A stretch of DNA of 64,000 nt, taken from NCBI GenBank assembly GCA_944391215.1, contig CALXSR010000052.1, forward strand, positions 1 through 64,000, given 5' to 3'. Shown in pieces: positions 1 through 64,000 of this stretch (the stretch's first letter is position 1; each line of letters begins with the position of its first letter). This DNA comes from an uncultured Clostridia bacterium (GTDB lineage: Bacteria; Bacillota; Dehalobacteriia; UBA4068; CALXSR01). The notes under the pieces are model-generated. The model was not told where the DNA came from and did not search any database. It saw only the letters and a list, made by a program, of their open reading frames with translations. A program made the translations under genes and the position numbers.

Positions 1-1716
1 GGTTAATAAATTTTCAAACGGTTCTTCGACATCAACAAAACCTAAGTCATACAATACTTTTGTGAAAAAGCGCGCATACATCAAATGCAAAATGGCATGT
101 TCCACGCCGCCAATATATTGATCGACATTCATCCAATAATCTACTTTTTCCTTACTGAAAGCTTCTTTTTCATTCAGTGCATCGCAATAACGCAAGAAAT
201 ACCAAGAAGAACAAACAAAAGTGTCCATGGTATCCATTTCTCGTTTTGCCGGTCCGCCACAAATGGGACAAGTTGCTTCAGCAAATGTTTTGCTTGTAGT
301 CAACGGAGAAAGCCCTGAAGGCAAAAATTCCACATCTGCGGGTAACATAACCGGTAATTGCTCTTCCGGTACCGGCACAGTACCACAGTGCTCGCAATAC
401 AAAATTGGGATCGGCGCCCCCCAATAGCGTTGGCGAGAAATGAGCCAGTCACGCAAGCGATAGTTTACGACCCTTTTGCCCAATTCTGCCTTTTCCATAT
501 CATCTGCCATGGCTTTCATTGCTTCTTTACGATTTTCCAGTCCATTGTATTTACCGGAATGAATCATATAACCATCTTCTTCATAAGCGGCAGCTAATTC
601 AGTTTCTTGACCATTTTTTTCTGGTGTAATCACTTGTTTTATTGGTAAATGGTATTTTTTAGCAAAATCAAAATCCCTTTGATCATGCGCTGGCACACCC
701 ATAACAGCCCCTGTGCCATATTCCATTAAAACATAATTGGTAATCCAAATAGGCACCTTTTCATTTGTCATAGGATTGATCGCATAGGCGCCAATAAACA
801 TCCCTTCTTTTTCCAAATCATTAGAAGTGCGATCGATATTGGAAAGAGCTTGTACCTTTTTCACAAATTTTTGTACTTCTTCTTCATACGCAGTGCCCTT
901 CGTCAGTTTCCGCACCATAGGATGTTCCGGCGCTAAAACCATATAGGTCACACCAAAAATAGTATCATGCCTTGTTGTAAATACCGGTAAAAGCTCATTG
1001 GTATCCGCTGTTTTAAAATTAACTTCCACCCCTTCACTGCGGCCAATCCAATTTTCTTGCATCGTTTTAACTTTATCTGGCCAACCGGGTAATTTTACTA
1101 AATCGTCCAACAAGCGTTGCGCATAATCCGTAATTTTGAAAAACCATTGTTCTAAATTCTTTTTCTCCACTTCGCTATCGCAACGTTCACAATGCCCATC
1201 AATCACTTGTTCATTGGCAAGTACAGTAGCGCAAGAGGGGCACCAATTTACTGCTGCTTTCTTTTTATAGGCCAATCCTTTTTTATATAATTGTAAAAAA
1301 AGCCATTGCGTCCACTTATAATAATCTGGCTTACAGGTAGTAACTTCCCGATCCCAATCATAAGAAAGGCCCATGCTTTTTAATTGCCTTTTCATATTCG
1401 CAATATTTTCAATTGTCCATTTGTCTGGAGCTACACCTCTTTTAATAGCAGCATTTTCTGCCGGTAACCCAAAGGAATCCCACCCCATAGGATGCAAAAC
1501 ATTATAACCCTTCATCCATTGGAAACGAGCTAATACGTCACCAATGGAATAATTGCGCACATGTCCCATATGCAAATTTCCGGATGGATACGGAAACATT
1601 TCTAAAATATAATATTTTTCTTTATCGCCGCCTTCAACGGCATGATAAATATCGGTTTCTTCCCATTTTTGTTGCCATTTTTTTTCTACTTCGTTGGCAT
1701 TATATTTTACTTCCAC
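1..1716 (-). CDS. leuS: Leucyl-tRNA synthetase, N-terminal 572 residues (3' end outside window)
   Basis: Class I aminoacyl-tRNA synthetase that charges tRNA-Leu in the cytosol. The reading frame stays open to the first base of the window. I chose a GTG start at 1716 because GGGAGGG lies 7 nt upstream and the protein then begins MEVKYN, as in bacterial LeuRS. The HIGH-class motif reads HMGH near residue 50, followed by the CP1 editing region and two Cys pairs of the zinc-ribbon type (CERC; CEHC with a later CPIC). The last visible residues (EPFENLL) match the region just before the leucine-specific part. The KMSKS loop and the anticodon-binding domain, about 250 residues, lie outside. It is transcribed alone from a promoter at 1753-1781 with a leader too short for a T-box. 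Confidence 0.97.
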
Positions 1717-1752
1717 AGTTGGTTCCCTCCCGATTTACTAGCCTATTTTTTC

Positions 1753-1781
1753 ATTTTAGCTGATTTATGGCAAACTTGCAA
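1753..1781 (-). promoter_or_regulatory. leuS promoter
   Basis: On the minus strand TTGCAA (1781-1776) and TAAAAT (1758-1753) are separated by exactly 17 bases, about 35 bases upstream of the GTG start. The same two hexamers with the same spacing precede the tRNA-Leu gene at 33167-33195. Confidence 0.6.
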
Positions 1782-1803
1782 GGATTTGACAATAGATAGG
1801 CAA

Positions 1804-1832
1804 TAAAAAAACGGCCCGAAGGCCGCTTTTTA
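1804..1832 (-). terminator. Intrinsic terminator of the malic enzyme-fumarase operon
   Basis: A 6-bp GC-rich stem (GCGGCC/GGCCGT with one G-T pair) closes a TTCG tetraloop and is followed on the minus strand by seven T. It sits about 15 bases after the fumarase beta stop. The A-run on the other side could let it work in both directions. Confidence 0.85.
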
Positions 1833-1846
1833 TGATGTTTTAACGA

Positions 1847-2428
1847 TTATTCGCTATCTTCTTCGTCATGAATACTATATTCCGATTTGCCAATTTCATA
1901 TTGATTATTCCCATAAGTATCAATGGCAACGACACAAACCAAATCTTCAATCCCCAATTTATAAATAGCTTCAGGACCCAAATCTTCATATAATACAATT
2001 TCAGCGCTTTTTACACATTCCGCAATTAAAGCGCCAGCGCCACCCACAGCAGCAAAATACACCGCTCCATACTGTTTCATGGCTTCTACCACTTGTTTTG
2101 CCCGCGGACCTTTCCCTATCATGCCGCGCAACCCATATTCCAATAATAGAGGCGTATAGGGATCCATTCTAGCGCTGGTGGTAGGGCCAACCGAACCAAT
2201 AGGATGCCCTGGTTTAGCCGGACAAGGACCTGCATAATAAATGAGTTGTCCCGTTAAATCAATTGGCATTGGATCGCCTTTTTTTAATGTATTCACTAAT
2301 CTTTTATGTGCCGCATCACGACCCGTATAAATGGTACCGCTTAATGAAACAATATCTCCAGCCCGTAAAGATAATACGTCTTCCTGGGTAAGGGGGGTAT
2401 TGAGTTTCTTAATTGCTACCTGATCCAT
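1847..2428 (-). CDS. fumB: Class I fumarate hydratase, beta subunit
   Basis: This is the 193-residue C-terminal-domain subunit of the oxygen-sensitive 4Fe-4S fumarase, which interconverts fumarate and malate. It belongs to the family shared with L(+)-tartrate dehydratase beta. Family landmarks visible are an N-terminal strand region with LSGTIYTGRDAAHKR, the PAKPGHPIGSVGPTTSARMD loop and GKGPRAK, followed by a conserved GGAGAL. The gene follows the alpha subunit by 31 bases and ends just before a strong terminator, so it is the last gene of the malic enzyme-fumarase operon. Tartrate dehydratase cannot be excluded from sequence alone, but the adjacent malic enzyme favours fumarase. The symbol is used loosely because naming varies (fumB, ttdB). 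Confidence 0.92.
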   Translation of the reverse strand: MDQVAIKKLNTPLTQEDVLSLRAGDIVSLSGTIYTGRDAAHKRLVNTLKKGDPMPIDLTGQLIYYAGPCPAKPGHPIGSVGPTTSARMDPYTPLLLEYGLRGMIGKGPRAKQVVEAMKQYGAVYFAAVGGAGALIAECVKSAEIVLYEDLGPEAIYKLGIEDLVCVVAIDTYGNNQYEIGKSEYSIHDEEDSE

Positions 2429-2459
2429 AATTTTAAATAGCCTCCATCTTTATTATATT

Positions 2460-3305
2460 TTATAAATTTATTTCCTTATAGCGTGCAGCATGGCAGTTGA
2501 CATTTACTGCTACCGGCAAACAGGCCATATGGGTAGGATAATCTTCAATATGAACGGCTAATGCCGTATTACGACCACCCAAACCATTGGGACCAATCCC
2601 CGTTTTGTTAATTTCTTTTAGCAATGTCTGTTCTAAAGAAGCATAACGCGGATCCGAATGATGGGTACCAGCCTCTCTGGTTAATGCTTTTTTCGCTAAA
2701 AAAGCAACTTTATCCATGGAACCGCCAATGCCAATTCCTACAATAATGGGAGGGCATGGTTTACCGCCGGCTTCTAAAATGGTATCCATGACAAATTTTT
2801 TCACACCTTCCACCCCGTCTGCTGGCCGGAGCATTTTTAAAGCGCTAACCCCTTCACTGCCACCACCTTTGGGTAAAATTGCAATATGTAGTCCATCTCC
2901 TGGCACTATATCATAATGAATCATGGCCGGCGTATTATCGCCAGTGTTTTTTCTTGAAAAAAGCGGATCAGCCAAAACAGACTTTCTTAAATAACCTTTT
3001 TCATAACCTTGTCGAACCCCTTGATTGATAGCATCGGTAATAAAGCCGTCTTTAATATGTAAATCCTGGCCAATTTCAATAAACATGGCCGCCAATCCAG
3101 TATCTTGACAAATAGGCATTTCTTCCCGACGGGCAATTTCAATATTATTGACGATATTTTCTAGTATTCTGATCCCAAAAGCCGATTCTTCTTTCGCCAA
3201 TGCTTCACGAATTAATTTCTCCACATCCGCGCCTAAATCATAAGCAGCCTGCAAGCAAAGTGTTTCTACAGCCTTCGTAATGATGTCCGCGCTTATTTCT
3301 CGCAT
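2460..3305 (-). CDS. fumA: Class I fumarate hydratase, alpha subunit (4Fe-4S)
   Basis: This is the 281-residue catalytic subunit carrying the 4Fe-4S cluster. The three expected ligand cysteines are visible in CQDTG (Cys about 66), PCPP (Cys about 184) and NCHAAR (Cys about 271). I placed the start at 3305 rather than at an upstream in-frame ATG (3326), because a GAGGAAGG ribosome site lies between them and the protein then begins MREIS as in the family. It pairs with the beta subunit downstream. Malic enzyme lies 57 bases upstream in the same direction, so malate can be dehydrated to fumarate or oxidatively decarboxylated by products of one operon. Confidence 0.92.
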   Translation of the reverse strand: MREISADIITKAVETLCLQAAYDLGADVEKLIREALAKEESAFGIRILENIVNNIEIARREEMPICQDTGLAAMFIEIGQDLHIKDGFITDAINQGVRQGYEKGYLRKSVLADPLFSRKNTGDNTPAMIHYDIVPGDGLHIAILPKGGGSEGVSALKMLRPADGVEGVKKFVMDTILEAGGKPCPPIIVGIGIGGSMDKVAFLAKKALTREAGTHHSDPRYASLEQTLLKEINKTGIGPNGLGGRNTALAVHIEDYPTHMACLPVAVNVNCHAARYKEINL

Positions 3306-3362
3306 AATTGCATACCTTCCTCTCAATCAATCGTTCGATTTATATCCATTATAAAACAAATT

Positions 3363-4541
3363 TTAAATTCGGGCTATCCCACTTTTTCTGGCAGCCTCCG
3401 CCACCGCTTGTGCCACCACATTCGCCACTGCCAAATTTAAAGCGGAAGGAATCACATAATCATTGTGCAATTCTCCGTCACTCACTAAGGAAGCCAAGGC
3501 TTTGGCTGCAGCCAATTTCATTTCTTCATTGATTTCACTAGCTCTCACGGCAAATGCCCCCTTAAAAATACCAGGGAATACCAAAACATTATTTATCTGA
3601 TTGGGAAAATCGGAACGCCCGGTTGCAATAACCGCTGCTCCACCGGCTTTGGCTTCATCCGGTAAAATTTCAGGATTAGGATTCGCTAAAGCAAACAAAA
3701 TTGCATTTTTATTCATGCTGGCAACCATTTCTTTGCTAATCACATTGGGCCCAGATACACCAATAAAAATATCTGCGTTTCTTAAGGCATCCTGCAAGGT
3801 CCCAGTTTCTTCATTTGGATTGGTTTGTTTAGCCATTTCTTTATGTACTTCGCTTTTCCAGGTTTCCGGATGTCCTTTGCTAATAATTCCTTTTCTATCT
3901 ACAAGCAAAATTTCCTTTACGCCATAATTCAAAAGTATTTTACAAATAGCGATCCCTGCCGCCCCCACACCAAGCATTGCGATGCGACAGGAAGTCAAAT
4001 CTTTTTTCACCAAACGACAAGCATTCATTAGCCCTGCTAAAACACAAACAGCTGTTCCATGCTGATCATCATGAAAAACCGGAATATCCAATTCTTTTTT
4101 CAATCTTTCTTCTATATAAAAACAACGGGGCGCTTTGATATCTTCTAAATTGATACCGCCAAAACTAGGGGCAATATTTTTTACGGTATTGATAATCTCT
4201 TCATCATCCTGCGTATCTAAACAAATGGGAAAAGCATCGATACCGCCAAATTTTTTAAACAACACTGCTTTTCCTTCCATAACAGGCATGGAAGCTTGAC
4301 CGCCAATATTCCCGATTCCCAAAACAGCCGATCCATCAGAAACAACAGCCACCAAATTCCCTTTACTTGTATATTTATAGGCATCGTCCGGATTTTCTGC
4401 AATTTTTTTACAAGGCTCTGCCACCCCAGGGGTATAAGCCAAAGACAAATCCACGCGATCTGCTAAATTCACTTTGCTAATGACCTCAATTTTTCCTCGC
4501 ATTTTTTCGTGGAGTTCTAAAGACATTTTACCAAAATCCAT
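3363..4541 (-). CDS. NAD(P)-dependent malic enzyme
   Basis: Oxidatively decarboxylates malate to pyruvate. At 392 residues it is the usual length of the short bacterial malic enzyme. Visible motifs are SLAYTPGVAEPC near the N-terminus (substrate-binding Tyr), the metal-binding FHDDQHGTA, the Rossmann motif GVGAAG, and LFALANPNPE. I chose the ATG at 4541 because GAAGGGTG precedes it; an in-frame ATG at 4562 would put this ribosome site inside the coding region. An extended -10 element lies about 90 bases upstream. Genes for two AEC permeases lie upstream and the two fumarase subunits downstream, which fits a malate/fumarate utilisation block. Confidence 0.95.
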   Translation of the reverse strand: MDFGKMSLELHEKMRGKIEVISKVNLADRVDLSLAYTPGVAEPCKKIAENPDDAYKYTSKGNLVAVVSDGSAVLGIGNIGGQASMPVMEGKAVLFKKFGGIDAFPICLDTQDDEEIINTVKNIAPSFGGINLEDIKAPRCFYIEERLKKELDIPVFHDDQHGTAVCVLAGLMNACRLVKKDLTSCRIAMLGVGAAGIAICKILLNYGVKEILLVDRKGIISKGHPETWKSEVHKEMAKQTNPNEETGTLQDALRNADIFIGVSGPNVISKEMVASMNKNAILFALANPNPEILPDEAKAGGAAVIATGRSDFPNQINNVLVFPGIFKGAFAVRASEINEEMKLAAAKALASLVSDGELHNDYVIPSALNLAVANVVAQAVAEAARKSGIARI

Positions 4542-4626
4542 TATTTTACACCCTTCTTTCATAAACTTTGCAATATTGCCAGTTTTCTACAATATTCCAA
4601 AGACCAAATAGTAATTTTAAGTATGT

Positions 4627-4635
4627 ATTATATCA
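4627..4635 (-). promoter_or_regulatory. Extended -10 promoter for the malic enzyme operon
   Basis: TGATATAAT on the minus strand matches the extended -10 consensus perfectly, about 86 bases before the malic enzyme ATG. The -35 position (TTTTTC) is poor, as is tolerated for extended -10 promoters. Confidence 0.5.
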
Positions 4636-4662
4636 CATTTTTGCAGGAAGAAAAATAATTTT

Positions 4663-5613
4663 TTATATAAAACCTAAACTACGCAGGATAAAAATGAAAA
4701 ATACCAAAGAAACAAACGCAAAAGCGGTTGTAAAAACAATCAATTGCCCGGCTAATTCTCCATCCGCTCCAGCCTCTTTGGCCATTACAAAACTAGCTAC
4801 CGCCCCTGGAGCGCCAAATAAGGCTAAACAAATGGCCAGTTCCGGCCCTCTAAAACCAAGTATTACCGCAATGGTTAACATAATAGCCGGCACCAAAAAT
4901 AGTTTATCCAAAACCCCGCGTATAATATAAGGCATATTGTGTTTGGCACTTTGAAATTTAAAAGTACCCCCCAGAGAAATTAAAGCGATTGTTGTTGTCA
5001 CATCAGCAATATCGCCAATCACATCCACCACAAAATCAAAAAGGGGAATTTTTAACAAGACAAATAAAAACGCAATAATTGCTCCTATAATAATGGGATT
5101 GGTAAAAATATTATGTAAAATATCTTTAAAATCCACCCTTTTTTTCCCCTCATGTTCTTGGAAAAAAGCAAGCACCACAGCACCAAGAATGTTAAAAATA
5201 GGGACTACAAAAGCCACCATCATAACAGCAGGGCCAATATGCTCTTCTCCAAAAATATTGGTAATCATCGGAATGCCAAAGAAAAAAAAGTTAGCGCGAA
5301 ACAGGTTTTGCACCATAACCCCTTTTTTCTTTTGATCCTTAACAGTTAAAGGGATGAACAAACAACCAATCACCGCCAAAGAAATTATCCCAGTGATCCC
5401 AAAAACAACAAGAGGCACATAACTACCAACATCCAAATTGCTACTATAAATATTTTTAAAAATAAGGCATGGCATAGCTACTTTAAAGCAAAAGCGGGTT
5501 ACCTCGTTAAAAAAAGATTCTTTAAAAACATGAAAAACCCTTAAAAAATAGCCAATAAAAATCATTAAAAAAAGCGGTAATACCGCCATTACCGCAAATG
5601 AGAATGTCGCCAT
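4663..5613 (-). CDS. AEC-family transporter, probable malate or organic anion permease (copy 1)
   Basis: Integral membrane protein of 316 residues with about ten hydrophobic segments, of the auxin efflux carrier (AEC) family whose bacterial members include malate permeases such as MleP/MdcF. The half-repeat FCFKVAMPCLIFKNIY (first half) and FGAPGAVASFVMAKEAG (second half) are typical family signatures. Two adjacent ATGs are possible (5616 and 5613); the second has better spacing from AAGAAGG. It is tandem with a paralogue 52 bases upstream, both ending in a similar hydrophobic stretch with RSLGF. The neighbouring malic enzyme and fumarase make malate the likely substrate, but this is inference. 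Confidence 0.88.
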   Translation of the reverse strand: MATFSFAVMAVLPLFLMIFIGYFLRVFHVFKESFFNEVTRFCFKVAMPCLIFKNIYSSNLDVGSYVPLVVFGITGIISLAVIGCLFIPLTVKDQKKKGVMVQNLFRANFFFFGIPMITNIFGEEHIGPAVMMVAFVVPIFNILGAVVLAFFQEHEGKKRVDFKDILHNIFTNPIIIGAIIAFLFVLLKIPLFDFVVDVIGDIADVTTTIALISLGGTFKFQSAKHNMPYIIRGVLDKLFLVPAIMLTIAVILGFRGPELAICLALFGAPGAVASFVMAKEAGADGELAGQLIVFTTAFAFVSLVFFIFILRSLGFI

Positions 5614-5665
5614 CATGATCCTTCTTTCTAACAAAAAACCGCTTCAACAGATAAAAATTGATCTT

Positions 5666-6625
5666 TTATAAAAAACCAAGGCTTCGTAAAAGAAAAATAA
5701 AACCAAACATGGTAAAAGCCGAAAGCGCTGTTCCGAACACAACTAACTCTCCAGCTAAATCCCCGTCTGCATCCATACTAGTTGCCACCACATAACTTGT
5801 AATGGAACCAGGAGACGCCGTCATGCCTAACAAAGCCCCTAAAAGCGGACCACGGAAACCGCAAAAAATAGCAATGATCATAACAATAGCCGGAGCAATC
5901 AATAATTTGCCGGATAAACCAATCATTAAATAACGAAAATCAGCCTTAGCTCTAGCAAAATTAAAATGCGCCCCAACCGCCATCAATCCCATCGGAGTAG
6001 CTACCTTTGCCACATCACTAACCGTCCGGTCCAAAAAATTTGGTAATTGAATCTGCAACGACAACAAGACCAAAGCCAGTGCAGCACCAATAATGATATG
6101 GTTTTTAAAAATACTTTTTAATAAAGGCACAATATGTACACTTTTTTTACCGCTTCTTTGTTTTTCTTGATAATAAGCCATAATCGCGGTACCAAGAATA
6201 TTATATAGTATGGCAGATATGGCCAGTAGGATACTTGCCGGACCTACTCCGTCATTTCCATACATATTGGCCGCCATGGGAATACCAAACAAAATGAAAT
6301 TACTGCGAAACATATTTTGGGCTAGAACAGCCCGACGTGGACTCTCTTTCACCAACTTAGGTAAAATTAATAAACTAACCGCGGCAATACCACAAATTGC
6401 CAGTGCCCCGAAAATAAGTAATCCAGAATTTTGGCCTATGGTAGTATTACTGGTATAAATATTGTAAAAAACCAAAGCGGGTAAGGCAACCTCGAAACAA
6501 AATTTATTAATTAAAGTAACAAATGCTTCGGGGAAATAACCTAAACGACGTAAAATATACCCCAATCCAACTAACATAAAAATAGGCAAAACTGCACCAA
6601 AAGCAAAAGAAAAACTGCTAGCCAT
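5666..6625 (-). CDS. AEC-family transporter, probable malate or organic anion permease (copy 2)
   Basis: This 319-residue multi-spanning membrane protein is a close paralogue of the next gene downstream. Both share FCFEVALPALVFYNIYTSN-like and SPGSITSYVVA-like segments in the same positions, and both end in LRSLGF. The pair probably arose by tandem duplication. It is the first gene of the dicarboxylate block and has its own consensus-like promoter at 6667-6695. The ribosome site AAAGGG is rather far (about 13 nt) from the ATG. Whether the two copies differ in substrate or form a functional unit cannot be told from sequence. Confidence 0.88.
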   Translation of the reverse strand: MASSFSFAFGAVLPIFMLVGLGYILRRLGYFPEAFVTLINKFCFEVALPALVFYNIYTSNTTIGQNSGLLIFGALAICGIAAVSLLILPKLVKESPRRAVLAQNMFRSNFILFGIPMAANMYGNDGVGPASILLAISAILYNILGTAIMAYYQEKQRSGKKSVHIVPLLKSIFKNHIIIGAALALVLLSLQIQLPNFLDRTVSDVAKVATPMGLMAVGAHFNFARAKADFRYLMIGLSGKLLIAPAIVMIIAIFCGFRGPLLGALLGMTASPGSITSYVVATSMDADGDLAGELVVFGTALSAFTMFGFIFLLRSLGFL

Positions 6626-6666
6626 AATTTCTATTATTCCCTTTCGATAAAATGCAACATGTTATC

Positions 6667-6695
6667 AGTATAACCAATACATTTCTTCTTTTCAA
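6667..6695 (-). promoter_or_regulatory. Promoter for the AEC transporter pair
   Basis: TTGAAA (6695-6690) and TATACT (6672-6667) on the minus strand are 17 bases apart, about 45 bases upstream of the first AEC gene. Confidence 0.6.
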
Positions 6696-6725
6696 TAACT
6701 ATTATACTTATAAAGGTTATAGGTA

Positions 6726-6763
6726 AAAAAACAGGCTGTTTATTTCTATTCATAAACAGCCTG
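6726..6763 (-). terminator. Terminator of the glycine decarboxylase operon
   Basis: A perfect 12-bp inverted repeat (CAGGCTGTTTAT and its complement) with an 8-nt loop is followed by seven T on the minus strand. The stop codon of the upstream gene (TAG at 6746-6748) lies inside the loop. Confidence 0.9.
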
Positions 6764-7864
6764 ATAAACATAATGTTCATCATACCCGGATAAAACCTGA
6801 TAAAAACCGGCTAATAGTTTATCGGTTACACTATCTCCCGTATCCAGCAAAAGCGGTTTTCCTTGTAATGCTACTAATTTATCTAAAGTTGCTATAATCT
6901 GTATATTTTCTTTCCCAGCTTTTTGCAAAACTACTGGGCTAAATTGCTGATTGCCACGACCAAAGATATAGCCTTGTCCACCAATTACAGAAACCACAAT
7001 TTTAAACGGTTTGTTATCAATCATTTCCAGTATTTCCTTTTCATTGGCGTCCTGACAAATTAATTTTTTATTTTGTACAATATCCACACCAAGTAAAGTA
7101 TAAGGCAATCGTAATCTTTCCATAATTGCCCGGGTAGTAGTACCAGCGCCAATTAAATAATAGACATCTTTTTCCATGTGATCAATCATATAATCGGCAA
7201 TCCCAAAATTTGCTTCTTTATTATTAAAAACACCGCCAGATTTCAAAGATTGTACCAAATTAGGCGCATAGATAATGCGCAAATATCCATATAATCTAGC
7301 CGAAACTTGACCGTTTCGGAAAGCATCCTCATCAATATCCATAACTTCGGATTCTTTTTCAGCTGTTTTATTTTGGCAAAATGCAGCCAACAGTTTTCCA
7401 GCATTCGTCGGTTTTGTAGCAAACACTGCCGAATGAATTTTTACTCCAGCAGGAATTCCTAACACAAGTGCTTGATCTCCCACTGCTTGGCAAATATTTC
7501 TCGCAGTCCCATCTCCGCCAGCAAAAACAAGACAATCCATATTTCGTTTCTGCATTTCTTCCACTGCATTTTTGGTATCTTGAGCCCCTGTCATTGCATC
7601 CGGATGATATACAATAATAGGAGATATGCCTGCTTTTTGGCAGGCATATTCTCCCATTTTACCAGAACAAGTATAAATAATAAAAGAATTTTCAGGAGCA
7701 GCTTCTTGCAAAGCAAGCAAAGCTTTCACAGTTTTATTTTCCGCTTCCGCTTTTGCTCCTAAAGAAATTGCTTTTTGCAGAGTATCTGCTCCATCTGTTC
7801 CTTTTAAACCAACCCGACCACCCATTCCGGCAATCGGATTGATAATTAAACCAATTTTTTTCAT
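6746..7864 (-). CDS. ATP-NAD kinase / AcoX-like protein
   Basis: 372-residue cytosolic protein of the ATP-NAD kinase superfamily, resembling AcoX-type members rather than housekeeping NAD kinase. Visible are an N-terminal IGLIINPIAGMGG (first nucleotide-binding strand and Gly loop) and VFAGGDGTARNI (the GGDGT phosphoryl-donor motif, about residue 115). It starts one base after the gcvPB stop and ends in the operon terminator, so it is co-transcribed with the two glycine dehydrogenase subunits. AcoX proteins are often found beside lipoate-dependent dehydrogenase operons, but their role is not settled. A function tied to NAD(P) supply or to a small-molecule kinase step is inference. Confidence 0.8.
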   Translation of the reverse strand: MKKIGLIINPIAGMGGRVGLKGTDGADTLQKAISLGAKAEAENKTVKALLALQEAAPENSFIIYTCSGKMGEYACQKAGISPIIVYHPDAMTGAQDTKNAVEEMQKRNMDCLVFAGGDGTARNICQAVGDQALVLGIPAGVKIHSAVFATKPTNAGKLLAAFCQNKTAEKESEVMDIDEDAFRNGQVSARLYGYLRIIYAPNLVQSLKSGGVFNNKEANFGIADYMIDHMEKDVYYLIGAGTTTRAIMERLRLPYTLLGVDIVQNKKLICQDANEKEILEMIDNKPFKIVVSVIGGQGYIFGRGNQQFSPVVLQKAGKENIQIIATLDKLVALQGKPLLLDTGDSVTDKLLAGFYQVLSGYDEHYVYQAVYE

Positions 7865-7865
7865 A

Positions 7866-9428
7866 TTATTTTAAACCTTTTTTCTTTTTATAAACACGCC
7901 AAGAAACAATTAAATCATTCGGGTCGTCAATCCCTGGATGTGATACTTTGGAAATAGCCGTTTTATATGGCGCATTCTTCACCAATTCTGGATCGCTATA
8001 GGCCTCTTCAGAAATTTTTTCAAAAATAGCTGCATACTCATCCAAATCAGCTTTTGAATACGCTTCCGTCGGTTCCGGAGTCATCGGTTCTGCAATTAAC
8101 CAAGGATGATGGCTTAAAAAATAACTTTGCAAGCCATAATCGCCGGCTCTTCTTTCAATATCCTCCGTTCCCACTCCCGTATCTTCTTTGCATTTTTCCC
8201 AACTATAACGAACTTGTTCCATGCGGAACTCCCCTTCTTGCCAAGGAGCACTAATCCCTTTTACATTGGTTAGCATTTTTTTCATCAAATAATTATTGTT
8301 GATGATAGCAGTATCGGCAACTTCACGTAATCCTTCTGCCCCCATCGCCATAATCCAGGCATAAGCACGTAATACGGTAGCAACAACCCCATAAAATTTC
8401 CTTACTTTGCCGATGCTTGTTTTACCATCATAATCCCAATAATACTTTTCCCCATCAAATTTTACGCGCGGTTTCGGCAAATATTGCGCAAGCTCTTCTT
8501 TTACTCCTTGCGCCCCACAGCACGGTCCCATACAGCCATGCGGAGAAGAAAAAGATTTATGCAAATTAAAATGACACATATCAAAGCCGGCGTCCCTGGC
8601 GCGGCAAATACCAAATAATCCATTATAATCCGCTTGGTCTGCAATACATAACCCGCCAACACTATGCACAATATCAACCATTTCTTTAATTTGGCTGTTA
8701 AAAATACCCGTATCTTCTGGATTGGTAATAAACAAGCCAGCCGTGTGTTCCGACACAACGGATTTCAAAGCTTCCACACTAGGGCATCCCGTTTTCGGAT
8801 CTGGCATTAAAGTAATTACCTTAAACCCCTTTGTAGCAGGAGAAGCCGCATTTACTGGGTGCGATAAGATAGTAGTAATAATTTCATTTCTTTGTTCCCC
8901 TTCTCCACGCGCCGTATGATAAGCTTTCAATACCGAAGCATTCGAAAAAACAGCTTGCCCGCCGCCGCCTGGTTGAAAACTAAAGGCATCCATCCCGGAG
9001 ATCGCTTTTAAACATTGCTCAGCCTTATAAATGATTTCTAAAATACCCTGCGTTGTTTCATCGTCTTGTAAAGGATGCAAATCCGCAAATTTGCTATTGC
9101 GAACAAATTGTTCATTGATTTTAGGGCTATATTTCATGGTACAAGTACCCAAACCAATATCTGCCACAATTTCTTGCCCCATGGTTTCTTGCGACAAACG
9201 CAAATAATGTCTTAATACCTGCGGTTGCGCAATTTCCGGTAAATTGGGCGCTTTCTTCCTTTTTAAAGAAGCCGGAATCACTTTTTCAATATCCCCTATT
9301 TCGTTTTGGATTCCTTTTTCTGCTGGAGGAATTAAAATGCCACGCTGTCCGGGAACAGATAACTCACAAACGATGGGTTCATCCCATTTGGCTTCATGAA
9401 AATTTCTTAATTTTATTTCCTTTTGCAT
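7866..9428 (-). CDS. gcvPB: Glycine dehydrogenase (decarboxylating), subunit 2
   Basis: 520-residue PLP-carrying subunit of the two-subunit P-protein of the glycine cleavage system. P-protein decarboxylates glycine and passes the aminomethyl group to lipoylated H-protein. The PLP lysine lies in NLHKSFSSPHG, and GPCCG follows as in the family. The N-terminus has the conserved KRKKAPNLPEIAQPQVLRHY region and GTCTMKYSPK. A good GGAGGGG site precedes the ATG. It lies 12 bases downstream of gcvPA. No gcvT, gcvH or lpd is present in the window, so the rest of the system must be elsewhere. Confidence 0.97.
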   Translation of the reverse strand: MQKEIKLRNFHEAKWDEPIVCELSVPGQRGILIPPAEKGIQNEIGDIEKVIPASLKRKKAPNLPEIAQPQVLRHYLRLSQETMGQEIVADIGLGTCTMKYSPKINEQFVRNSKFADLHPLQDDETTQGILEIIYKAEQCLKAISGMDAFSFQPGGGGQAVFSNASVLKAYHTARGEGEQRNEIITTILSHPVNAASPATKGFKVITLMPDPKTGCPSVEALKSVVSEHTAGLFITNPEDTGIFNSQIKEMVDIVHSVGGLCIADQADYNGLFGICRARDAGFDMCHFNLHKSFSSPHGCMGPCCGAQGVKEELAQYLPKPRVKFDGEKYYWDYDGKTSIGKVRKFYGVVATVLRAYAWIMAMGAEGLREVADTAIINNNYLMKKMLTNVKGISAPWQEGEFRMEQVRYSWEKCKEDTGVGTEDIERRAGDYGLQSYFLSHHPWLIAEPMTPEPTEAYSKADLDEYAAIFEKISEEAYSDPELVKNAPYKTAISKVSHPGIDDPNDLIVSWRVYKKKKGLK

Positions 9429-9440
9429 TTAAAACCCCTC

Positions 9441-10832
9441 CTATGCTAAAATTTCCGCCAATTTTTTGGCTAACCGATCAATATCATCTTTACTGGTTAA
9501 TTCCGTTACGCAATATAAAGCGCTTTCACCCAATTCCGGGAATTCTTTACTTAAATCCTTGCCGCCAAAAATTTTATTTTCTAACAGCTTTTTATTGATT
9601 TTCGCTACTTTTTTACCACAACCATCAAAATTTACTACAAATTCTTTGAAGTTTGCATTATCGGGGAATAAAATAGTAACACCTTTAATTTGACTTAATT
9701 TTTTCATTGCATATTGGCATTTATACATCACATTATCACAAAGTTCTTTTAAACCTTGCGGACCCATCAAGCTCAAATAAACAGCAACCGTAATCGCCCA
9801 TAACCCAGAATTGGTCCCTAAATATTCGTTGGCTTTTTCTCTTGTGCCATAACTGGTACGATCGTTTAAGGAGCGCATAAAAGCGAATTCACCTTTTTCA
9901 TTTTCATATAGGCCATACAAATGCTGCGGGAAATTCATAATATATTCCGGTTTTTGATGAGAAGCAATAAAGCCGGTTAAACCACTACCATATCCCATAT
10001 GAATACCAAAACACTGCATATCACCACAAACAATATCCGCCCCATAATTTGCCGGAGATTCCAAAGATCCTAAAGATAAAGGATCCACATTCACCACAAA
10101 TAATGCGCCGGCAGCATGGGCAATTTTACCAATTTCTTCAGCATCATCCTGTAAAAAGCCTAAATAAGAAGGGTTTTCCACAAAAACTGCAGCTGTTTTA
10201 TCACTAATTTTTTTCTGCAAATCAGTTAAATCCATTTTACCGGTTTTTTTGTCATAGGCCACTTTTACAATACTGGCATAATTTTCCGTATAATTAGCAA
10301 AATGGGCTAATAATTCTGGATTCATCGTTTCCGGCACTAAAAATTCATTACGTCCAGTGATACGATGCGCCATCGATAAAGAAGTAGAAACCGCCTGGCT
10401 ACCATCATAAGTAGCAAGCGCTACCACATCCATATCAACCAATTCGCTCATCAAACTGGTAAATTCAAAAATAGCCTGGCTTTTTCCATGGTCCGTATAG
10501 GCATCCCCGCAATAAGCAGTTAAAAATTCACTACGCGAATTAATTTCATCACAAACAGCCGGCACATAATGATTATAACAGCCAGCCCCTAAAAAGTTTG
10601 TATATTCGCTGCAACTAATATTTTTCTTTAATAAACCTTCCATATACATTTTAATTTCAATTTCAGATAATTTTGGTTCCGGTAAATCCAAAAGCCCTTT
10701 TACCCTTAAATCATCTGGAATTTTATGGATGATATCTTCTACGCTCTCCACGCCAATTTCATCCAACATTTCTTTTTTGACATGTTCTACGCTGTTTGGG
10801 ATATACGGGTAAACTATTTTTTTCTTCTCCAT
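9441..10832 (-). CDS. gcvPA: Glycine dehydrogenase (decarboxylating), subunit 1
   Basis: 463-residue N-terminal-half subunit of the split glycine decarboxylase, required for the heterodimeric enzyme. It has the family start (YPYIPNS...EMLDEIGVESVEDI), the FLGAGCYNHYVPAVCDEI motif and the NRTSYGTREKA region near the C-terminus. As expected for subunit 1 it lacks the PLP lysine motif of subunit 2. AGGAGGATTCAT leads into the ATG. The leader between the predicted promoter (10994-11022) and the start is about 155 nt and contains no recognisable glycine riboswitch core, although a small inverted repeat (AATTGTT/AACAATT) lies just before the ribosome site. Confidence 0.97.
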   Translation of the reverse strand: MEKKKIVYPYIPNSVEHVKKEMLDEIGVESVEDIIHKIPDDLRVKGLLDLPEPKLSEIEIKMYMEGLLKKNISCSEYTNFLGAGCYNHYVPAVCDEINSRSEFLTAYCGDAYTDHGKSQAIFEFTSLMSELVDMDVVALATYDGSQAVSTSLSMAHRITGRNEFLVPETMNPELLAHFANYTENYASIVKVAYDKKTGKMDLTDLQKKISDKTAAVFVENPSYLGFLQDDAEEIGKIAHAAGALFVVNVDPLSLGSLESPANYGADIVCGDMQCFGIHMGYGSGLTGFIASHQKPEYIMNFPQHLYGLYENEKGEFAFMRSLNDRTSYGTREKANEYLGTNSGLWAITVAVYLSLMGPQGLKELCDNVMYKCQYAMKKLSQIKGVTILFPDNANFKEFVVNFDGCGKKVAKINKKLLENKIFGGKDLSKEFPELGESALYCVTELTSKDDIDRLAKKLAEILA

Positions 10833-10993
10833 ATGAATCCTCCTATTAATTGTTTTTTGTGAACAATTATTTTACGTGTAAAATCAATACCAATAGAATC
10901 AATGAACTTTCTCTGGGAAATACAAGAAGATGGATAAAAGAACATAAACGATAAGTGAAAATCAAGAAAATTTTCAGACTTGACAATAGTATT

Positions 10994-11022
10994 ATTATAG
11001 TATATCAATCTTTTTTTAGCAA
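10994..11022 (-). promoter_or_regulatory. Promoter for gcvPA-gcvPB-AcoX
   Basis: On the minus strand TTGCTA (11022-11017) and a perfect TATAAT (10999-10994) are 17 bases apart. The -35 hexamer overlaps the stop codon of the upstream permease gene. Confidence 0.6.
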
Positions 11023-12152
11023 GTTTTAAAACAAGAAACAAAAACCATTAGGATTACCAAGAAAAGAAGATTCCATATTGTAAATTGACCCAAATAAGAT
11101 AAGTTTTCTTTAGGGTAACAGGTTAAAAAGAGTTTATAGGATATGACGCTAGCCAAAGAAGCAATGAGAGTTCCACACCCCCCAATGTTTACTCCCAACA
11201 GGAGTCCAATATATTCTTCGCTAAATGCGGATAAGAAAATAGCAGCTGGCACATTGCTCATAAATTGGCTGGTAAAAGCAGAAACCAATAAGGCATTTTT
11301 ATTCATAACAGCGTATAAGAATTCTTTCACTTGCGGAATTTCTGCCAAATTACCAGCAAAAATAAAAAATGCAATAAAAGTAAGCAATAAGGAATAATCA
11401 ATTTTTTTGAGTAATTTAGGATTCCACAACAGCAATGTTATCAATACCAATAAAAAACAAAAAATATATGGTATTTGCCGGAAAACTGCTAAGATAGAAA
11501 ACAAAAACCACATAAAATATAAAAACAGCTTACCGCCATGAAAACAATATTTTTCTTCCCGCTTATTTTTAACCAGTATTTTTTGCTTTGGGATCATCAA
11601 AACACCACAGCATAGTAAAACAGCAGCAAAAGCAACCACTGGCGCTATTATTTTAAAAAACGCCCCAAAGGATAGTTGATAAAAGGTAAATAAATATAAA
11701 TTTTGCGGATTGCCAATTGGCGTCAACATACTACCTAAATTTGCTGCTAAAGTTTGTAAAACCACAAAAGGAATGATTTGTTTTACGGAAAGACAGTCAG
11801 CCGTTAAAATAATGGTCAAAGGAACAAAAGTAAGTAAAGCGACATCATTGGTAATAAACATAGAAGAAAAAAAAGTAAGAGCAATCACCGCAAAAGCCAG
11901 CATACGAAAATTATGACACAAAGCAATCATTTTATCAGCAATGATATAAAAAATATTTTCTTCCGTTAATCCTTGTACGACAGCCATTAAACAAAACAAA
12001 CAGCTCAATACTTTAAAATCAATAAAAGTAAGATATTCCCCACTGGGAGTATTAAAAAAACAAGAAATAATGGCAGCAAGAAAGGAAATGATCAAAATCA
12101 TTTCCTTTTTTAAAAAAACAAGGATATCCTCTTTTCCCCACTGTTTGCTCAT
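11016..12152 (-). CDS. YbiR/SLC13-type membrane transporter (CitMHS/ArsB superfamily)
   Basis: Polytopic membrane protein of 378 residues with about ten or eleven hydrophobic segments. The segment ANLGSMLTPIGNPQNLYLF matches the conserved re-entrant SNPT-like motif of the YbiR branch of the ion transporter superfamily (arsenite/anion permeases, SLC13). SMFITNDVALLTFVPL is the other signature. I placed the start at 12152, where AAAGGCGAG precedes the ATG. Upstream in-frame starts would overlap the radical SAM gene. It is 13 bases downstream of that gene and is the last gene of a thrC-radical SAM-permease operon. The substrate is unknown; anion (carboxylate or oxyanion) transport is the family expectation. 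Confidence 0.82.
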   Translation of the reverse strand: MSKQWGKEDILVFLKKEMILIISFLAAIISCFFNTPSGEYLTFIDFKVLSCLFCLMAVVQGLTEENIFYIIADKMIALCHNFRMLAFAVIALTFFSSMFITNDVALLTFVPLTIILTADCLSVKQIIPFVVLQTLAANLGSMLTPIGNPQNLYLFTFYQLSFGAFFKIIAPVVAFAAVLLCCGVLMIPKQKILVKNKREEKYCFHGGKLFLYFMWFLFSILAVFRQIPYIFCFLLVLITLLLWNPKLLKKIDYSLLLTFIAFFIFAGNLAEIPQVKEFLYAVMNKNALLVSAFTSQFMSNVPAAIFLSAFSEEYIGLLLGVNIGGCGTLIASLASVISYKLFLTCYPKENLSYLGQFTIWNLLFLVILMVFVSCFKTC

Positions 12153-12165
12153 AAAACTCGCCTTT

Positions 12166-13065
12166 CTAAAAGTCAATACCCGATAAATCAAAATCCGGTG
12201 TATATTCACTTTGGGCAGAAGATAAATCCTGCACAAAACCATTCTCTAAATCTAAGCTAAATAAATATTGTAAAACCTGATCATATTCTTGTTCCGTTAA
12301 AGTTCGGTTTAATTCCGGGTATTTTTGCGCTTTCCCCATCGGTACATATTGTCCCATAATACTAAGCATGGTATCATGCGGCAAATGCTGGCTAATCCAA
12401 TCCAAAATAGCAATCGATTCAGACTGCAGTCCTGGCAGAACCAAATGACGAATCAACAGTCCTTTTTGCATGATGCCATCATCATCCAAAATAGCCTTCC
12501 CCACCTGTTTTTGCATTTCCAAAATGGCTTTTGTCGCCACAATAAAATAATCTTCCACCGCAGAATACCGCTTTGCAGTTTGCGCATCAAAATACTTCAA
12601 ATCCGGTAAATAAATATCAATCAATCCATTTAAAGACTGCAAACTGGTTACCTTCTCATAGCCGCCACAGTTATAAATAACGGGAATATGTAATTGGGCC
12701 AATTGTAAAGCTTGCGCAATTTGAGGAATATAGTGAGTCGGATTAACCAAATTGATATTATGCGCGCCTTGTTCCTGTAAATGCTCAAATAATTTTGCTA
12801 AATGTGTAATCGTAATTTCTCTACCAAACTGCTCATGAGAAATTTCATAATTTTGGCAATAAACACAACGCAATGCACAACCACTAAAAAAAACGGCGCC
12901 ACTGCCATTTTCTCCACTAATACAAGGTTCTTCCCAAAAATGCAGCATTGCTTTCGCCACTTTTGGCAATGCTCTTCCACCGCAAAAACCAAATTGTTGC
13001 AACCGGTTCGCACCGCATTCCCTAGGGCAAACCATACATTTTTCTAATTGCCAGCATGGATTCAT
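12166..13065 (-). CDS. Radical SAM protein, PflX-like (COG1313-type)
   Basis: 299-residue iron-sulfur protein related to pyruvate formate-lyase activating enzymes. The radical SAM cluster motif CALRCVYC (CX3CX2C) is at about residue 65. An extra N-terminal Cys cluster, CWQLEKCMVCPRECGANR, is typical of the PflX group. The ATG at 13065 overlaps the thrC stop as ATGA, which indicates translational coupling and excludes the longer upstream start. There is no glycyl-radical enzyme gene in the window, so its target is unknown. It sits between threonine synthase and an anion-type permease. Confidence 0.85.
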   Translation of the reverse strand: MNPCWQLEKCMVCPRECGANRLQQFGFCGGRALPKVAKAMLHFWEEPCISGENGSGAVFFSGCALRCVYCQNYEISHEQFGREITITHLAKLFEHLQEQGAHNINLVNPTHYIPQIAQALQLAQLHIPVIYNCGGYEKVTSLQSLNGLIDIYLPDLKYFDAQTAKRYSAVEDYFIVATKAILEMQKQVGKAILDDDGIMQKGLLIRHLVLPGLQSESIAILDWISQHLPHDTMLSIMGQYVPMGKAQKYPELNRTLTEQEYDQVLQYLFSLDLENGFVQDLSSAQSEYTPDFDLSGIDF

Positions 13066-14258
13066 AGGTTTTTTAACAGTCCTTCCAACTTCTCTATTCC
13101 GCAAGTCTGATATGATAATTGTTGCTTCGACAATACTGATGTATATTTTAATCCGCTTCCCGTTAAAACGCAAGCAATGCGCGCCTGCCTTGGCAGCAGC
13201 CCTTCCTTTACCAGTTTTATCGCCGCAGCCAATGCAACGGCCGACGCCGGTTGGACAAAAAGCCCATTTTGGGCCAAGTCCTTTTGGGTTTGTAATATTG
13301 CATCCTCTGCCACCGCAACCGCAAATCCCTGCTCTTGTCGCAAAATTTGCAAAACCCGATTTCCACTAGGGGGCATTGGATTGGCAATTGCATGCGCTTC
13401 CGTTTGCGGATTCTGCCAGCATACAATTTTTTCCGCATCGTTTTCCCAGGCTTTTACAATAGGAGCACATCCAGCAGCTTGCGCACAAACTAATTTCGGT
13501 TTTTTGGCAATAAAACCTGCCGCCATAAATTCTGCAAAGCCCTTTTCGATACCGCGTAATAATCCTCCGGAACTGGTTGGCACAATCATATAATCAGGCG
13601 GATTAAAATTGGTTTGCTCGCAAATCTCATAAGCAATTGTTTTATACCCTTCCACTCGCAACGGATGATCCGAATTAATAAAATAAATACCATGCTTCCA
13701 TCCCAAACGAATACTTTCTTGATATAAATTACCATATTCTCCATCTACTAAAATCACCTGCGCCCCATAAATTGCAATGGGGGCTAATTTTTCTTTGGCA
13801 ATATCATTTCCAACCAAAATTACTGTCTTTTTACCTGCTGCCGCCCCATAAGCCGCCACAGATACCGCCATATTACCAGTAGAAACCGTACCGAATTGAT
13901 GAAACCCTTTTTGTATGGCATAATTCATGGCAACCATGGTCCCCCTGTCTTTAAAAGACCAGGTGGGATTTTGGGTTTCATTTTTTAATAAAACTTCTTG
14001 TATACCCAGTTTTTGTGCAAAGGAAGAGGATTTGAACAAAGGCGTAAAACCTTCTTGTAAACAAACAGCTGTTTTTTGCAGGTAAGGGAAAAAATCAGAA
14101 TAACGGTCCATCATATTCTGCCGCAATGGGTTACCTACCCGGATACTCCCCACAAACACTTCCCCTACTTCTAAAGGTTCTTGGCAGTGATTACAATGAT
14201 ATAGCAGTTCTTGGTCTGCATAGCGCTTACCGCAATTTTGACAAATCAGTTGCATCAT
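13062..14258 (-). CDS. thrC: Threonine synthase (with N-terminal zinc ribbon)
   Basis: PLP enzyme converting O-phosphohomoserine to threonine, 398 residues. The N-terminal 30 residues contain two CxxC pairs (CQNCG, CNHCQ) of a zinc ribbon as in many clostridial and archaeal enzymes. The PLP lysine is in TWSFKDRG, the phosphate loop is VSTGNMAVSVAAYGAAAGKK, and the substrate loop is TSSGGLLRG. GAGGAGG precedes two adjacent ATGs (14258 and 14255), either of which would serve. The gene begins about 20 bases after the ilvE terminator stem, leaving no room for a separate promoter outside ilvE or its hairpin. Confidence 0.93.
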   Translation of the reverse strand: MMQLICQNCGKRYADQELLYHCNHCQEPLEVGEVFVGSIRVGNPLRQNMMDRYSDFFPYLQKTAVCLQEGFTPLFKSSSFAQKLGIQEVLLKNETQNPTWSFKDRGTMVAMNYAIQKGFHQFGTVSTGNMAVSVAAYGAAAGKKTVILVGNDIAKEKLAPIAIYGAQVILVDGEYGNLYQESIRLGWKHGIYFINSDHPLRVEGYKTIAYEICEQTNFNPPDYMIVPTSSGGLLRGIEKGFAEFMAAGFIAKKPKLVCAQAAGCAPIVKAWENDAEKIVCWQNPQTEAHAIANPMPPSGNRVLQILRQEQGFAVAVAEDAILQTQKDLAQNGLFVQPASAVALAAAIKLVKEGLLPRQARIACVLTGSGLKYTSVLSKQQLSYQTCGIEKLEGLLKNL

Positions 14259-14276
14259 CCAACCTCCTCTATTCTA

Positions 14277-14307
14277 TAAAAAAAGCAGCCTCAGCGGCTG
14301 CTTTTTA
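14277..14307 (-). terminator. Hairpin terminator between ilvE and thrC
   Basis: GCAGCC...GGCTGC stem extended by A-T pairs, with a 5-nt loop and seven T on the minus strand, directly after the ilvE stop. The thrC ribosome site follows within about 15 bases, so partial read-through is likely needed for thrC expression. Confidence 0.8.
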
Positions 14308-14314
14308 AACTGTC

Positions 14315-15379
14315 TTATTTAACTTCTATGGTCCAGCCGAAGTTATCTTTCAATTTCCCCCATTGGATACCGGTTATGGTATCATATAGTTTCTGCGAAA
14401 GCTCCCCAATTTTGCCACCACCGATGGTCAAATCTTCTCCGTAAATATTCAAGTGACCAATTGGCGAAATAACCGCCGCCGTACCAGTGCCAAAGGCTTC
14501 TTCTAAGCTACCATTCCGTCCAGCTTCCAACAATTCTTCCACAGAGATTTTCCGTTCTTCTACCGGCACATCCCAAGATTTTAAAATTTGGATGCAAGTA
14601 TCTCTCGTAACCCCAGGTAAAATACTGCCACTTAATTCTGGCGTAACCACTTTATCATTTATTTTGAACATAACGTTCATGGTCCCTACTTCATCCACAT
14701 ATTTATGTTCTACGCCATCCAGCCATAAAACTTGCGTATAGCCAAGCTCTTTGGCTTTATATTGCGCAATAATGGAAGCTGCATAATTTCCCCCGCATTT
14801 GGTAAAACCGGTACCGCCTTTTACCGCTCTAACATATTCGTCTTCCACATAAATTTTAACCGGATCCAACCCTTCCGGATAATAAGCACCCACAGGAGAT
14901 AATATCACAATAAATTGATAGGTTTTTGATTTTCTAACTCCTAAATGCGGTTCCGTGCCAATCATAAAAGGCCGAATATACAAGGAAGTTCCATATTGTT
15001 TCGGCACCCAATCCCGCTCCACATTCACCAAAGCTTTTACCGCTTCCACAAAATACTCTTCCGGCAATTCCGGCATGCATAAACGACTCCCCGAAGAGTT
15101 AATTCTCTTAGCATTTTTTTCTGGGCGGAATAACAGTACCCTACCGTCTTCCGTATAATATGCTTTCATGCCTTCAAATACTTCAATGGCATAATGCAAT
15201 ACCATCGCAGCCGGATCAATCGATAAATCGCCATAAGGAACAATTCTTGCATCATGCCAACCAATACCTTCCGTATAATCTAAAATGAACATATGGTCGG
15301 TATAATATACTCCAAAACCCAAATTATTCCAATCCGGTTTTGCTTTCGGATTTGTGCTTTTTTGAATCGTTATTTGCAT
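14315..15379 (-). CDS. ilvE: Branched-chain amino acid aminotransferase
   Basis: Fold-type IV PLP aminotransferase acting on leucine, isoleucine and valine, 354 residues, of the longer type found in many Gram-positive bacteria. Visible are the GLDPVKIYVEDEYVRA region, GGTGFTKCGGNYAAS before AQYKAKELGYTQVLWLDG (the active-site lysine lies in this region), and EEAFGTGTAAVISPIG in the C-terminal third. I chose the ATG at 15379, which is preceded by AAGGGGGAA; an in-frame ATG 48 bases upstream has no ribosome site. A consensus-type promoter at 15450-15478 precedes it. Confidence 0.95.
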   Translation of the reverse strand: MQITIQKSTNPKAKPDWNNLGFGVYYTDHMFILDYTEGIGWHDARIVPYGDLSIDPAAMVLHYAIEVFEGMKAYYTEDGRVLLFRPEKNAKRINSSGSRLCMPELPEEYFVEAVKALVNVERDWVPKQYGTSLYIRPFMIGTEPHLGVRKSKTYQFIVILSPVGAYYPEGLDPVKIYVEDEYVRAVKGGTGFTKCGGNYAASIIAQYKAKELGYTQVLWLDGVEHKYVDEVGTMNVMFKINDKVVTPELSGSILPGVTRDTCIQILKSWDVPVEERKISVEELLEAGRNGSLEEAFGTGTAAVISPIGHLNIYGEDLTIGGGKIGELSQKLYDTITGIQWGKLKDNFGWTIEVK

Positions 15380-15449
15380 AAGAAATTCCCCCTTATTTGC
15401 ATTTTTATTATTTCGCAAAAGCTGCACAGCTTTGTTTTATATTTTTTTT

Positions 15450-15478
15450 AGTATACACCTAAAAAAAAACCATTACAA
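15450..15478 (-). promoter_or_regulatory. ilvE promoter
   Basis: TTGTAA (15478-15473) and TATACT (15455-15450) on the minus strand, 17 bases apart, about 70 bases upstream of the ilvE ATG. Confidence 0.55.
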
Positions 15479-15504
15479 GAAGAATTTCAAGAATATTTTA
15501 TCTA

Positions 15505-16941
15505 CTACATAATAGGAGTAAAAATGCGGAAGAATTTTTCTGCAACCCGGGCCCGCCAGCTTCTTTTGGCAAAAGCTTCATAATCCAATTCCTGACAATG
15601 CTGTAAATCCTCCGCAAAAATAGCGGTATTCTTTTCAGCAAATTGTTTATCATAGAAAAAGGCGCAAACCTCATCATTGATTTCCAAACTACGCGTGTCA
15701 AAATTTACCGAACCAATACAAGTTAACACATCGTCAATTAACATCGTTTTAGAGTGTAAATAACCATTATATTTATAAATTTTCACCCCATATTTTACCA
15801 GTTGCTCAATATAGTAATTGGTGACAGGATTTAAATATACGCTGGGAATAATGCCAGCAATCATAATTTTAATTTCCACCCCAGAAGCAGCGATTACTTT
15901 TAAGGCGTCTAAAATAGAATTATCCGGTATAATATATGGTGTTTGCATCAAAATGCTGTTTTTAGCGGAAGTAAGCATCCGCAAATAACTCAACTTAATC
16001 GCATCTTTATCAGAATCAATACCGCCAGTAATATACTGGCAATATAAAGTATTCGTAACTTGGTGTGCTGGAAAATAACTGGGCGCCTTTTCTAATTCCA
16101 ATTCAATAACTTTTTTACGACACATAGCAATCCAGTCCGTTAAAAAGATATATTGCAATGCATAAACGCCATCGCCAACAACCCGCATATGGGTATCGCG
16201 CCAAGGCGTTTTAATTTTATGCTCACTAATAAAGTCTTTGCCGATATTCATTCCACCGGTATAACCGATTTCGCCGTCAATGACTACTATTTTACGATGA
16301 TTACGGAAATGAGATCCAAAGGGTCTGGTTTTTTTGACTACACCGCCAGCTTCCCGCAATGGTCGAAACAAAGAGGCGGGCGTCATTAAGCAACCAAAGC
16401 CATCGATAATAACTTTCACATCCACCCCCGCTTTGGCACGTTCAGTCAAAATGGCCGCCAGTTCTTTTCCAACTTTATCCGCGTCAATCGCATAATATTC
16501 TATATGAATACTTTTTTGGGCTTGACGCATATCAGCAAACATAGCAGCATATTTATCTTGGCCCCAACAAAAAATTTCCACGTCATTTTTCTGCATCAAT
16601 AAGCTTTCACTATAATTCAAATTAAAGCGAATCACGGAAGCTGTTTCTGCAAACTCTGCTTCCGAAAAATTACCGCTCTTGCTTAAATTTCTGGCATAGA
16701 GCACCTGTTTTCTTACATATTCTGCATAAACTACTTTTAATTTTTTATTTTTCCGCCAATAGCTTAACTTGTAATTAATGGTATTCCCTAAAACTAAGTA
16801 AATCACCATACCAACAACAGGAAATACCATTAAAATAAAAACCCATAAAATCGCTTCTTCGGGTTTTTTATATTCAATAAAAACCACAGAAATCATAAAA
16901 AACAAGTTTAATAATAACAAAATGAAAGCAATAAGCAGCAA
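15505..16941 (-). CDS. cls: Cardiolipin synthase (phospholipase D family), copy 1
   Basis: Membrane enzyme that transfers a phosphatidyl group between phosphatidylglycerols to make cardiolipin. Two N-terminal transmembrane segments with EYKKPEEAILWVF between or after them are followed by two HKD catalytic motifs, HFRNHRKIVVIDGEIGYTGG and YLHSKTMLIDDVLTCIGS. Length is about 478 residues, normal for the family. A GTG at 16950 abuts the AGGAG ribosome site and cannot be used; the TTG at 16941, 7 nt after it, is the likely start. The frameshifted copy 2 at 17048-18464 shows the same arrangement. Confidence 0.9.
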   Translation of the reverse strand: MLLIAFILLLLNLFFMISVVFIEYKKPEEAILWVFILMVFPVVGMVIYLVLGNTINYKLSYWRKNKKLKVVYAEYVRKQVLYARNLSKSGNFSEAEFAETASVIRFNLNYSESLLMQKNDVEIFCWGQDKYAAMFADMRQAQKSIHIEYYAIDADKVGKELAAILTERAKAGVDVKVIIDGFGCLMTPASLFRPLREAGGVVKKTRPFGSHFRNHRKIVVIDGEIGYTGGMNIGKDFISEHKIKTPWRDTHMRVVGDGVYALQYIFLTDWIAMCRKKVIELELEKAPSYFPAHQVTNTLYCQYITGGIDSDKDAIKLSYLRMLTSAKNSILMQTPYIIPDNSILDALKVIAASGVEIKIMIAGIIPSVYLNPVTNYYIEQLVKYGVKIYKYNGYLHSKTMLIDDVLTCIGSVNFDTRSLEINDEVCAFFYDKQFAEKNTAIFAEDLQHCQELDYEAFAKRSWRARVAEKFFRIFTPIM

Positions 16942-17017
16942 ATATAACACTCCTATTAGATTGTTTTATTATTATTTCGGCAAATTTTTTCTTTTATCCT
17001 TTCTTTTTCTAAGAATA

Positions 17018-17041
17018 AAAAGCGGGAAAACACCGCTTTAA
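17018..17041 (-). terminator. Terminator after cardiolipin synthase copy 2
   Basis: AAAGCGG/CCGCTTT 7-bp stem with a 6-7 nt loop followed by TTATT on the minus strand, directly after the stop at 17048. Confidence 0.7.
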
Positions 17042-17047
17042 GATTTT

Positions 17048-18464
17048 TTATAACAATGGAGCAAAAATACGACACAGTTTTTCACTGGCATGGGCTCGCC
17101 AACTTCTTTTCGCAAAAGCATTGTAATCTAGTTCCGAACAGTGATTTAAATCTTCCCGAAACAAAGAAGCATTATATTGCGTAAAGTTTTTATCGTAAAA
17201 GAAAATACAAACCTCATCGTTTACCTGCAAACTACGTGTATCAAAATTAGCAGAACCAATACAGCAAACATCATCGTCCACTACCAAAGTTTTGGCATGC
17301 AAATAACCATGATAACGATATATTTTTGCTCCGTATTTCACTAACTCATCAATATAATAATTATTGATTGGATCCAAATAAAATTGCAAAGTACCAGAAA
17401 GCATTACTATAACTTCTATCCCGGAAGAAGCCAATACTTTTAAAGCGTCCAAAACAGTATTATCCGGAATGATATAAGGCGTTTGAATCCATATTCGTTT
17501 TCTAGCTGACATGATCATTTTTAGATAACTCATTTTAATATATTCTTTATCGGTATCAATACCGCCGGTGATATATTGGCTATATAAAACAGTTTGTACA
17601 TTATGAGGCGGAAAATAAGAAGTGATTTTTCTCATTTCTAGTTTTACTGTTTTTTTTACGACTCATGGCAATCCAGTCCGTTAAAAAAATATACTGTAAA
17701 GCATAAACGCCATCGCCTCTCATTTTTATATGCGTATCACGCCAAGGACTTCTTATTTTTACTTCGCTTAAATAAGGAATCCCAATATTCATTCCACCAG
17801 TATAACCAATTTCCCCATCAATGACCACTATTTTGCGATGATTACGAAAATGCGTCCCAAAAGGTTTGCTTCTTTTTACTATACCACCCGCTTCGCGTAA
17901 AGGCCGAAACAAAGAATTGGGCGCTTTTAAACAACCGAACCCATCCACTATTACTTTCACATCAACACCATTTTGAGCGCGTTCTGTCAAGATACTGATT
18001 AGCTCTTTTCCCACTTTATCAGGGTCTATAGCATAATATTCTACATGAATACTTTTTTGCGCTTGGCGCATTGCAGCAAACATATCAGCATATTTTTGCT
18101 GCCCCCAGCAAAATACCGCTACTTCATTTTTCTTCATTAAAATACTATCGCTATAATTTAAATTAAAACGGACCATGGAAGAGCCAATGCTATTCGTCCC
18201 TAAGTTCGGTACCTCCTGTAACGATTGTATTTGCTTTTGCAACACCTCAGCATAAGCTTTTTTTAGCTCTTTATTTTTACGCCAATAAGATAACTTTAAA
18301 CGAAGCGTATTGCCGAAAACAGCATAAAGAATCATCCCTAGTAAAGGGAAAACCAATAAGACAAAAACCCACAAAATTGCTTCTTCTGGTTTTTTATATT
18401 CAATAAATACCACAGAAATCATAAAAAAGATATTTAATAAAAAAAGGAAAAGCATAATAAGCAA
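17048..18464 (-). pseudogene. cls: Cardiolipin synthase copy 2, interrupted by a frameshift in an A8 tract
   Basis: Two overlapping fragments together make one full-length cardiolipin synthase closely similar to copy 1. The first runs from 18464 to a stop near 17601 and holds the two membrane segments and the first HKD motif (HFRNHRKIVVIDGEIGYTGG). The second, readable from about 17635 down to 17048, holds the second HKD motif (YLHAKTLVVDD). The frame breaks in a run of eight A (minus strand; T8 at 17650-17657). Removing one A gives R-K-K-T-V-K-L-E, in register with copy 1. The probable start is a TTG at 18464, 7 nt after AGGGG. The cause could be a true mutation, slippage during expression, phase variation, or a homopolymer sequencing error; both halves otherwise look well preserved. 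Confidence 0.88.
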
Positions 18465-18503
18465 AACCAACACCCCTCATTTGCTTTTATTGGCTGCTTT
18501 TTC

Positions 18504-19379
18504 TCATAATCCTTTTTCTTTCATAAATACTTCCGTGCTAATTTTCCCAGAGCGGTTATAACGATTTAGCTGATAGAGGCATTCCGGATCCGAAGTAATG
18601 GTATTCATTCTTTCATAACAAGATAAAGAGGCTTGAAAACCCATTTTTTTAATCACCTCTTCTGATTCCGGGCTAATTTGCCCTAAAGGATAGGTAAAAG
18701 TAGTCGCTTCTATTCCACAATTCTCTTTTAATAATTGTTGCATTTTGCTTAAATCGTTTTCTAATATCTTTTGATAGGCCTCCACCGTTTCTCCTTTTTT
18801 TCGGCTTGCGCCTTTACGGCCTTTTTCAGCATGCAAATCATAAGAATGATTTTGTAGTTCCACATATTCGCATTGCGCCAATTCTCTCACATCATCCCAA
18901 TCCAACATAGCATAATTTAAATTTTTATCGTCTAGCGCACTATAACGGTCAATATAATTGCCAACAATAGAAATAACAGCCCGCATTTTATATTTCTCCA
19001 GCAATGGTTTTAAATAAACCAAGTTATTATAATACCCATCATCAAACGTAATTAAAATCGGCTTGTCTGGTAACGGATAATGATAATAGACAAAGTCAAT
19101 CAAGTCTTTCATAAATATCGTATTATACCCCTGTTGCCGCAGATAAACGAAATCTTTTTCCAAAACCTCAACGGGTATTTCATACTTACTAGCCTTTTTC
19201 ATATCTTTTACCACACTGTGATACATGATAATGGGCAACTGAACACTATCTTCTGTGGCAGTAATATATGTTTTTACCGCTAAAACAGGTTGCATAAAAT
19301 GAACGCCCATAGCAAAACAAAGCAAAAGGGCAACTACCAGTAATATCATCTTTTTCCTTTTACAAATAACAATTCTCAT
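18504..19379 (-). CDS. Polysaccharide deacetylase, membrane-anchored or secreted
   Basis: NodB-homology hydrolase of 291 residues, probably de-N-acetylating peptidoglycan or another amino-sugar polymer outside the membrane. A basic N-terminus plus a hydrophobic segment (residues about 10-33) serves as signal or anchor. The NodB motif 1 is LITFDDGY, and motif 2 is LQNHSYDLH. Later, TFTYPLGQ is the motif 3 region. GGGGAGAAGG precedes the ATG. It has its own promoter at 19420-19448 after the diacylglycerol kinase terminator. Confidence 0.9.
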   Translation of the reverse strand: MRIVICKRKKMILLVVALLLCFAMGVHFMQPVLAVKTYITATEDSVQLPIIMYHSVVKDMKKASKYEIPVEVLEKDFVYLRQQGYNTIFMKDLIDFVYYHYPLPDKPILITFDDGYYNNLVYLKPLLEKYKMRAVISIVGNYIDRYSALDDKNLNYAMLDWDDVRELAQCEYVELQNHSYDLHAEKGRKGASRKKGETVEAYQKILENDLSKMQQLLKENCGIEATTFTYPLGQISPESEEVIKKMGFQASLSCYERMNTITSDPECLYQLNRYNRSGKISTEVFMKEKGL

Positions 19380-19419
19380 TGCCTTCTCCCCTTAAACAAA
19401 CATGTTATGCCAAAGTATG

Positions 19420-19448
19420 ATTATATTTAATAGGCATAGCTTGCCCAA
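19420..19448 (-). promoter_or_regulatory. Promoter for the polysaccharide deacetylase gene
   Basis: TTGGGC (19448-19443), a 17-base spacer and a perfect TATAAT (19425-19420) on the minus strand, about 40 bases before the start. Confidence 0.55.
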
Positions 19449-19452
19449 ATAC

Positions 19453-19480
19453 CAAAAAAGAAGAGATTTACATCTCTTCT
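19453..19480 (-). terminator. Terminator of the diacylglycerol kinase-like gene
   Basis: Perfect 8-bp stem GAAGAGAT/ATCTCTTC with a 4-nt loop and six T on the minus strand. The stop codon of the gene (19468-19470) lies in the loop. Confidence 0.9.
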
Positions 19481-20409
19481 TCCATTTCCTCTTCTGCTAA
19501 AAATTGTTCTTCATTATGATAAAAGGACGGCGCCAATACCTTTATCTTTTGAGGTAATACTTTTACATGGAAAGGGAGTTTTGGGCCCTTTTCCCCATCT
19601 AAATCTGTCGCAATCATTTTTTCGCAAAACACGTGAACCTCTTTGGTTTTAAAACTTAGTATATTTTTATTATAAAAATGTCTCCCGTTTAAAATATCAA
19701 AAAAAATCACTGGCAGCTCCACCAAAGAACATTTTTTAAAAGCTAACACATCTAAAAGGCCATCTTCAATTGAAGATTGTATCCCGATTTTACTAAATCC
19801 ACCCGCAGATTGTCCATTTAAAATCAACATAAAAAAGATTTCTCCAGCGAAATGGCATTCCGCGCTTTCAATTTGCACAAAAGAAGTTTCCATGCGCCCC
19901 AATTCTTCTAAACCGCGCAAATAATAAGCCATAGGCCCCAATAAACTTTTAATGCTATTTCCGGTTTTTTGGCTGACATCTATCAAAAAGCCTAAACTAG
20001 CGACATTGATAAAATAGGTATCATTACACAAGCCCACATCACTTTCTATTACATGGTCTTGTAAATAGGTTTCGGTTAATTGCCCAAAAGGCTTGCCTCC
20101 TGTAAACTGCCGCGCATAATCATTACAAGTGCCCACCGGATAAATACCCAACGGTAAATCAATTTCATATTTTAGCATACAGTTAATAACCTGGTGCAGC
20201 GTACCGTCTCCCCCTGCTACCAGTATTTTGCAATACGATTCTTTTTCTTTCTGAAATTGCATAAAAAACGATTCTAAAGAGCTACCTTGTTCCATTCGAT
20301 AAAAAACCAGCTGTAACTGTTTTTTTTGAAAAGCAGCAATCAGTTCGTCTAAAGAATCCACAAATTTGCGATTTCCGGCATAAGGATTATAAATCACTAA
20401 AACTTTCAT
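19468..20409 (-). CDS. Diacylglycerol kinase catalytic-domain protein (DgkB/YegS type)
   Basis: 313-residue lipid kinase-like protein. N-terminal KVLVIYNPYAGNRK is the first phosphate-binding loop and ILVAGGDGTLHQVINCML is the GGDGT motif; LPLGIYPVGTCNDYAR follows as in lipid kinases. I chose the ATG at 20409, preceded by GAGGGTTG. Probable role is recycling of diacylglycerol released by lipid or teichoic acid metabolism, which would fit the adjacent phospholipid enzymes (two cardiolipin synthases), but the substrate is not proven. The C-terminal acidic tail (EEQFLAEEEMEEEM) is unusual. Confidence 0.88.
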   Translation of the reverse strand: MKVLVIYNPYAGNRKFVDSLDELIAAFQKKQLQLVFYRMEQGSSLESFFMQFQKEKESYCKILVAGGDGTLHQVINCMLKYEIDLPLGIYPVGTCNDYARQFTGGKPFGQLTETYLQDHVIESDVGLCNDTYFINVASLGFLIDVSQKTGNSIKSLLGPMAYYLRGLEELGRMETSFVQIESAECHFAGEIFFMLILNGQSAGGFSKIGIQSSIEDGLLDVLAFKKCSLVELPVIFFDILNGRHFYNKNILSFKTKEVHVFCEKMIATDLDGEKGPKLPFHVKVLPQKIKVLAPSFYHNEEQFLAEEEMEEEM

Positions 20410-20434
20410 AAACAACCCTCGAATCACACAAAAA

Positions 20435-20462
20435 TTGACAAGCTCATATATTATTCCATAAA
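20435..20462 (+). promoter_or_regulatory. Possible promoter for the Cys-rich microprotein gene
   Basis: A perfect TTGACA at 20435-20440 is followed after 16 bases by CATAAA (4 of 6 matches). A transcript starting near 20469 would carry a small hairpin (CGTCT/AGACG, 20479-20495) before the ribosome site. Confidence 0.4.
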
Positions 20463-20531
20463 GCGTTTTATTTTTTCTCGTCTATAAAAAAGACGCAAAC
20501 AAAACTAAAAAATAATTAGGTGGTGAACGAT

Positions 20532-20645
20532 ATGGCTTGTTGTTGTGTACCAACTTATTGCTATATTCCTTGTTACTGTTACTACTATACCTATACCCCT
20601 TGCTGTTGTACTTGCTGCAGACCTAGGTGTTGCAGGTGCTGGTAA
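20532..20645 (+). CDS. 37-residue cysteine/tyrosine-rich microprotein
   Basis: A short reading frame with a good ribosome site (AGGTGGTGA, 6-8 nt before the ATG) and its own intrinsic terminator 6 bases after the stop. The product has 14 cysteines (positions 3, 4, 5, 10, 14, 16, 24, 25, 26, 28, 29, 33, 34, 36) and 7 tyrosines (9, 11, 15, 17, 18, 19, 21) in 37 residues. It falls into an N-terminal Cys/Tyr half and a C-terminal half with the CCCTCC and RPRCCRCW elements. There is no signal peptide. I do not recognise the family. By composition it could be a metallothionein-like metal binder, a structural or coat-type peptide cross-linked through Cys and Tyr, or a precursor of a modified peptide. 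The downstream methyltransferase and C-GCAxxG-C-C genes are on the same strand but beyond the terminator. Confidence 0.75.
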   Translation: MACCCVPTYCYIPCYCYYYTYTPCCCTCCRPRCCRCW

Positions 20646-20651
20646 AAGAAT

Positions 20652-20682
20652 GGGAGCGTATCTACGCTCCCTATTTTTTTTT
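20652..20682 (+). terminator. Strong intrinsic terminator of the microprotein gene
   Basis: GGGAGCG/CGCTCCC stem with a 6-nt loop (extendable by TA pairs) followed by a long T run. It shows that the 114-bp frame is a separate short transcription unit. Confidence 0.92.
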
Positions 20683-20737
20683 CTTCTTTTTACTGCTATA
20701 CTAAAATAAAAAGAAATAATAAAAAGGAGTTTTTCCT

Positions 20738-21394
20738 TTGTCTTCTTGTTTCATTTACGCCAATGAGCAAATTGCCAAATATTTTTCTTATCAAATGCAT
20801 CCAGGTGGGTTGGAATTATTACAAAAGGCCTTGCCTTCCTTGCCATTACCGGCACAAGCAAACGTTTTAGATATTGGCTGTGGCTATGGAGAAACTTTGG
20901 CCTTCTTACAAGAAAACTATGCAATCCAAGCAATCGGTCTGGAAAAGGAGCAGGCAATTTTACAGGTTGCCCAAAAAAAACATCCAAAAGTACAATTTTT
21001 ACAAGTGGATTTACAGGATTCTCCTTTCCCTGTTAACAATCAGGACTGCATCATCGCGGAATGTATTTTCTCTTTATTGGACAAGCCGAAAACTGTGATA
21101 GAGGCAAGTTTTCATGCTTTAAAACCGGATGGATTCCTTTATATCAGCGATTTATATTTCACCCAAGAAGGAAATTACCCTGCCCATTTTTTGACCCATA
21201 CCGAGTGGCAAAAAATGTTACAAGCATGTGGATTTACCCTGCACTCATTTACCGATCATAAAAAAGAATTAACTCAATTTTTAATAAAAATAATTATGGC
21301 TGGTGCCCAAAAAGAAGATTTTTGTCCCGATTTCTTACAATATAAAAATATAAGCTATTGTTCTATCATCGCCAAAAAAGAAAGGAGATTATAA
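20738..21394 (+). CDS. SAM-dependent methyltransferase (resembles DVU_1556-type)
   Basis: Class I methyltransferase of 218 residues. Motif I is VLDIGCGYGETL (about residues 43-54), with an acidic residue in GLEKEQAI as motif II, and IIAECIFSLLDKP and LKPDGFLYISDLYF as the later strands. The start is a TTG at 20738, 8 nt after AAGGAG. It is followed after one base by the C-GCAxxG-C-C gene, so they form a two-gene operon. The pairing of this methyltransferase type with a C-GCAxxG-C-C protein recalls the DVU_1555/DVU_1556 neighbourhood of Desulfovibrio, an uncharacterised system; this assignment is from memory and unverified. The substrate is unknown. Confidence 0.82.
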   Translation: MSSCFIYANEQIAKYFSYQMHPGGLELLQKALPSLPLPAQANVLDIGCGYGETLAFLQENYAIQAIGLEKEQAILQVAQKKHPKVQFLQVDLQDSPFPVNNQDCIIAECIFSLLDKPKTVIEASFHALKPDGFLYISDLYFTQEGNYPAHFLTHTEWQKMLQACGFTLHSFTDHKKELTQFLIKIIMAGAQKEDFCPDFLQYKNISYCSIIAKKERRL

Positions 21395-21395
21395 C

Positions 21396-21794
21396 ATGAC
21401 AACAGATCAAGAAAGAATACGTGAATTACGACAAGAAGGATATTGTTGCGCACAAGTTATGGTAGCAATGGGGTTAGAAAAATTAGGCGAAGAAAACCCA
21501 CAAATGATCGAAGCGGTTTCTCCCCTTTGTGCCGGCGCACGCAGCGGTCTTTTATGTGGCGCTGTCAGCGGGGCCTGTATCATGTTCGGTTTATACGATA
21601 AGCAACTTGCCAATCAAAAAATGGTACCGGAGTTTATGGCGCATATCAAAGAAGAATTTGACGAAACTTACGGAGGAACCGACTGCCTATGCATTTTAAA
21701 AGGGGATATGCAAAATCGTTTTCAAACTTGTCCATCTTTAATTGAGCGTGTTTATGAAATTGCCGCCCAAGTTTTGGAAGCCAACGGTTTTTAA
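21396..21794 (+). CDS. C-GCAxxG-C-C family protein (putative redox/metal cysteine protein)
   Basis: 132-residue protein with the cysteine pattern that names the family: a CCAQ pair near residue 17, then LCAGARSGLLCGAVSGACIMFGLY, a GGTDCLC segment and a final TCPSLI. Most members are annotated as putative redox or metal-binding proteins without known reaction. AAAGGAG lies 8 nt before the ATG. It is translationally close-coupled to the methyltransferase upstream (one base between stop and start) and overlaps the convergent pgeF stop by 3 bases. Together with the Cys-rich microprotein it makes a cysteine-heavy locus. Confidence 0.88.
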   Translation: MTTDQERIRELRQEGYCCAQVMVAMGLEKLGEENPQMIEAVSPLCAGARSGLLCGAVSGACIMFGLYDKQLANQKMVPEFMAHIKEEFDETYGGTDCLCILKGDMQNRFQTCPSLIERVYEIAAQVLEANGF

Positions 21795-22627
21795 ATTTCC
21801 TGCAACTGAATTAAACTACCACACAAGCCACGCCGACCATGATGGCCGCGATGAGAGAAGAAAATATCTTTATGACAGCAGGTACAAAGCCCTGCGTTTA
21901 CAATATGCTCTTTTTGCAAACCAGCATTTTGTAAAATTGCTTCATTGACAGCAACCAAATCTAAATGATATTTGTTCTCTTTGGTTTGGCAAAAAAATTG
22001 TTTTTCCTGTTGCAAGTAGAATAAAGGCTCAAATTCCTGATATAACTCTTCCCCAACTTCATAGCAGCAAGAACCAATACAAGGGCCTATTCCGGCCACA
22101 ATATTTTGTGGTTGGCAAGCAAATTCCTTTTGCATAGCTTGCACCATTTTGGCCGCAATTTGCAGCCTTGTGCCTCGCCAACCGGCATGCGCCGCTCCAA
22201 TTACGCGTTTTACCGGATCAACAAATAAAATAGGCACACAATCGGCTGCAAAAATCAATAGTGGTAAATTCGTTTCGGCAGTAATCATGCCATCGATATC
22301 GTGATAATCCGGCGCTTTGCAAAACCCCTTACCGGCATCCTCTTTCCCAACAACACGAATATGATCGGTATGGGTTTGATCGCTCAAAACTAAGCGATTT
22401 GCCTCAGCTCCGATCGCCTGTGCAAATATTTTTATATTCGTAAGCACCCTTTGGTGATCATCATATGTTTTTAATCCCAAATTAAGGGATTGATATACCC
22501 CTTCGCTAATGCCCCCAAAACGGGTAGAGCAACCATGTAATAAAAAGGGGATTTTCTCAAAATAAGGAAAAGTACAAAAAATACGCTCCTTTTCTTCTCT
22601 TAAATGCATATTTCCTAGCAGGGACAA
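21791..22627 (-). CDS. pgeF: Peptidoglycan editing factor / multicopper polyphenol oxidase (YfiH/LACC1 family)
   Basis: 278-residue cytosolic zinc protein. The conserved zinc ligands are in QTHTDHI, ADCVPILFVD and HAGWRGT. The family has been assigned purine nucleoside phosphorylase/laccase-like activities, and in E. coli (PgeF) hydrolysis of misincorporated L-Ser in UDP-MurNAc-Ser. The start is TTG at 22627, exactly 7 nt after GGGGAG. The C-terminus has CTCCHKDIFFSHRGHHGRRG typical of the family. It is divergent from the nitrilase gene (37 bases between starts) and convergent with the C-GCAxxG-C-C gene. Confidence 0.92.
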   Translation of the reverse strand: MSLLGNMHLREEKERIFCTFPYFEKIPFLLHGCSTRFGGISEGVYQSLNLGLKTYDDHQRVLTNIKIFAQAIGAEANRLVLSDQTHTDHIRVVGKEDAGKGFCKAPDYHDIDGMITAETNLPLLIFAADCVPILFVDPVKRVIGAAHAGWRGTRLQIAAKMVQAMQKEFACQPQNIVAGIGPCIGSCCYEVGEELYQEFEPLFYLQQEKQFFCQTKENKYHLDLVAVNEAILQNAGLQKEHIVNAGLCTCCHKDIFFSHRGHHGRRGLCGSLIQLQEI

Positions 22628-22664
22628 TTTACGACTCCCCTTTCATTAAAATTGAGGTGAAAAA

Positions 22665-23561
22665 ATGTCAAAATCAAATGTGCAAATTTGTGCCTTGCAA
22701 GGTGGCCCTTGCAGCATGGATCAAGAAAAAAATGTTCAACAACATGTGCAGTATTTAGAAAACGCTATTCTACAAGCCCCACAAAAACCAAATATCATTT
22801 GCTTTAGCGAATATACCACCATTCCATCTTTCGCTTGCGTGGAAAAAAAGGACTATTTCACTTTAGCGGAGGAGCTTGATGGGCCTACAACGCAAGCGTT
22901 TGCTAAAATTGCGAAACAGCATGGCGTCTATCTCATTTACAATATTTTTGAAAAAAGAGCGGAAGGACTATATTATAACAGTTGTCCGCTTTTGGGCCCC
23001 GATGGCAATTTTATAAAAGGCTATTTTATAGATGGAACAGAAACTTATGTCACAGAAAAACTGCATTTACCCAATAGCTTAGAACCAGATGGCAGTTTAC
23101 GCAACAATGAAAAGTTTTATTTTCATCCGGGTAAGCTTCCCGTTATTTTTCCAACTCCTTGGGGCAATATTGCCAATATTATTTGCTGGGATAAACGCTT
23201 TAGTGAACTATGGCGCACCTACGGCTTAAAAGATGTCTCCATTGTTTTTAATCCGGCGGCAACTTGGGGCGGCTGGCGTGGGGAAACTTATGCGGTTGAA
23301 ATGCGCGCTATGGCCATGATGAACCAATATTATGTAGTAGGCGTTGGCAAAGCGGGATTAGAAACTTGTATCAAAGAAACAGATTTTGCCGGCGGCGGTA
23401 TCATCGTAGCTCCCGATGGTGCCATATTGGCGCAGGCCAATCCATCCCCGGGAAAAGCTATTTATGCAAACCTTTGTTTAGAGCAAATCAAACAAATACG
23501 ACAACAAACTCCCATCTACCGGGATAGAAGGCCAGAAATTTATCAGGAATTATTAAAATAA
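22665..23561 (+). CDS. Nitrilase-superfamily carbon-nitrogen hydrolase
   Basis: 298-residue cytosolic amidase-type enzyme. The catalytic triad is visible: Glu in CFSEYTT (about residue 49), Lys in VTEKLHLP (about 132) and Cys in NIICWDKRFSELWR (about 174), followed by NPAATWGG. The sequence is closest in style to N-carbamoylputrescine amidase or beta-ureidopropionase branches, but the exact amide substrate cannot be deduced. GAGGTG precedes the ATG. The stop codon overlaps the first bases of a bidirectional terminator. Confidence 0.88.
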   Translation: MSKSNVQICALQGGPCSMDQEKNVQQHVQYLENAILQAPQKPNIICFSEYTTIPSFACVEKKDYFTLAEELDGPTTQAFAKIAKQHGVYLIYNIFEKRAEGLYYNSCPLLGPDGNFIKGYFIDGTETYVTEKLHLPNSLEPDGSLRNNEKFYFHPGKLPVIFPTPWGNIANIICWDKRFSELWRTYGLKDVSIVFNPAATWGGWRGETYAVEMRAMAMMNQYYVVGVGKAGLETCIKETDFAGGGIIVAPDGAILAQANPSPGKAIYANLCLEQIKQIRQQTPIYRDRRPEIYQELLK

Positions 23562-23594
23562 AAGGAAGACAGCATAATCTTCCTTTTATTTTTA
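23559..23594. terminator. Bidirectional terminator between nitrilase and deacetylase-like gene
   Basis: AAAAGGAAGA/TCTTCCTTTT 10-bp stem with an 8-nt loop and T-rich sequence on both sides. It serves the nitrilase gene on the plus strand and the polA-operon end on the minus strand. Confidence 0.88.
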
Positions 23595-23611
23595 TGCAAA
23601 TGCATCCTCAA

Positions 23612-24853
23612 CTATATTTCCGGTCGTAAAGAATTGCGAATTTCTTCCACATTAAAATAATACGTAGACATGAATTTCGGTTTTTCCCAAAGAGCCAAAC
23701 CATCGATTGCAACGCGCGGCATAACAATATTATCACCCCGATCCAGAATCCGTAAAGAACTGTCCACCGGGCAATAAATTTGAAATCCCTTTTCTACTAA
23801 ATAGCGGTAGCGCTCATCATCAGCAGAAAAATGGACGCCAAAAGGAGAAATATAAATATTGGTAGCCCCTAATACGGGTTGTATATATTTTTCCCAACGT
23901 TCCGTATCATAAATCAACTCATCCATCGTAATTTTTCCAGTTTTAAAGAAACCATTATGTGTATAACTATGCGAGGCAAAACGCCAACCATGTCTTTTCA
24001 AACAATCGGCTACAGCAGTCGCTTCTTGCTGTGCTTCTTTTAGCGCATCTCCTTCTAAATCCGTAATACGATAACCAAATACCCCTTCATAACCAGTTAA
24101 AGCTAAAATCCCCTTGGCACCACGGTAAGAAAAATCCGGATGATCCAAAACAAATTGATCTACAATAGGCATAACATCCCCGTCATAAGTGGTTTCAAAT
24201 TCTCCCGCTTCATTTCTTACAATGGTAGCAATTTTATCCTGTTCATCCACAATTAGCTTACGGGCAAATCCATCTTTACCCATATAATTATAATAACTTA
24301 CATCATCAATACTCAAAACCAAAGGAATTTTCCCCTCTGGCACATAAATATCTGCCTTCCGAATTTTGCCAGGCTGCTCCGGATTTGCTTCAATAAAAGA
24401 TTGGATATCATAAAGAACATAGTTCCTTTGATACAAGGCATCCAGCATTTTTTTAAACTCATCGTTAGTGACCATCCAATAATTATATCCTTCTGCTGTA
24501 TAATCTCCATCAAAAGCCATTTCCGGATGTACAATCAAACTGTGAAAGAAAATATGGTGAATCGGGCCTTCATACAAAACCAAATGCTCTTTTTTATCTT
24601 GTAAGGAAGCTTTTTTGGCTTCTAACGTTTCATTATTAAGTTCTGGACGCGAATTTAACAAGGTAAGCGCTTCCTCGTAAAAATATCCTTGTTCTAATTC
24701 CTCCGCTTTTGTAAGCAGCGCTATTCTATCCGCTTCCTCTTGCGCTAATTTACTAGCCACCACCGAACGCTGATAAAAAAAGATGAAAAGGCCACTCACA
24801 AACACACACAATATCAAAATAATAACCGGTGTTTTCTTTAATTTCCTTTTCAT
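23612..24853 (-). CDS. Membrane-anchored polysaccharide deacetylase-like protein
   Basis: 413-residue extracytoplasmic protein. It starts with a basic stretch and one transmembrane segment (about residues 9-29), then an alpha-helical acidic linker, then a NodB-like domain. The first motif reads LVLSIDDVSYYN, where typical deacetylases have TFDDG, so one of the paired acidic residues is shifted in context. The second motif SHSYTH is intact, and YISPFGVHFSADD is the later pocket region. I chose the ATG at 24853 because earlier in-frame starts lie in or next to the upstream stop without a ribosome site. It is the last gene of the polA operon. Substrate and activity are uncertain. Confidence 0.8.
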   Translation of the reverse strand: MKRKLKKTPVIILILCVFVSGLFIFFYQRSVVASKLAQEEADRIALLTKAEELEQGYFYEEALTLLNSRPELNNETLEAKKASLQDKKEHLVLYEGPIHHIFFHSLIVHPEMAFDGDYTAEGYNYWMVTNDEFKKMLDALYQRNYVLYDIQSFIEANPEQPGKIRKADIYVPEGKIPLVLSIDDVSYYNYMGKDGFARKLIVDEQDKIATIVRNEAGEFETTYDGDVMPIVDQFVLDHPDFSYRGAKGILALTGYEGVFGYRITDLEGDALKEAQQEATAVADCLKRHGWRFASHSYTHNGFFKTGKITMDELIYDTERWEKYIQPVLGATNIYISPFGVHFSADDERYRYLVEKGFQIYCPVDSSLRILDRGDNIVMPRVAIDGLALWEKPKFMSTYYFNVEEIRNSLRPEI

Positions 24854-24878
24854 CTTCCCACTTCTTTCTAAAAGCATA

Positions 24879-26549
24879 TTATTCACTTAATGTTCTATTG
24901 GGCTGGAGTTCTTCTAAAGCCATACTACCCCCAGCAGTAACAATAAAATTGGTCCAGCGATCGTAATTTACTAAAATAGATGTTTTATTGGCATAAAGAG
25001 ACCGTAAGATACCATAATTTGCCAATTGTTCCTCTACTTGTTTAAAAATATCTATTTTATTATCTTCTGAAGCAGCATAAGCCTGGTTTAATAAGTTTGT
25101 CCATGGTCCCTCGCCTATTACCCCCTGCCAATTTGCGTCCACTACTTCGGAAAAGAACACATCCAATCCACCGCCTTTATCGGCAAACTGGCTGGTATAA
25201 AAAGCGGCTTCCCCCGAACGAATTGCCCTTCTTAAATCTCGATAAGATAAAGATTGGATTTGTATACCAAAACCGAGATTGCGCAAATTGCCAGCAATCG
25301 AGTTAGCAGCAGCAATATCTTCTTGAGTAGAACCGCAATACAAAGTTAAAGTAGGCAATGTCTTTCCGCCTTCTCCATAACCGGCGGCTTGTAGATATTG
25401 TTTTGCTTCTAATAAATGAGCCGGATTCTTATTCTCACTACCCACTTTTAAATTGCGCCAATATTCGCTGATATAAGGATAATTCGTAACCCCTTCTTCT
25501 CCACGGGCTGACGCCAAAGCCGCATCACCGTCAATGGCAGCTAAAATGGCAAGGCGCAAATTACTATCCGTGAAAACATCGGCCCGACTATTCATTGCCA
25601 CGTAACGAAAAACTCGGACAACTTCTTCTACCATCCTATCATCTTGACGTAATATGGACGGTAATTGGTTCCAATCGCTTTCTAAAACACTTTGTACAAT
25701 ATCGATATGACCAGCAGTAAATTCAGCTAAAGCATCCTGGGTGGATAAATTCAAAACAAATTCAATTCTTTGCAAATATGGTTTTTCCCCATAGTACTGA
25801 TCGTTAATGCCTAAAACAACCTTCTCGTTATCTAGCCATTCTGTTAACAAATAGGGGCCCGTTCCACTGAATAACTTATCATAATCCCGATAAGCGCCCG
25901 GTTTGCCATAATCTACCCCTTGTTCCACCAATTCGTAACGATCTAAAATAGAGGCCGCAGGTTGCGCTAAAAGAGTTAAAAACTGCGGCTGGGGCCTTTT
26001 CAAGGTTATTTTTAACGTATAGTCATCCGTTGCCTCAATTCCCGATAATTCAATTACCTTGCCTGATAAAACATCTTCTGCGCCAACAATATTGGCTAAG
26101 ATATACGCCGTAGGCGCATTTACACGTAAAACCCGTTCTAAAGTAAATTTCACATCACCAGCCGTAATTCGTCTGCCATTATGGAAATAGGCTTCCTCAT
26201 GCAAATAGAAGGTATAAGTTAATTGATTCGGTGATATCTCCCAACTTTTTGCTAAATCCGGCTGTAATTCCCCTCTGGCATTATAAGAAACCAAACCACG
26301 GAAAACCAAACGAGCAATCATAATTTCAGCATCAGATTGTGCAAAAGCAGGGTCTAACGATTGTACAGAAGAACTTAAATGAATACGACAAACATCTGGC
26401 ACCAATAACTTTTCTTGTGACGGTGTTAAAATTTGTTTTCCGCTTAATAGAAAAAAGAAAATAACAAATAATAAAACACCAGTTAAAACCAAATAATACC
26501 ATTTTATTTTATGTAAAAAATCCAAATTCCAATTCTTTTTAAACTTCAT
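24879..26549 (-). CDS. Peptide/nickel-type ABC solute-binding protein, membrane-anchored
   Basis: 556-residue family 5 extracellular solute-binding protein (DppA/OppA type). Family landmarks are DPAFAQSDAE near the start of the mature part, LAKSWEISPNQLTYTFYL, FSGTGPYLLTEW and a C-terminal region typical of these proteins. Unlike normal Gram-positive members it has no lipobox cysteine; a single N-terminal hydrophobic segment (residues about 20-38) looks like an uncleaved anchor. No permease or ATPase genes are nearby. It begins 2 bases after coaE (ribosome site GGGAG within the coaE end), in the polA operon, upstream of the anchored deacetylase-like gene. Confidence 0.85.
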   Translation of the reverse strand: MKFKKNWNLDFLHKIKWYYLVLTGVLLFVIFFFLLSGKQILTPSQEKLLVPDVCRIHLSSSVQSLDPAFAQSDAEIMIARLVFRGLVSYNARGELQPDLAKSWEISPNQLTYTFYLHEEAYFHNGRRITAGDVKFTLERVLRVNAPTAYILANIVGAEDVLSGKVIELSGIEATDDYTLKITLKRPQPQFLTLLAQPAASILDRYELVEQGVDYGKPGAYRDYDKLFSGTGPYLLTEWLDNEKVVLGINDQYYGEKPYLQRIEFVLNLSTQDALAEFTAGHIDIVQSVLESDWNQLPSILRQDDRMVEEVVRVFRYVAMNSRADVFTDSNLRLAILAAIDGDAALASARGEEGVTNYPYISEYWRNLKVGSENKNPAHLLEAKQYLQAAGYGEGGKTLPTLTLYCGSTQEDIAAANSIAGNLRNLGFGIQIQSLSYRDLRRAIRSGEAAFYTSQFADKGGGLDVFFSEVVDANWQGVIGEGPWTNLLNQAYAASEDNKIDIFKQVEEQLANYGILRSLYANKTSILVNYDRWTNFIVTAGGSMALEELQPNRTLSE

Positions 26550-26551
26550 TT

Positions 26552-27151
26552 TTATCTCCCAGTAATACGACGCCAATTATTTTCCACTTCTTGCAAAAAG
26601 GCTTCTTGCCCATCATTATTATAAAGAATAAGATCGGCATATTTTGCTTTTTCCTCAGCCGGCATTTGCGATTGGATTCTTCTTTCAGCTTCTAATCTTG
26701 TTAGTTGATTCCGTGCCATAAGGCGCTGCAGTCTTTTTTCTTTACTGCTCAAAACCAACCAAATCTCATCAAAGTCGCCTTCCCCTTTTCCCTCTAAAAG
26801 CAGAGTTGCTTCCACTACTACGGCAGGATAACTGCCCTCTTTTTTAAAAACAGCTATTTGTCGCTCAATGGCGGCAAAAATAGCTGGATGCGTAATTGCT
26901 TCCAACTTAGCCAGCTCATTTTTATCTGTAAAAACCAAATTTCCTAACGTGGCACGGTTTAACGTACCATCTGGATAAAAATACTCCTCGCCAAAATAGT
27001 TCTTCACTTTTTCCCAGGTTGGCGTTTGCGGCTCTACCACTTCTCTTGCTACCTGGTCTGCGTCGATCAAAACAGCCCCTAAACTTTTTAAATGAGAAGC
27101 AGCCATCGATTTTCCGCTGGCAATGTTTCCGGTTAAACCAATTACAATCAT
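26552..27151 (-). CDS. coaE: Dephospho-CoA kinase
   Basis: Last enzyme of coenzyme A biosynthesis, 199 residues. The P-loop is GLTGNIASGKS at the N-terminus, followed by LIDADQVAREVVEP and a lid with RLMARNQL. I chose the ATG at 27151 (ribosome site AGAGGT), 8 bases after the mutM stop. The polA-mutM-coaE order is a common Firmicutes arrangement. Confidence 0.95.
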   Translation of the reverse strand: MIVIGLTGNIASGKSMAASHLKSLGAVLIDADQVAREVVEPQTPTWEKVKNYFGEEYFYPDGTLNRATLGNLVFTDKNELAKLEAITHPAIFAAIERQIAVFKKEGSYPAVVVEATLLLEGKGEGDFDEIWLVLSSKEKRLQRLMARNQLTRLEAERRIQSQMPAEEKAKYADLILYNNDGQEAFLQEVENNWRRITGR

Positions 27152-27159
27152 TTTTACCT

Positions 27160-27996
27160 CTACTTTTGGCAATAAGGACAAAAACAGGTACTACGGCCTG
27201 CAATTTTTATGCGCACCATAGGCTGCCCACAAATCGTGCATGGTTTTCCTTCTCGTCCATATGCCTTTAAATAACCCTGGAAGCTGCCTGCAATGCCCAA
27301 ACCATCTCGATAATCGCGAATTGTCGTCCCTTGTTTTGCTAAAGCCCCTGTTAAAACATCCCGTATTGCTTGCCATAATCTTTCTGCTTCGGCAATAGTA
27401 AGCGTACAAGCAGGGCGTCTTGGATTAATCTTAGCAGCAAAAAGGCTTTCATCTGTATAAATATTACCCAAACCAGCAATTTGCGTTTGATCCAACAAAA
27501 ATCCTTTTATGGGCATTTTCTTCTTTTGGGCAGCAGTATACAAATAATCAACTGTAAAATCCTTTTCTAATGGTTCTGGTCCTAAAGAAGATAAATTACT
27601 AAAATGTTCAAATGCATTTCCCTGTTTTTTTTGATCCAACAACCAAATACGGCCAAATCGTCTTTGATCAATAAAACGCATTTGTTGGCCGGAAGCCAAA
27701 TGCCAAACCGCAATGGTATGTTTATCTAAATTTTCTTCTGGCGCACAAAAAAGCAACTGTCCGGTCATACGCAAATGAACCACCAAGCAATCTCCTTTTT
27801 GGCAGTACAATAAAATATATTTGCCCCTTCTTGTTATCTTAGTGATTTCTTGGTTTATCATGCGGCGACAAAAAATATTTTCTGCTGGCATGGCAATCGA
27901 AGTAGGATAAAACACTTCTACTTTTTTAATTTTTTGCCCCAAAATATATGGCGATAATGTGCGTACTACTGTTTCTACTTCTGGTAACTCAGGCAT
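27160..27996 (-). CDS. mutM: Formamidopyrimidine-DNA glycosylase
   Basis: Base-excision repair enzyme removing 8-oxoguanine and ring-opened purines. The mature N-terminus PELPEVETVVRTL carries the catalytic proline and Glu; the H2TH region contains QTQIAGLGNIYTDESL; the C-terminal zinc finger has CTIC and CPYC pairs. Length is 278 residues as usual. The ATG at 27996 overlaps the polA stop as TGATG, so the two are translationally coupled; an in-frame GTG three bases upstream would spoil the N-terminal proline. Confidence 0.97.
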   Translation of the reverse strand: MPELPEVETVVRTLSPYILGQKIKKVEVFYPTSIAMPAENIFCRRMINQEITKITRRGKYILLYCQKGDCLVVHLRMTGQLLFCAPEENLDKHTIAVWHLASGQQMRFIDQRRFGRIWLLDQKKQGNAFEHFSNLSSLGPEPLEKDFTVDYLYTAAQKKKMPIKGFLLDQTQIAGLGNIYTDESLFAAKINPRRPACTLTIAEAERLWQAIRDVLTGALAKQGTTIRDYRDGLGIAGSFQGYLKAYGREGKPCTICGQPMVRIKIAGRSTCFCPYCQK

Positions 27997-30635
27997 CACA
28001 AAACCTCATTTACTATTTTTTCCATATGATACCAATCTTGTCCTACTTTCAAATCCACCACCAAAGGAACATGCAAAGTCATGGCATGTTCCATCGCTTC
28101 TTTTACAATATGCGGCAAAATATCCTTTTCTTCTGGCACCATATTAAAGATTAATTCGTCATGCACTTGTAAAATCATTTTAGACTTTAATTTTTTTTCT
28201 TTTAAAATAGCAGAAATTTTTACCATCGCCAATTTAATGATATCGGCAGCCGTTCCTTGAATAGGCGTATTCATAGCCACTCTCTCCGCAAAACTGCGTA
28301 AATTATAATTACGATTATGCAGATCCGGTAAATAACGCCGTCTCCCTAAAATAGTTTTAACATAACCCTGCTCTTTCCCCAAGCGAATTGCTTCCTTTTG
28401 ATAATCCATTACTTTAGGGTAATGCGCAAAGTATAAATCCATATAATTTTTGGCTTCTTTTCTACTAATACCTAAATTTTGGCTTAGACCAAAATCACTA
28501 ATCCCATAGACAATACCAAAATTAACTGCTTTTGCCTTTCTTCTTTGCGCGCTGTTTACTTCTTCTAAAGGAATGTCAAATACTTCTGAGGCAGTTCTGG
28601 CATGAACATCCTGATTTTTCAAAAAGGAATCTTGTAATAAGGGATCTCCGGAAATATGGGCTAAAATACGCAGTTCTATTTGCGAATAATCTGCCGCAAA
28701 AAGCAGATCGCCTTCTTTTTCCGGTATAAATACGCGGCGTATTTGCCTTCCTAATTCCAATCGAACTGGGATATTTTGCAGATTTGGTTCTGCGGAAGCC
28801 AAACGACCAGTAGCCGTCCCCATTTGCAAAAAAGAAGTATGCAACTTTCCATCTGCTGCAATCGCTTTGGTTAAGCCAATAGCATAAGTTGACCTTAATT
28901 TCATATAAGTGCGATAATCCAAAATATGACGGATAATTTCATGGGCTGGCTCTAATTGTTCTAACACATCTACGCTAGTAGAATAGCCTGTTTTTGTCTT
29001 TTTAGCAGCCGGTAAACCCAACTTTTCAAAAAGCACAAAGCCCAATTGTTTTGGAGAGTTAATATTAAATTCCATATCTGCCAAAGAAAAAATAATTTTT
29101 TCTTCTTGTTTTGCCGCCTCTTCTAATTTTTGGGCCATTTCATTTAATTGCAATTTCTCTACCCGAATACCGGTTCTTTCCATTTGCGCCAAAACATGAC
29201 TCAAAGGCAATTCCATATCATAATAAATAGACAACATTTTAGTTTCTTCTAAAGATTTTTTCAACTCTTCGCGCAAAGGGAAAAGCTGTTGTGCCATAAT
29301 CGCTGCTTGCTGCGCTTCATCCATACAGGCAATTTCTTTGTGTAAATAGGATTGCGCCAAATGCAATAAATCATAATGCCCACGTTCTGGCTGCAATAAA
29401 TAAGCGGCTAAAGAAACATCATCTATAATATTTACGACTTTAATATTAAAAGCCGCTAAGCATAATTCTACCTCTTTTGCCTCAGCGACAACTTTACGAA
29501 TTGATTTGTTTTCCAAAAGTTCTTTTAATAAATTGATTTTATTACGATCTATTTGCTGCCCCATAAGCAAAATGCCGAAACTTCTTTTTTGCGGTGCAGA
29601 TAGCCCAATCGCCTTGATATTCCCATGGATCGCTTGTCCTTCATAAGAAAGGTAAAGCCCTATTTCGGAACAATCTGCATAAGAAGCAACCACTTCTTTG
29701 AAAGCAGCTTCATCTTGGGGTAAATAAAAATCTTCTTCTATAACTGGCATCATATTTACCGTTTCATCCTTTTGTTCTTTTGGTAAATTGGCCAATAGAT
29801 TCCGGAAATTCAATCTTTCATAAATACTTCTTAATTTTTCATAATCCGGAGCAGTTCTTTTATAAACCGATACATCCAAATCAACTGGGGCTTCGCAACA
29901 AATTGTAGCTAATTGTTTGGACAAATAAGCCATTTCTCGTCCGTTTTTTAATTTTTCTTGTAGTTTAGGCGGCCCAACTTCTTCAATATGATCATAAATA
30001 TCATCTAAATCATGATATGCATGCAGCAATTTTAGGGCAGTTTTTTCCCCAATACCAGCCACCCCAGGGATATTATCGGAAGAATCGCCCATTAGCGCTT
30101 TGAAGTCTACAAATGTTTGCGGGGTTAAACCATACCGTTCCATCATTTTTGCTAAATCAAAGTTTTCTTTCTCACTAATTCCTTTTTTCATCAGCTGTAC
30201 TGTCGTTTGTGGAGAAATCAATTGCAATAAATCTTTATCCCCACTCCCAATAATATTCTGGCAATTTTGTTTTTCCCCAAGTTTTGCTAAAGTCCCTATA
30301 ATATCATCCGCTTCATATTGATCCAGCTCCAAAGCTTTTATCCCATAAACAGCCAATACCTCTTTGATCAACTCAAACTGAGGAGAAAGTTCTGCTGGCG
30401 TGGCTTGTCTTTGCGCTTTGTATTGCTCATAAACAGCCGATCGGAAAGTAATTCTGCTTTTATCAAAACAAATGGCTACATAAGTTGGATTCACCTCTTG
30501 CAGCAGTTTTTCTAACATAACCATAAAACCATAAACAGCGTTGGTATATTCCCCTTGCCGGTTTGTTAGCAAAGGTAAAGCATAAAAGGCGCGATGCAAT
30601 ACATTACTACCATCAACCAATAAAAATTTTTCCAT
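27996..30635 (-). CDS. polA: DNA polymerase I
   Basis: 879-residue repair and Okazaki-fragment polymerase. The 5' nuclease domain occupies about residues 1-290 (LLVDGSNVLHRAFYALP; GDSSDNIPGVAGIGEKTA). The middle domain corresponds to the 3'-5' exonuclease fold, but its first motif reads EIGLYLSYEG, lacking the paired Asp/Glu, so proofreading is probably absent as in Bacillus Pol I. The polymerase domain has motif A DYSQIELRILAH, motif B RRKAKAVNFGIVYG and motif C VHDELIF. The ATG at 30635 has GGAG 7 nt upstream. It heads the polA-mutM-coaE-SBP-deacetylase operon. Confidence 0.97.
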   Translation of the reverse strand: MEKFLLVDGSNVLHRAFYALPLLTNRQGEYTNAVYGFMVMLEKLLQEVNPTYVAICFDKSRITFRSAVYEQYKAQRQATPAELSPQFELIKEVLAVYGIKALELDQYEADDIIGTLAKLGEKQNCQNIIGSGDKDLLQLISPQTTVQLMKKGISEKENFDLAKMMERYGLTPQTFVDFKALMGDSSDNIPGVAGIGEKTALKLLHAYHDLDDIYDHIEEVGPPKLQEKLKNGREMAYLSKQLATICCEAPVDLDVSVYKRTAPDYEKLRSIYERLNFRNLLANLPKEQKDETVNMMPVIEEDFYLPQDEAAFKEVVASYADCSEIGLYLSYEGQAIHGNIKAIGLSAPQKRSFGILLMGQQIDRNKINLLKELLENKSIRKVVAEAKEVELCLAAFNIKVVNIIDDVSLAAYLLQPERGHYDLLHLAQSYLHKEIACMDEAQQAAIMAQQLFPLREELKKSLEETKMLSIYYDMELPLSHVLAQMERTGIRVEKLQLNEMAQKLEEAAKQEEKIIFSLADMEFNINSPKQLGFVLFEKLGLPAAKKTKTGYSTSVDVLEQLEPAHEIIRHILDYRTYMKLRSTYAIGLTKAIAADGKLHTSFLQMGTATGRLASAEPNLQNIPVRLELGRQIRRVFIPEKEGDLLFAADYSQIELRILAHISGDPLLQDSFLKNQDVHARTASEVFDIPLEEVNSAQRRKAKAVNFGIVYGISDFGLSQNLGISRKEAKNYMDLYFAHYPKVMDYQKEAIRLGKEQGYVKTILGRRRYLPDLHNRNYNLRSFAERVAMNTPIQGTAADIIKLAMVKISAILKEKKLKSKMILQVHDELIFNMVPEEKDILPHIVKEAMEHAMTLHVPLVVDLKVGQDWYHMEKIVNEVL

Positions 30636-30667
30636 TTTTTCTCCTTCATCATTCACTTAATGGTTTT

Positions 30668-30697
30668 ATTATACCCAAAAAAACAAGAGTTTTCCAA
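30668..30697 (-). promoter_or_regulatory. polA operon promoter
   Basis: Perfect TATAAT (30673-30668) on the minus strand with TTGGAA (30697-30692) 18 bases upstream. The -35 hexamer falls in the loop and stem of the preceding terminator. Confidence 0.5.
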
Positions 30698-30706
30698 CTC
30701 TTGTTT
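30675..30706 (-). terminator. Terminator of the first sigma/anti-sigma operon
   Basis: AACAAGAGTT/AACTCTTGTT stem (11 bp with an extra A-T pair), 4-nt loop, seven T on the minus strand. Confidence 0.88.
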
Positions 30707-30735
30707 CCTTTTCCAATATTCTTCTCTTTTTTTAT

Positions 30736-31827
30736 TTAATGAAATTGAATCATTACTTCAACTTGTTCTAACTGTTCATTAAAACTTTTTAGTTTTAATA
30801 AAATTTCCTGCATACGGCTGTCATCTTCTGGAACGTTACTAGCTTGCAACGATTCTTTTTGCGTAATCAAATCATTATATTCACTACTAATATCAGCTTT
30901 CGCAATTTCATGTTTTACATCTGGGGAAAATCCGTTCCATTCTCCTAAAAAAGTATTCAAACTATCTTTTGGAACCACCATTACAATACCGTTTAATTGC
31001 TCGTTATTATCGCTTAAAATACGCAATAATTTTATGCCTGGTTGTTTGGCTAATTCATAGGCTTTGGTAATCACCACTTGAGAATCAGCCTCCGGTAAAT
31101 TCACAGTTGCTTTCGTAACTTCATAAACCGGCAAAATCTTTTCTGTTACTTCACTCTCATCTTTCTCTTCCGCTCCTTCATATTCCCCGCGATAAGCTAT
31201 GATAGGATGCCCATCTGCCGAACGACCCAGCGCATTCGAATAAACAAATTGCTTCGTAGCATCATCTAAAGACGCAAACTTCATACCATCTTTATCAATT
31301 TCCCCATAACTTGTTCCTAATTCATCCCCACTGCTTGCAGAAGGTTCTTCCCCTTCATTTTGAGGTAACAGATCATTGGTAGCAATATCCGGCTTGCCCT
31401 CCGCGGAAAAACTACTTTCTGCTAATAAATTAGGATTTTGTTTTTCTTGATTCCATATTTTATCCGTAGCAAACCAAGTTACCCCCACCAATAAAAACAA
31501 GGCCGCCGCAATGGAACCAAAACGCGACCAAGGAATACTACTTTTCATATTTTTTTTCTTTTCTGCGAAAGGTAACACGTTTTTTTCTTCGGCAATCATC
31601 TCTTTTTGCGCTTCTAGTAGTTTTTCATGTAAGGAAGAGCTAAAATTGGCTGGTAATTCTGGCTGCGGTAAATTCGCAAATAAAGCCGACATCGCTTGCC
31701 ATACATCAAATTCTTGGCGACAAGCAGGACATTCAGCCAAATGTGCCAAAAACTCTTCTTTTTGCGCATCTGTCATTCTATTGTCCAGATAAGCAGAAAA
31801 CGAGTCTACTATTTTTGCACAATCCAT
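30736..31827 (-). CDS. Anti-sigma factor with zinc-finger (zf-HC2) domain
   Basis: 363-residue single-pass membrane protein. The cytosolic N-terminus has the anti-sigma zinc motif (HLAECPACRQEF, with an upstream Cys at residue 3). A transmembrane segment (about residues 102-120) is followed by a large extracytoplasmic part. The C-terminal 150 residues (TKATVNLPEADSQVVITKAYELA onwards) resemble sensor domains of the DUF4349 kind with helical coiled segments. It lies 14 bases downstream of the ECF sigma gene, so it should hold that sigma factor inactive until an envelope signal is received. Confidence 0.88.
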   Translation of the reverse strand: MDCAKIVDSFSAYLDNRMTDAQKEEFLAHLAECPACRQEFDVWQAMSALFANLPQPELPANFSSSLHEKLLEAQKEMIAEEKNVLPFAEKKKNMKSSIPWSRFGSIAAALFLLVGVTWFATDKIWNQEKQNPNLLAESSFSAEGKPDIATNDLLPQNEGEEPSASSGDELGTSYGEIDKDGMKFASLDDATKQFVYSNALGRSADGHPIIAYRGEYEGAEEKDESEVTEKILPVYEVTKATVNLPEADSQVVITKAYELAKQPGIKLLRILSDNNEQLNGIVMVVPKDSLNTFLGEWNGFSPDVKHEIAKADISSEYNDLITQKESLQASNVPEDDSRMQEILLKLKSFNEQLEQVEVMIQFH

Positions 31828-31841
31828 AACTCTCCCCTCCT

Positions 31842-32444
31842 TTATAACTTCAGACGCTGCAACTGCGGATAAAGTTCCTTATCAGCTAAAATTTTATCGC
31901 GTAAGCATTTTCTAGCCCGATTCAAACGAGATTTTACAGTTCCCAAAGAAATATTGAGTTGTTCGGCAATTTCTTCATAACTGAGTCCCATATTTTCTCG
32001 CATCACAATCACCATACGATATTCCGGATGTAAAGCCTGTATTAGACCCTGTAAATAGGCACCTAATTCTTTCTTTTCATAAATATCTTCTGGTAAAGAA
32101 CTAAAATCTGCAATTTCTCGATTGAAAGAACCTTCCTCATTATCCATTGGTTGATCTAAGGAAGTTTCTATTTGCCAATATTTTTTACGCAATTCGTCAC
32201 GACAAGTATTCATGGTTATATGATAAATCCAGGTTGAAAAAGAAGCTTCTCCCCGGTAATTTTTTATAAATTTGAAAATTTTAACAAGAGCCTCTTGAGC
32301 CATATCGGAAGCATCATAAGGATTGCCCATCATTCGATAAGCAATACTATATATTTTTTGCTGATGGGCTAATATCAATTCTTCAAAAGCTTCCACATCG
32401 CCCTCTTGACTTCGCCGAATGAGCTCTTGATAGTCAAGGGCCAC
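31842..32444 (-). CDS. ECF RNA polymerase sigma factor (SigW-like)
   Basis: 200-residue sigma-70 family group 4 factor. Region 2 reads AYRMMGNPYDASDMAQEALVKIF with FSTWIYHITMNTC; region 4 is MVIVMRENMGLSYEEIAEQL followed by SLGTVKSRLNRAR. The start is GTG at 32444, 7 nt after GGAGGG. It is co-transcribed with its membrane anti-sigma partner. Likely targets are cell-envelope stress genes, by analogy with SigW; its own promoter was not convincingly recognised. Confidence 0.93.
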   Translation of the reverse strand: MALDYQELIRRSQEGDVEAFEELILAHQQKIYSIAYRMMGNPYDASDMAQEALVKIFKFIKNYRGEASFSTWIYHITMNTCRDELRKKYWQIETSLDQPMDNEEGSFNREIADFSSLPEDIYEKKELGAYLQGLIQALHPEYRMVIVMRENMGLSYEEIAEQLNISLGTVKSRLNRARKCLRDKILADKELYPQLQRLKL

Positions 32445-32620
32445 AATAAAACCCTCCTCTCGCTAAAACATATAAAAAAGAGTATAATTATTTATAATTC
32501 CATTTTATTTTACAAAATCCTTGTAACAAACTCATTTACAAAAAAATGCGCAAATTTGGGAATTTGTGATAGGATGATAGCATATCATTTATTTTAACAT
32601 GGAACAAGGAGGAATGTGAA

Positions 32621-33148
32621 ATGATTTTAAGCCACTCTCAAATTATCATTCGTTTGCTAGCAGCAACAATGATTGGTTGTCTGCTCGGCTTTGAACGCCG
32701 GCATCGTGGGAAACAAGTGGGTGTGCGTACCCATATCCTGGTTAGTGTTTCTGCTTGCTGCATTGCTATGGTGGCCGCCTTTGGTTTTATGGAATTCGAC
32801 GCGCCTTATAATATTGACCACGGAAGACCCATCACAGGCATTTTAACAGGAATTGGTTTCTTAGGGGCCGGTATTATTTGGAAAGATAATCAAGGCACAA
32901 TTAAAGGAATTACTACCGCCGCTAATATTTGGACTTCAGCAGTATTAGGAATCATTGCCGGAATGGGATATTTCTTTTTAATGTTTTCCGCTTTAGTGAT
33001 TGTTTTTATTACCCTAGAACTCTCCTATTGGCAAGAACTAATTCTAGAAAAAAAGAATAGTCATAAAAAGCAGGAGCAAATTCCTTTTGATACAGAAATG
33101 AAAAACTGTGATATGGTTGAACAGGAGCCGGAAAAGCTGGCGGACTAA
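32621..33148 (+). CDS. MgtC/SapB family membrane protein
   Basis: 175-residue protein with four to five transmembrane segments. The N-terminal motif GCLLGFERRHRGKQVGVRTH and the following GILTGIGFLGAGIIWKD are diagnostic of MgtC/SapB. Family members act in magnesium homeostasis or modulate membrane transport and ATP synthase, though many environmental members are uncharacterised. AAGGAGG precedes the ATG. The C-terminal soluble tail is short, unlike the longer ACT-like domain of virulence-type MgtC. It is monocistronic, upstream of the tRNA-Leu gene. Confidence 0.9.
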   Translation: MILSHSQIIIRLLAATMIGCLLGFERRHRGKQVGVRTHILVSVSACCIAMVAAFGFMEFDAPYNIDHGRPITGILTGIGFLGAGIIWKDNQGTIKGITTAANIWTSAVLGIIAGMGYFFLMFSALVIVFITLELSYWQELILEKKNSHKKQEQIPFDTEMKNCDMVEQEPEKLAD

Positions 33149-33166
33149 ATTTCTATAAAAAAGTAC

Positions 33167-33195
33167 TTGCAAAAAGATTGTTTTTATTGTAAAAT
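33167..33195 (+). promoter_or_regulatory. tRNA-Leu promoter
   Basis: TTGCAA (33167-33172), a 17-base spacer and TAAAAT (33190-33195); predicted start about 35 bases before the tRNA. The hexamers are identical to the leuS promoter. Confidence 0.65.
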
Positions 33196-33235
33196 TATTT
33201 TTGTTCGATTGGCTTGGAAAAGCAGTCATAGATAA

Positions 33236-33322
33236 GCCGAAGTGGTGGAATTGGCAGACGCGCTGGACTCAAAATCCAGTATGGGCGACCATGTGTGGGT
33301 TCAAGTCCCACCTTCGGCACCA
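33236..33322 (+). tRNA. tRNA-Leu (anticodon CAA)
   Basis: 87-nt class II tRNA including an encoded CCA. The acceptor stem GCCGAAG/CTTCGGC is perfect, with A as discriminator. The anticodon stem CTGGA/TCCAG closes the loop CTCAAAA, giving anticodon CAA (reads UUG). A long variable arm follows, and the T loop reads GGTTCAAGTCC. It is driven by its own promoter and lies 77 bases upstream of ychF. Confidence 0.97.
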
Positions 33323-33399
33323 AAAGAAACCTGATAAATTGTTTTTTCAAACATTTTATTGGGTTTTTCTTTTTATAGTAATGAAAAGGAGTATAGCAT

Positions 33400-34497
33400 A
33401 TGAAATTAGGTATCGTTGGTTTACCCAATGTTGGCAAAAGCACTTTATTCAACGCCATTACGAATGCAGGCGCGGAATCAGCCAACTACCCTTTTTGTAC
33501 CATAGACCCCAATGTAGGAATTGTATCGGTTCCTGATGAAAGACTACAAAAATTAAGCGAGATATACCAGCCCAAAAAAACAACACCCGCAACCATTGAG
33601 TTCGTCGATATTGCTGGTTTGGTGCGAGGCGCTAGCCGCGGGGAGGGTTTAGGAAATAAATTTCTATCTCATATTCGTGAAGTAGATGCTATTGTGCATG
33701 TAGTACGCTGTTTTGAAGATAGTAATATTGTCCATGTTGAAGGCAGCATCGACCCAGTACGGGACATGGAAACCATCAATTTAGAATTGATTCTATCCGA
33801 TATGGAAATGGTAGAAAAAAGATTAGATAAATGTCAGAGAATGGCCAAAGGCGATAAATCTTTGGTCACAGAAATCGCTTTTTTGCAAAGAGTAAAAGAA
33901 ACTTTAGATGCAGGAAAGCCAGTACGCAGCATGGAAATGACAGAAGAAGAGCAGGAAATGATTAATCAAGTATTTTTGCTTACCACAAAACCAGTTATTT
34001 ATGCAGCTAATATGGACGAAATTGCTTTTCAAAACTATGAAACCAACAATCCTTTTTATCAAAAATTAGTGGAAGAAGCAAAACTGGAAAATGCTTCCGT
34101 ATTACCTATTTGCGCCCAATTGGAACAAGATATTAGTGAGCTTTCCTCTGAAGAAAAACAATTATTTTTAGAAGAAATTGGATTAAAGGAATCTGGGCTC
34201 GATCGTTTAGTAAAAGAAAGTTACAGCTTGCTAGGACTTATTAGCTATTTGACCGCCGGAAGCGATGAATGCCGGGCTTGGACCATAAAAAAAGGTACCA
34301 AAGCACCGGGAGCCGCCGGTAAGATACATACCGATTTCGAACGCGGCTTTATTCGCGCTGAAGTGATTTCTTTTGTTGATTTTATGAATTGCGATGGTTC
34401 TATGGTAAAAGCAAAAGAAAAAGGATTGGTTCGGTCGGAAGGCAAAGAATATATTGTACAAGATGGTGATATTATCCTCTTCCGCTTTAACGTCTAA
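33400..34497 (+). CDS. ychF: Redox-regulated ATPase/GTPase YchF (Obg family)
   Basis: Ribosome-associated P-loop ATPase of 365 residues. The P-loop is [15 protein letters not shown], the switch region [30 protein letters not shown], and the C-terminal TGS domain contains [37 protein letters not shown] precedes the ATG. Possibly co-transcribed with the upstream tRNA. A strong hairpin follows the stop. Confidence 0.97.
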
Positions 34498-34509
34498 ACA
34501 GAAACCGAG

Positions 34510-34543
34510 AAAGAAGAGCTTTTCTACAGAAAAGCTCTTCTTT
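34510..34543. terminator. Terminator between convergent ychF and metalloprotease genes
   Basis: Perfect 15-bp stem (AAAGAAGAGCTTTTC and complement) with a TACA loop. The T tracts are short, but the A/T-rich stem ends can serve both directions. Confidence 0.75.
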
Positions 34544-35162
34544 AATCCATTTCCATATAAGCCCGAATTTCATTTTGCCAGGCACGTAATTGAGACCGTC
34601 TTTGCCAATAGTCCGGCAAAACCCGCTCTACTTCTTGCCAAAACAATTTGGAATGATTCAACTGCAAAATATGGCATAGTTCATGCACGATAACATAATC
34701 GATGAGTATTTCTGGTAGAAATAAAATACGCCATGGAAAATTCAAATTTTGTTTTGCACTACAAGAACCCCAGCGACACTTGGCTTTATTTACCTTAATA
34801 CTATGATATGTAACGCCAACTTTACTTGCCCAATAGGCTACTTTGACTTCTAATAATTCTTTTGCGCGTTGTCGATACCATAATACAGTATGCCTCATAG
34901 CCTCTTCTCTGTTTGCAACCACCTGCACCGGATAATATTTCCCCATATAAAGTAGCTGTTGTCCAGGATAAAAGGCAAACAATTCTCTATTTTGCGCTTT
35001 TTGTTGTTCTATCCATTCCTTTTTCTGCTGCACAAAAAAATCAATCTCTTTTTTAGAAACCCACTTAGGAGCACTTACTAAAACAGAATTGTCTGCTTTT
35101 ACTTTAATAGCAATTGTTTTTCTTCTTTTTCGCTCTAAATGATAAATTATATTTATACTCAT
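34542..35162 (-). CDS. M48/SprT-like zinc metalloprotease (YgjP family, DUF45)
   Basis: 206-residue cytosolic protein. The zinc motif is VIVHELCHILQLNHSKLFW (HExxH with a third ligand His), preceded by CRWGSCSAKQNLNF, the other family signature. I chose the ATG at 35162 after GGGAGAAGG; an upstream in-frame ATG would overlap the ribosome site. Its biological substrate is unknown. It is divergent from the chromate transporter pair. Confidence 0.9.
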   Translation of the reverse strand: MSINIIYHLERKRRKTIAIKVKADNSVLVSAPKWVSKKEIDFFVQQKKEWIEQQKAQNRELFAFYPGQQLLYMGKYYPVQVVANREEAMRHTVLWYRQRAKELLEVKVAYWASKVGVTYHSIKVNKAKCRWGSCSAKQNLNFPWRILFLPEILIDYVIVHELCHILQLNHSKLFWQEVERVLPDYWQRRSQLRAWQNEIRAYMEMD

Positions 35163-35201
35163 ATTATATTCCTTCTCCCAGTAACAGTTTCCCATAAATC
35201 G

Positions 35202-35210
35202 TGATATAAT
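35202..35210 (+). promoter_or_regulatory. Extended -10 promoter for the chromate transporter pair
   Basis: TGATATAAT, a perfect extended -10 element, 40 bases before the first ChrA-type gene. No good -35 hexamer is seen. Confidence 0.5.
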
Positions 35211-35249
35211 AAAGATTATTTCTAAATAAAATAATGGATAGGTTTGAAT

Positions 35250-35789
35250 ATGAAACAGCTACTTGATTTATTTATTGCCTTTTTTCGTATTGGTATTTTA
35301 ACATTCGGTGGCGGCTATGCAATGTTGCCCATGCTGCAAGCAGAAGTCGTACAAAAACATCATTGGGCAACAGAAGAAGAACTGATGGATTACTTTGCTG
35401 TCGGACAGTGCACACCAGGCGTTATTGCAGTAAATACGGCAACTTTTGTTGGTTATTATCAAAAGGGTGTTTTGGGGGCAATCGTCGCTACTGCCGGCGT
35501 CATAACACCGTCTTTCTTCATCATTATCATCATAGCGGCTTTTATTCAAAATTTTGCACATTTGCCAGTCGTACAACATGCTTTTGCCGGTATTCGGGTT
35601 GCAGTTGCCGTTTTAATTATCAATGCCATTACAAAACTTTGGCGCAATAGCATTAAAGATAAAATTGGCGTTGCCATTTTTCTTATCGCACTTTGCGTTG
35701 CGATTTTATTGCCTATTTCCCCTGTATACATTGTTATTACCGCATTGACAACCGGCATTATTGTCAAAAAAGCAAGGAGGTTGATTTAA
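35250..35789 (+). CDS. chrA1: Chromate transporter family protein, short chain 1
   Basis: 179-residue membrane protein with five to six hydrophobic segments, one half of a two-gene CHR transporter. The N-terminal motif FRIGILTFGGGYAMLPMLQAEVV and GQCTPGVIAVNTATFVGY are diagnostic. The ATG at 35250 is preferred over the in-frame TTG at 35244. It is followed after one base by the second CHR gene. Short-chain CHR pairs are thought to work as heterodimers; chromate efflux or sulfate-type anion transport is the family expectation. Confidence 0.9.
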   Translation: MKQLLDLFIAFFRIGILTFGGGYAMLPMLQAEVVQKHHWATEEELMDYFAVGQCTPGVIAVNTATFVGYYQKGVLGAIVATAGVITPSFFIIIIIAAFIQNFAHLPVVQHAFAGIRVAVAVLIINAITKLWRNSIKDKIGVAIFLIALCVAILLPISPVYIVITALTTGIIVKKARRLI

Positions 35790-35790
35790 T

Positions 35791-36354
35791 TTGCTTTACT
35801 GGCAACTATTTACGGAGTTTTTTAAAACTGGTCTGTTCGCCATCGGTGGAGGACTTGCTACCTTACCTTTTTTATATGATATTGCCGATAAATATCCCTG
35901 GTTTGACCGCACCATGTTAACCGATATGGTTGCAATCTCGGAATCAACTCCCGGCCCTCTGGGCGTCAATATGGCAACCTATGCCGGTTTTAGCGCCGCA
36001 GGGGTTCTTGGCAGCCTATTAGCAACCTTTGGTTTAGTATTGCCTTCCTTGGTTATTATCATTATTGTTGCTCACTATTTAAAGCAGTTTAACCATAATA
36101 AATTTGTACAAGCAGGTTTTTATGGTTTACGTCCAGCCGTCACAGCGCTTATTGCAGCTGCCGGTTTTGAGGTTTTAAAAGTAGCTTTATTCCATATGGA
36201 TATCTATCAAATTACGCATAAAATCATAGATCTTTTGGATTTTAAAGCAATTATTCTATTTGGCTTATTGCTTTTTGCTACCAATAAATTTAAAAAGCAT
36301 CCTATTATATATATCGCAATGGCAGCAATCATTGGTATCGTATTTCAATTTTGA
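35791..36354 (+). CDS. chrA2: Chromate transporter family protein, short chain 2
   Basis: 187-residue partner of the preceding gene with the matching motif FKTGLFAIGGGLATLPFLYDI and ISESTPGPLGVNMATYAGF. It starts with TTG at 35791, 10 nt after AAGGAGG located in the end of the upstream gene, so the two are translated together. Five to six transmembrane helices. No chromate regulator (ChrB) is nearby, so the physiological substrate is open. Confidence 0.9.
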   Translation: MLYWQLFTEFFKTGLFAIGGGLATLPFLYDIADKYPWFDRTMLTDMVAISESTPGPLGVNMATYAGFSAAGVLGSLLATFGLVLPSLVIIIIVAHYLKQFNHNKFVQAGFYGLRPAVTALIAAAGFEVLKVALFHMDIYQITHKIIDLLDFKAIILFGLLLFATNKFKKHPIIYIAMAAIIGIVFQF

Positions 36355-36359
36355 TGAAT

Positions 36360-36387
36360 AAGGATAATTGGCCCTTACATCCTTTTT
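36360..36387 (+). terminator. Possible terminator after the chromate transporter pair
   Basis: AAGGAT/ATCCTT 6-bp stem with a 13-nt loop followed by TTTT. It overlaps the end of the convergent gene. Weak stem. Confidence 0.4.
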
Positions 36388-36797
36388 TCAAAATAATTAA
36401 AATATATTATCGATAAAACACCATGCATACCCATAGCACAGGCCATTAGGAGCAAAATATATAAGTCAGCGTTCATAAACAACAAAGTGAAAATAATAAA
36501 AGAGTAGATAAATAACATAGTTTGATTTGTTTTTTCACTGGCTTTCTGCCGAATTGCGCTATTTCTTTCGTCATAGAACTCGATATCCTTTTTCTTTTTT
36601 TCCATTGGATATTTCCGATACACAAAAATTTCTGTTAAATTAGTAACGGTAATTTCCAATAATACAATGCCAACAGCTGCTACCATGGAAAATAACAAAC
36701 GGTTTAATTCGATTACTTTAATGGCATAAAGTCCGCCTATCATGCAGACAACACCCATAATAAGTAAAATGATATTCCATGTCTTGTTTTGCGCCAT
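36375..36797 (-). CDS. Small membrane protein co-encoded with an XRE regulator
   Basis: 140-residue protein with four predicted transmembrane helices in two pairs (about residues 8-27, 33-55, 94-110, 112-132), separated by a charged loop containing FYDERNSAIRQKASEKT. This DERNxxIRxKA loop is seen in DUF2178-like membrane proteins that often accompany small helix-turn-helix regulators. It begins 3 bases after the XRE gene and shares its promoter. Function unknown; it may sense membrane or redox conditions for the regulator. Confidence 0.75.
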   Translation of the reverse strand: MAQNKTWNIILLIMGVVCMIGGLYAIKVIELNRLLFSMVAAVGIVLLEITVTNLTEIFVYRKYPMEKKKKDIEFYDERNSAIRQKASEKTNQTMLFIYSFIIFTLLFMNADLYILLLMACAMGMHGVLSIIYFNYFEKRM

Positions 36798-36800
36798 CTT

Positions 36801-36998
36801 TCATTCCTCCTCATAAATAAATATATCTTCAATGCGCAAATGAAACAATTTAGCAATTTTAAAAGCTAACAAAATAGAGGGATTATATCTTCCTTTCTCC
36901 AAAGAATTTACCGTTTGCCGGGAAACCTCCAAGAGTATGGCCAAATCCTCTTGGGTCATTTTTTTTTCTTTGCGGATTTCTTCCAAACGGTTACGCAA
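36801..36998 (-). CDS. XRE-family helix-turn-helix regulator (65 residues)
   Basis: Minimal Cro/CI-type DNA-binding protein: RLEEIRKEKKMTQEDLAILL, then EVSRQTVNSLEKGRYNPSI, then LFHLRIEDIFIYEEE. The set closely matches the YozG/short XRE group. Start is TTG at 36998 with AAAGGAGGGGG 5-6 nt upstream. Two copies of AAAGTTGACTTT flank its promoter in mirrored orientation, suggesting autoregulation and control of the divergent MATE gene. Confidence 0.9.
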   Translation of the reverse strand: MRNRLEEIRKEKKMTQEDLAILLEVSRQTVNSLEKGRYNPSILLAFKIAKLFHLRIEDIFIYEEE

Positions 36999-37015
36999 GA
37001 GAACCCCCTCCTTTC

Positions 37016-37095
37016 AAATAAATGTAAAGTCAACTTTCCATAAACAGCATAGCAAAATCCATCTTCAATGTCAAGTCAACTTTACATTTATTTGC
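37016..37095. promoter_or_regulatory. Promoter bracketed by two mirrored operator repeats (XRE/MATE intergenic region)
   Basis: On the minus strand TTGACA (37074-37069), 17 bases and TATGCT (37051-37046) form the XRE operon promoter. On each side lies an arm of a long inverted repeat: AAATAAATGTAAAGTCAACT (37017 onwards) and its mirror ending near 37094. Each arm contains the near-palindrome AAAGTTGACTTT. One arm covers the transcribed leader, the other the -35 region and upstream, as expected for repressor operators. Confidence 0.65.
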
Positions 37096-37123
37096 AAAAA
37101 ACAAAATACAAGGAGTGAGCAAA

Positions 37124-38509
37124 TTGAATCAAGCTTTAGGAGCTGATTTAGGAAAAGAATCTATTGGCAAATTATTATTTCAATTATCAGTACCAGCTAT
37201 AACAGCCCAACTTATCAATGTCCTCTATAATATGGTAGATCGCATGTATATAGGACATATTCCAGAAATTGGCGCCCATGCCCTAACCGGGGTTGGCGTT
37301 ACTATGCCAGTTATTATGGCGATTTCTGCTTTTGCTGCGTTGGTTAGCATGGGGGGCGCACCCCGTGCTTCCATTTTAATGGGAGAAAACAATCAAGAAA
37401 AAGCGCAAAAAATATTAGGGAACTGTACCTGTGCTCTTATCATGATTTCATTGCTTTTAACAATTGTATTCCAAATTTTTGGGCAACAAATTTTAATGAT
37501 GTTTGGAGCTAGTAATAACACAATAAACTATGCCTGGTCTTATATGCGCATTTATTCTTTGGGTACTATTTTTGTACAAATGTCCCTAGGCTTAAATGCT
37601 TTTATAACCGCCCAAGGATTTGCCAAAATAAGCATGTGTACCGTTTTAATCGGGGCAATTTGCAATACTATTTTAGATCCTATTTTCATTTTTCTTTTCC
37701 ATATGGGGGTTACCGGAGCAGCCTGGGCTACTATTTTATCACAAATGATATCCTGCCTTTGGGTATTGAAGTTTCTAACTTCTGAAAAAAGTGTTTTGCG
37801 CATAAAAAAAGCTAATTTAGGGATTTCAGCAAATATATTACTTCCCTGCTTAGCTTTAGGGCTTTCGCCATTTATTATGCAATTTACGGAAAGCGTTATT
37901 TCCGTTTGTTTTAATACTTCCTTACAAAATTACGGCGGAGATTTGGCAGTTGGTGCTATGACTATTTTATTAAGTGTTATGCAAATTGCTATGTTGCCCT
38001 TACAAGGGCTTACCCAAGGTGCACAACCTATCATCAGTTTTAATTATGGCGCGGGAAATCCCTATCGCGTTAAGCAAACGGTCCACCTTTTGCTGATTGT
38101 TTGTTTAACCTACTCCACCATGCTTTGGACGATCTGTATGTTTTTTCCACAACTATTTATCACTATTTTTACCGATAACGCCCAATTAGCCACTTTCACA
38201 GCATACACGATACGCATTTACATGGCCTGTTCCCTGCTGTTTGGTGCCCAAATTGCCTGCCAACAAACTTTTATTGCCCTGGGCAATGCAAAAACTTCCA
38301 TCTTTTTAGCATTATTAAGGAAAGTAATTTTAATTATTCCGCTTATTTATATCTTACCTCATTTTTTGGCTACCCCTGTTATAGGCGTTTTCCTAGCCGA
38401 ACCCATTGCCGATTTTCTAGCAGTTAGCACCACGGTATGTTTATTCACCATTTCTTTTCGCCGTTTAATGAAAAAAATGATGCAATCTCCCTCCGTCCCT
38501 ATTCTATAA
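37124..38509 (+). CDS. MATE-family multidrug efflux transporter
   Basis: 461-residue membrane protein with 12 hydrophobic segments. LLFQLSVPAITAQLINVLYNMVDRMYIGHI at the N-terminus and GLTQGAQPIISFNYGAGN in the second half are MATE signatures. A GTG at 37115 overlaps the ribosome site; the TTG at 37124, 8 nt after AAGGAG, is the likely start. Divergent from the XRE regulator and sharing its operator region, so expression is probably controlled by that repressor. Substrates (drugs, cationic compounds) are not deducible. Confidence 0.92.
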   Translation: MNQALGADLGKESIGKLLFQLSVPAITAQLINVLYNMVDRMYIGHIPEIGAHALTGVGVTMPVIMAISAFAALVSMGGAPRASILMGENNQEKAQKILGNCTCALIMISLLLTIVFQIFGQQILMMFGASNNTINYAWSYMRIYSLGTIFVQMSLGLNAFITAQGFAKISMCTVLIGAICNTILDPIFIFLFHMGVTGAAWATILSQMISCLWVLKFLTSEKSVLRIKKANLGISANILLPCLALGLSPFIMQFTESVISVCFNTSLQNYGGDLAVGAMTILLSVMQIAMLPLQGLTQGAQPIISFNYGAGNPYRVKQTVHLLLIVCLTYSTMLWTICMFFPQLFITIFTDNAQLATFTAYTIRIYMACSLLFGAQIACQQTFIALGNAKTSIFLALLRKVILIIPLIYILPHFLATPVIGVFLAEPIADFLAVSTTVCLFTISFRRLMKKMMQSPSVPIL

Positions 38510-38524
38510 AAGGATGGAGTGTTG

Positions 38525-39565
38525 CTATTCAAAAAAAATTCGAAAAGCAGTCGGTAAGGAATATTTTTCTTCTAACTCGTCTTTTTTTACCCAAAGCCAG
38601 TTTTCCTCCTTTGCTTCTCCCCTAACCATAATATCATAACTTTGCATATGCCATTCTATATGAGTAAAAACATGCTTTGCTTTTTTCCCTATGAAAAATT
38701 TTTCCACCACCAATCCGATTGTTTCTAAATATTTTACGATTTCTTGCCCCTCTACCAATCCCGTTATGTTTGGAAATTCCCAAAGACCGGCTAACAGACC
38801 TTTTGCTTCTCTTTTGTGAATTGCAATTTTATCTCCCTGATATAATAAAAATACCGTCCTATCTTCTATCCGTCTTGCATTTTTTACTTTTTTCACAGGA
38901 AACGCCAAAACTGTACCTTCGGCATTTGCACGACAAATGGCTTGCAATGGACAATCCGCACAACGTGGCATCCCATTTGGCAAACAAACAGTAGCCCCCA
39001 ATTCCATAAGGGCCTGATTAAAGTCACCGGCTCTCTGTTGTGGGATCATATTTTGTAAAAGCACACGAAAATGCCTTTTTACCACATTAGATAAAATATC
39101 CCCATCATAAGCCAAAAGACGGGCTAAAACACGTAAAACATTACCATCTACCGCCGGGACCGGAATACCATAGGCAATGGATGCAATTGCTCCCGCTGTA
39201 TATTCTCCAATTCCAGGTAAAGATAATAATTGCTCATAGGAAGCTGGCAACTTACCATTAAACTTTAAAATAATTTGCTGCGCAGCTTTTTTTAAATTCC
39301 TAGCTCGGTTATAATAACCAAGCCCTTCCCAAAGTTTTAATAATTTATCCTCTGATAAAGCAGCCAAGGATGCAATATCCGGTGCTTCGGCAAAGAAACG
39401 GTCAAAAAATGGTTTTACCGCCTCTACCCTGGTTTGCTGTAACATAATTTCCGAGAGCCATACACGATAAGGGGTTGGGTATTCCCGCCACGGCAATATT
39501 CGTGCTTTTTTATCATACCAAGCTAATAATGGCGCCACTATTATGGTTAATTCTTGTTCAGTCAT
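38525..39565 (-). CDS. mutY: A/G-specific adenine DNA glycosylase
   Basis: 346-residue base-excision repair enzyme that removes adenine opposite 8-oxoguanine, complementing MutM in this window. The HhH motif is LPGIGEYTAGAIASIAYG, the catalytic Asp is in VDGNVLRVLARL, and four cysteines (CLPNGMPRCADCPLQAIC) bind the 4Fe-4S cluster. The C-terminal NUDIX-like domain senses oxoguanine. The start overlaps the end of the upstream LD-carboxypeptidase gene by 8 bases. Confidence 0.95.
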   Translation of the reverse strand: MTEQELTIIVAPLLAWYDKKARILPWREYPTPYRVWLSEIMLQQTRVEAVKPFFDRFFAEAPDIASLAALSEDKLLKLWEGLGYYNRARNLKKAAQQIILKFNGKLPASYEQLLSLPGIGEYTAGAIASIAYGIPVPAVDGNVLRVLARLLAYDGDILSNVVKRHFRVLLQNMIPQQRAGDFNQALMELGATVCLPNGMPRCADCPLQAICRANAEGTVLAFPVKKVKNARRIEDRTVFLLYQGDKIAIHKREAKGLLAGLWEFPNITGLVEGQEIVKYLETIGLVVEKFFIGKKAKHVFTHIEWHMQSYDIMVRGEAKEENWLWVKKDELEEKYSLPTAFRIFFE

Positions 39566-40466
39566 GCCCTAATGTTTTCTCCTGAAATTTTAAAGTTCCT
39601 TGATCCGCATTCAAAGTGGCCTGTACCCCAATAGGGATAATACCATGATGCGTCCCATGCCCAAAATCATCACATTTAGCCACCGGAATTTGATATCGCT
39701 CCCCGATTCTTTGCAGCATTTGCTCAATTTCTTCATAATAATCTTCCGAATAATGACCAAACAAAAGACCAGTAACTTGTTTCATAAAACCGCTTTGTTC
39801 AATATGCGAAAAATATTTGCTGACCATGGCCGGTTTACTGAACCGGATATGGTCTTCGATAAACAAAATATATTTTTTGCTTTTATCATAGGGAAAATAC
39901 GCTCCATTTAACATAATGGCAAAATTTGCTAAAAACCCGCCTATTGTTTCTCCTTCTGCACTACCTGGGCATATGGTTCGCCATTTGCTACCGGTATCCA
40001 TAAACGGTTTTTCCGCCATCAATCGATTTTCCCATACTTGCATATTATAAGGCACTGGAGAGGTAAAAGCTTTCCAGGTAAAACCATAATAGGTTACCAT
40101 ATGACAATGCGCACTTATCGCATTTAGCAAGGTAGTGGAATCACTATAACTGCAAATAATTTTAGGATTTTCCTGAATCAAATCAAAATCCAAATACGGC
40201 AACATTTCATTACAAACTTCCCCGCCACCAAATAAAAGCATTTTTACTTCTGTATCTGTAATCATTTGATGCAAGTCTGCGGTTCTTTCTTCTGGGGTTG
40301 CCGCAAAACCATAGGTATTTTTAAAAGCATTATCAGCAAACTTTACCTGAAACCCCACTTGTTCCATATTCTTTTTGGCAACTGCAATTTCTTCCTTTGT
40401 TAAGGCAATACAAGGTGCAATAATCCCTATCGTATCTCCTAAGGATAATTTTTGTGGTTTTAGCAT
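39558..40466 (-). CDS. LD-carboxypeptidase / microcin-immunity-like S66 peptidase
   Basis: 302-residue serine peptidase of family S66, which trims the terminal D-Ala from murein tetrapeptides or hydrolyses microcin C-type compounds. Motifs are LSLGDTIGIIAPC at the N-terminus, FGGGEVCNEMLPYLD, the nucleophile region SYSDSTTLLNAI, and the catalytic His region DFGHGTHHGIIPIG. AGAAGGAGG precedes the ATG. Followed by an overlapping mutY gene. LdcA versus MccF function cannot be separated from sequence. Confidence 0.88.
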   Translation of the reverse strand: MLKPQKLSLGDTIGIIAPCIALTKEEIAVAKKNMEQVGFQVKFADNAFKNTYGFAATPEERTADLHQMITDTEVKMLLFGGGEVCNEMLPYLDFDLIQENPKIICSYSDSTTLLNAISAHCHMVTYYGFTWKAFTSPVPYNMQVWENRLMAEKPFMDTGSKWRTICPGSAEGETIGGFLANFAIMLNGAYFPYDKSKKYILFIEDHIRFSKPAMVSKYFSHIEQSGFMKQVTGLLFGHYSEDYYEEIEQMLQRIGERYQIPVAKCDDFGHGTHHGIIPIGVQATLNADQGTLKFQEKTLGHD

Positions 40467-40495
40467 TTTCTGAACCTCCTTCTAAAACAATAGTA

Positions 40496-40523
40496 AGAAT
40501 CCCTGCTAAAAGGCAGGGATTCT
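40496..40523 (-). terminator. Hairpin after the amino acid ABC operon
   Basis: Strong 11-bp stem (AGAATCCCTGC/GCAGGGATTCT) with a 6-nt loop just after the ATPase stop. The following T tract is weak, so termination efficiency is uncertain. Confidence 0.55.
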
Positions 40524-40530
40524 AAAACAT

Positions 40531-41277
40531 TTACGACAAAATACTATCGATAAATTCTTTGATTCTACGGTCTTTGGGATGATCAAAAATATCTTCCTTA
40601 GTGCCCTCCGCAATGATTTCTTTATCACACATAAATAAAATTTTACTGGCTGCCTCTTTGGCGAAGCCCATTTCATGCGTAACTACCACCATTGTCATTT
40701 TTTCTTCGGCCAATTTTTTCATAACGCTTAATACTTCAGACGTTAATTGTGGGTCTAAAGAAGAGGTAGGTTCATCGAATAACAGCATATCTGGATTCAT
40801 CATTAAAGCGCGAGCAATCGCTACTCTTTGTTTTTGGCCCCCCGATAAAGCAGAAGGATAAACATCTGCTTTATCAGATAAACCAACTTCTTGCAAAAGC
40901 TTCTTTGCTCTTTGTATCGCTTGTTCTCGCGGTTCTTTTTTCACACTAACCGGAGCACAAACTAAATTATCCAGAACAGACATATGTGGGAATAAGTTAA
41001 AACTTTGAAAAACCATTCCCATTTTAGCACATATCTGTTGCGCCTTTTTATCTTGCACATAAACGCCGTCTTGCATAAGAAATTCATTTTCTACCATAAT
41101 GTCGCCGGCATCCGCTTTTTCTAGATCAATCAAGCAACGCAACATTGTACTTTTACCGGAACCGGAGGGTCCTATAACCGCTACCGTCTCGCCCTTTTCA
41201 ACAGAAAAAGAAACGCCATCAAGCACTTGCAAATCGCCAAAGCTTTTCTTTAATCCTTTTACTTCTAACATTTTCAT
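40531..41277 (-). CDS. Amino acid ABC transporter ATP-binding protein
   Basis: 248-residue ATPase of the polar amino acid uptake family (GlnQ/ArtP type). Walker [11 protein letters not shown]-loop [17 protein letters not shown], signature [15 protein letters not shown], Walker [14 protein letters not shown]. It is the third gene of an SBP-permease-ATPase operon, 15 bases after the permease. The ribosome site is weak (GGTG); an ATG two codons later is an alternative start. Confidence 0.96.
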
Positions 41278-41292
41278 ATGTATCTACACCAA

Positions 41293-41955
41293 CTAATAAC
41301 TGTATTTTTTTTCCATATAGGCAAAAAACTTTGTTAAAACAAAATTCATTACTAAATAGAAAAGAGCAGCTACCAAATAAGCACTGGCATTTACATCTGC
41401 ATTTACCCTTGCTTTTGCAAAATAAAGAATTTCGGTTACCCCAATGGCTGTAACAAGGGCAGTATCTTTTACCAAGGTAATACTTTCATTGCTAATAGAA
41501 GGTAAAGTAACCCTTAATAACTGCGGTAAAACGATTTTGGTTAGCGTTTGTTTTTTACTTAAGCCCAACACTTTGGCTGCCTCGTATTGCCCTTTATCAA
41601 TAGCCAATAATCCGCCCCGAAATATTTCACAGAAATAAGCGGCATAATTTAATACGAATGCTACCAAAGCCGCTTGCATACGAGAAAGCGTCAACGCTTC
41701 CCGAAACAAAGGGTTATCAGAAATAAGCGCTAAACCATAATAGAAAAAGAACAACTGTAAAAGCAGCGGGGTGCCACGCATAATCCAAACATAAAAACCA
41801 GTAATGGCCTTTACAATTTTAATTTTGCTGGTACGAAAAAAAGTGAGCATTAAGCCCAAAGGCATAGATAATATGATTGTGACAAAGAATATTTCTAAAG
41901 TATATTTAATACCGTCCATCATCAAAAGGGCGATACTAAACAAATAGTTCATCAT
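41293..41955 (-). CDS. Amino acid ABC transporter permease
   Basis: 220-residue inner-membrane permease with five transmembrane helices of the His/Glu/Gln/Arg/opine family. YVWIMRGTPLLLQLFFFYYGLA and the EAA loop YEAAKVLGLSKKQTLTKIVLPQ are diagnostic. It lies between the SBP gene (22 bases upstream) and the ATPase, and presumably works as a homodimer. Confidence 0.95.
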   Translation of the reverse strand: MMNYLFSIALLMMDGIKYTLEIFFVTIILSMPLGLMLTFFRTSKIKIVKAITGFYVWIMRGTPLLLQLFFFYYGLALISDNPLFREALTLSRMQAALVAFVLNYAAYFCEIFRGGLLAIDKGQYEAAKVLGLSKKQTLTKIVLPQLLRVTLPSISNESITLVKDTALVTAIGVTEILYFAKARVNADVNASAYLVAALFYLVMNFVLTKFFAYMEKKYSY

Positions 41956-41977
41956 ATTTTATACCATACCTAATTAT

Positions 41978-42877
41978 TTATTTTGCGGCACTTCCGTCTT
42001 CAGCAGTTTGCGCATCATTAGTAATAATATATTTACCAACTACTTCATCCACCACAAAAGCATCTACTCGGCCAGCTTTTAAATCCATAAAAGCGGAAAC
42101 ATTTTCCGGATATTCTACAACTTCTTTTACATCTTTGGCAATTTCATTGGCATTTAACGCGTCCAAAGCAGAAGAACCTTTTTGCAAACCAATTACTTTG
42201 TCTTTCAAATCAGCAATCGTTTTAATATCGGAATCTCCAGGTACAATAATAATTTGACGGTTGCCAATATAAGGTTTGGCAATAAACATAGCGGCTAACC
42301 GATCATCATTTACGCTCATCCCATTCCAAATACAATCGATTTTACCGGAATTCAATTCCATTTCTTTTGCGTCCCAATCAATTGGTTGTACTACCAATTC
42401 CACACCCATTCGTTTGGCAACTTCAGTAGCCAAATCAATATCAAAACCAACAATATTATTTTCTTCATCGCGGAAACCCATAGGTGGGAAGCTATCATCC
42501 AAACCTAAAACAAAAGTCTTTTTATCTAAAACATTCTGCAAAGAGTTATCATCTTCCGCGGCTTCCGTTTCTTCATAATATTCGACGTCTTTCAACATTT
42601 TATCTTCGCCGAACCATTTATTGGAAATTTCAGCGGCAGTTCCATCTTCCATCATTGCATCTAACTGCTTTTGCACCTCCAAACCCAAAGCAATGTCACC
42701 GTTTCTAAAGCCAATCGCATAATTTTCCGCCCCAAAATCTTCTTCTAAAACAACAAAAGCAGCTGTTTTTTCAGGTTCTTGCGGATCTACCGGTTTCTTT
42801 TCCCCACAGCCAGTCAAAGCGAAAGCAGCCATCCCAAATACCAAAGTAACACCCAATAATTTAGTCCATTTTTTCAT
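41978..42877 (-). CDS. Amino acid ABC substrate-binding lipoprotein, circularly permuted
   Basis: 299-residue family 3 binding protein with a lipoprotein signal (FALTGC, Cys 24). The domain order is unusual. Residues 41-92 (VVLEEDFGAENYAIGF ... ISNKWFGED) correspond to what normally forms the C-terminal end of these proteins. Residues 112-290 (FVLGLDDSFPPMGF ... AFVVDEVVGKYIIT) correspond to the normal beginning through the second lobe, and the protein stops there. A 19-residue acidic linker joins the two. This is a natural circular permutation, as expected from tandem duplication followed by loss of the outer parts. I chose the ATG at 42877 after AAGGAAGGTG. Operon partners are the permease and ATPase. 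Ligand is probably a polar amino acid. Confidence 0.9.
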   Translation of the reverse strand: MKKWTKLLGVTLVFGMAAFALTGCGEKKPVDPQEPEKTAAFVVLEEDFGAENYAIGFRNGDIALGLEVQKQLDAMMEDGTAAEISNKWFGEDKMLKDVEYYEETEAAEDDNSLQNVLDKKTFVLGLDDSFPPMGFRDEENNIVGFDIDLATEVAKRMGVELVVQPIDWDAKEMELNSGKIDCIWNGMSVNDDRLAAMFIAKPYIGNRQIIIVPGDSDIKTIADLKDKVIGLQKGSSALDALNANEIAKDVKEVVEYPENVSAFMDLKAGRVDAFVVDEVVGKYIITNDAQTAEDGSAAK

Positions 42878-42958
42878 CAAACTAACACCTTCCTTAAATT
42901 TCTTATTGACGAATGATAGAACTTGACCTATTATCTTCATAAAAGGTCAGCTTTTAAT

Positions 42959-42967
42959 ATTATATCA
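42959..42967 (-). promoter_or_regulatory. Extended -10 promoter for the amino acid ABC operon
   Basis: TGATATAAT on the minus strand, 85 bases before the SBP start. An inverted repeat TGACCT...AGGTCA (42923-42949) in the leader could be an operator or hairpin. Confidence 0.5.
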
Positions 42968-42996
42968 TAATTCTTTATAAATTTCGCTAACTTTTC

Positions 42997-43362
42997 TCAT
43001 CTTTGCGGTATAATTTCAATCCAATAGCCATCCGGATCATGAATAAAATAAATTCCCATGGCAGGGTTTTCATAACATATACAATTCATTGCTTCGTGTT
43101 TTTTATGTAATGTTTCATATTCATCGGTTACAAAGGCCAAATGATACTCCAATTCCCCCAAATCATATGGTTTTACCCTCCCTTTTAAATAAGTAAGCTC
43201 AAGTGTAAAATTACTATGCCCATCGCCTAAATAAACCAATTTGAAGGTTTTATTAGCATCTTCTTTTTCCCTTACCACCTGTAAATTTAAGGCTTCTTTA
43301 TAAAAAGCCAAACTTTTTTCCAAATCAATTACATTAAAATTAAAATGATTAAATGTAATCAT
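42997..43362 (-). CDS. Glyoxalase/VOC-family protein (lactoylglutathione lyase-like)
   Basis: 121-residue metalloprotein of the vicinal oxygen chelate fold. FNHFNFNVIDLEKSLAFYKEAL starts the first beta-alpha-beta-beta-beta unit (His ligand), LELTYL carries the first Glu, HLAFVTDEYETLHKKH starts the second unit (His) and YFIHDPDGYWIEIIPQ ends with the last Glu. All four metal ligands are present, so it is probably glyoxalase I removing methylglyoxal or a close relative. Single gene. Confidence 0.85.
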   Translation of the reverse strand: MITFNHFNFNVIDLEKSLAFYKEALNLQVVREKEDANKTFKLVYLGDGHSNFTLELTYLKGRVKPYDLGELEYHLAFVTDEYETLHKKHEAMNCICYENPAMGIYFIHDPDGYWIEIIPQR

Positions 43363-43401
43363 AGTATAATCTCCTTTTTTCTTTATTTTAATTTTTTAAA
43401 C

Positions 43402-43434
43402 CAAAAAGAAAAGGCTATCCAATGGATAGCCTTT
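43402..43434 (-). terminator. Terminator of the amidohydrolase gene
   Basis: Perfect 11-bp stem AAAGGCTATCC/GGATAGCCTTT with a 3-nt loop, followed by TCTTTTT on the minus strand. Confidence 0.9.
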
Positions 43435-43448
43435 CAACCAAACAAACA

Positions 43449-44825
43449 TTAAATAAACTTCCAACCGGTTTCTAACAAATTGCCAGCACCGCTTTCGTCT
43501 ACCATTCTTTTTACAGTTTCTTCGGTTTCATATTTAATTTTTTCTTCGTCAACGGTTAACAATTCTCTGTCCTTCATGACCATTTTCCCATCAACGAACA
43601 CAGTTTGTACAGCATTGCCATTGGTAGAATATACTAAATGGGAAACAAAGCCCAAACTCGGAATCATTTCTGGCCCTTTTGTGGAAACAATAATAACGTC
43701 CGCTTTTTTACCAGCTTCTAAAGAACCAATTTCATCTTCCATATTTAAGCAACGGGCTCCATCAATGGTAGCCATTTCTAAAGCTTTTTGGGCATTCAAA
43801 CAACTAGGATCTAGGCGGCTTGCTCTTTGCATCATAATGGCCATTTTCATAGCGGCAAACATATCCTGATTATTATTGCTGGCAGCGCCATCACAACCAA
43901 TCCCAACTGTTACACCAGCTGCCAACATTTCCGGAATCGGCGCAATTCCATCAGCCAAATATGGATTGGATACCGCATTATGCGCTACTTTGGTATCGGT
44001 TACCTTTAACAATTCAATTTCTTTCCGGCTTACCCATACGCAATGAGCGAGTAAAACATCAGGGCCGAGAATATTATTGTCATATAAATACTCAATAGTA
44101 GACATTCCCGTTTTTTTACGTAAATTTTCTACCCTTTGGGCAATTTCGGCCGCATGCATATTCATACCAACATGATATTTACGAGAAACTTCCCGCATTG
44201 CTAACAGCATTTCTTTTGAGGAAAGCGCTTCAGACATCGGTTCTACCCGCACGGAAATACGACCATTGGCTTTGCCGTGGTATTCCTTAATAATTCTTTC
44301 ACATTCTTTATAAGCCGTGTCCGGATCTTCATGGAAACATTCCGGTACCGGAGCCTGGTTTACGGCAGCCCGACCAATAATACCCCGAATACCAATTTCT
44401 TCAATCGCTTCTGCAATCCCATCATTACAATATTTATCAATATTGATATAGTGACAATCATCAAAAACTGTCGTACCTGTTTTAATCATTTCTACCGTAT
44501 TCATCAAAGCAGCGGTTTTGGCTTCTTTGCGGAACAATCTTTTCGAAATAGGATAAATCGATTTAAAAATCCAATCTGTTAAGTCCAAATCCACCCCAAT
44601 GCCCCGCATTAAAACTTGAAACAAATGTGCGTGAACATCTATCAAACCAGGCATCACAATATCATCTTTCGCATCCAATTGTTCTGCATTTGGATATTTC
44701 TTTTTTAATTCTTCCGTTTTGCCAACTTCTTTAATCCGATCTCCATCGATTAAAACAGCTCCATCCCGTATTACCCGTCTTTCCGGATCCATCGTAATAA
44801 CGCGACCATTGGTAATTAGTAGCAT
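43449..44825 (-). CDS. Amidohydrolase, MtaD/SsnA-like (S-adenosylhomocysteine / aminohydrolase family)
   Basis: 458-residue metal-dependent hydrolase of the cytosine-deaminase-like group. The metal ligands are in DVHAHLFQVLMRG, NMHAAEI, AHCVWV and GCDGAASNNNQDMF. The C-terminal GSLEAGKKADVIIV closes the composite sandwich domain. Possible reactions are deamination of S-adenosylhomocysteine, methylthioadenosine or guanine, or an SsnA-like role in purine/selenium metabolism. The upstream PucR-type regulator points towards purine or related nitrogen metabolism, but that is inference. GAGGTG precedes the ATG; a TATAAT element lies at 44912-44917. Confidence 0.85.
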   Translation of the reverse strand: MLLITNGRVITMDPERRVIRDGAVLIDGDRIKEVGKTEELKKKYPNAEQLDAKDDIVMPGLIDVHAHLFQVLMRGIGVDLDLTDWIFKSIYPISKRLFRKEAKTAALMNTVEMIKTGTTVFDDCHYINIDKYCNDGIAEAIEEIGIRGIIGRAAVNQAPVPECFHEDPDTAYKECERIIKEYHGKANGRISVRVEPMSEALSSKEMLLAMREVSRKYHVGMNMHAAEIAQRVENLRKKTGMSTIEYLYDNNILGPDVLLAHCVWVSRKEIELLKVTDTKVAHNAVSNPYLADGIAPIPEMLAAGVTVGIGCDGAASNNNQDMFAAMKMAIMMQRASRLDPSCLNAQKALEMATIDGARCLNMEDEIGSLEAGKKADVIIVSTKGPEMIPSLGFVSHLVYSTNGNAVQTVFVDGKMVMKDRELLTVDEEKIKYETEETVKRMVDESGAGNLLETGWKFI

Positions 44826-44967
44826 AAAAGATACACCTCTTCTTTCTTACTTTTAACCATCGTCTTACAACTATATCATATTGAGAAATCCCTATTCCAG
44901 TCAATGTACTCATTATACAAAAAAACTTTTCTTTTTTGTCTTTTACAAACAACGAACGAAGTTTTTA

Positions 44968-46539
44968 TTACACTTTTGGGAAAAGAGCCATTAGTTTTAG
45001 GGCCAAAGCAAGTTGTAATCTATTTTCATTATCATGAAAATCAAGCTGTAATAATTCTCCTATTTTATTATAACGATATTTTGCCGTATTATAATGAATA
45101 AACAATTCTTTGGCTGTTTCTTTCAAATTCCAATCATTTTTCAATAAGGTTTCTAACATGGGCAATAAATTACCGCCATTTTTTTTATCATACTCTTGTA
45201 ATGGAGCAATATAGGTCGATAACAGCTCTTTGGCTGCTTCTGTTTCACTTACCGGCGCCAATAATTTATATAATCCTAGCTTTTCATAAAAAGCAATCTG
45301 CAATCGCATTTTATTTCCAATCGCCAAAGCTTTTTGCGCTTCTTGATAACTTTGATACGCATAAAGTAAGGAACTTTGATAAGAACCCACACCAACCATC
45401 AAAGTAACATGGTAATCTTTTTCCATACTTTGACATACTTTTTGGCATTGTGCTTGTAATTGTTCGTAAAAAGCATTTGTTATTGGACATGGCGGTTCTA
45501 TTAAAAACACAATACGCCTCGTAAAATTGGTATAAACTGCATTTGAATAACTTTGTAACAGCTGTTTTCTAATTGTATAAAATAAGTCATAGATACGACT
45601 TTGATCAACTAACTGCTTATCATCGGCAATTTCAAATAATACAACCAAAGCTCCATTTTTCATATTCCACTCATAAAGAGCCTCTTTGGCTTTAATTTGC
45701 TCGATAGAAGTAAAATTATGCAAAAGCAAGTCCTGTATGAACTCATCCCGATATTTACTTTCTACCTGCCGCCGAGTAATTAATTTTTGGATATCCAATT
45801 TCAGTACCGTCATGGCATGTTCTATGGCAATTTCCTCAAAGCGTGTTAGGGTATGCCCTTGCAATATAATTAAATAACCGTAAATGCGATGATCCATTTT
45901 TAAAATATAATACTTTTGTTCTTGTAGCAAAGTAGTCAAATCATCTTCCTGGTAAACAGGACCAGAACCAGTCTGATAGAAATGCGCAAAATATTGATTG
46001 TAAAAAATGATATCTTTTTGAATCATCCGCGCTAATGTATCTAAAATTTCTTGAGCCGTTGCCCCACGCAAAACCAATTCTGTAAAAGATTGATGGATTT
46101 GTTCAGAAAATTGTAATTGAATGACTTGTCGATTGATAATTTCCTCAAAAACAGGTTTAATAATATCAACAAAGGCAAAATTAGGCGGCATAACTAGAAT
46201 GGGAAAATTTAACCGATCCGCAGTTGCCAACACCTCTTGTGGTAAAACCCGAATAAAACGGTCTAATTTCACAATAAGCGCCGCCGCCGGTACTTTTGCC
46301 AACCGCTCTATAATATCTTTTAGCATCAAAGGTTCATTACGCATGATATAAGTATTGCTTAACAGTAATTCTCCGCCTTTAAAAAAAGCGTCATTATCTG
46401 GTCCGTCAATCACATTAACGCAACTGATTATTCTCCCGCAACCATTTTTACCGGCTAATACTTCAAAGCCGGCAAAACGTGGCATTTGCAGAAAATCAGC
46501 AACCGTAAAAACCTCTTTTTGTTTTTCTATTTCAGCCAT
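44968..46539 (-). CDS. PucR-family transcriptional regulator
   Basis: 523-residue regulator. The N-terminal PucR domain (FTVADFLQMPRFAGFEVLAG ... GGELLLSNTYIM) senses a metabolite. A central GGDEF-like CdaR region follows. The C-terminal helix-turn-helix reads LLKNDWNLKETAKELFIHYNTAKYRYNKIGELL. PucR-type activators control purine and amino acid catabolism, and the amidohydrolase directly downstream is the likely target. TAGGAG precedes the ATG. It is 14 bases after the small membrane protein gene, so the two may share a transcript. Confidence 0.9.
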   Translation of the reverse strand: MAEIEKQKEVFTVADFLQMPRFAGFEVLAGKNGCGRIISCVNVIDGPDNDAFFKGGELLLSNTYIMRNEPLMLKDIIERLAKVPAAALIVKLDRFIRVLPQEVLATADRLNFPILVMPPNFAFVDIIKPVFEEIINRQVIQLQFSEQIHQSFTELVLRGATAQEILDTLARMIQKDIIFYNQYFAHFYQTGSGPVYQEDDLTTLLQEQKYYILKMDHRIYGYLIILQGHTLTRFEEIAIEHAMTVLKLDIQKLITRRQVESKYRDEFIQDLLLHNFTSIEQIKAKEALYEWNMKNGALVVLFEIADDKQLVDQSRIYDLFYTIRKQLLQSYSNAVYTNFTRRIVFLIEPPCPITNAFYEQLQAQCQKVCQSMEKDYHVTLMVGVGSYQSSLLYAYQSYQEAQKALAIGNKMRLQIAFYEKLGLYKLLAPVSETEAAKELLSTYIAPLQEYDKKNGGNLLPMLETLLKNDWNLKETAKELFIHYNTAKYRYNKIGELLQLDFHDNENRLQLALALKLMALFPKV

Positions 46540-46553
46540 AGCGGTTCTCCTAC

Positions 46554-47012
46554 CTAGCCTTGTACGATCAATTTTTTGGCCCTTTTCATAAAAGAAAGCA
46601 TGAAACAGAAACTAGCGCCAAAAATAGCTACCCCCAAACCGGTATAAAAAGTACCTAAATGAGTGGGATTAAACAAATGCATATTACGTAATATAATACC
46701 AAAGCTAATCATAAAAGCCATAATCGCATACCCTTTCCAATCAAAAAAGGCAAACATACATATATTTTGTTGCTCATAATTTATAATGCGGTTACAGTGT
46801 TTCGTAAACAGCTTAAAAAACACAAATTTAAAAAAGACGGCAAAAATAAACCCCGCAACTGCTAAATTGGCTATGGGGTATGCCCATCCATGAACCATAT
46901 CGGGAATACCAATGCTTAATATTTTAAAACCAGCAAAACCCCATAATATGGCAGCAAACAAAAACAATAATATCTTTGGCACTCTAGGTACAATTTTATC
47001 TAAGTATTTCAT
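46554..47012 (-). CDS. Membrane protein of unknown function
   Basis: 152-residue protein with four clear transmembrane helices (about residues 13-32, 43-66, 92-110, 118-140) and a short basic C-terminus (KRAKKLIVQG). The loop between helices 2 and 3 has a Cys and several polar residues (FTKHCNRIINYEQQNICMF). I do not recognise the family. GAAGGG precedes the ATG. It lies directly upstream of the PucR regulator in the same direction. Confidence 0.75.
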   Translation of the reverse strand: MKYLDKIVPRVPKILLFLFAAILWGFAGFKILSIGIPDMVHGWAYPIANLAVAGFIFAVFFKFVFFKLFTKHCNRIINYEQQNICMFAFFDWKGYAIMAFMISFGIILRNMHLFNPTHLGTFYTGLGVAIFGASFCFMLSFMKRAKKLIVQG

Positions 47013-47102
47013 GTTATATCAATCCCTTCTTTTTTATTATACATCAAAATAATAAAATTCTCATAAAAAAGAAAATTTCTTATTAAAGTTTTCTATATAA
47101 AA

Positions 47103-47135
47103 TTAAATAAAACAGGCGTTTTGCCTGTTTTTGTT
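47103..47135. terminator. Bidirectional hairpin terminator after the DUF3267 remnant
   Basis: AAACAGGC/GCCTGTTT 8-bp stem with a 5-nt loop and T-rich flanks on both strands. Confidence 0.8.
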
Positions 47136-47147
47136 TTTCCTACTCGT

Positions 47148-47676
47148 TTAACGGGTAAAAGCAACCAATCCGCCCTGGTAAGAATGATCAATATAAAGGG
47201 GATATTCGGTAGCCTTTCGAAAACATAATAATTTTAAAATAATCGTAATATCTCCGCCCCCATAAAGAATCATAACCGCTTCTAACAAAAACAGGCTAGC
47301 AAATCCAGTAAAAATAGCAATTAGGGCCGGTAAAACTTCCAAAATTACTGTTAGAATAACAAGCCTATCCAATATTCCCATTTTGCAAAGCTTCGCAACA
47401 AGAACAATACGGCGTCATATGCACAATAAAACCAAAAGAAATAGCAAGCCAATGGCCTTTGGCAAAAATAGCCCCAAATACCCCATGTATCAATTTATGA
47501 ATAAAAATGCATGCAATAAAAATGAACAAAGACCACAAAAAACCAGTGACGCTATAACTAAAATGCACTATTTGGTTTCGCCAAAAAAAGAGAATAGCGA
47601 AAAACAAAATAATGGGAATTCCCAATACAAAAGCCATAATATTAGCATAAACCAGTCCAATTGTTAAGTCATGCAC
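47148..47676 (-). pseudogene. DUF3267-type putative zincin membrane protease, frameshifted and active-site altered
   Basis: Two fragments form one DUF3267-like membrane protein. The upstream part (47676-47365) holds two transmembrane segments and HKLIHG where the family has the zinc motif HExxH, so the catalytic Glu is replaced by Lys (AAA for GAA). It continues to TPYCSCCEALQNGNIG and then a stop. The downstream part (47381-47148, one frame away) supplies the missing C-terminus (GGGDITIILKLL and a final strand). In-frame coding-like sequence (Lys-rich helix, ending AALIAKGCIVHDL) extends about 100 bases further upstream but lacks a normal start and meets another A8 run near 47765. Two independent lesions suggest real decay. 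Confidence 0.8.
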
Positions 47677-47815
47677 AATACATCCCTTGGCGATTAATGC
47701 AGCTTTTGTGTTTTCAAATTGCTGTTTCCTTATTAACTCCGCCTTGATTAATTTCCGATTTTCTTTTTTTTCTTCGCTTTTCTATACGGATTTCTTTTTT
47801 AATGTTATTTGTCAA

Positions 47816-48139
47816 CTATAACACTTGCATAAAACGCATCATCCATTCCACCAAAAAGGCCGTAAAACAGGCAGCCATGGCAACGGTTAATAGATCTTTT
47901 TCCCTTAAAGATAACAATATTGCTACCACTAATCCGGCTAAAGCCGACCAAATACTGGCAGTGGCCGTAAAAACCGCTGGGAAGGTCATCGCGCCTAATA
48001 CAGCATATGGCATATAAAATAAAAATGATTGCACAAATTTACTGGTAATTTCTTTTTGGAAAATTGCCAATGGCAGCATTCGCACCAAATAAGTAACACC
48101 GGCCATGACAAATATGTATAAATAGATATGATTACCCAT
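47816..48139 (-). CDS. azlD: Branched-chain amino acid exporter subunit AzlD
   Basis: 107-residue small membrane protein with three or four helices (TYLVRMLPLAIF, MPYAVLGAMTFP, LSLREKDLLTVAMAACF). It is the partner of AzlC in branched-chain amino acid efflux (BrnFE-like). The ATG at 48139 overlaps the end of azlC by 8 bases, and GAGGCG lies within the azlC end, which fixes the start and implies coupling. Confidence 0.9.
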   Translation of the reverse strand: MGNHIYLYIFVMAGVTYLVRMLPLAIFQKEITSKFVQSFLFYMPYAVLGAMTFPAVFTATASIWSALAGLVVAILLSLREKDLLTVAMAACFTAFLVEWMMRFMQVL

Positions 48140-48860
48140 TTTCTTTCGCCTCCTCGATTGGATAACAAAGCGCTCCCAATAAAGAAGCCAATAAAGTACA
48201 GATAATAATAACAAAACCGCTTGATACTTGATTCAAAACAGGGAAATAATGAAAAATGCAGCTAATAGCAACCGATAATAAAATGATTTTCAATACCGCC
48301 CTATTATGTTTTGCTGGTGGTATAATGATAGCTAAAAACATACCATAAATAGCAATCCCCAAAGCAGAGCGGACAATTTCCGGCAAAAGCTCGCTAGCCA
48401 CAGCTCCAATAAAAGTACCGCTAGCCCACCCTATATAAGGGATGGTAATTAAACCAAGCATATAAGCCATGCTAACATACCCATTTTTCCCAGTAGCTAC
48501 GGCAAAAATTTCATCTGTGTTTCCAAAAGCAATCATACATCTTTGCCATCGATTGATTTTCTGTTCTAATTTTTGAGAAAGGGAAAAAGACATTAAAGCA
48601 TACCTTAAATTGATTATTAACTGCGTTAACGCCATTTCCAAATAGGGCGCTCCGGTTACTATTAAAGGCAAGCCGGCAAATTGCCCCGCTGACGTTAAAT
48701 TTGTCATAGAAATCAATACCGCTGCCCATACGGGTAAGCCCATGGCAACTGCCATCATACCAAAGGTAAAAGATACCGAAAGATAACCCAAACCAATTGG
48801 AATGCCATCCTTTAATCCTTCTTGGAAAGTATAAATATGATCTTTCTGTTCCACTGTCAT
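48132..48860 (-). CDS. azlC: Branched-chain amino acid exporter subunit AzlC
   Basis: 242-residue membrane permease subunit with about seven helices. GLKDGIPIGLGYLSVSFTFGMMA and TNLTSAGQFAGL are diagnostic of the AzlC/BrnF family. It overlaps azlD downstream. The ABC exporter gene ends 12 bases upstream, so all three may be in one transcript. Confidence 0.93.
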   Translation of the reverse strand: MTVEQKDHIYTFQEGLKDGIPIGLGYLSVSFTFGMMAVAMGLPVWAAVLISMTNLTSAGQFAGLPLIVTGAPYLEMALTQLIINLRYALMSFSLSQKLEQKINRWQRCMIAFGNTDEIFAVATGKNGYVSMAYMLGLITIPYIGWASGTFIGAVASELLPEIVRSALGIAIYGMFLAIIIPPAKHNRAVLKIILLSVAISCIFHYFPVLNQVSSGFVIIICTLLASLLGALCYPIEEAKENG

Positions 48861-48872
48861 CGTTCTAATCCT

Positions 48873-50627
48873 TTATTCTGTAATTCTATCTGTATACATA
48901 CTGTACAAATGATAATAAAACCCTTTTTTCGCCATCAGTTCTGCATGGGTTCCTTGTTCTACGATACCTTTTTCCGTAAGAACCAAAATAAAAGAGGCAT
49001 TGCGAATGGTAGTCAAACGGTGAGCAATGGTAAAAGTAGTACGGCCATGCGCTAGTTTTTCTAAAGATTGTTGCACAATCCGTTCACTTTCATTATCCAA
49101 AGCAGAGGTCGCTTCATCCAAAATCAAAATAGGAGGATCCTTTAGGAAAACACGGGCAATACTAATTCGTTGTTTTTGGCCACCCGATAATTTTACCCCA
49201 CGCTCCCCAACATAAGTATCATAACCATTTTCTAAGCCCACGATAAAATCATGAGCTCCAGCTAGTTTAGCTGCCTCAACAATCGCTTCTTTACTAGCTC
49301 CAGGTTTACCATATTCTATATTATCGTAAACAGTACCGGAAAACAAGTAAACATCCTGCTGTACTAAACCAATTTGGGAACGCAAAGAATGCAAAGTAAA
49401 ATTTTTAATATCTTGCCCGTCAATTAAAATCCTGCCATCACTTACCTCATAAAAGCGCGGTATTAAATTACAAAGCGTTGTTTTTCCAGAGCCGCTTGGT
49501 CCCACAAGGGCAATATTTTCCCCTGCTTTTACCTGAATATTGATATGGGATAATACATTAGCGTGTTCGTCGGAATAACGGAAGCTGACATCTTCGAAAC
49601 AAATATCTCCGGCAACATCCTTTAATGCAATCGCCTCAGGGCTATCAGCAATCTCAACAGGGGCATCCATAATTTCCAAAAAACGTTCTATTCCAGTCAT
49701 ACCACGTTGAAATTGCTCTGTAAATTCCACAATACGCCGAATAGAGGTTAACAAAGTAGTCACATATAATAAATATGCCATCAAATCCCCAGGGTTAATC
49801 TTGCCATTTACCATAAATAAGGCCCCCACTATCACCACGGCAATATACATAATGCCGTCAAAAACACGGGTAGTCGTTTGAAAGCCAGCCATATACCGAT
49901 ACTGTAATTTTTTTATTTTTAAGAAAAGCCCATTTCCTTCAGAAAACTTTTCTTTTTCTATCCCTTCGTTGGCAAAAGATTTTACCACACGTATTCCAAG
50001 CAAACTATCTTCTACTTGCGCATTCAGTTCGCCAATTTGATGTCTGGAACTTTTAAATGCTCGGCGCATTAAAGTATTAAAACGCATAGAGCAAAGTAGC
50101 ATAATAGGAATTAAAGAAAAAATAAGCACTGTTAACCAAACATTCATAGAGCACAATATAGCAAAAGAGGCAGCTATTTTTATACCAGCAATAAAAAATT
50201 CTTCCGGGCAGTGATGGGCAAACTCCGTGACATCAAATAAATCGCTGGTAATACGAGCCATAATTTGTCCTATTTTCGTATTATCATAGTAAGAGTAGGA
50301 AAGATTTTGTAAATGAGCAAACAAATCCCTACGCATATCAGTTTCAATGCGCGCTCCCATCACATGGCCAATATTCGCCATATAATAATTAGCAATCGCA
50401 TCAATAATACGTAAAACCAAATATAAAGCGCCTAAGGATAAAATAACCTGAACAGTTAAACGATGCAGGTCATTCATACCAGTATTGGTAATAAAACGAA
50501 CGATTAAGGGTAATACCAGTTCACAAATAGTCGTTAAACTGGCACAAAATAAATCTAAAAACAAAATAGATTGATACTTTTTAAAATAGGGTAAGAATCT
50601 TTTCATTAATTCACTTGTTTTCATCAT
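48873..50627 (-). CDS. ABC exporter, fused membrane and ATPase domains
   Basis: 584-residue half-transporter. Six transmembrane helices in about residues 15-310 (ABC type-1 domain) are followed by an ATPase with Walker A GPSGSGKTTLCNL, Q-loop region VQQDVYLF, signature [17 protein letters not shown] and Walker B ILILDEATSALD. It would work as a homodimer, exporting lipids, drugs or peptides. The ribosome site of the first ATG is weak and MKRFLPYF seven codons later is an alternative start. There is no accessory gene to show the substrate. Confidence 0.93.
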   Translation of the reverse strand: MMKTSELMKRFLPYFKKYQSILFLDLFCASLTTICELVLPLIVRFITNTGMNDLHRLTVQVILSLGALYLVLRIIDAIANYYMANIGHVMGARIETDMRRDLFAHLQNLSYSYYDNTKIGQIMARITSDLFDVTEFAHHCPEEFFIAGIKIAASFAILCSMNVWLTVLIFSLIPIMLLCSMRFNTLMRRAFKSSRHQIGELNAQVEDSLLGIRVVKSFANEGIEKEKFSEGNGLFLKIKKLQYRYMAGFQTTTRVFDGIMYIAVVIVGALFMVNGKINPGDLMAYLLYVTTLLTSIRRIVEFTEQFQRGMTGIERFLEIMDAPVEIADSPEAIALKDVAGDICFEDVSFRYSDEHANVLSHINIQVKAGENIALVGPSGSGKTTLCNLIPRFYEVSDGRILIDGQDIKNFTLHSLRSQIGLVQQDVYLFSGTVYDNIEYGKPGASKEAIVEAAKLAGAHDFIVGLENGYDTYVGERGVKLSGGQKQRISIARVFLKDPPILILDEATSALDNESERIVQQSLEKLAHGRTTFTIAHRLTTIRNASFILVLTEKGIVEQGTHAELMAKKGFYYHLYSMYTDRITE

Positions 50628-50725
50628 CCGTTTTTCTGCCGTTTCCGTGACGCTCCCCTCTTTTCCCTATATTTTTTGCAGATTCCTTCTTATTATAAAG
50701 CGCATTTTTTTATTTGGCCAGCCTA

Positions 50726-50756
50726 AAATGAAAACCGTGGTATCAACCACGGTTTT
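50726..50756 (-). terminator. Terminator of the GGDEF-EAL gene
   Basis: Perfect 10-bp stem AAAACCGTGG/CCACGGTTTT with a 6-nt loop containing the gene's stop codon. The T tract (TTTTCATTTT) is broken. Confidence 0.75.
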
Positions 50757-53739
50757 GACTCTCTAAAATTTCCCTTTTAATTTTACTGGAAATCCCTTGT
50801 ATCACCGGTTCAGGCATCCCCATGTAATATCCTTGCAAGTAATCAACCCCGCTTTTTATTAAGGTAATCATTTCTTCTTTTGTTTCTACTCCTTCAGCGA
50901 TTACTTTAATTTTTCTTTCCCGTGAATATGATACCAAATTCTGGAATATTTTTTGCCTATTCTCATCTTTATCAATATTACGAACAATAGACATATCAAT
51001 TTTTACATATTCCGGAGAAATATTAAGCAACATGGCATCCCCATTGTACCCGGTACCAAAATCGTCTAAAGCAATTTCAGCATGCCAGGAATAAATATAT
51101 TCTTGTTTCTTTAAGGTAAATACTTCATTATCCTTTTCTTCTTCTGTAAACTCTAAAACGATGCGATTCAAATAAGCTTGGTATTTTTGCGCAAAAGATG
51201 CAAAATCATTTTCTGATAATATTTGATTAGAAATCGAATTAAGAAAAATTTTACAATTAGGATCATTATCCTTTTGCGCGGCAAAAAATTCCAATGCTTT
51301 AAACCAAGTTAAGCGTTCTATTTGATACAATTTTGATTGGGAACGCGCTAAAGTAATGATTTCAATTGGAGTTTTTAAAGTAATCAATTTTGGTCTCATC
51401 AAAGCTTCATAAGCAAAAACATTTCCTGTGCGCGCATCTACAATAGGTTGAAAATAATAATCTACCAATTCTTCTTCAATAAAACGATTCAATTCTTCTT
51501 TGTTATGCAACAAATAAGCATCTTTGTTATAACTAGCTACATCAAAATCACTAAATGCACCTTTTACAGTATTTTTCACATTATACATAGCGAAATCAGC
51601 AAAACGAATCAATTCATCCGCTTTGGTAGAATCATCCGGATACCAAGCCACCCCAGCAGATGCTCTTAATTTCAATACATTATTATCTGGTAAATGCAAA
51701 ACAGCATTTTTTACGCCTTCTTCAATTTCAGAAATGATTTTACGGATGGTTTCTTTGTTATCATATCCGTAAATAAATACATAAAACTCATCTCCTGACA
51801 TCCGAGATATAATGGTTTGATAGGGCATAAATCGTTTTAAGACATTTGCAGCGCAACGGATATATTCATCTCCATAATCATGGCCATACGTATCATTGAC
51901 ATATTTTAAATTATCCAAATCCATCATAATAAAAGCTGCTTTTTTCAACAATTCCGGTTGAGAGAATTTTTTATTTATCATAGTATGGAAAGCGCGGCGG
52001 TTTAGTAAATTGGTTAATAAGTCATAATCTCTTTCATATTCTATTTTCCGTTTTTCTAAAATTTCACGGGATACATCAATCAATACGCCTAAAATCCTTT
52101 TTTCTTCTTCAACAACATTTAAACGCAACCAACGGGAAGCATGATGGGATTCTTCATCTATTTTAAAAATATAGCTCTTCGAATTTCCAATCTCTTCTTC
52201 TTTTTGTACATCATCGGAAATTGTCAAGTATTTATCAAGCAATTCCTTAAAAGCCTTCGACTTAATATAACCATTTAATAAATTATGTTCTCTTGGGATA
52301 TCTATGCCTAGCAAAGCAAAAAACCGATCCGTATAGAAAACCTGTTCACTCCCTTTTCGATACTCAAAAGCAGCAATCGGCACATCGGTCATGCTAATAA
52401 TTTGCGATAGCTTAGAAGCAGAATCAAAAACATCGTGACTTAAATTTTCTATCGCCATTGCCAACTCATCAATTTCTCTGATATTAATTTTTTCTAAACT
52501 TACCGGCATATGCGGATTACTTTTTTTCACTTTATTCGCTAGAGAAGCGATAGGTTTGGTAAAACGCTTGCTTACCACATAAACGCTAACCACGCCAATT
52601 AATAAAGAAATGCTTAAGGCGATCCATACTGTCGTTGCAATTTGATTTGAAAAAGCAAACAAATTCCCTTCCTGCATAAAACCAATCAAAGCCCAACGAT
52701 CATTTTCAAAAGGCGTATTGGAATTATATAATTGGAAATATTGAATACAACCAAAGCTATCTTCCTCCATCCGCTCATTTCGCTGCATCACATAACTTTG
52801 ATTATGATTGTCCTGTCCCGTAAAAAGAATTTGCTTTTGTTCTCCTAAAATTTGGCGCATAATGGGACCGCTTTCAATAACAACTTCAAAAGATAACTCA
52901 TCCCCATCTCCTATTGCCAAAACATAAGAACCCTTTTTATCTGGGCTAATTTCGCTATATGGCAATAGTCTTCTTAAATAATCCGCTGATAATTCAATAC
53001 CAAATACGCCATATGGTTTTTCTGTATTTTTATCGATTAAAGGTACGGAATAGGTAACCACTTCTATATCATTTTCCGTTAGACAAAACGGTTTACTCCA
53101 ATAACCCAAGTCGCTCCCCAACATTTCCGGATGCGCCAAAGCGGCAGCAAAAGGTCGAAAATAAAAATCTTGTGCTGCCGCATTTTCATTTGCAAAATCA
53201 AATTGGGGATTCCACCAAGAATCTAAAGAAATCCCTAGTGTTTTTGTAAGGCCAGAAGGCGCTACTTCGATCAACAAATCAGAGTTATCAACGGAATTGG
53301 TCGTTGGATCCAGGTCGCGGATATAAAAGCCTGCTTTGCGCTCAGAATCTTGATCAACCGTAGTGTCCGTTGCATCGCGCCCTTGCAAAATAACGAAGGC
53401 TCCAGTCACAGAATTCTTACGAATTAGATAAATAATTTGCTCAGACATTTTACTTAAAATATCCAACGTTACCGGATTGTCAGCCGATAATTCCTCTATT
53501 GCAATATGGTTATCCTCTAAAATGGTAGAAGTAATATCATTTAAAGTATCCGCAGCAACATCCAAATTAGACCATCTTTGAATCATTTCATTTTGCAAAT
53601 AGTTCTTTCTGTTAATGACTCTTTCATTTAGAATTTCAAAAGCGTTTTGATTCATTTGGTCAACGGTACCGCCCCATAAAATGGCAACACAAAAAATGCC
53701 GGCTTGTAAAATCATAATGATAATAAGAGGAACCAGCAT
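50743..53739 (-). CDS. Membrane sensor with GGDEF and EAL domains (c-di-GMP turnover)
   Basis: 998-residue receptor-type protein. A transmembrane segment at the start is followed by an extracellular Cache-like domain (to about residue 365), a second transmembrane segment (about 370-393), a HAMP-like linker, a PAS-like region, the GGDEF domain with active-site motif MSGDEF (about 645), and an EAL domain with YEALMRP (about 777), DDFGTGYNGDAML and AEGVET. SGDEF is often catalytic; EALMR differs from EALLR but keeps the key Glu, so both activities are possible. The start is uncertain: no good ribosome site precedes the ATG at 53739, and an ATG-A8 run just upstream would join the frame if it were A7. 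A solute-binding lipoprotein gene lies 80 bases upstream. Confidence 0.92.
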   Translation of the reverse strand: MLVPLIIIMILQAGIFCVAILWGGTVDQMNQNAFEILNERVINRKNYLQNEMIQRWSNLDVAADTLNDITSTILEDNHIAIEELSADNPVTLDILSKMSEQIIYLIRKNSVTGAFVILQGRDATDTTVDQDSERKAGFYIRDLDPTTNSVDNSDLLIEVAPSGLTKTLGISLDSWWNPQFDFANENAAAQDFYFRPFAAALAHPEMLGSDLGYWSKPFCLTENDIEVVTYSVPLIDKNTEKPYGVFGIELSADYLRRLLPYSEISPDKKGSYVLAIGDGDELSFEVVIESGPIMRQILGEQKQILFTGQDNHNQSYVMQRNERMEEDSFGCIQYFQLYNSNTPFENDRWALIGFMQEGNLFAFSNQIATTVWIALSISLLIGVVSVYVVSKRFTKPIASLANKVKKSNPHMPVSLEKINIREIDELAMAIENLSHDVFDSASKLSQIISMTDVPIAAFEYRKGSEQVFYTDRFFALLGIDIPREHNLLNGYIKSKAFKELLDKYLTISDDVQKEEEIGNSKSYIFKIDEESHHASRWLRLNVVEEEKRILGVLIDVSREILEKRKIEYERDYDLLTNLLNRRAFHTMINKKFSQPELLKKAAFIMMDLDNLKYVNDTYGHDYGDEYIRCAANVLKRFMPYQTIISRMSGDEFYVFIYGYDNKETIRKIISEIEEGVKNAVLHLPDNNVLKLRASAGVAWYPDDSTKADELIRFADFAMYNVKNTVKGAFSDFDVASYNKDAYLLHNKEELNRFIEEELVDYYFQPIVDARTGNVFAYEALMRPKLITLKTPIEIITLARSQSKLYQIERLTWFKALEFFAAQKDNDPNCKIFLNSISNQILSENDFASFAQKYQAYLNRIVLEFTEEEKDNEVFTLKKQEYIYSWHAEIALDDFGTGYNGDAMLLNISPEYVKIDMSIVRNIDKDENRQKIFQNLVSYSRERKIKVIAEGVETKEEMITLIKSGVDYLQGYYMGMPEPVIQGISSKIKREILESQNRG

Positions 53740-53819
53740 TTTTTTTCATAATGGAGTTGTTTTTACCTCTTTTGCTCAAAGATATGATACTCCTACTTCC
53801 ATTTTAGCTCAATGAAATA

Positions 53820-55261
53820 TTATTTGCTATTATAGATTGCTAAAGCTTCTTGTAATCCTTGATACCATTCCTGGAAATGTTTATCCGTAGTAAATTGAGC
53901 AACTGCTTCTGCCCGGCTTATCCCATTTTTTACCATTTCATCTATTTGTTTCAAATCAGCATTCGCCAAATCCGGCAAAGAATATTCTAAGATATTACGA
54001 GCATCCGTACCGCCTTCAAAGGCTTTTGTTGTATAGAGCTCATGGGTATTGATGACTTCAATTGCCACTGGCAACGATATTTTCAAAGCATCCGTTACCG
54101 AAGAATCTTCAGATTCGGCCAAAGCCTTTTCCACCAATTTAATATTAGCAGCTTCTTTTTTAACTGGTAAATAACCAGAACCAACGGAAAAAGCAATATT
54201 CCGCTCTGTTTCCGTAAACCATTTCAAAAAGACGGTTGCTGCATATTCTTTTTCCGGAGTGGACTTAGAAACCACCATTCCAGCGCCTTGTTGAACGGCA
54301 TAGGCTGACCCATCTGCAAAAACGGGTGCAGGCAAAGCAATCCCTTCAATCGGATATTTATCAACATCATTTACAGTAATTTTATCCGGAAAGTAAGCAG
54401 CGCCAGAAGTAGAACCAACCAAAGCAATAATATCTCCATTCCGCACATCGTCAGAACGGAACTTACGATAAGCAGCAAAATAACCATTTACATACGGAAC
54501 ATAATAATTATCCCATAATTTCCGCATCACAGCCTCATCTAAATTAACCGAAACCGTACCATTTTTTACGGAAAAAATATCTACTCCTAGCTGTTTGCAA
54601 CCAACCACAAAATAATTGGCCATAGCGTCACGGCCAAAAAACGCTTTTCCGTCCGACCATTCATAATAGGATTTGGCCGTTTCTGTTACCCCTTCCATTG
54701 TTTTTAAAGTATCCAATGAGGCTCCGGTGGCTGCCGCAAATTTATCCCAATCTGTTTTATTTAACATCATAATTTCTGTCGATTTCGCAATCGGGAAAAT
54801 TTTCAAATTACCTTGCTCATCAAAACGGCCCTCTTCTAAATAGCCCGGGAAATACGCCGATAATTCTTCTTCGGTTAAATATTGATCTAAGCTAGCCACC
54901 AAGCCAAGTTTATCCACCTGGTAAGCGGTATCTGGATAAGCAGCATATATATCAGGAACATCTCCAGCACCTACTTTTTTATTAGCAGCATTTAATACAT
55001 TCTCAATTAACTGTGAAATATTTCCTTGATTAAAAGCTTCCACAATAATACCCTGTTCCAATCCAACGGTTTCATTAAACTCATTTACTGCTTCATCAAA
55101 AGCAATTTTTTGCGGTCCGTTATAATAATGCCATATTTCAATAGAAACTGGATTTTTGGGATCCAATTTAACAGTTACCGTTTTTCACCACCGCAAGCGA
55201 ATAAACCCAAACTTAAACTAATACAGAAAACCAATAAAATAATCTTTTTTCCTAATTTCAC
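53820..55261 (-). pseudogene. Solute-binding lipoprotein (family 1 extracellular SBP), frameshifted after the lipobox
   Basis: The mature domain, readable without interruption from about 55166 to 53820 (448 residues), is a sugar/polyamine-type extracellular binding protein (IEIWHYYNGPQ near the start, PDIYAAYPDTAYQVDKLGL, and a family-typical C-terminus). The true start is a GTG at 55261, 7 nt after GTGGGG, giving a lipoprotein signal with LFACGG. Just after it, a run of five A (T5 at 55181-55185) puts the frame into a TAA. With six A the sequence reads straight into the mature protein (EKTVTVKLDP). No permease or ATPase genes follow; the next gene is the GGDEF-EAL receptor. Deletion, phase variation or a sequencing error are all possible. 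Confidence 0.85.
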
Positions 55262-55364
55262 TATGTAACCCCACTTCCACAATCAATAAAGAAACCTTTT
55301 CCCTTATACAATTTATTATAATGACAATTTCCAAGCAAAACAATCTATTTATTTTTCTTCCCAC

Positions 55365-56531
55365 CTAAAAAGAATTATCAATTTGTATTATCGTTTGGTA
55401 TCTTTTATCCTCTTCCTGCAATTTTTGCGTAATATAATTTACTGTTTTTTTACGCTCCTCTTCCTTCATATCACAAGGAACAACCAAATCAAAAATCAAG
55501 TTAATTCTATTTTCACCATCCGTCATACGAAAATCATGAATAGAAAGAGATGGATTTAAATCGTTCACAATAGTCACTATCTTTTGTTTTATTCTATTGG
55601 TAGTTTCACAATTGATAGAAATTGGATCCATGTGTATAACAGTATGAATCCCCATTTCCTTGGCAATTCGCTGTTCAATCGCATCAATTTCCTCATGAAT
55701 TTTTACCACATCAATATCATCGGGTACTTCAGCATGTACCGACGCCATCATCCGTCCTGGCCCATAATCGTGTACAATTAAATCATGGGTACCGACAATT
55801 CCATCCCCGCTTAATACCACTTCATTAATTTTAGACACAATTTGCGGATCTGGCGGATTTCCTAACAAATCACTTATGGTATCTTTCGCAATACCCAGAC
55901 CAGAACGTAAAACCAAAACAGAAACTAAAAGACCCATAATACCATCCATCGGCAAAGAGGTGAATCGGCTGAACACGATAGATAAAATAACAGCTCCCGT
56001 AGCAATTACATCATTCATGCTATCGACAGCAGTAGCCCGCATCATACTGGAATGAATTTGTTCAGCCATATAACGGTTATAGGAAAACATCCAAATTTTC
56101 ACTAAAATAGAGCAAAATAAAACAACCAATAAAACCGGCTGATAAACGATAGATTGTGGATGTAAAACTTTCATAAAAGAATTTCGCAAAAGCTCAAAAC
56201 CAACCAAAATAATAATTATAGATACAATAAAAGATGCAATATATTCAATGCGACCATGTCCAAAAGGGTGTTCTTTATCTGGTCGCCGGGCGCTCATTTT
56301 GGCCCCAATAATAGAAACAATAGAGGAACCAGAATCCGATAAATTATTAAAGGCATCGGATATAATAGCAATACTATTCATAATAAGACCAATGGTTATT
56401 TTAAGCGCAAATAAAAAAAGATTACAAATAACCCCCAACAAGCCGCCTAAAACCCCATATGATTCTCGTACTTTATAATTTTCTGTTTGCTCATAATTCT
56501 TGATAAAATGTCGAATTAAAAATTTTATCAT
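55365..56531 (-). CDS. Cation diffusion facilitator (CDF) family metal transporter
   Basis: 388-residue divalent metal efflux protein (zinc, iron, manganese type). Six transmembrane helices; the metal-site motifs DAFNNLSDSGSS in helix 2 and HPFGHGRIEY following, and DSMNDV in helix 5. The cytosolic C-terminal domain (from about residue 215) has the ferredoxin-like fold typical of CDF dimers with HxE-type residues. A longer C-terminal tail than usual (about 90 residues beyond the minimal domain) is present. AAGGAG precedes the ATG. Metal specificity is not deducible. Confidence 0.93.
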   Translation of the reverse strand: MIKFLIRHFIKNYEQTENYKVRESYGVLGGLLGVICNLFLFALKITIGLIMNSIAIISDAFNNLSDSGSSIVSIIGAKMSARRPDKEHPFGHGRIEYIASFIVSIIIILVGFELLRNSFMKVLHPQSIVYQPVLLVVLFCSILVKIWMFSYNRYMAEQIHSSMMRATAVDSMNDVIATGAVILSIVFSRFTSLPMDGIMGLLVSVLVLRSGLGIAKDTISDLLGNPPDPQIVSKINEVVLSGDGIVGTHDLIVHDYGPGRMMASVHAEVPDDIDVVKIHEEIDAIEQRIAKEMGIHTVIHMDPISINCETTNRIKQKIVTIVNDLNPSLSIHDFRMTDGENRINLIFDLVVPCDMKEEERKKTVNYITQKLQEEDKRYQTIIQIDNSF

Positions 56532-56549
56532 GCAATTTGACTCCTTATT

Positions 56550-58698
56550 TCAGGATAGAACTTGTCCCTTATCTTTTTTTGCCAAACAACAATTGATATT
56601 TTCTTCTAGTTGTTTTAATTTTTCATAAAACTCTAAAAATGGCAGTGGCTTACTGTACAAATAGCCTTGAAAACAAGTACAACCAATTTCAATCAAACGG
56701 TCGCGCTGCATTTGCGTTTCTACATATTCTGCCACAATGATAAAATGCAAAGATTGACTTAAATACACAATAGAGGAAATAATATCCGCACAACGTTCAT
56801 TCGTTATAACCTGTTTTACCAAAGATCCGTCTAGTTTTACAATTAATTAATAAACTATCTTGTAAATACAACAAAGAGGTATACCCCATGCCAAAATCGT
56901 CGATAATCAAACGATGCCCTTTTTCTTTTAAACGAGTTAATTTCCGTAATGTACTGTCCGCATTACTCAAAGCGGCTTGTTCTGTAATTTCAATCCATAA
57001 TACCTGCGGTAATACTTTATTTTGGTTTACCGCCTGTGCTAACTCTTTCTCAAAACAAGGGTCAATTAAAAAATCTGTTGTTACGTTAACAGAAACAACA
57101 AATTGTTCTTTCCTGCCATCGTTTATTTTATGCAAATCCTGGCAAACCATTTGTAAAACAAGTTTTTCTAATTCCAATTGTAATCCAGCCTCTTTGGCTA
57201 AAGCAATGATCAAAGGTGGAGGAATAAATCCAGCTAAATCATGACGCCATCGCAATAAAGACTCTGCCCCAACACAATAATTTTTAACATTAAATTGCAT
57301 TTGATAGCACATAAACAGTTCTCGATTTTGTATGGCATATTGTAAGTCGGTAGCCAACATTTTTGCCACAGAACCAATTTGGTCGCCTCTATCTAATAAG
57401 GATAGGAATTCTCCATTTTCAGAACTTCTTTGCCAAAGGTCCAGTAAATCAGCATAATTTTTATGAAAATCTATCATTCTTTTCTTTTCATAAAGCCGCA
57501 CAAATGGATAATAAACAACTAAACCAATACCAATATTGACAAGCTGTAAAATACTACCAGCGATAGACCCTGTCGCGGTATAACCGCTTAATAAAACTGG
57601 AACAGTCCAATCAACAGCAGTTGTTACCAAAGGCACAAAACCGAATATTGTAGCAGCATAAGAAAAAACAGTGAGTAATAGCGGTAACAGCAAAAAAGGC
57701 AATAAAAAAGACGGATTTAACACAATTGGCAAACCAAACACCAATAATTCATTAATATTAAAACCCGTAGGCAGGAAAGCCAGCTTCCCTAATGTCTTTA
57801 AACTACGATTTTTGGAAAATAGCAGCAAAGCCAATACCAAACACAGGGTAGTGCCACAACCTCCCATTAAAACAAGAGTATCAAAAAAAGTTTTGCTTAA
57901 TATTTCTGTCGGAGGCAAGCCAGCTGCAATATTTTGTATGTTCTCTTGCAAACCACTAGCAAATAAATTTTGCGATACTGCATCCATAATATTCCCGCCA
58001 TGCATCCCAAAAAACCAGAAAAAATGCACAAAAAAGATAAATAGCAAACCACTAAATAACGTTCTGCCCAGTCCTTGAAACATAGTAACAATACTTTGGG
58101 TAAACAATTCCTGAATGCTTACTACACCAAACAAAAGTACAATACATTGATTTGCAAAAGCAAAAGATAGTATTGTAAAAAGCGCCGGCAATAAGGAGGA
58201 TAGCGCTTCTACAAAATCCGCCTCTGTACCAGCAGTATGAAATCGCAGACGGAAGAAAGCCAAAGAACGTAACTTTAAAAATAGCATACTGGAGAGAATC
58301 GCCGTAACAATGGCAACAAACATGCCGTTTACCCCAAAAGAAGAAACCGCAAATCCCTCTTTATGCATACCTAAAAAAGCAATATAAGAAGCCACTGCTA
58401 CTACCGGAACACTAATTGCACGCATCGCACGAATATTTTTTAAGCGAGCATAACGATAACTAATGGTAATTAACAATATAATAGCTAAAAAATCAAAACA
58501 ACCTTCTTTTATCATTTGCAAAATTGCTTGAATATTGCCTCCTAACAAATTTTGCAAAAACCCTTGATACCAGTCAATTGGTAAACTTAAAAAAATCAAA
58601 ACAAAAGAACCCACCAATAAAAGGGGCGCAGCGCTCACTAGCCCTTGGCGAATTGCTAAAAATACTATGCTATTTTCCATAAAATTTAATATTTTCAT
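56550..58698 (-). pseudogene. PTS EIIC-EAL fusion protein, frameshifted in the EAL domain
   Basis: The protein starts with a phosphotransferase-system EIIC (cellobiose/lactose-like) membrane domain of about 360 residues (MENSIVFLAIRQGLVSAAPLLLVGSF; GFNINELLVFGLPIVLNPSF). A C-terminal EAL phosphodiesterase domain follows (ESLLRWRH, EITEQA, IDDFGMGYTSLLYL). One extra T (about 56846) after QDSLLIN shifts the frame and the first fragment ends at 56797. The remaining EAL part (VKQVITNERCADII, AEYVETQ) is read in the next frame from about 56822 to 56550. I place the start at 58698 (MKILNFMEN); a TTG at 58722 is also possible. Such a fusion would tie sugar transport to c-di-GMP hydrolysis. The lesion is not in a long homopolymer. 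Confidence 0.85.
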
Positions 58699-58754
58699 AG
58701 TAAAATTTTGTCTCGTTTGCAAAATGGTTCCAGCTTTCCTTTTCTGGAATAAAG

Positions 58755-58786
58755 TAAATAAAAATAAAGCAGCTGGGAAAGCTGCC
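58755..58786 (-). terminator. Terminator after the small cytosolic protein gene
   Basis: GCAGCT/AGCTGC 6-bp stem with a 5-nt loop followed by TTTATTTTTATTT on the minus strand. Confidence 0.8.
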
Positions 58787-58803
58787 TTACGAATTCTTCA
58801 ATT

Positions 58804-59151
58804 TTACGATTCCTCTTCTTCCAAAATTTCATCCACATATTTCCCTGTTAAAAGATCGATAATCTCTTGTGCTTTTGCTGCAATTAATTCATCTTTGTTT
58901 TCGCTAAAAGAATCCAACAGATTCTCAAATAAATGTAGTTCTGAAAGAGCTGTTAACTGATCTGGTTTTGGATTGGTAATATCAATTTGCTTTAAGCCAT
59001 CATAAATTGCATTGATTTTATCATAATAAGATTCATATAAAATTTCTTGAGACCACTCCGCGACTTTTTCCAAACAAGCATTCATAGCCTTAACTGCTTC
59101 TTTCAAAGCTTTCTCTTCCGCTCGTTTTTTGCCAAAAGGACCAATCCTCAA
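58804..59151 (-). CDS. Small cytosolic protein of unknown function
   Basis: 115-residue, helix-rich acidic protein with no recognised domain. It begins MRIGPFGKKRAEEKALKEAVKAMN and ends with an acidic run (DEILEEEES). The reading frame is open further upstream, but the TTG at 59151, 8 nt after AAGGGGG, is the sensible start, and a promoter lies at 59189-59217. It is a single gene between two terminators. No function can be assigned. Confidence 0.7.
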   Translation of the reverse strand: MRIGPFGKKRAEEKALKEAVKAMNACLEKVAEWSQEILYESYYDKINAIYDGLKQIDITNPKPDQLTALSELHLFENLLDSFSENKDELIAAKAQEIIDLLTGKYVDEILEEEES

Positions 59152-59188
59152 AACAAATGCCCCCTTTATAAAAACAAATCTATTTACT

Positions 59189-59217
59189 ATAATAGGGGGT
59201 TTTTCATAAAAAATCAA
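59189..59217 (-). promoter_or_regulatory. Promoter of the small cytosolic protein gene
   Basis: TTGATT (59217-59212), 17 bases, TATTAT (59194-59189) on the minus strand. Confidence 0.5.
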
Positions 59218-59267
59218 GAAAAACCCAATCTTCACATGGTTTCTTTGAAACATTAACTTTATTTCTT

Positions 59268-60062
59268 TTACTCAATCGGAATTTGCATTTCCGTTAACCA
59301 TTCTTCATGGTTTTCTTTATTCCACATACCGTCTATATAATGTTCTCTCGCTCCTTGTATCGGTCTATAACCATTTTCTTTTACCCATTGATAAGCAAAA
59401 GCATACGCCTCTCCTAACGTATCATATGGTCCTTTATGATAAACGCAAATAGCCGGCGCAGGCAATAATTTTTTAAAACGAATCTGTTCTGTTTCTTTGC
59501 CCATTTTGGTCACAGCCTGTGCATATTTTACATGCATATCCTTCTCACGAAACTCCGGATCTAAATAGGTAACATAACAATAATCCGCTTCTATACATTT
59601 CATATCTGGATTTTCCTGCATGCATTCTTCCTCCGATTGCAAAATAAATTCCACTAATCCAGAAAAATTAGGAACAACACCCTGTTTATATTCCGGTAGT
59701 TCTTTTACGATGGCTTGCTATCTCATAAAAGATTCCTCCTCATTACCTTGTAAAATAGTTTGCAAACAAAAAAGTTGCTCTTTGCCATAATCCAACTCCA
59801 ATACTAGCTCGGCTTGCCTATTCCGTAGAATTTCTCTGGCGTCATTTCCGGACAAAATCCGTTTCACTTCATTGATTGACAAACCGATTTGTCTTAATGC
59901 AAGGATGCATTGTAACAGCATAAGCTGTTCTGTTGTATAATAGTACCGATATTTATTTTCCAGATCAATATAGGCCGGTTTTAACAAATCCACCTCGTCA
60001 TAATAACGTAAAGTTTTAATGGTTGTTTTGGTAATTTTAGAAAATTTCCCAATTCGGTACAT
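59268..60062 (-). pseudogene. MerR-family regulator with GyrI-like effector domain, split by an in-frame TAG
   Basis: One continuous frame of 265 codons containing a single internal TAG at 59718-59720. The first part (114 residues) is a MerR DNA-binding domain (MYRIGKFSKITKTTIKTLRYYDEVDLLKPA) with its coiled-coil helix. After the TAG the frame continues QAIVKELPEYKQ and then into a GyrI-like small-molecule-binding domain (ADYCYVTYLDPEF, VYHKGPYDTLGEAYAFAYQWV, ending in ENHEEWLTEMQIPIE), the usual BmrR/TipAL-type architecture. The simplest explanation is a nonsense mutation; the C-terminal half keeps full coding character, so it is recent or a base-call error. Confidence 0.88.
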
Positions 60063-60116
60063 TTATTCGCATCCTTTCTCGCTTGTTCTATCTTACAATC
60101 TCCCGGGACAGGAGAG

Positions 60117-60920
60117 TCAAGAGGGGTTTTGAAAAAAATTTGCCGACTGGACCATAGTTAAAATATCATTGATTTGCGCTGCTTTTATCGTATAGTCTAC
60201 AATCATATTATCGCAAAGAATGGCAAAATTCACTCGCCCTTTGCGCAAACTGTCTTCACCTTGCTCGGCAACATAATAAATTCTTGCTTGTAATATATCT
60301 TGATCAAACTCTTTTGCTATAAAGATAGGATAATACATCGTTTCATAATATTCCTTTGGCACAGAATCCGCAAAAGGAATGGAATAAGAGCTAATATTAT
60401 ATTTTTCTTTTTCTTCTTTCTTTACCAATCTTTTCCTGTCTTCTGGCTGAAAAAGAGCTAACCGCATATGAATATAAGAATATCCATTCTCATAAAAAAC
60501 AGTACAACTAACTTTCCCTTCCTCATCTCTATGCAAATGAGCGGATGAAAAAGAAAAACCGCCTAAAATCCGACGAGGTATATAAGAACCAAAAACATTG
60601 TTTCGATACATTTCCTCTTCTGTAACAGAAAAACTCATATTATCTCTTTTGGCGCCATCCGTCAAGTAATCAGAATGCCATACAGAAGGTGCCCAAAGAA
60701 AAAATTCTCCCTTTCCATCTGGAACTACCTTTTCTGGCCCTGACAAATAAATGGCGGCGCACAAGAAAAAAACAAAGCAAGCAAACACGCCCCCCAAATA
60801 ATATCTTTTTGGCATGGCAAATTTCTTTTGATTGCTAAAGCGCATAGCTCGTTTGGTTCGTTCTATTAAATCATCACTAGGAATAATTTGCTCATTGATG
60901 GAACAATATAATTTACGCAT
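60117..60920 (-). CDS. Putative membrane anti-sigma factor
   Basis: 267-residue protein with one transmembrane segment (about residues 41-62) and a basic cytosolic N-terminus (RTKRAMRFSNQKK). The 200-residue external part has no recognised domain and ends in FFQNPS. Its ATG overlaps the end of the ECF sigma gene by 8 bases, the standard arrangement for a sigma factor and its membrane inhibitor. The sequence lacks the zinc-finger HxxxCxxC motif of the anti-sigma in the first operon, so the assignment rests on gene order and topology. Confidence 0.75.
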   Translation of the reverse strand: MRKLYCSINEQIIPSDDLIERTKRAMRFSNQKKFAMPKRYYLGGVFACFVFFLCAAIYLSGPEKVVPDGKGEFFLWAPSVWHSDYLTDGAKRDNMSFSVTEEEMYRNNVFGSYIPRRILGGFSFSSAHLHRDEEGKVSCTVFYENGYSYIHMRLALFQPEDRKRLVKKEEKEKYNISSYSIPFADSVPKEYYETMYYPIFIAKEFDQDILQARIYYVAEQGEDSLRKGRVNFAILCDNMIVDYTIKAAQINDILTMVQSANFFQNPS

Positions 60921-61425
60921 TTTCTTCCCCCTCTTTCTTTTGTTTTAGTATCGCCCGCCCTCGGCTTAGTTGGGTCCTTATCGTAGAGGCTCTACGATGC
61001 AATAGCTGCGCAATTTGTTCTACAGAAAAATCTTCATAATAAAATAAATGCAAAACTGTCCGATATTTAGGACTTAATGTCAATAACAACGTATATAACT
61101 CATTTTCTTCTGGTAATGAAAAAGTAAAACTATTTTCAGAATTTGCGATGACATCTCCTATTAATGGGCTGGTTTTTTGTTGCCAAGCAGAATAGCAAAA
61201 CTTTTTTCCGCAATTTATCGTAACTCGTAAAAACCAGGCTTTCCGATGCTCTTCACTAGCAAAAATTCTTTTTTTGCGAATATAACGCAAAAAGACTTCC
61301 TGAAAAATATCATCCGCATCATGCTTGTTTTTGACTTGGGCAAAAGCCAAACGGTATACCATATTGGCATATGTGGAAATCACTTCTTCTGCACAATCGT
61401 CCGTACGCAACGATTGTATGCTCAT
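60913..61425 (-). CDS. ECF RNA polymerase sigma factor (second copy)
   Basis: 170-residue group 4 sigma factor. Region 2 reads YANMVYRLAFAQVKNKHDADDIFQEVFLRYI with AWFLRVTINCGKKF, and region 4 reads YRTVLHLFYYEDFSVEQIAQLL then TIRTQLSRGRAIL. AAAGGAGG precedes the ATG. Co-transcribed and overlapping with the putative anti-sigma gene. BceAB-type ABC genes lie upstream on the same strand, but a terminator separates them. Confidence 0.93.
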   Translation of the reverse strand: MSIQSLRTDDCAEEVISTYANMVYRLAFAQVKNKHDADDIFQEVFLRYIRKKRIFASEEHRKAWFLRVTINCGKKFCYSAWQQKTSPLIGDVIANSENSFTFSLPEENELYTLLLTLSPKYRTVLHLFYYEDFSVEQIAQLLHRRASTIRTQLSRGRAILKQKKEGEENA

Positions 61426-61478
61426 ATTACCAACCTCCTTTCAATAGGAATATCCCGCATGAACCAAAAAAGCTACAA

Positions 61479-61509
61479 AAAAGAGGAAGAAAATTAATTT
61501 CTTCCTCAT
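61479..61509 (-). terminator. Terminator of the BceAB-type ABC operon
   Basis: Perfect 10-bp stem GAGGAAGAAA/TTTCTTCCTC with a 5-nt loop and six T on the minus strand, just after the permease stop. Confidence 0.92.
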
Positions 61510-61527
61510 TGTAACATGAAAACAAAT

Positions 61528-63513
61528 TTACAATTCATTTTTTGCTTCCACCAAACGATAATAGCTTTTCGCAGTCATCCCATATACAAACGCATAGCCA
61601 ATCGCAAAACACAGTACTGTAAAACACGTGCATAATAAAATTAAATGCGTATTTAATAAGCCAAAAAGTGCCAGTAATTTACAAAGCATTTTAAAAGCAA
61701 AAGAAATATGAATGGCAGCGACAATTAAAGGTAAAAAGAATACCATCAAAATCTGTTTCCGAATTGTTTTTCTCACCTCTTGTTGACTCATACCAACTTG
61801 TTGCATAATTGCAAATCGGTCATGATCATCAAGGCCCTCCGAAATCTGTTTATAATAAATAATTAACACCGTTGCCATCATAAAGAGCGCTCCTAAAAAG
61901 ATACCTAAAAATAAAAAACCACCATAAGTAGTATACCAATCCGTTTTGGAAAAATGCAAACTACTAAAACTATAACCTGCTTCTTGCAATCTTATTTGTT
62001 CTAAAATAGCATTTTCCATTACAATAATATCATCATCCGCACCCATAAAATTCATTGCTATTACATATTGTAAGGATTCTTTCTTGGTAGGCTCCCCTTC
62101 CAGGGCCTGGCTTACTTGTTGCAAACAAGTAATATCATTACAAACAATATAATATATTTCCTCTATCGCATTAGCTTCTTTTTTAGAAGAAGGAAACTCC
62201 GTTAAATTTTGTTTCACCTGATATTCCGTATCACCTATCCACAATGTGCTTTCCGTATAATTTTTTTTGTTGCAAAAAATAAGAATCTCTTGCTCGTCTA
62301 AAGAATACGTGGTATTCGCGATTCTATTATAATCTTCCAATAAAATAAAATATGCTGAAGCTGGCATATCATTTGTATAGGGACCTGTAAAGAATTGCAT
62401 ATGGTTTTTATCTAGCTTCACAGTAGCCTCATAATAACGATAGGCATATTCATCGCTAATTTGAATATTTGCTGCCGCCGCTTCTTGTCTTACTAAAGAA
62501 AGCACATCCATTTGTTCCTCTAAGTCGCCATCATAACGCAGGGTAAAATCTTGCGGATATTGTTCCCGTAATGTTGCATCTTTCCCAATATATAAGGAAA
62601 CTGTCGTAGCAATCGTTACCAAAACCATGGTGCTTAAAATGCAAATACTGGCTAAACCAGCAGCATTTTGTTTCATACGATAAAGCATACCAGATACCGA
62701 TACGAAATTGGCCGGTCGATAATAAAAGCTTTTATTTGCTCGTAAAGCCTTCAAAATAGCAATACTCCCGGAAGTAAATAAAGCATATGTGCCAATGATA
62801 ACAAGAATAACTGCAACAAAAAACATGGTTAATGCTTCCAAGGGAGATTGGATATTAATGGCAATATAATAACCAGCGCTAAGCGTTAAAATCCCAAGTA
62901 AAGTAATAACCCAAGAAGATTTTGGCTCTTTTTCACCTTGTTTTTTACTTTGTAATAATTGAATGGGATTTGCCAAATGCATATTCCATAAGTTGGTAAG
63001 CAGGGTAAGCAAAAAAATCCCGGCAAATAATAAAACGGTGGTCGACATTGCTTTTACAGAAATAAAAAAAGGAATAGCAACCGTAAAAGAAAGCAAATTT
63101 AAAAGCAATAAAAAAATCAGTTTGCCAAACAAAATACCGCCCAAAAGCCCAAGAACCAAACTAATAATAGCAATAAAAAAAGTTTCGAAAAAAAGGACTG
63201 CCGCGATATGCTTTTTTTCTAAGCCTAGAACTCCATATAGACCGAATTCTCTTTTTCTTCTTTTAATTAAAAAACTATTGGTATAAAACAATAAAATCGT
63301 AGAAAAAATGCCAATTACAATGGAACCCAATGCCATAATGGCCAAAACGCTTCCGGCACCAGGCATGTTCTGCAAACCAGGATTTTGAACAATCGCCACC
63401 ATAGTATAAAATGTAATAATAGAACAAACACAAGTCATCGCATATGGAAAATAGGTATTAGCATTTTTCCTTAAATTCTTAAAAGCCAAGCGGATATATA
63501 AAAAGCTATTCAA
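61528..63513 (-). CDS. ABC transporter permease, BceB/FtsX family
   Basis: 661-residue permease with ten transmembrane helices and a large extracellular domain between helices 7 and 8 (about residues 305-530), as in BceB-type bacitracin/lantibiotic resistance modules. FtsX-like segments are IRLAFKNLRKNANTYFPY at the N-terminus, KRRKREFGLYGVLGLEKKHI and HDRFAIMQQVGMSQQEV. I chose the TTG at 63513, 8 nt after GGGGG and overlapping the ATPase stop; the GTG at 63522 abuts the ribosome site. The histidine kinase/response regulator pair usual for such modules is not in the window. Confidence 0.9.
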   Translation of the reverse strand: MNSFLYIRLAFKNLRKNANTYFPYAMTCVCSIITFYTMVAIVQNPGLQNMPGAGSVLAIMALGSIVIGIFSTILLFYTNSFLIKRRKREFGLYGVLGLEKKHIAAVLFFETFFIAIISLVLGLLGGILFGKLIFLLLLNLLSFTVAIPFFISVKAMSTTVLLFAGIFLLTLLTNLWNMHLANPIQLLQSKKQGEKEPKSSWVITLLGILTLSAGYYIAINIQSPLEALTMFFVAVILVIIGTYALFTSGSIAILKALRANKSFYYRPANFVSVSGMLYRMKQNAAGLASICILSTMVLVTIATTVSLYIGKDATLREQYPQDFTLRYDGDLEEQMDVLSLVRQEAAAANIQISDEYAYRYYEATVKLDKNHMQFFTGPYTNDMPASAYFILLEDYNRIANTTYSLDEQEILIFCNKKNYTESTLWIGDTEYQVKQNLTEFPSSKKEANAIEEIYYIVCNDITCLQQVSQALEGEPTKKESLQYVIAMNFMGADDDIIVMENAILEQIRLQEAGYSFSSLHFSKTDWYTTYGGFLFLGIFLGALFMMATVLIIYYKQISEGLDDHDRFAIMQQVGMSQQEVRKTIRKQILMVFFLPLIVAAIHISFAFKMLCKLLALFGLLNTHLILLCTCFTVLCFAIGYAFVYGMTAKSYYRLVEAKNEL

Positions 63514-64000
63514 GGCCGGCACCCCCCGTAGAAATAACCGTTAAAGTATCCGATATTTTCTGATATAATTCTTCATTATGCATAGACCCGCGATAAATTT
63601 GATGAAACACTTCACCATCCTTAATAAAAAGAACACGACTAGCATGGCTGGCAGCCATCGTACTATGCGTTACCATTAAAACGGTTTGACCAGCAGCATT
63701 GATTTCCGCAAATAAATGCAACAAATGATTTGTTGCCTTAGAATCTAGCGCACCCGTTGGTTCATCAGCTAAAACCAATTTAGGATAGGTTATTAAAGCC
63801 CTAGCTACAGCAGCTCTTTGTTTCTGGCCCCCAGATACTTCATAAGGGTACTTATGCAAAATATCTGTTATTTCTAATTTTTTGGCTATCGGTTCTAGTC
63901 TTTTCGTCATTTCGGCATATTTTCGGTTGGATAATACCAAAGGTAGAAAAATATTATCCTGCAAAGAAAAAGTATCCAGCAAATTAAAATCCTGAAAAAC
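63506..64000 (-). CDS. ABC transporter ATP-binding protein, BceA type (N-terminus outside window)
   Basis: C-terminal 164 residues of a MacB/BceA-type ATPase; the frame stays open to the window edge. Visible are the Q-loop region VFQDFNLLDTFSLQDNI, the signature EVSGGQKQRAAVARALI, Walker B LVLADEPTGALDSKA and the switch His in VTHSTMAA. The Walker A motif lies outside. The stop overlaps the permease start by 8 bases, so the two are coupled. Family members export or sense cell-wall antibiotics. Confidence 0.93.
   Translation of the reverse strand, partial: VFQDFNLLDTFSLQDNIFLPLVLSNRKYAEMTKRLEPIAKKLEITDILHKYPYEVSGGQKQRAAVARALITYPKLVLADEPTGALDSKATNHLLHLFAEINAAGQTVLMVTHSTMAASHASRVLFIKDGEVFHQIYRGSMHNEELYQKISDTLTVISTGGAGLE

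Follow-up and report, generated by a model that had tools for sequence, protein, structure and literature searches.

What does a bacterium make from a 37-codon reading frame whose product, MACCCVPTYCYIPCYCYYYTYTPCCCTCCRPRCCRCW, contains 14 Cys and 7 Tyr (38% and 19% of its residues; 57% together)? The frame lies at 20532-20645, on the plus strand, of the window – the whole 64-kb stretch of DNA from an uncultured Clostridia bacterium that was analyzed here – and both its length and its composition are as given in the initial annotation. That annotation took the locus for a compact unit whose apparent purpose is the expression of an undescribed Cys/Tyr peptide, and guessed that the product is a metal binder, a structural cross-linked peptide, or the precursor of a modified peptide.

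Here, we examine the reading frame, its expression signals, its neighbors, and its possible relatives. The compact unit stands, with a ribosome site, a promoter match and a terminator surrounding a frame whose product matches no family. With moderate confidence we interpret the product as a Cys/Tyr-rich structural microprotein of the spore envelope, made late in the mother cell and working by the principle of disulfide cross-linking.

Results

A Cys/Tyr-rich reading frame behind a strong ribosome site

The gene was delimited by ORF search, translation, frame comparison and shuffling, and runs from an ATG at 20532 to a stop codon at 20643-20645. Its product has CC and CxC spacings, eight aromatic residues (7 Tyr and 1 Trp) and a Cys-Trp C-terminus. 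By window shuffles the ORF is not a chance occurrence: when the window was dinucleotide-shuffled 60 times, no copy contained a frame of at least 30 aa with at least 25% Cys, and the highest value reached was 21%. The next richest ORFs in 153 kb of the genome (the window plus five other stretches) have 25% Cys (8/32 and 6/24 residues), and the highest Cys content among 115 sampled ORFs of at least 180 aa is 8.2%. An alternative in-frame GTG at 20520 gives a 41-aa product, but the ATG is better placed because it lies 8 nt behind AGGTGG (20518-20523, plus strand). This is the good ribosome site of the annotation, with an anti-Shine-Dalgarno pairing of -10.1 kcal/mol that ranks third beside 12 other window starts picked by hand.

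Runs of TGY and TAY codons can be wrong-frame readings of repeats, as we saw among pattern matches in other sequences, and the frames of this ORF were therefore compared. Judged by synonymous codons, the frame closest to the usage of the genome among the six is the Cys/Tyr one (z -2.1, the others -3.4 to -6.1), although even its fit is poor on an absolute scale; TAC, for example, is used in 3/7 of its Tyr codons versus 167/1476 in sampled genes. A score of full codon usage, in which amino-acid make-up also counts, ranks the Cys/Tyr frame (-171.6) below the two other forward frames (-157.8 for each). Both encode hydrophobic peptides; one starts at a GTG (20545) without a ribosome site, continues across the terminator as far as 20709, and the other starts at a TTG (20537) 13 nt behind AGGTGG. 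The purine content of the Cys/Tyr ORF is 0.39, and among 1081 coding windows of 111 nt just 3% are that low; this pyrimidine richness is partly forced by the TGY and TAY codons, and genes of species with runaway transcription are reported to be purine-rich (PMC13323073). A search for EF-Tu as a codon-usage reference gave no match over the cut-off. The Cys/Tyr frame thus has the best-placed start, which falls short of proving translation.

A terminator at the distance usual for genes

An intrinsic terminator occupies 20652-20682 (plus strand), with a stem at 20652-20671 of 8 pairs, 6 of them GC, followed by TATTTTTTTTT in a T tract that extends to 20682. It starts 6 nt after the stop codon, and is the strong terminator that had been annotated there. 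Such a gap is ordinary for genes of this genome: a simple terminator follows the stop in 28 of 115 sampled ORFs of at least 180 aa, at distances of 1 to 70 nt, with a gap of at most 5 nt in five of these 28 and at most 10 nt in nine. RNA folding scores are no better than those of shuffles when the terminator is left out (z -0.77 and -0.28) and reach z -3.67 when it is included. At the Rfam gathering threshold nothing matches the peptide unit, the only match in the window being a tRNA elsewhere; relaxed searching returns 19 matches on 20400-20760, none scoring above roughly half of its cut-off.

These data bear on whether the locus codes for protein at all, or is instead a small RNA or a chance frame within a terminator-bounded unit. 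The low purine content, the two forward frames that lead by full codon usage and the lack of any homologue (see below) would suit a non-coding unit; against it are the strong ribosome site at the ATG, the first rank of this frame by synonymous codons, the gene-like distance from stop to terminator, the unremarkable folding of the RNA ahead of the terminator, and the empty Rfam search of the unit at gathering threshold. We regard a non-protein origin as unlikely.

Neighboring genes and the leader-peptide alternative

Upstream and divergent from the ORF is a lipid-kinase gene (19468-20409, minus strand). Downstream, at 20738-21794 on the plus strand, lie a methyltransferase gene of the DVU_1556 family (NF045667) and a C-GCAxxG-C-C gene of the DVU_1555 family, both barely over their NCBIfam cut-offs (155.6 versus 155, and 103.9 versus 103); a literature search on these locus names returned no paper. 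With PgeF, these are the four neighbors tested, and none is a recognized spore gene. Further away on the minus strand (17048-18473) are overlapping ORFs of 290 and 195 aa that by eye resemble the two halves of an intact 481-aa ORF at 15505-16950; the latter looks to be of the cardiolipin-synthase/phospholipase-D type, and the pair has the appearance of a frameshifted second copy.

The methyltransferase operon begins 55 nt after the T tract, and this order of co-directional ORF, terminator and operon is also that of a Cys-responsive leader peptide, in which the speed of ribosomes on the ORF would control the terminator ahead of the operon. Cys-rich regulatory small ORFs are reported from mycobacteria in three papers (PMC9094748, PMC4633059, PMC13236596), and simple footprint modeling indicates that a ribosome positioned on the stop codon would overlap part of the terminator's 5′ arm. 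However, an antiterminator is lacking: the strongest upstream partner of the 5′ arm pairs at -9.5 kcal/mol, versus -17.4 for the terminator, and the terminator pair tested has a modeled probability of 1.0 with a ribosome at any of codons 1 to 36, falling to 0.755 when the ribosome is at codon 37. The 6-nt gap is too small for a competing hairpin, besides being ordinary in this genome; a candidate separate promoter for the methyltransferase pair, recognized by eye and unscored, follows the terminator (extended -10 TGCTATACT, 20694-20702, plus strand); and related loci have no such leader. The ORF is like the mycobacterial polycysteine leaders in being a short Cys-rich frame ahead of other genes, but differs from them in having a tight terminator of its own and no alternative RNA structure. 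A leader-peptide role is accordingly improbable.

Related loci also bear on the suggestion that short Cys/Tyr-rich frames precede C-GCAxxG-C-C genes. At 29 other DVU_1555-family loci, no ribosome site is followed by an ORF of 20-80 aa that has 20% Cys, and there is just one 34-aa ORF, itself without such a site, so that with 0/29 the proposed link is unsupported. The methyltransferase has a match in 39 of 61 genomes, many of them only distant, and at 29 other methyltransferase-related loci (1.5 kb each side) no comparable ORF lies before the gene. The richest ORF at these loci (15 Cys in 89 aa, L018) was rejected, being an alternative-frame reading within the methyltransferase gene itself. None of the 29 loci has the lipid kinase next to the methyltransferase, while a C-GCAxxG-C-C gene is found within the fetched methyltransferase stretch at two loci (L012 and L013) and about 1.4 kb from the methyltransferase in two genomes (G008 and G013). 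The tie between the peptide and the C-GCAxxG-C-C gene is therefore probably one of position only. The methyltransferase protein has no relative in the genome_contigs or viral_contigs collections, and hence no syntenic close relative is at hand.

The NF045667 methyltransferase gene downstream of a short, Cys-rich frame also brings to mind a ribosomally made, modified peptide (RiPP), the third of the annotated guesses. No leader/core layout is visible in the peptide, no known maturase is among the four neighbors tested, and relatives of the methyltransferase occur without the peptide; we consider a RiPP precursor very unlikely.

A sigma-K-type promoter match

The annotation gave the unit its own promoter on the basis of a TTGACA upstream. 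This hexamer is present (20435-20440, plus strand), but as a sigma-A -35 element it is a weak alternative, with only a poor -10 partner (CATAAA, 20457-20462); the best sigma-A score with it is 10/12, equaled or beaten in 66 of 1500 shuffles. It falls within the spacer of a stretch that matches the sigma-K consensus mACm-N16-CATAnnnTA exactly (20425-20453, plus strand), composed of a -35 element CACA (consensus mACm, 20425-20428) and, 16 nt later, a -10 element CATATATTA (consensus CATAnnnTA, 20445-20453), and ending 78 nt before the ATG. This form of the consensus, a/cACa/c N16 CATA N3 TA, is printed in a Clostridium taeniosporum genome paper (PMC5749712), and for C. difficile another paper has AC in the -35 element marking sigma-K and ATA marking sigma-E (PMC3789822). 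There is no sigma-E match upstream of the ORF, even by a loose pattern.

An exact sigma-K match somewhere in the window is not in itself unusual. The pattern occurs once on the two strands of the 64 kb, where 0.76 matches are expected by chance, and 47 of 100 shuffled windows hold at least one; the unlikely part is that the single match falls within the 122 nt before the 37-codon ORF, as happens in 11 of 5000 shuffles of that segment. Sporulation promoters were sought only after SpoIVA had been seen in the genome, with few motifs considered, and this 0.2% should therefore be discounted by a factor of a few. Judged from the sequence, the promoter reads better as sigma-K-type (sporulation) than as a TTGACA sigma-A promoter. 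The unit can thus retain an own promoter in kind, with a different basis.

Sporulation genes and other sigma-K motifs in the genome

The host is a spore former by gene content, in that both genes searched for are present: SpoIVA (785 bits, over cut-off) is encoded on the same contig as the 37-aa ORF, and sigma-K itself is encoded in the genome (330.9 bits, over the curated cut-off). The exact sigma-K motif has 30 matches in the 1.79-Mb genome, versus 20 for the pattern read backwards. We scored a match as promoter-like if it is outside any ORF of at least 90 aa and is followed within 160 nt by a ribosome site and an ORF of at least 30 aa. Seven of the 30 sigma-K matches and one of the 20 reversed-control matches are promoter-like by these criteria, a contrast that is not significant (one-sided p 0.087; p 0.13 with 6/29 once the 37-aa gene is left out). 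Of the remaining sigma-K matches, three are intergenic without an ORF by these criteria and 20 are inside long ORFs.

The seven promoter-like matches include that of the 37-aa gene. Another precedes ytaF (TIGR02840 over cut-off), the one named sporulation gene in the set, and three of the seven targets are Cys-rich at the start or throughout. One match lies ahead of a tandem of three Cys/Gly/Asn-rich genes (95, 101 and 89 aa; L479:7987-7069, on G000:C37, minus strand), the third of which would be about 80 aa from a likelier ATG; their products match no family over cut-off, and they are possibly unrecognized spore-coat genes. A 333-aa Gly/Asn-rich ORF follows them. The other targets are a 239-aa protein with a TTG start, N-terminus LRSCYPYCAGGGCAGNCPP (start also given as LRSCYPYCAGGGCAGNC; L462:1501-2282, G000:C37:16819 onward), which has no Pfam or NCBIfam match; a 456-aa VWA-domain protein (L471:1439-69), a candidate spore-surface protein; a protein with a sub-threshold HD-domain match; and a doubtful 33-aa ORF.

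A peptide without relatives in the collections searched

The 37-aa peptide has no match in Pfam or NCBIfam (E up to 0.1), in PHROGs or among solved structures, and none in phages or plasmids (tblastn, E up to 10), the latter being weak negatives with the low-complexity filter on. Searches of 34 other genomes of the order, 42 of the class and 397 of the phylum yielded no homologue, and there is no paralogue in the peptide's own genome. In the whole-genome searches the peptide finds itself at E 1e-17 and the best other match has E 0.0039; the genome is the sole member of its family among those searched at order and class level and among the 61 screened for the methyltransferase. Nine other order-level matches, and seven of eight further phylum-level loci, prove to be interrupted or ordinary frames when read on the right strand; the eighth (L049) was viewed through the Cys/Tyr filter alone, which listed nothing for L042-L049. 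The one match with a Cys cluster (L039, E 1.6) comes from the last part of a 388-aa gene, read out of frame.

Pattern searches added no candidate among the matches listed. CCCxCCxxxCCxC occurs in at least 118 stretches of genome_contigs, and among the matches listed the longest ORF is in another frame for 119 of 126 frames and no 20-80 aa ORF stands behind a ribosome site. In viral_contigs, CYCYYYxY gave repeat-like runs (at least 121 frames, of which those with at least 5 Cys or more than 200 aa were viewed), and CCCxCCxxxCC matches, among those listed, have a longer ORF in another frame in 131 of 132 cases and no short ORF behind a ribosome site; the strict core pattern has no match there. 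A sigma-K -10 followed by MxCCC is found six times in 398 genomes, before ORFs of 7 to 109 aa unlike the 37-aa gene; this is a weak negative, with a pattern spacing of 45-75 nt that places the gene's own 78 nt outside it and with no positive control. Literature searches returned no paper on CATANNNTA with spore coat or on small Cys-rich sporulation ORFs, and the available portions of papers on Cys-rich or Tyr-rich spore proteins or small proteins name no comparable peptide.

Discussion

A sigma-K site together with 38% Cys and 19% Tyr makes the peptide fit the disulfide-layer principle of spore envelopes. The ORF, its ribosome site, the exact sigma-K consensus, the terminator and the presence of sigK and spoIVA can all be read from the DNA, and host sporulation genes, a putative sigma-K promoter and a high Cys content are what a sigma-K-dependent, Cys-rich spore-envelope protein would have. 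We propose that the mother cell, late in sporulation, would transcribe the gene from 20425-20453 by means of sigma-K RNA polymerase, yielding a single-gene mRNA of about 220 nt that ends at the terminator (20652-20682). The peptide would be translated from the ATG at 20532 and laid on the forespore surface, where its 14 Cys would cross-link through inter-chain disulfides and harden the shell. The 7 Tyr may perhaps cross-link too.

Several observations count against a spore-envelope role: the lack of any homologue, the non-significant 7/30 versus 1/20 contrast with one named sporulation family in seven, the poor codon usage, the low purine content, and the lack of a recognized spore gene nearby among the neighbors tested. 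The absence of homologues nonetheless fits such a role, because disulfide-linked spore layers are built from unrelated Cys-rich proteins in distant spore formers, as described in PMC7333573 and PMC4950064.

Could the same composition serve a vegetative cell? With 38% Cys in CC and CxC spacings, and TTGACA at 20435, the peptide might be a thiol-rich microprotein buffering metal or sulfur, in the manner of a metallothionein. Metallothioneins are Cys-rich and have few or no aromatic residues, whereas this peptide has eight; it has no match in Pfam, NCBIfam or solved structures, and the sigma-A reading is weak beside an exact sigma-K match. There is little likelihood, in our judgment, that the product is a thiol buffer. 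Among the three annotated guesses, the metal binder and the modified precursor are therefore disfavored, on the aromatic residues and on the lack of a maturase among the four neighbors, and the structural cross-linked peptide is the one that we favor, with the moderate confidence given above.

The peptide is probably an extremely small spore-envelope protein of a known principle, outside the named sequence families. Cys-rich spore-envelope proteins have a principle in common rather than a sequence (PMC7333573), and so homology searches miss them. The present case suggests that an exact sigma-K site and a tight terminator can expose a 37-residue coat candidate without relatives, and elsewhere in this genome that motif leads to the tandem Cys-rich genes as well; if the proposal holds, this is a directly testable route to small coat proteins still missing from the inventories of spore formers. 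A more speculative extension, which we put forward with considerable doubt, is that the peptide is a minimal spore 'glue' that would polymerize into a covalent matrix, joined both by disulfides and by bonds of tyrosine (dityrosine or Cys-Tyr), and that many unrelated, lineage-specific counterparts, below the usual gene-caller size, would be unannotated in other spore formers.

Several known Cys-rich systems invite comparison with the proposed spore-envelope peptide. At family-profile level (Pfam, NCBIfam, E up to 0.1) it has no sequence match to CotY/CotZ/ExsY, CdeC or CsxA. CsxA of C. sporogenes and CdeC of C. difficile are Cys-rich exosporium proteins without homology to those of Bacillus; both are much larger than 37 residues, and the peptide differs from them in being tiny and coming from a single-gene unit. 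They are reported to have 25 (PMC7333573) and 37 (PMC7677010) cysteines, respectively. The tandem Cys/Gly/Asn-rich genes of the same genome share the exact sigma-K motif and a Cys-rich product, the first of which also ends in Cys-Trp, but their proteins are Gly/Asn-rich, the second and third have a hydrophobic segment, and no alignable similarity is claimed. CotY has 15 Cys in 161 residues (PMC4950064). The peptide departs from it in that 14 of its 37 residues are Cys and many are Tyr, and in matching no Pfam or NCBIfam family. Like CotY/CotZ of B. subtilis and CotY/ExsY of the B. cereus group, however, it is a Cys-rich product of a sporulating host, and the job proposed for it, disulfide cross-linking, is that of the CotY/CotZ/ExsY coat or exosporium proteins.

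Follow-up and report, generated by a model that had tools for sequence, protein, structure and literature searches.

The window, i.e. the whole stretch of 64,000 nucleotides that was analysed, derives from an uncultured Clostridia bacterium (contig CALXSR010000052.1) and harbors on its minus strand the genes of an ABC importer, in which the gene for a family 3 binding lipoprotein is directly followed by those for a permease and then an ATPase, the operon context expected of the SBP_bac_3 family (Table 1). The reverse complement of the first interval in Table 1 reads as an open frame of 299 codons with a stop codon. The putative bacterial lipobox, LTGC at residues 21-24, would provide the cysteine for lipid attachment, and a lipobox is retained in permuted relatives whose N-terminus is complete. 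Permease and ATPase are both intact, as the preliminary description of this DNA had stated. Their nearest named families, none of which reaches its curated cut-off, include importers of cystine, glutamine, arginine and ectoine, so that by sequence a polar amino acid is the probable ligand.

Table 1. Features of the importer locus, in positions of the window
Feature	Position	Strand	Basis
Permuted family 3 (SBP_bac_3) amino-acid ABC binding lipoprotein, 299 aa	41978..42877	minus	Pfam, PDB phmmer, custom HMM
Lipoprotein signal peptide and putative lipobox, residues 1-24 (LTGC, Cys24)	42806..42877	minus	Sequence
Moved segment, residues 37-92 (canonical C-terminal part; FVVLEEDFG...KWFGED)	42602..42769	minus	Profile 173-228 of 228
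Linker from old C-terminus to old N-terminus, residues 93-117, acidic	42527..42601	minus	Low-homology gap between both profile matches
Canonical N-terminal and middle part, residues 118-290	42008..42526	minus	Profile 2-175 of 228
New C-terminal tail beyond the cut, residues 291-299	41981..42007	minus	Profile end; pLDDT <50 for 295-299
ABC permease, 220 aa, PF00528, polar amino acid type	41293..41955	minus	59-67% identical to permeases of permuted relatives in the clade
ABC ATPase, 248 aa, PF00005, GlnQ/TcyN-like	40531..41277	minus	55-72% identical to ATPases of permuted relatives in the clade

Upstream of the binding-protein gene, at 42997-46539, lie an amidohydrolase (deaminase-like) gene and a PucR-type regulator gene with a glyoxalase-like gene between them, which makes a tie to nitrogen or purine metabolism possible. 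On the other side, at 38525-40466, a gene resembling S66 LD-carboxypeptidases directly follows the transporter ATPase and overlaps the next gene, which is MutY-like by eye.

Rotated order of the binding protein

The window protein matches SBP_bac_3 (PF00497) at 118 bits, with a gathering cut-off of 26.4, yet the collinear order of this family is violated, as two stretches are matched in swapped order, profile positions 97-132 upstream of 2-107. The same swap is seen with phmmer against the PDB, where the best structure, 3hv1, is matched twice (query 113-286 to chain 14-191, query 43-98 to chain 201-256). A custom HMM of 228 positions, derived from 116 unpermuted relatives, matches the native chain twice, first with 57 bits (profile 173-228) and then with 248 bits (2-175), whereas it matches the rotated chain once, with 310 bits over profile 2-228. 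One full-length match upon rotation means that no part has been lost or duplicated at the cut and that the rotation is seamless; as in a natural permutant, both halves are homologous to one parent and their order is swapped. Judged by homology, the protein is a member of SBP_bac_3 with a permuted topology. It had been claimed previously that the segment that normally ends these proteins comes first after the lipobox, that the normal beginning comes second, and that the chain ends where the moved piece would have begun; all of this agrees with the profile matches and their fusion upon rotation. The limits given there for the gene, its segments and the acidic linker are off by no more than a few residues. 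With the 228-position HMM, no second copy of the moved segment was detected in the window protein, neither at the C-terminus, as an added domain would have it, nor elsewhere.

The moved segment comprises the last strand of lobe 2 and the C-terminal part of lobe 1, while residues 118-290 supply the initial part of lobe 1 together with almost the whole of lobe 2. The latter stretch carries conserved motifs that are expected at the ligand site and are putatively assigned to it by sequence, namely FPPMGF (130-135), NDDR with Arg193 and VVDEVV with Asp277; by analogy with LAO, the Arg193 and Asp277 motifs presumably contact the α-carboxylate and the α-amino group of the ligand. We take the cut to lie in a loop of lobe 2 that immediately precedes the last strand of this lobe, which in the GlnBP/LAO-type topology leads back via the second hinge, and a cut within this loop would place both new ends, and hence the lipid anchor, on lobe 2.

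An AlphaFold2 prediction of the window protein, run with 16 permuted sequences, reached a mean pLDDT of 86.6 and a pTM of 0.80, with 230 residues, both segments included, at a pLDDT of at least 90 and most of residues 41-290 above 90; low confidence is confined to the signal region and the last residues. Foldseek aligned part of the chain to arginine-bound TmArgBP (6ggv) with a TMt of 0.71 and an rmsd of 2.5, as compared with 0.45 and 7.3 for the apo form (4prs_A), and, since Foldseek aligns in chain order, these values leave the moved segment unscored. As far as the larger segment goes, the predicted model thus resembles the closed form, and the confidence scores together with the secondary structure suggest that the moved segment may pack into a closed two-lobe structure.

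A permuted clade and a tandem duplicate in its sister group

In a search of genome contigs, nine loci were found to share the order of the window protein (L032-L040), and about 70 are canonical. A further candidate, L176, with a match beginning at query residue 71, turned out to be canonical. In a careful tree of 62 rows, for which sequences were rotated to canonical order and long branches were removed, the window protein forms an all-permuted clade of 11 with L032-L038, L135, L163 and L171 (support 99/92), adjoined by a canonical group of L041, L174, L179 and L181 (93/85). The same clade (94), placed with the same canonical group (100), is recovered in a tree of the adjacent permeases, whose sequences are unaffected by the rotation. 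The ten other members of the clade are 42-65% identical to the window protein over the full length, have the same cut and carry the linker in the same place. The simplest reading is that a single permutation occurred in the ancestor of the eleven-member clade. Two of the members, L163:3208-4095 and L135:1522-2361, are diverged permuted paralogues from one genome, with no permease found near the L163 copy, and at L165:1911-5326 a canonical binding-protein operon is directly followed by a diverged permuted binding-protein gene.

The ten relatives come from independent genomes, and with the absence of a second segment copy they rule out an added domain and bear out the natural circular permutation that had been proposed for this gene. 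They also refute the reading that the order is an artefact of mis-assembly or of a chimeric contig around position 42580: the source genome is a 53-contig draft and most of the relatives are metagenome assemblies, but ten independent instances of the same order, cut and linker place leave this reading with a practically negligible probability. That the permuted gene is decaying or has lost its function might be argued from the permuted relative L039, which has an in-frame stop codon, and from the stretches read for L040, L138, L160, L163 and L166, in which no permease was found. Most permuted loci, however, have the permease and ATPase adjacent, and the window gene itself has an open frame, a lipobox, conserved ligand-site motifs, an intact operon and a whole-length identity of 55-65% with seven close relatives, so that a relic is highly improbable. 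In L039 (5601-6600) the stop is a TAG at a sense codon of the relatives, which could reflect an error, readthrough or decay.

Within the window's own order and class, only canonical homologues and no permuted ones were found in 35 and 43 genomes, respectively, which would fit a horizontal gain of the operon or a loss elsewhere. In an even sample of the phylum (399 genomes), no other protein with the cut of the window protein was present among the matches listed, and hence this form is rare there.

The phylum survey identified a gene, L236:2088-3638 (minus strand, genome G952), that encodes a lipoprotein of 516 aa, in which two complete family 3 domains share one frame and are connected by a short linker without a second signal peptide, and that again precedes a permease and an ATPase. 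The two halves are 80% identical at the protein level, with DNA copies spaced 693-696 bp apart, and both are placed within the group sister to the permuted clade (95/84). The architecture of the window protein would result if the first copy lost its front and the second its back. As the halves pair together at 100/100, L236 represents a parallel duplication that shows a viable step, rather than the ancestor itself; the search for an ancestor proposed in the preliminary description has returned a duplicated form and unpermuted relatives, but no direct ancestor. Between the L236 gene and its permease lie non-coding repeats with a spacing of 350 nt, suggesting that the locus is prone to duplication. 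At L237:2381-4000, two separate canonical binding-protein genes stand in tandem before one permease and ATPase. Two long frames considered as fused duplicates, L093 and L188 (554 and 585 aa), contain one binding-protein domain each.

The linkers are informative as well, as that of L039 begins like a canonical C-terminal tail (ITTIP) and continues like a mature N-terminal spacer (DTSAER), by comparison with the unpermuted L142 and L144. Linker halves that resemble tail and spacer support a route by duplication and truncation, which had been suggested for the window gene before and which the in-frame duplicate in the sister group now backs. Around the window gene, a search for remnants of a duplicated copy returned short chance repeats only. 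Alternatively, pieces of two different binding-protein genes could have recombined and given the rotated order by chance, since paralogous binding proteins occur in these genomes and the moved segment is so short that its own ancestry is poorly resolved, with L194 and L195 scoring about as well as the L041/L174-L180 group. This is quite unlikely, given that the nearest unpermuted relatives of both segments overlap in the L041/L174-L180 group, that the cut involves neither loss nor doubling, and that tandem self-duplication is known in the sister group.

Recurrence across the family

Permutation is recurrent across the family and extends beyond this one gene, which had not been envisaged in the preliminary description. 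Relatives of other permuted genomes were sampled and their segment order was classed by profiles, resulting in a tree set of 38 distinct permuted and 116 canonical proteins. The cut of the window protein (site I) is shared by 23 of the 38, while 15 are cut in the middle of lobe 2, either between the QVVVV and AVEAGSAGE strands (site IIa, n=12) or just past the AVEAGSAGE element (site IIb, n=3). Rotation merges the two profile matches into one in all 38 except L039, which has the in-frame stop. Cuts in mid-lobe 2 were observed at L167, L168 and L198, and at L169, L200, L201, L203, L205-L211 and L130; for L203, a site II protein, a confident fold is likewise predicted (pLDDT 86.6, pTM 0.78). There are thus about three cut sites among the 38 proteins, all in lobe 2, a restriction that is suggestive but not proven, as the search is blind to cuts near the ends of lobe 1.

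On the quick tree of 154 rows, 17 changes of the order label are required, with nine or more forced by the starred branches, and on the permease tree, where permuted rows are scattered, 14 are required, with six or more forced; such counts mix gains and losses, but most changes are likely gains, given how nearly universal the canonical order is in the family. For site I alone, six changes are required on the careful 62-row tree. A single permutation for all permuted forms, followed by repeated reversion to the canonical order, would draw on the fact that tree counts do not distinguish gain from loss. It is nevertheless very unlikely, as site I as a single clade is rejected (p-AU 1.6e-5) and united in 0 of 200 bootstrap trees, as is holding the window clade together with the L039/L136/L138 group (p-AU 3.3e-8), and as the cut sites differ in a family with a near universal canonical order.

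With high confidence, we regard the window protein as a lipid-anchored working subunit of an ABC importer that is permuted but has the ordinary fold. It would adopt the two-lobe structure of family 3 and hold a small polar amino acid between its lobes, to be passed on to the neighbouring permease, with the chain ends and the lipid anchor leaving lobe 2 instead of lobe 1. The permutation would have arisen by internal tandem duplication of the domain behind a single signal peptide, after which the first copy would have lost its front and the second its back. This would have happened once in the ancestor of the eleven-member clade and independently elsewhere in the family. A broader reading is put forward tentatively, at a confidence just short of even, namely that the family 3 lipoproteins of Clostridia and relatives are a hot spot of permutation, with at least five events at about three lobe 2 cuts, the anchor transferred from lobe 1 to lobe 2, a surviving tandem-duplicate route and a benefit from anchoring by the other lobe; if this is true, it is that benefit which the recurrence reflects.

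Relation to known binding proteins

Natural permutations are usually taken to be single and ancient events that are recognised only by structure. Here, one family contains permuted and unpermuted members that are up to ~60% identical, several independent events with different cuts and a live intermediate, so that the duplication-truncation model, as well as the cost or benefit of shifting chain ends and membrane anchor, becomes directly testable. Standard family profiles split or truncate permuted genes, and annotation will therefore miss or misread them. A literature search in open PMC papers returned no report of circular permutation in family 3 or other amino-acid ABC binding proteins.

The window protein has predicted spatial residues, motifs and operon partners in common with the canonical family 3 binding proteins (PF00497: GlnH, ArgT/LAO, ArtJ, TmArgBP, 3hv1) and is a predicted lipoprotein like those of Gram-positives, but differs from them in its rotated order, the presumed placement of its ends and anchor on lobe 2 and an extra linker of ~25 residues. 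The tandem substrate-binding domains of the GlnPQ type (6h30) resemble L236 in having two binding domains per chain; unlike L236, they are fused to the permease, and they are not known to be permuted.

Permuted binding proteins are already known as a kind. TpMglB-2 (Tp0684) from Treponema pallidum, a glucose-binding lipoprotein with a permuted type I fold ("Type Ic"), binds its ligand and changes shape; it has homologues in treponemes and Gram-positives, and its authors proposed that tethering may favour the new topology (PMC4990184). It shares with the window protein that both are naturally permuted, lipid-tethered ABC binding proteins, but TpMglB-2 has a type I fold, a sugar ligand, remote unpermuted relatives and one topological class, with no duplication intermediate described (PMC4990184), whereas the matches of the window protein are family 3 amino-acid binding proteins of type II, which places it outside "Type Ic". 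The glycine betaine-binding proteins (OpuAC, ProX) were found by CPSARST to be permuted relative to molybdate-binding proteins (PMC2395249); these, too, are permuted two-lobe proteins, but that permutation is ancient, with <24% identity and detection by structure only (PMC2395249). What is unusual in the present family is the recurrence of permutation together with a surviving intermediate.
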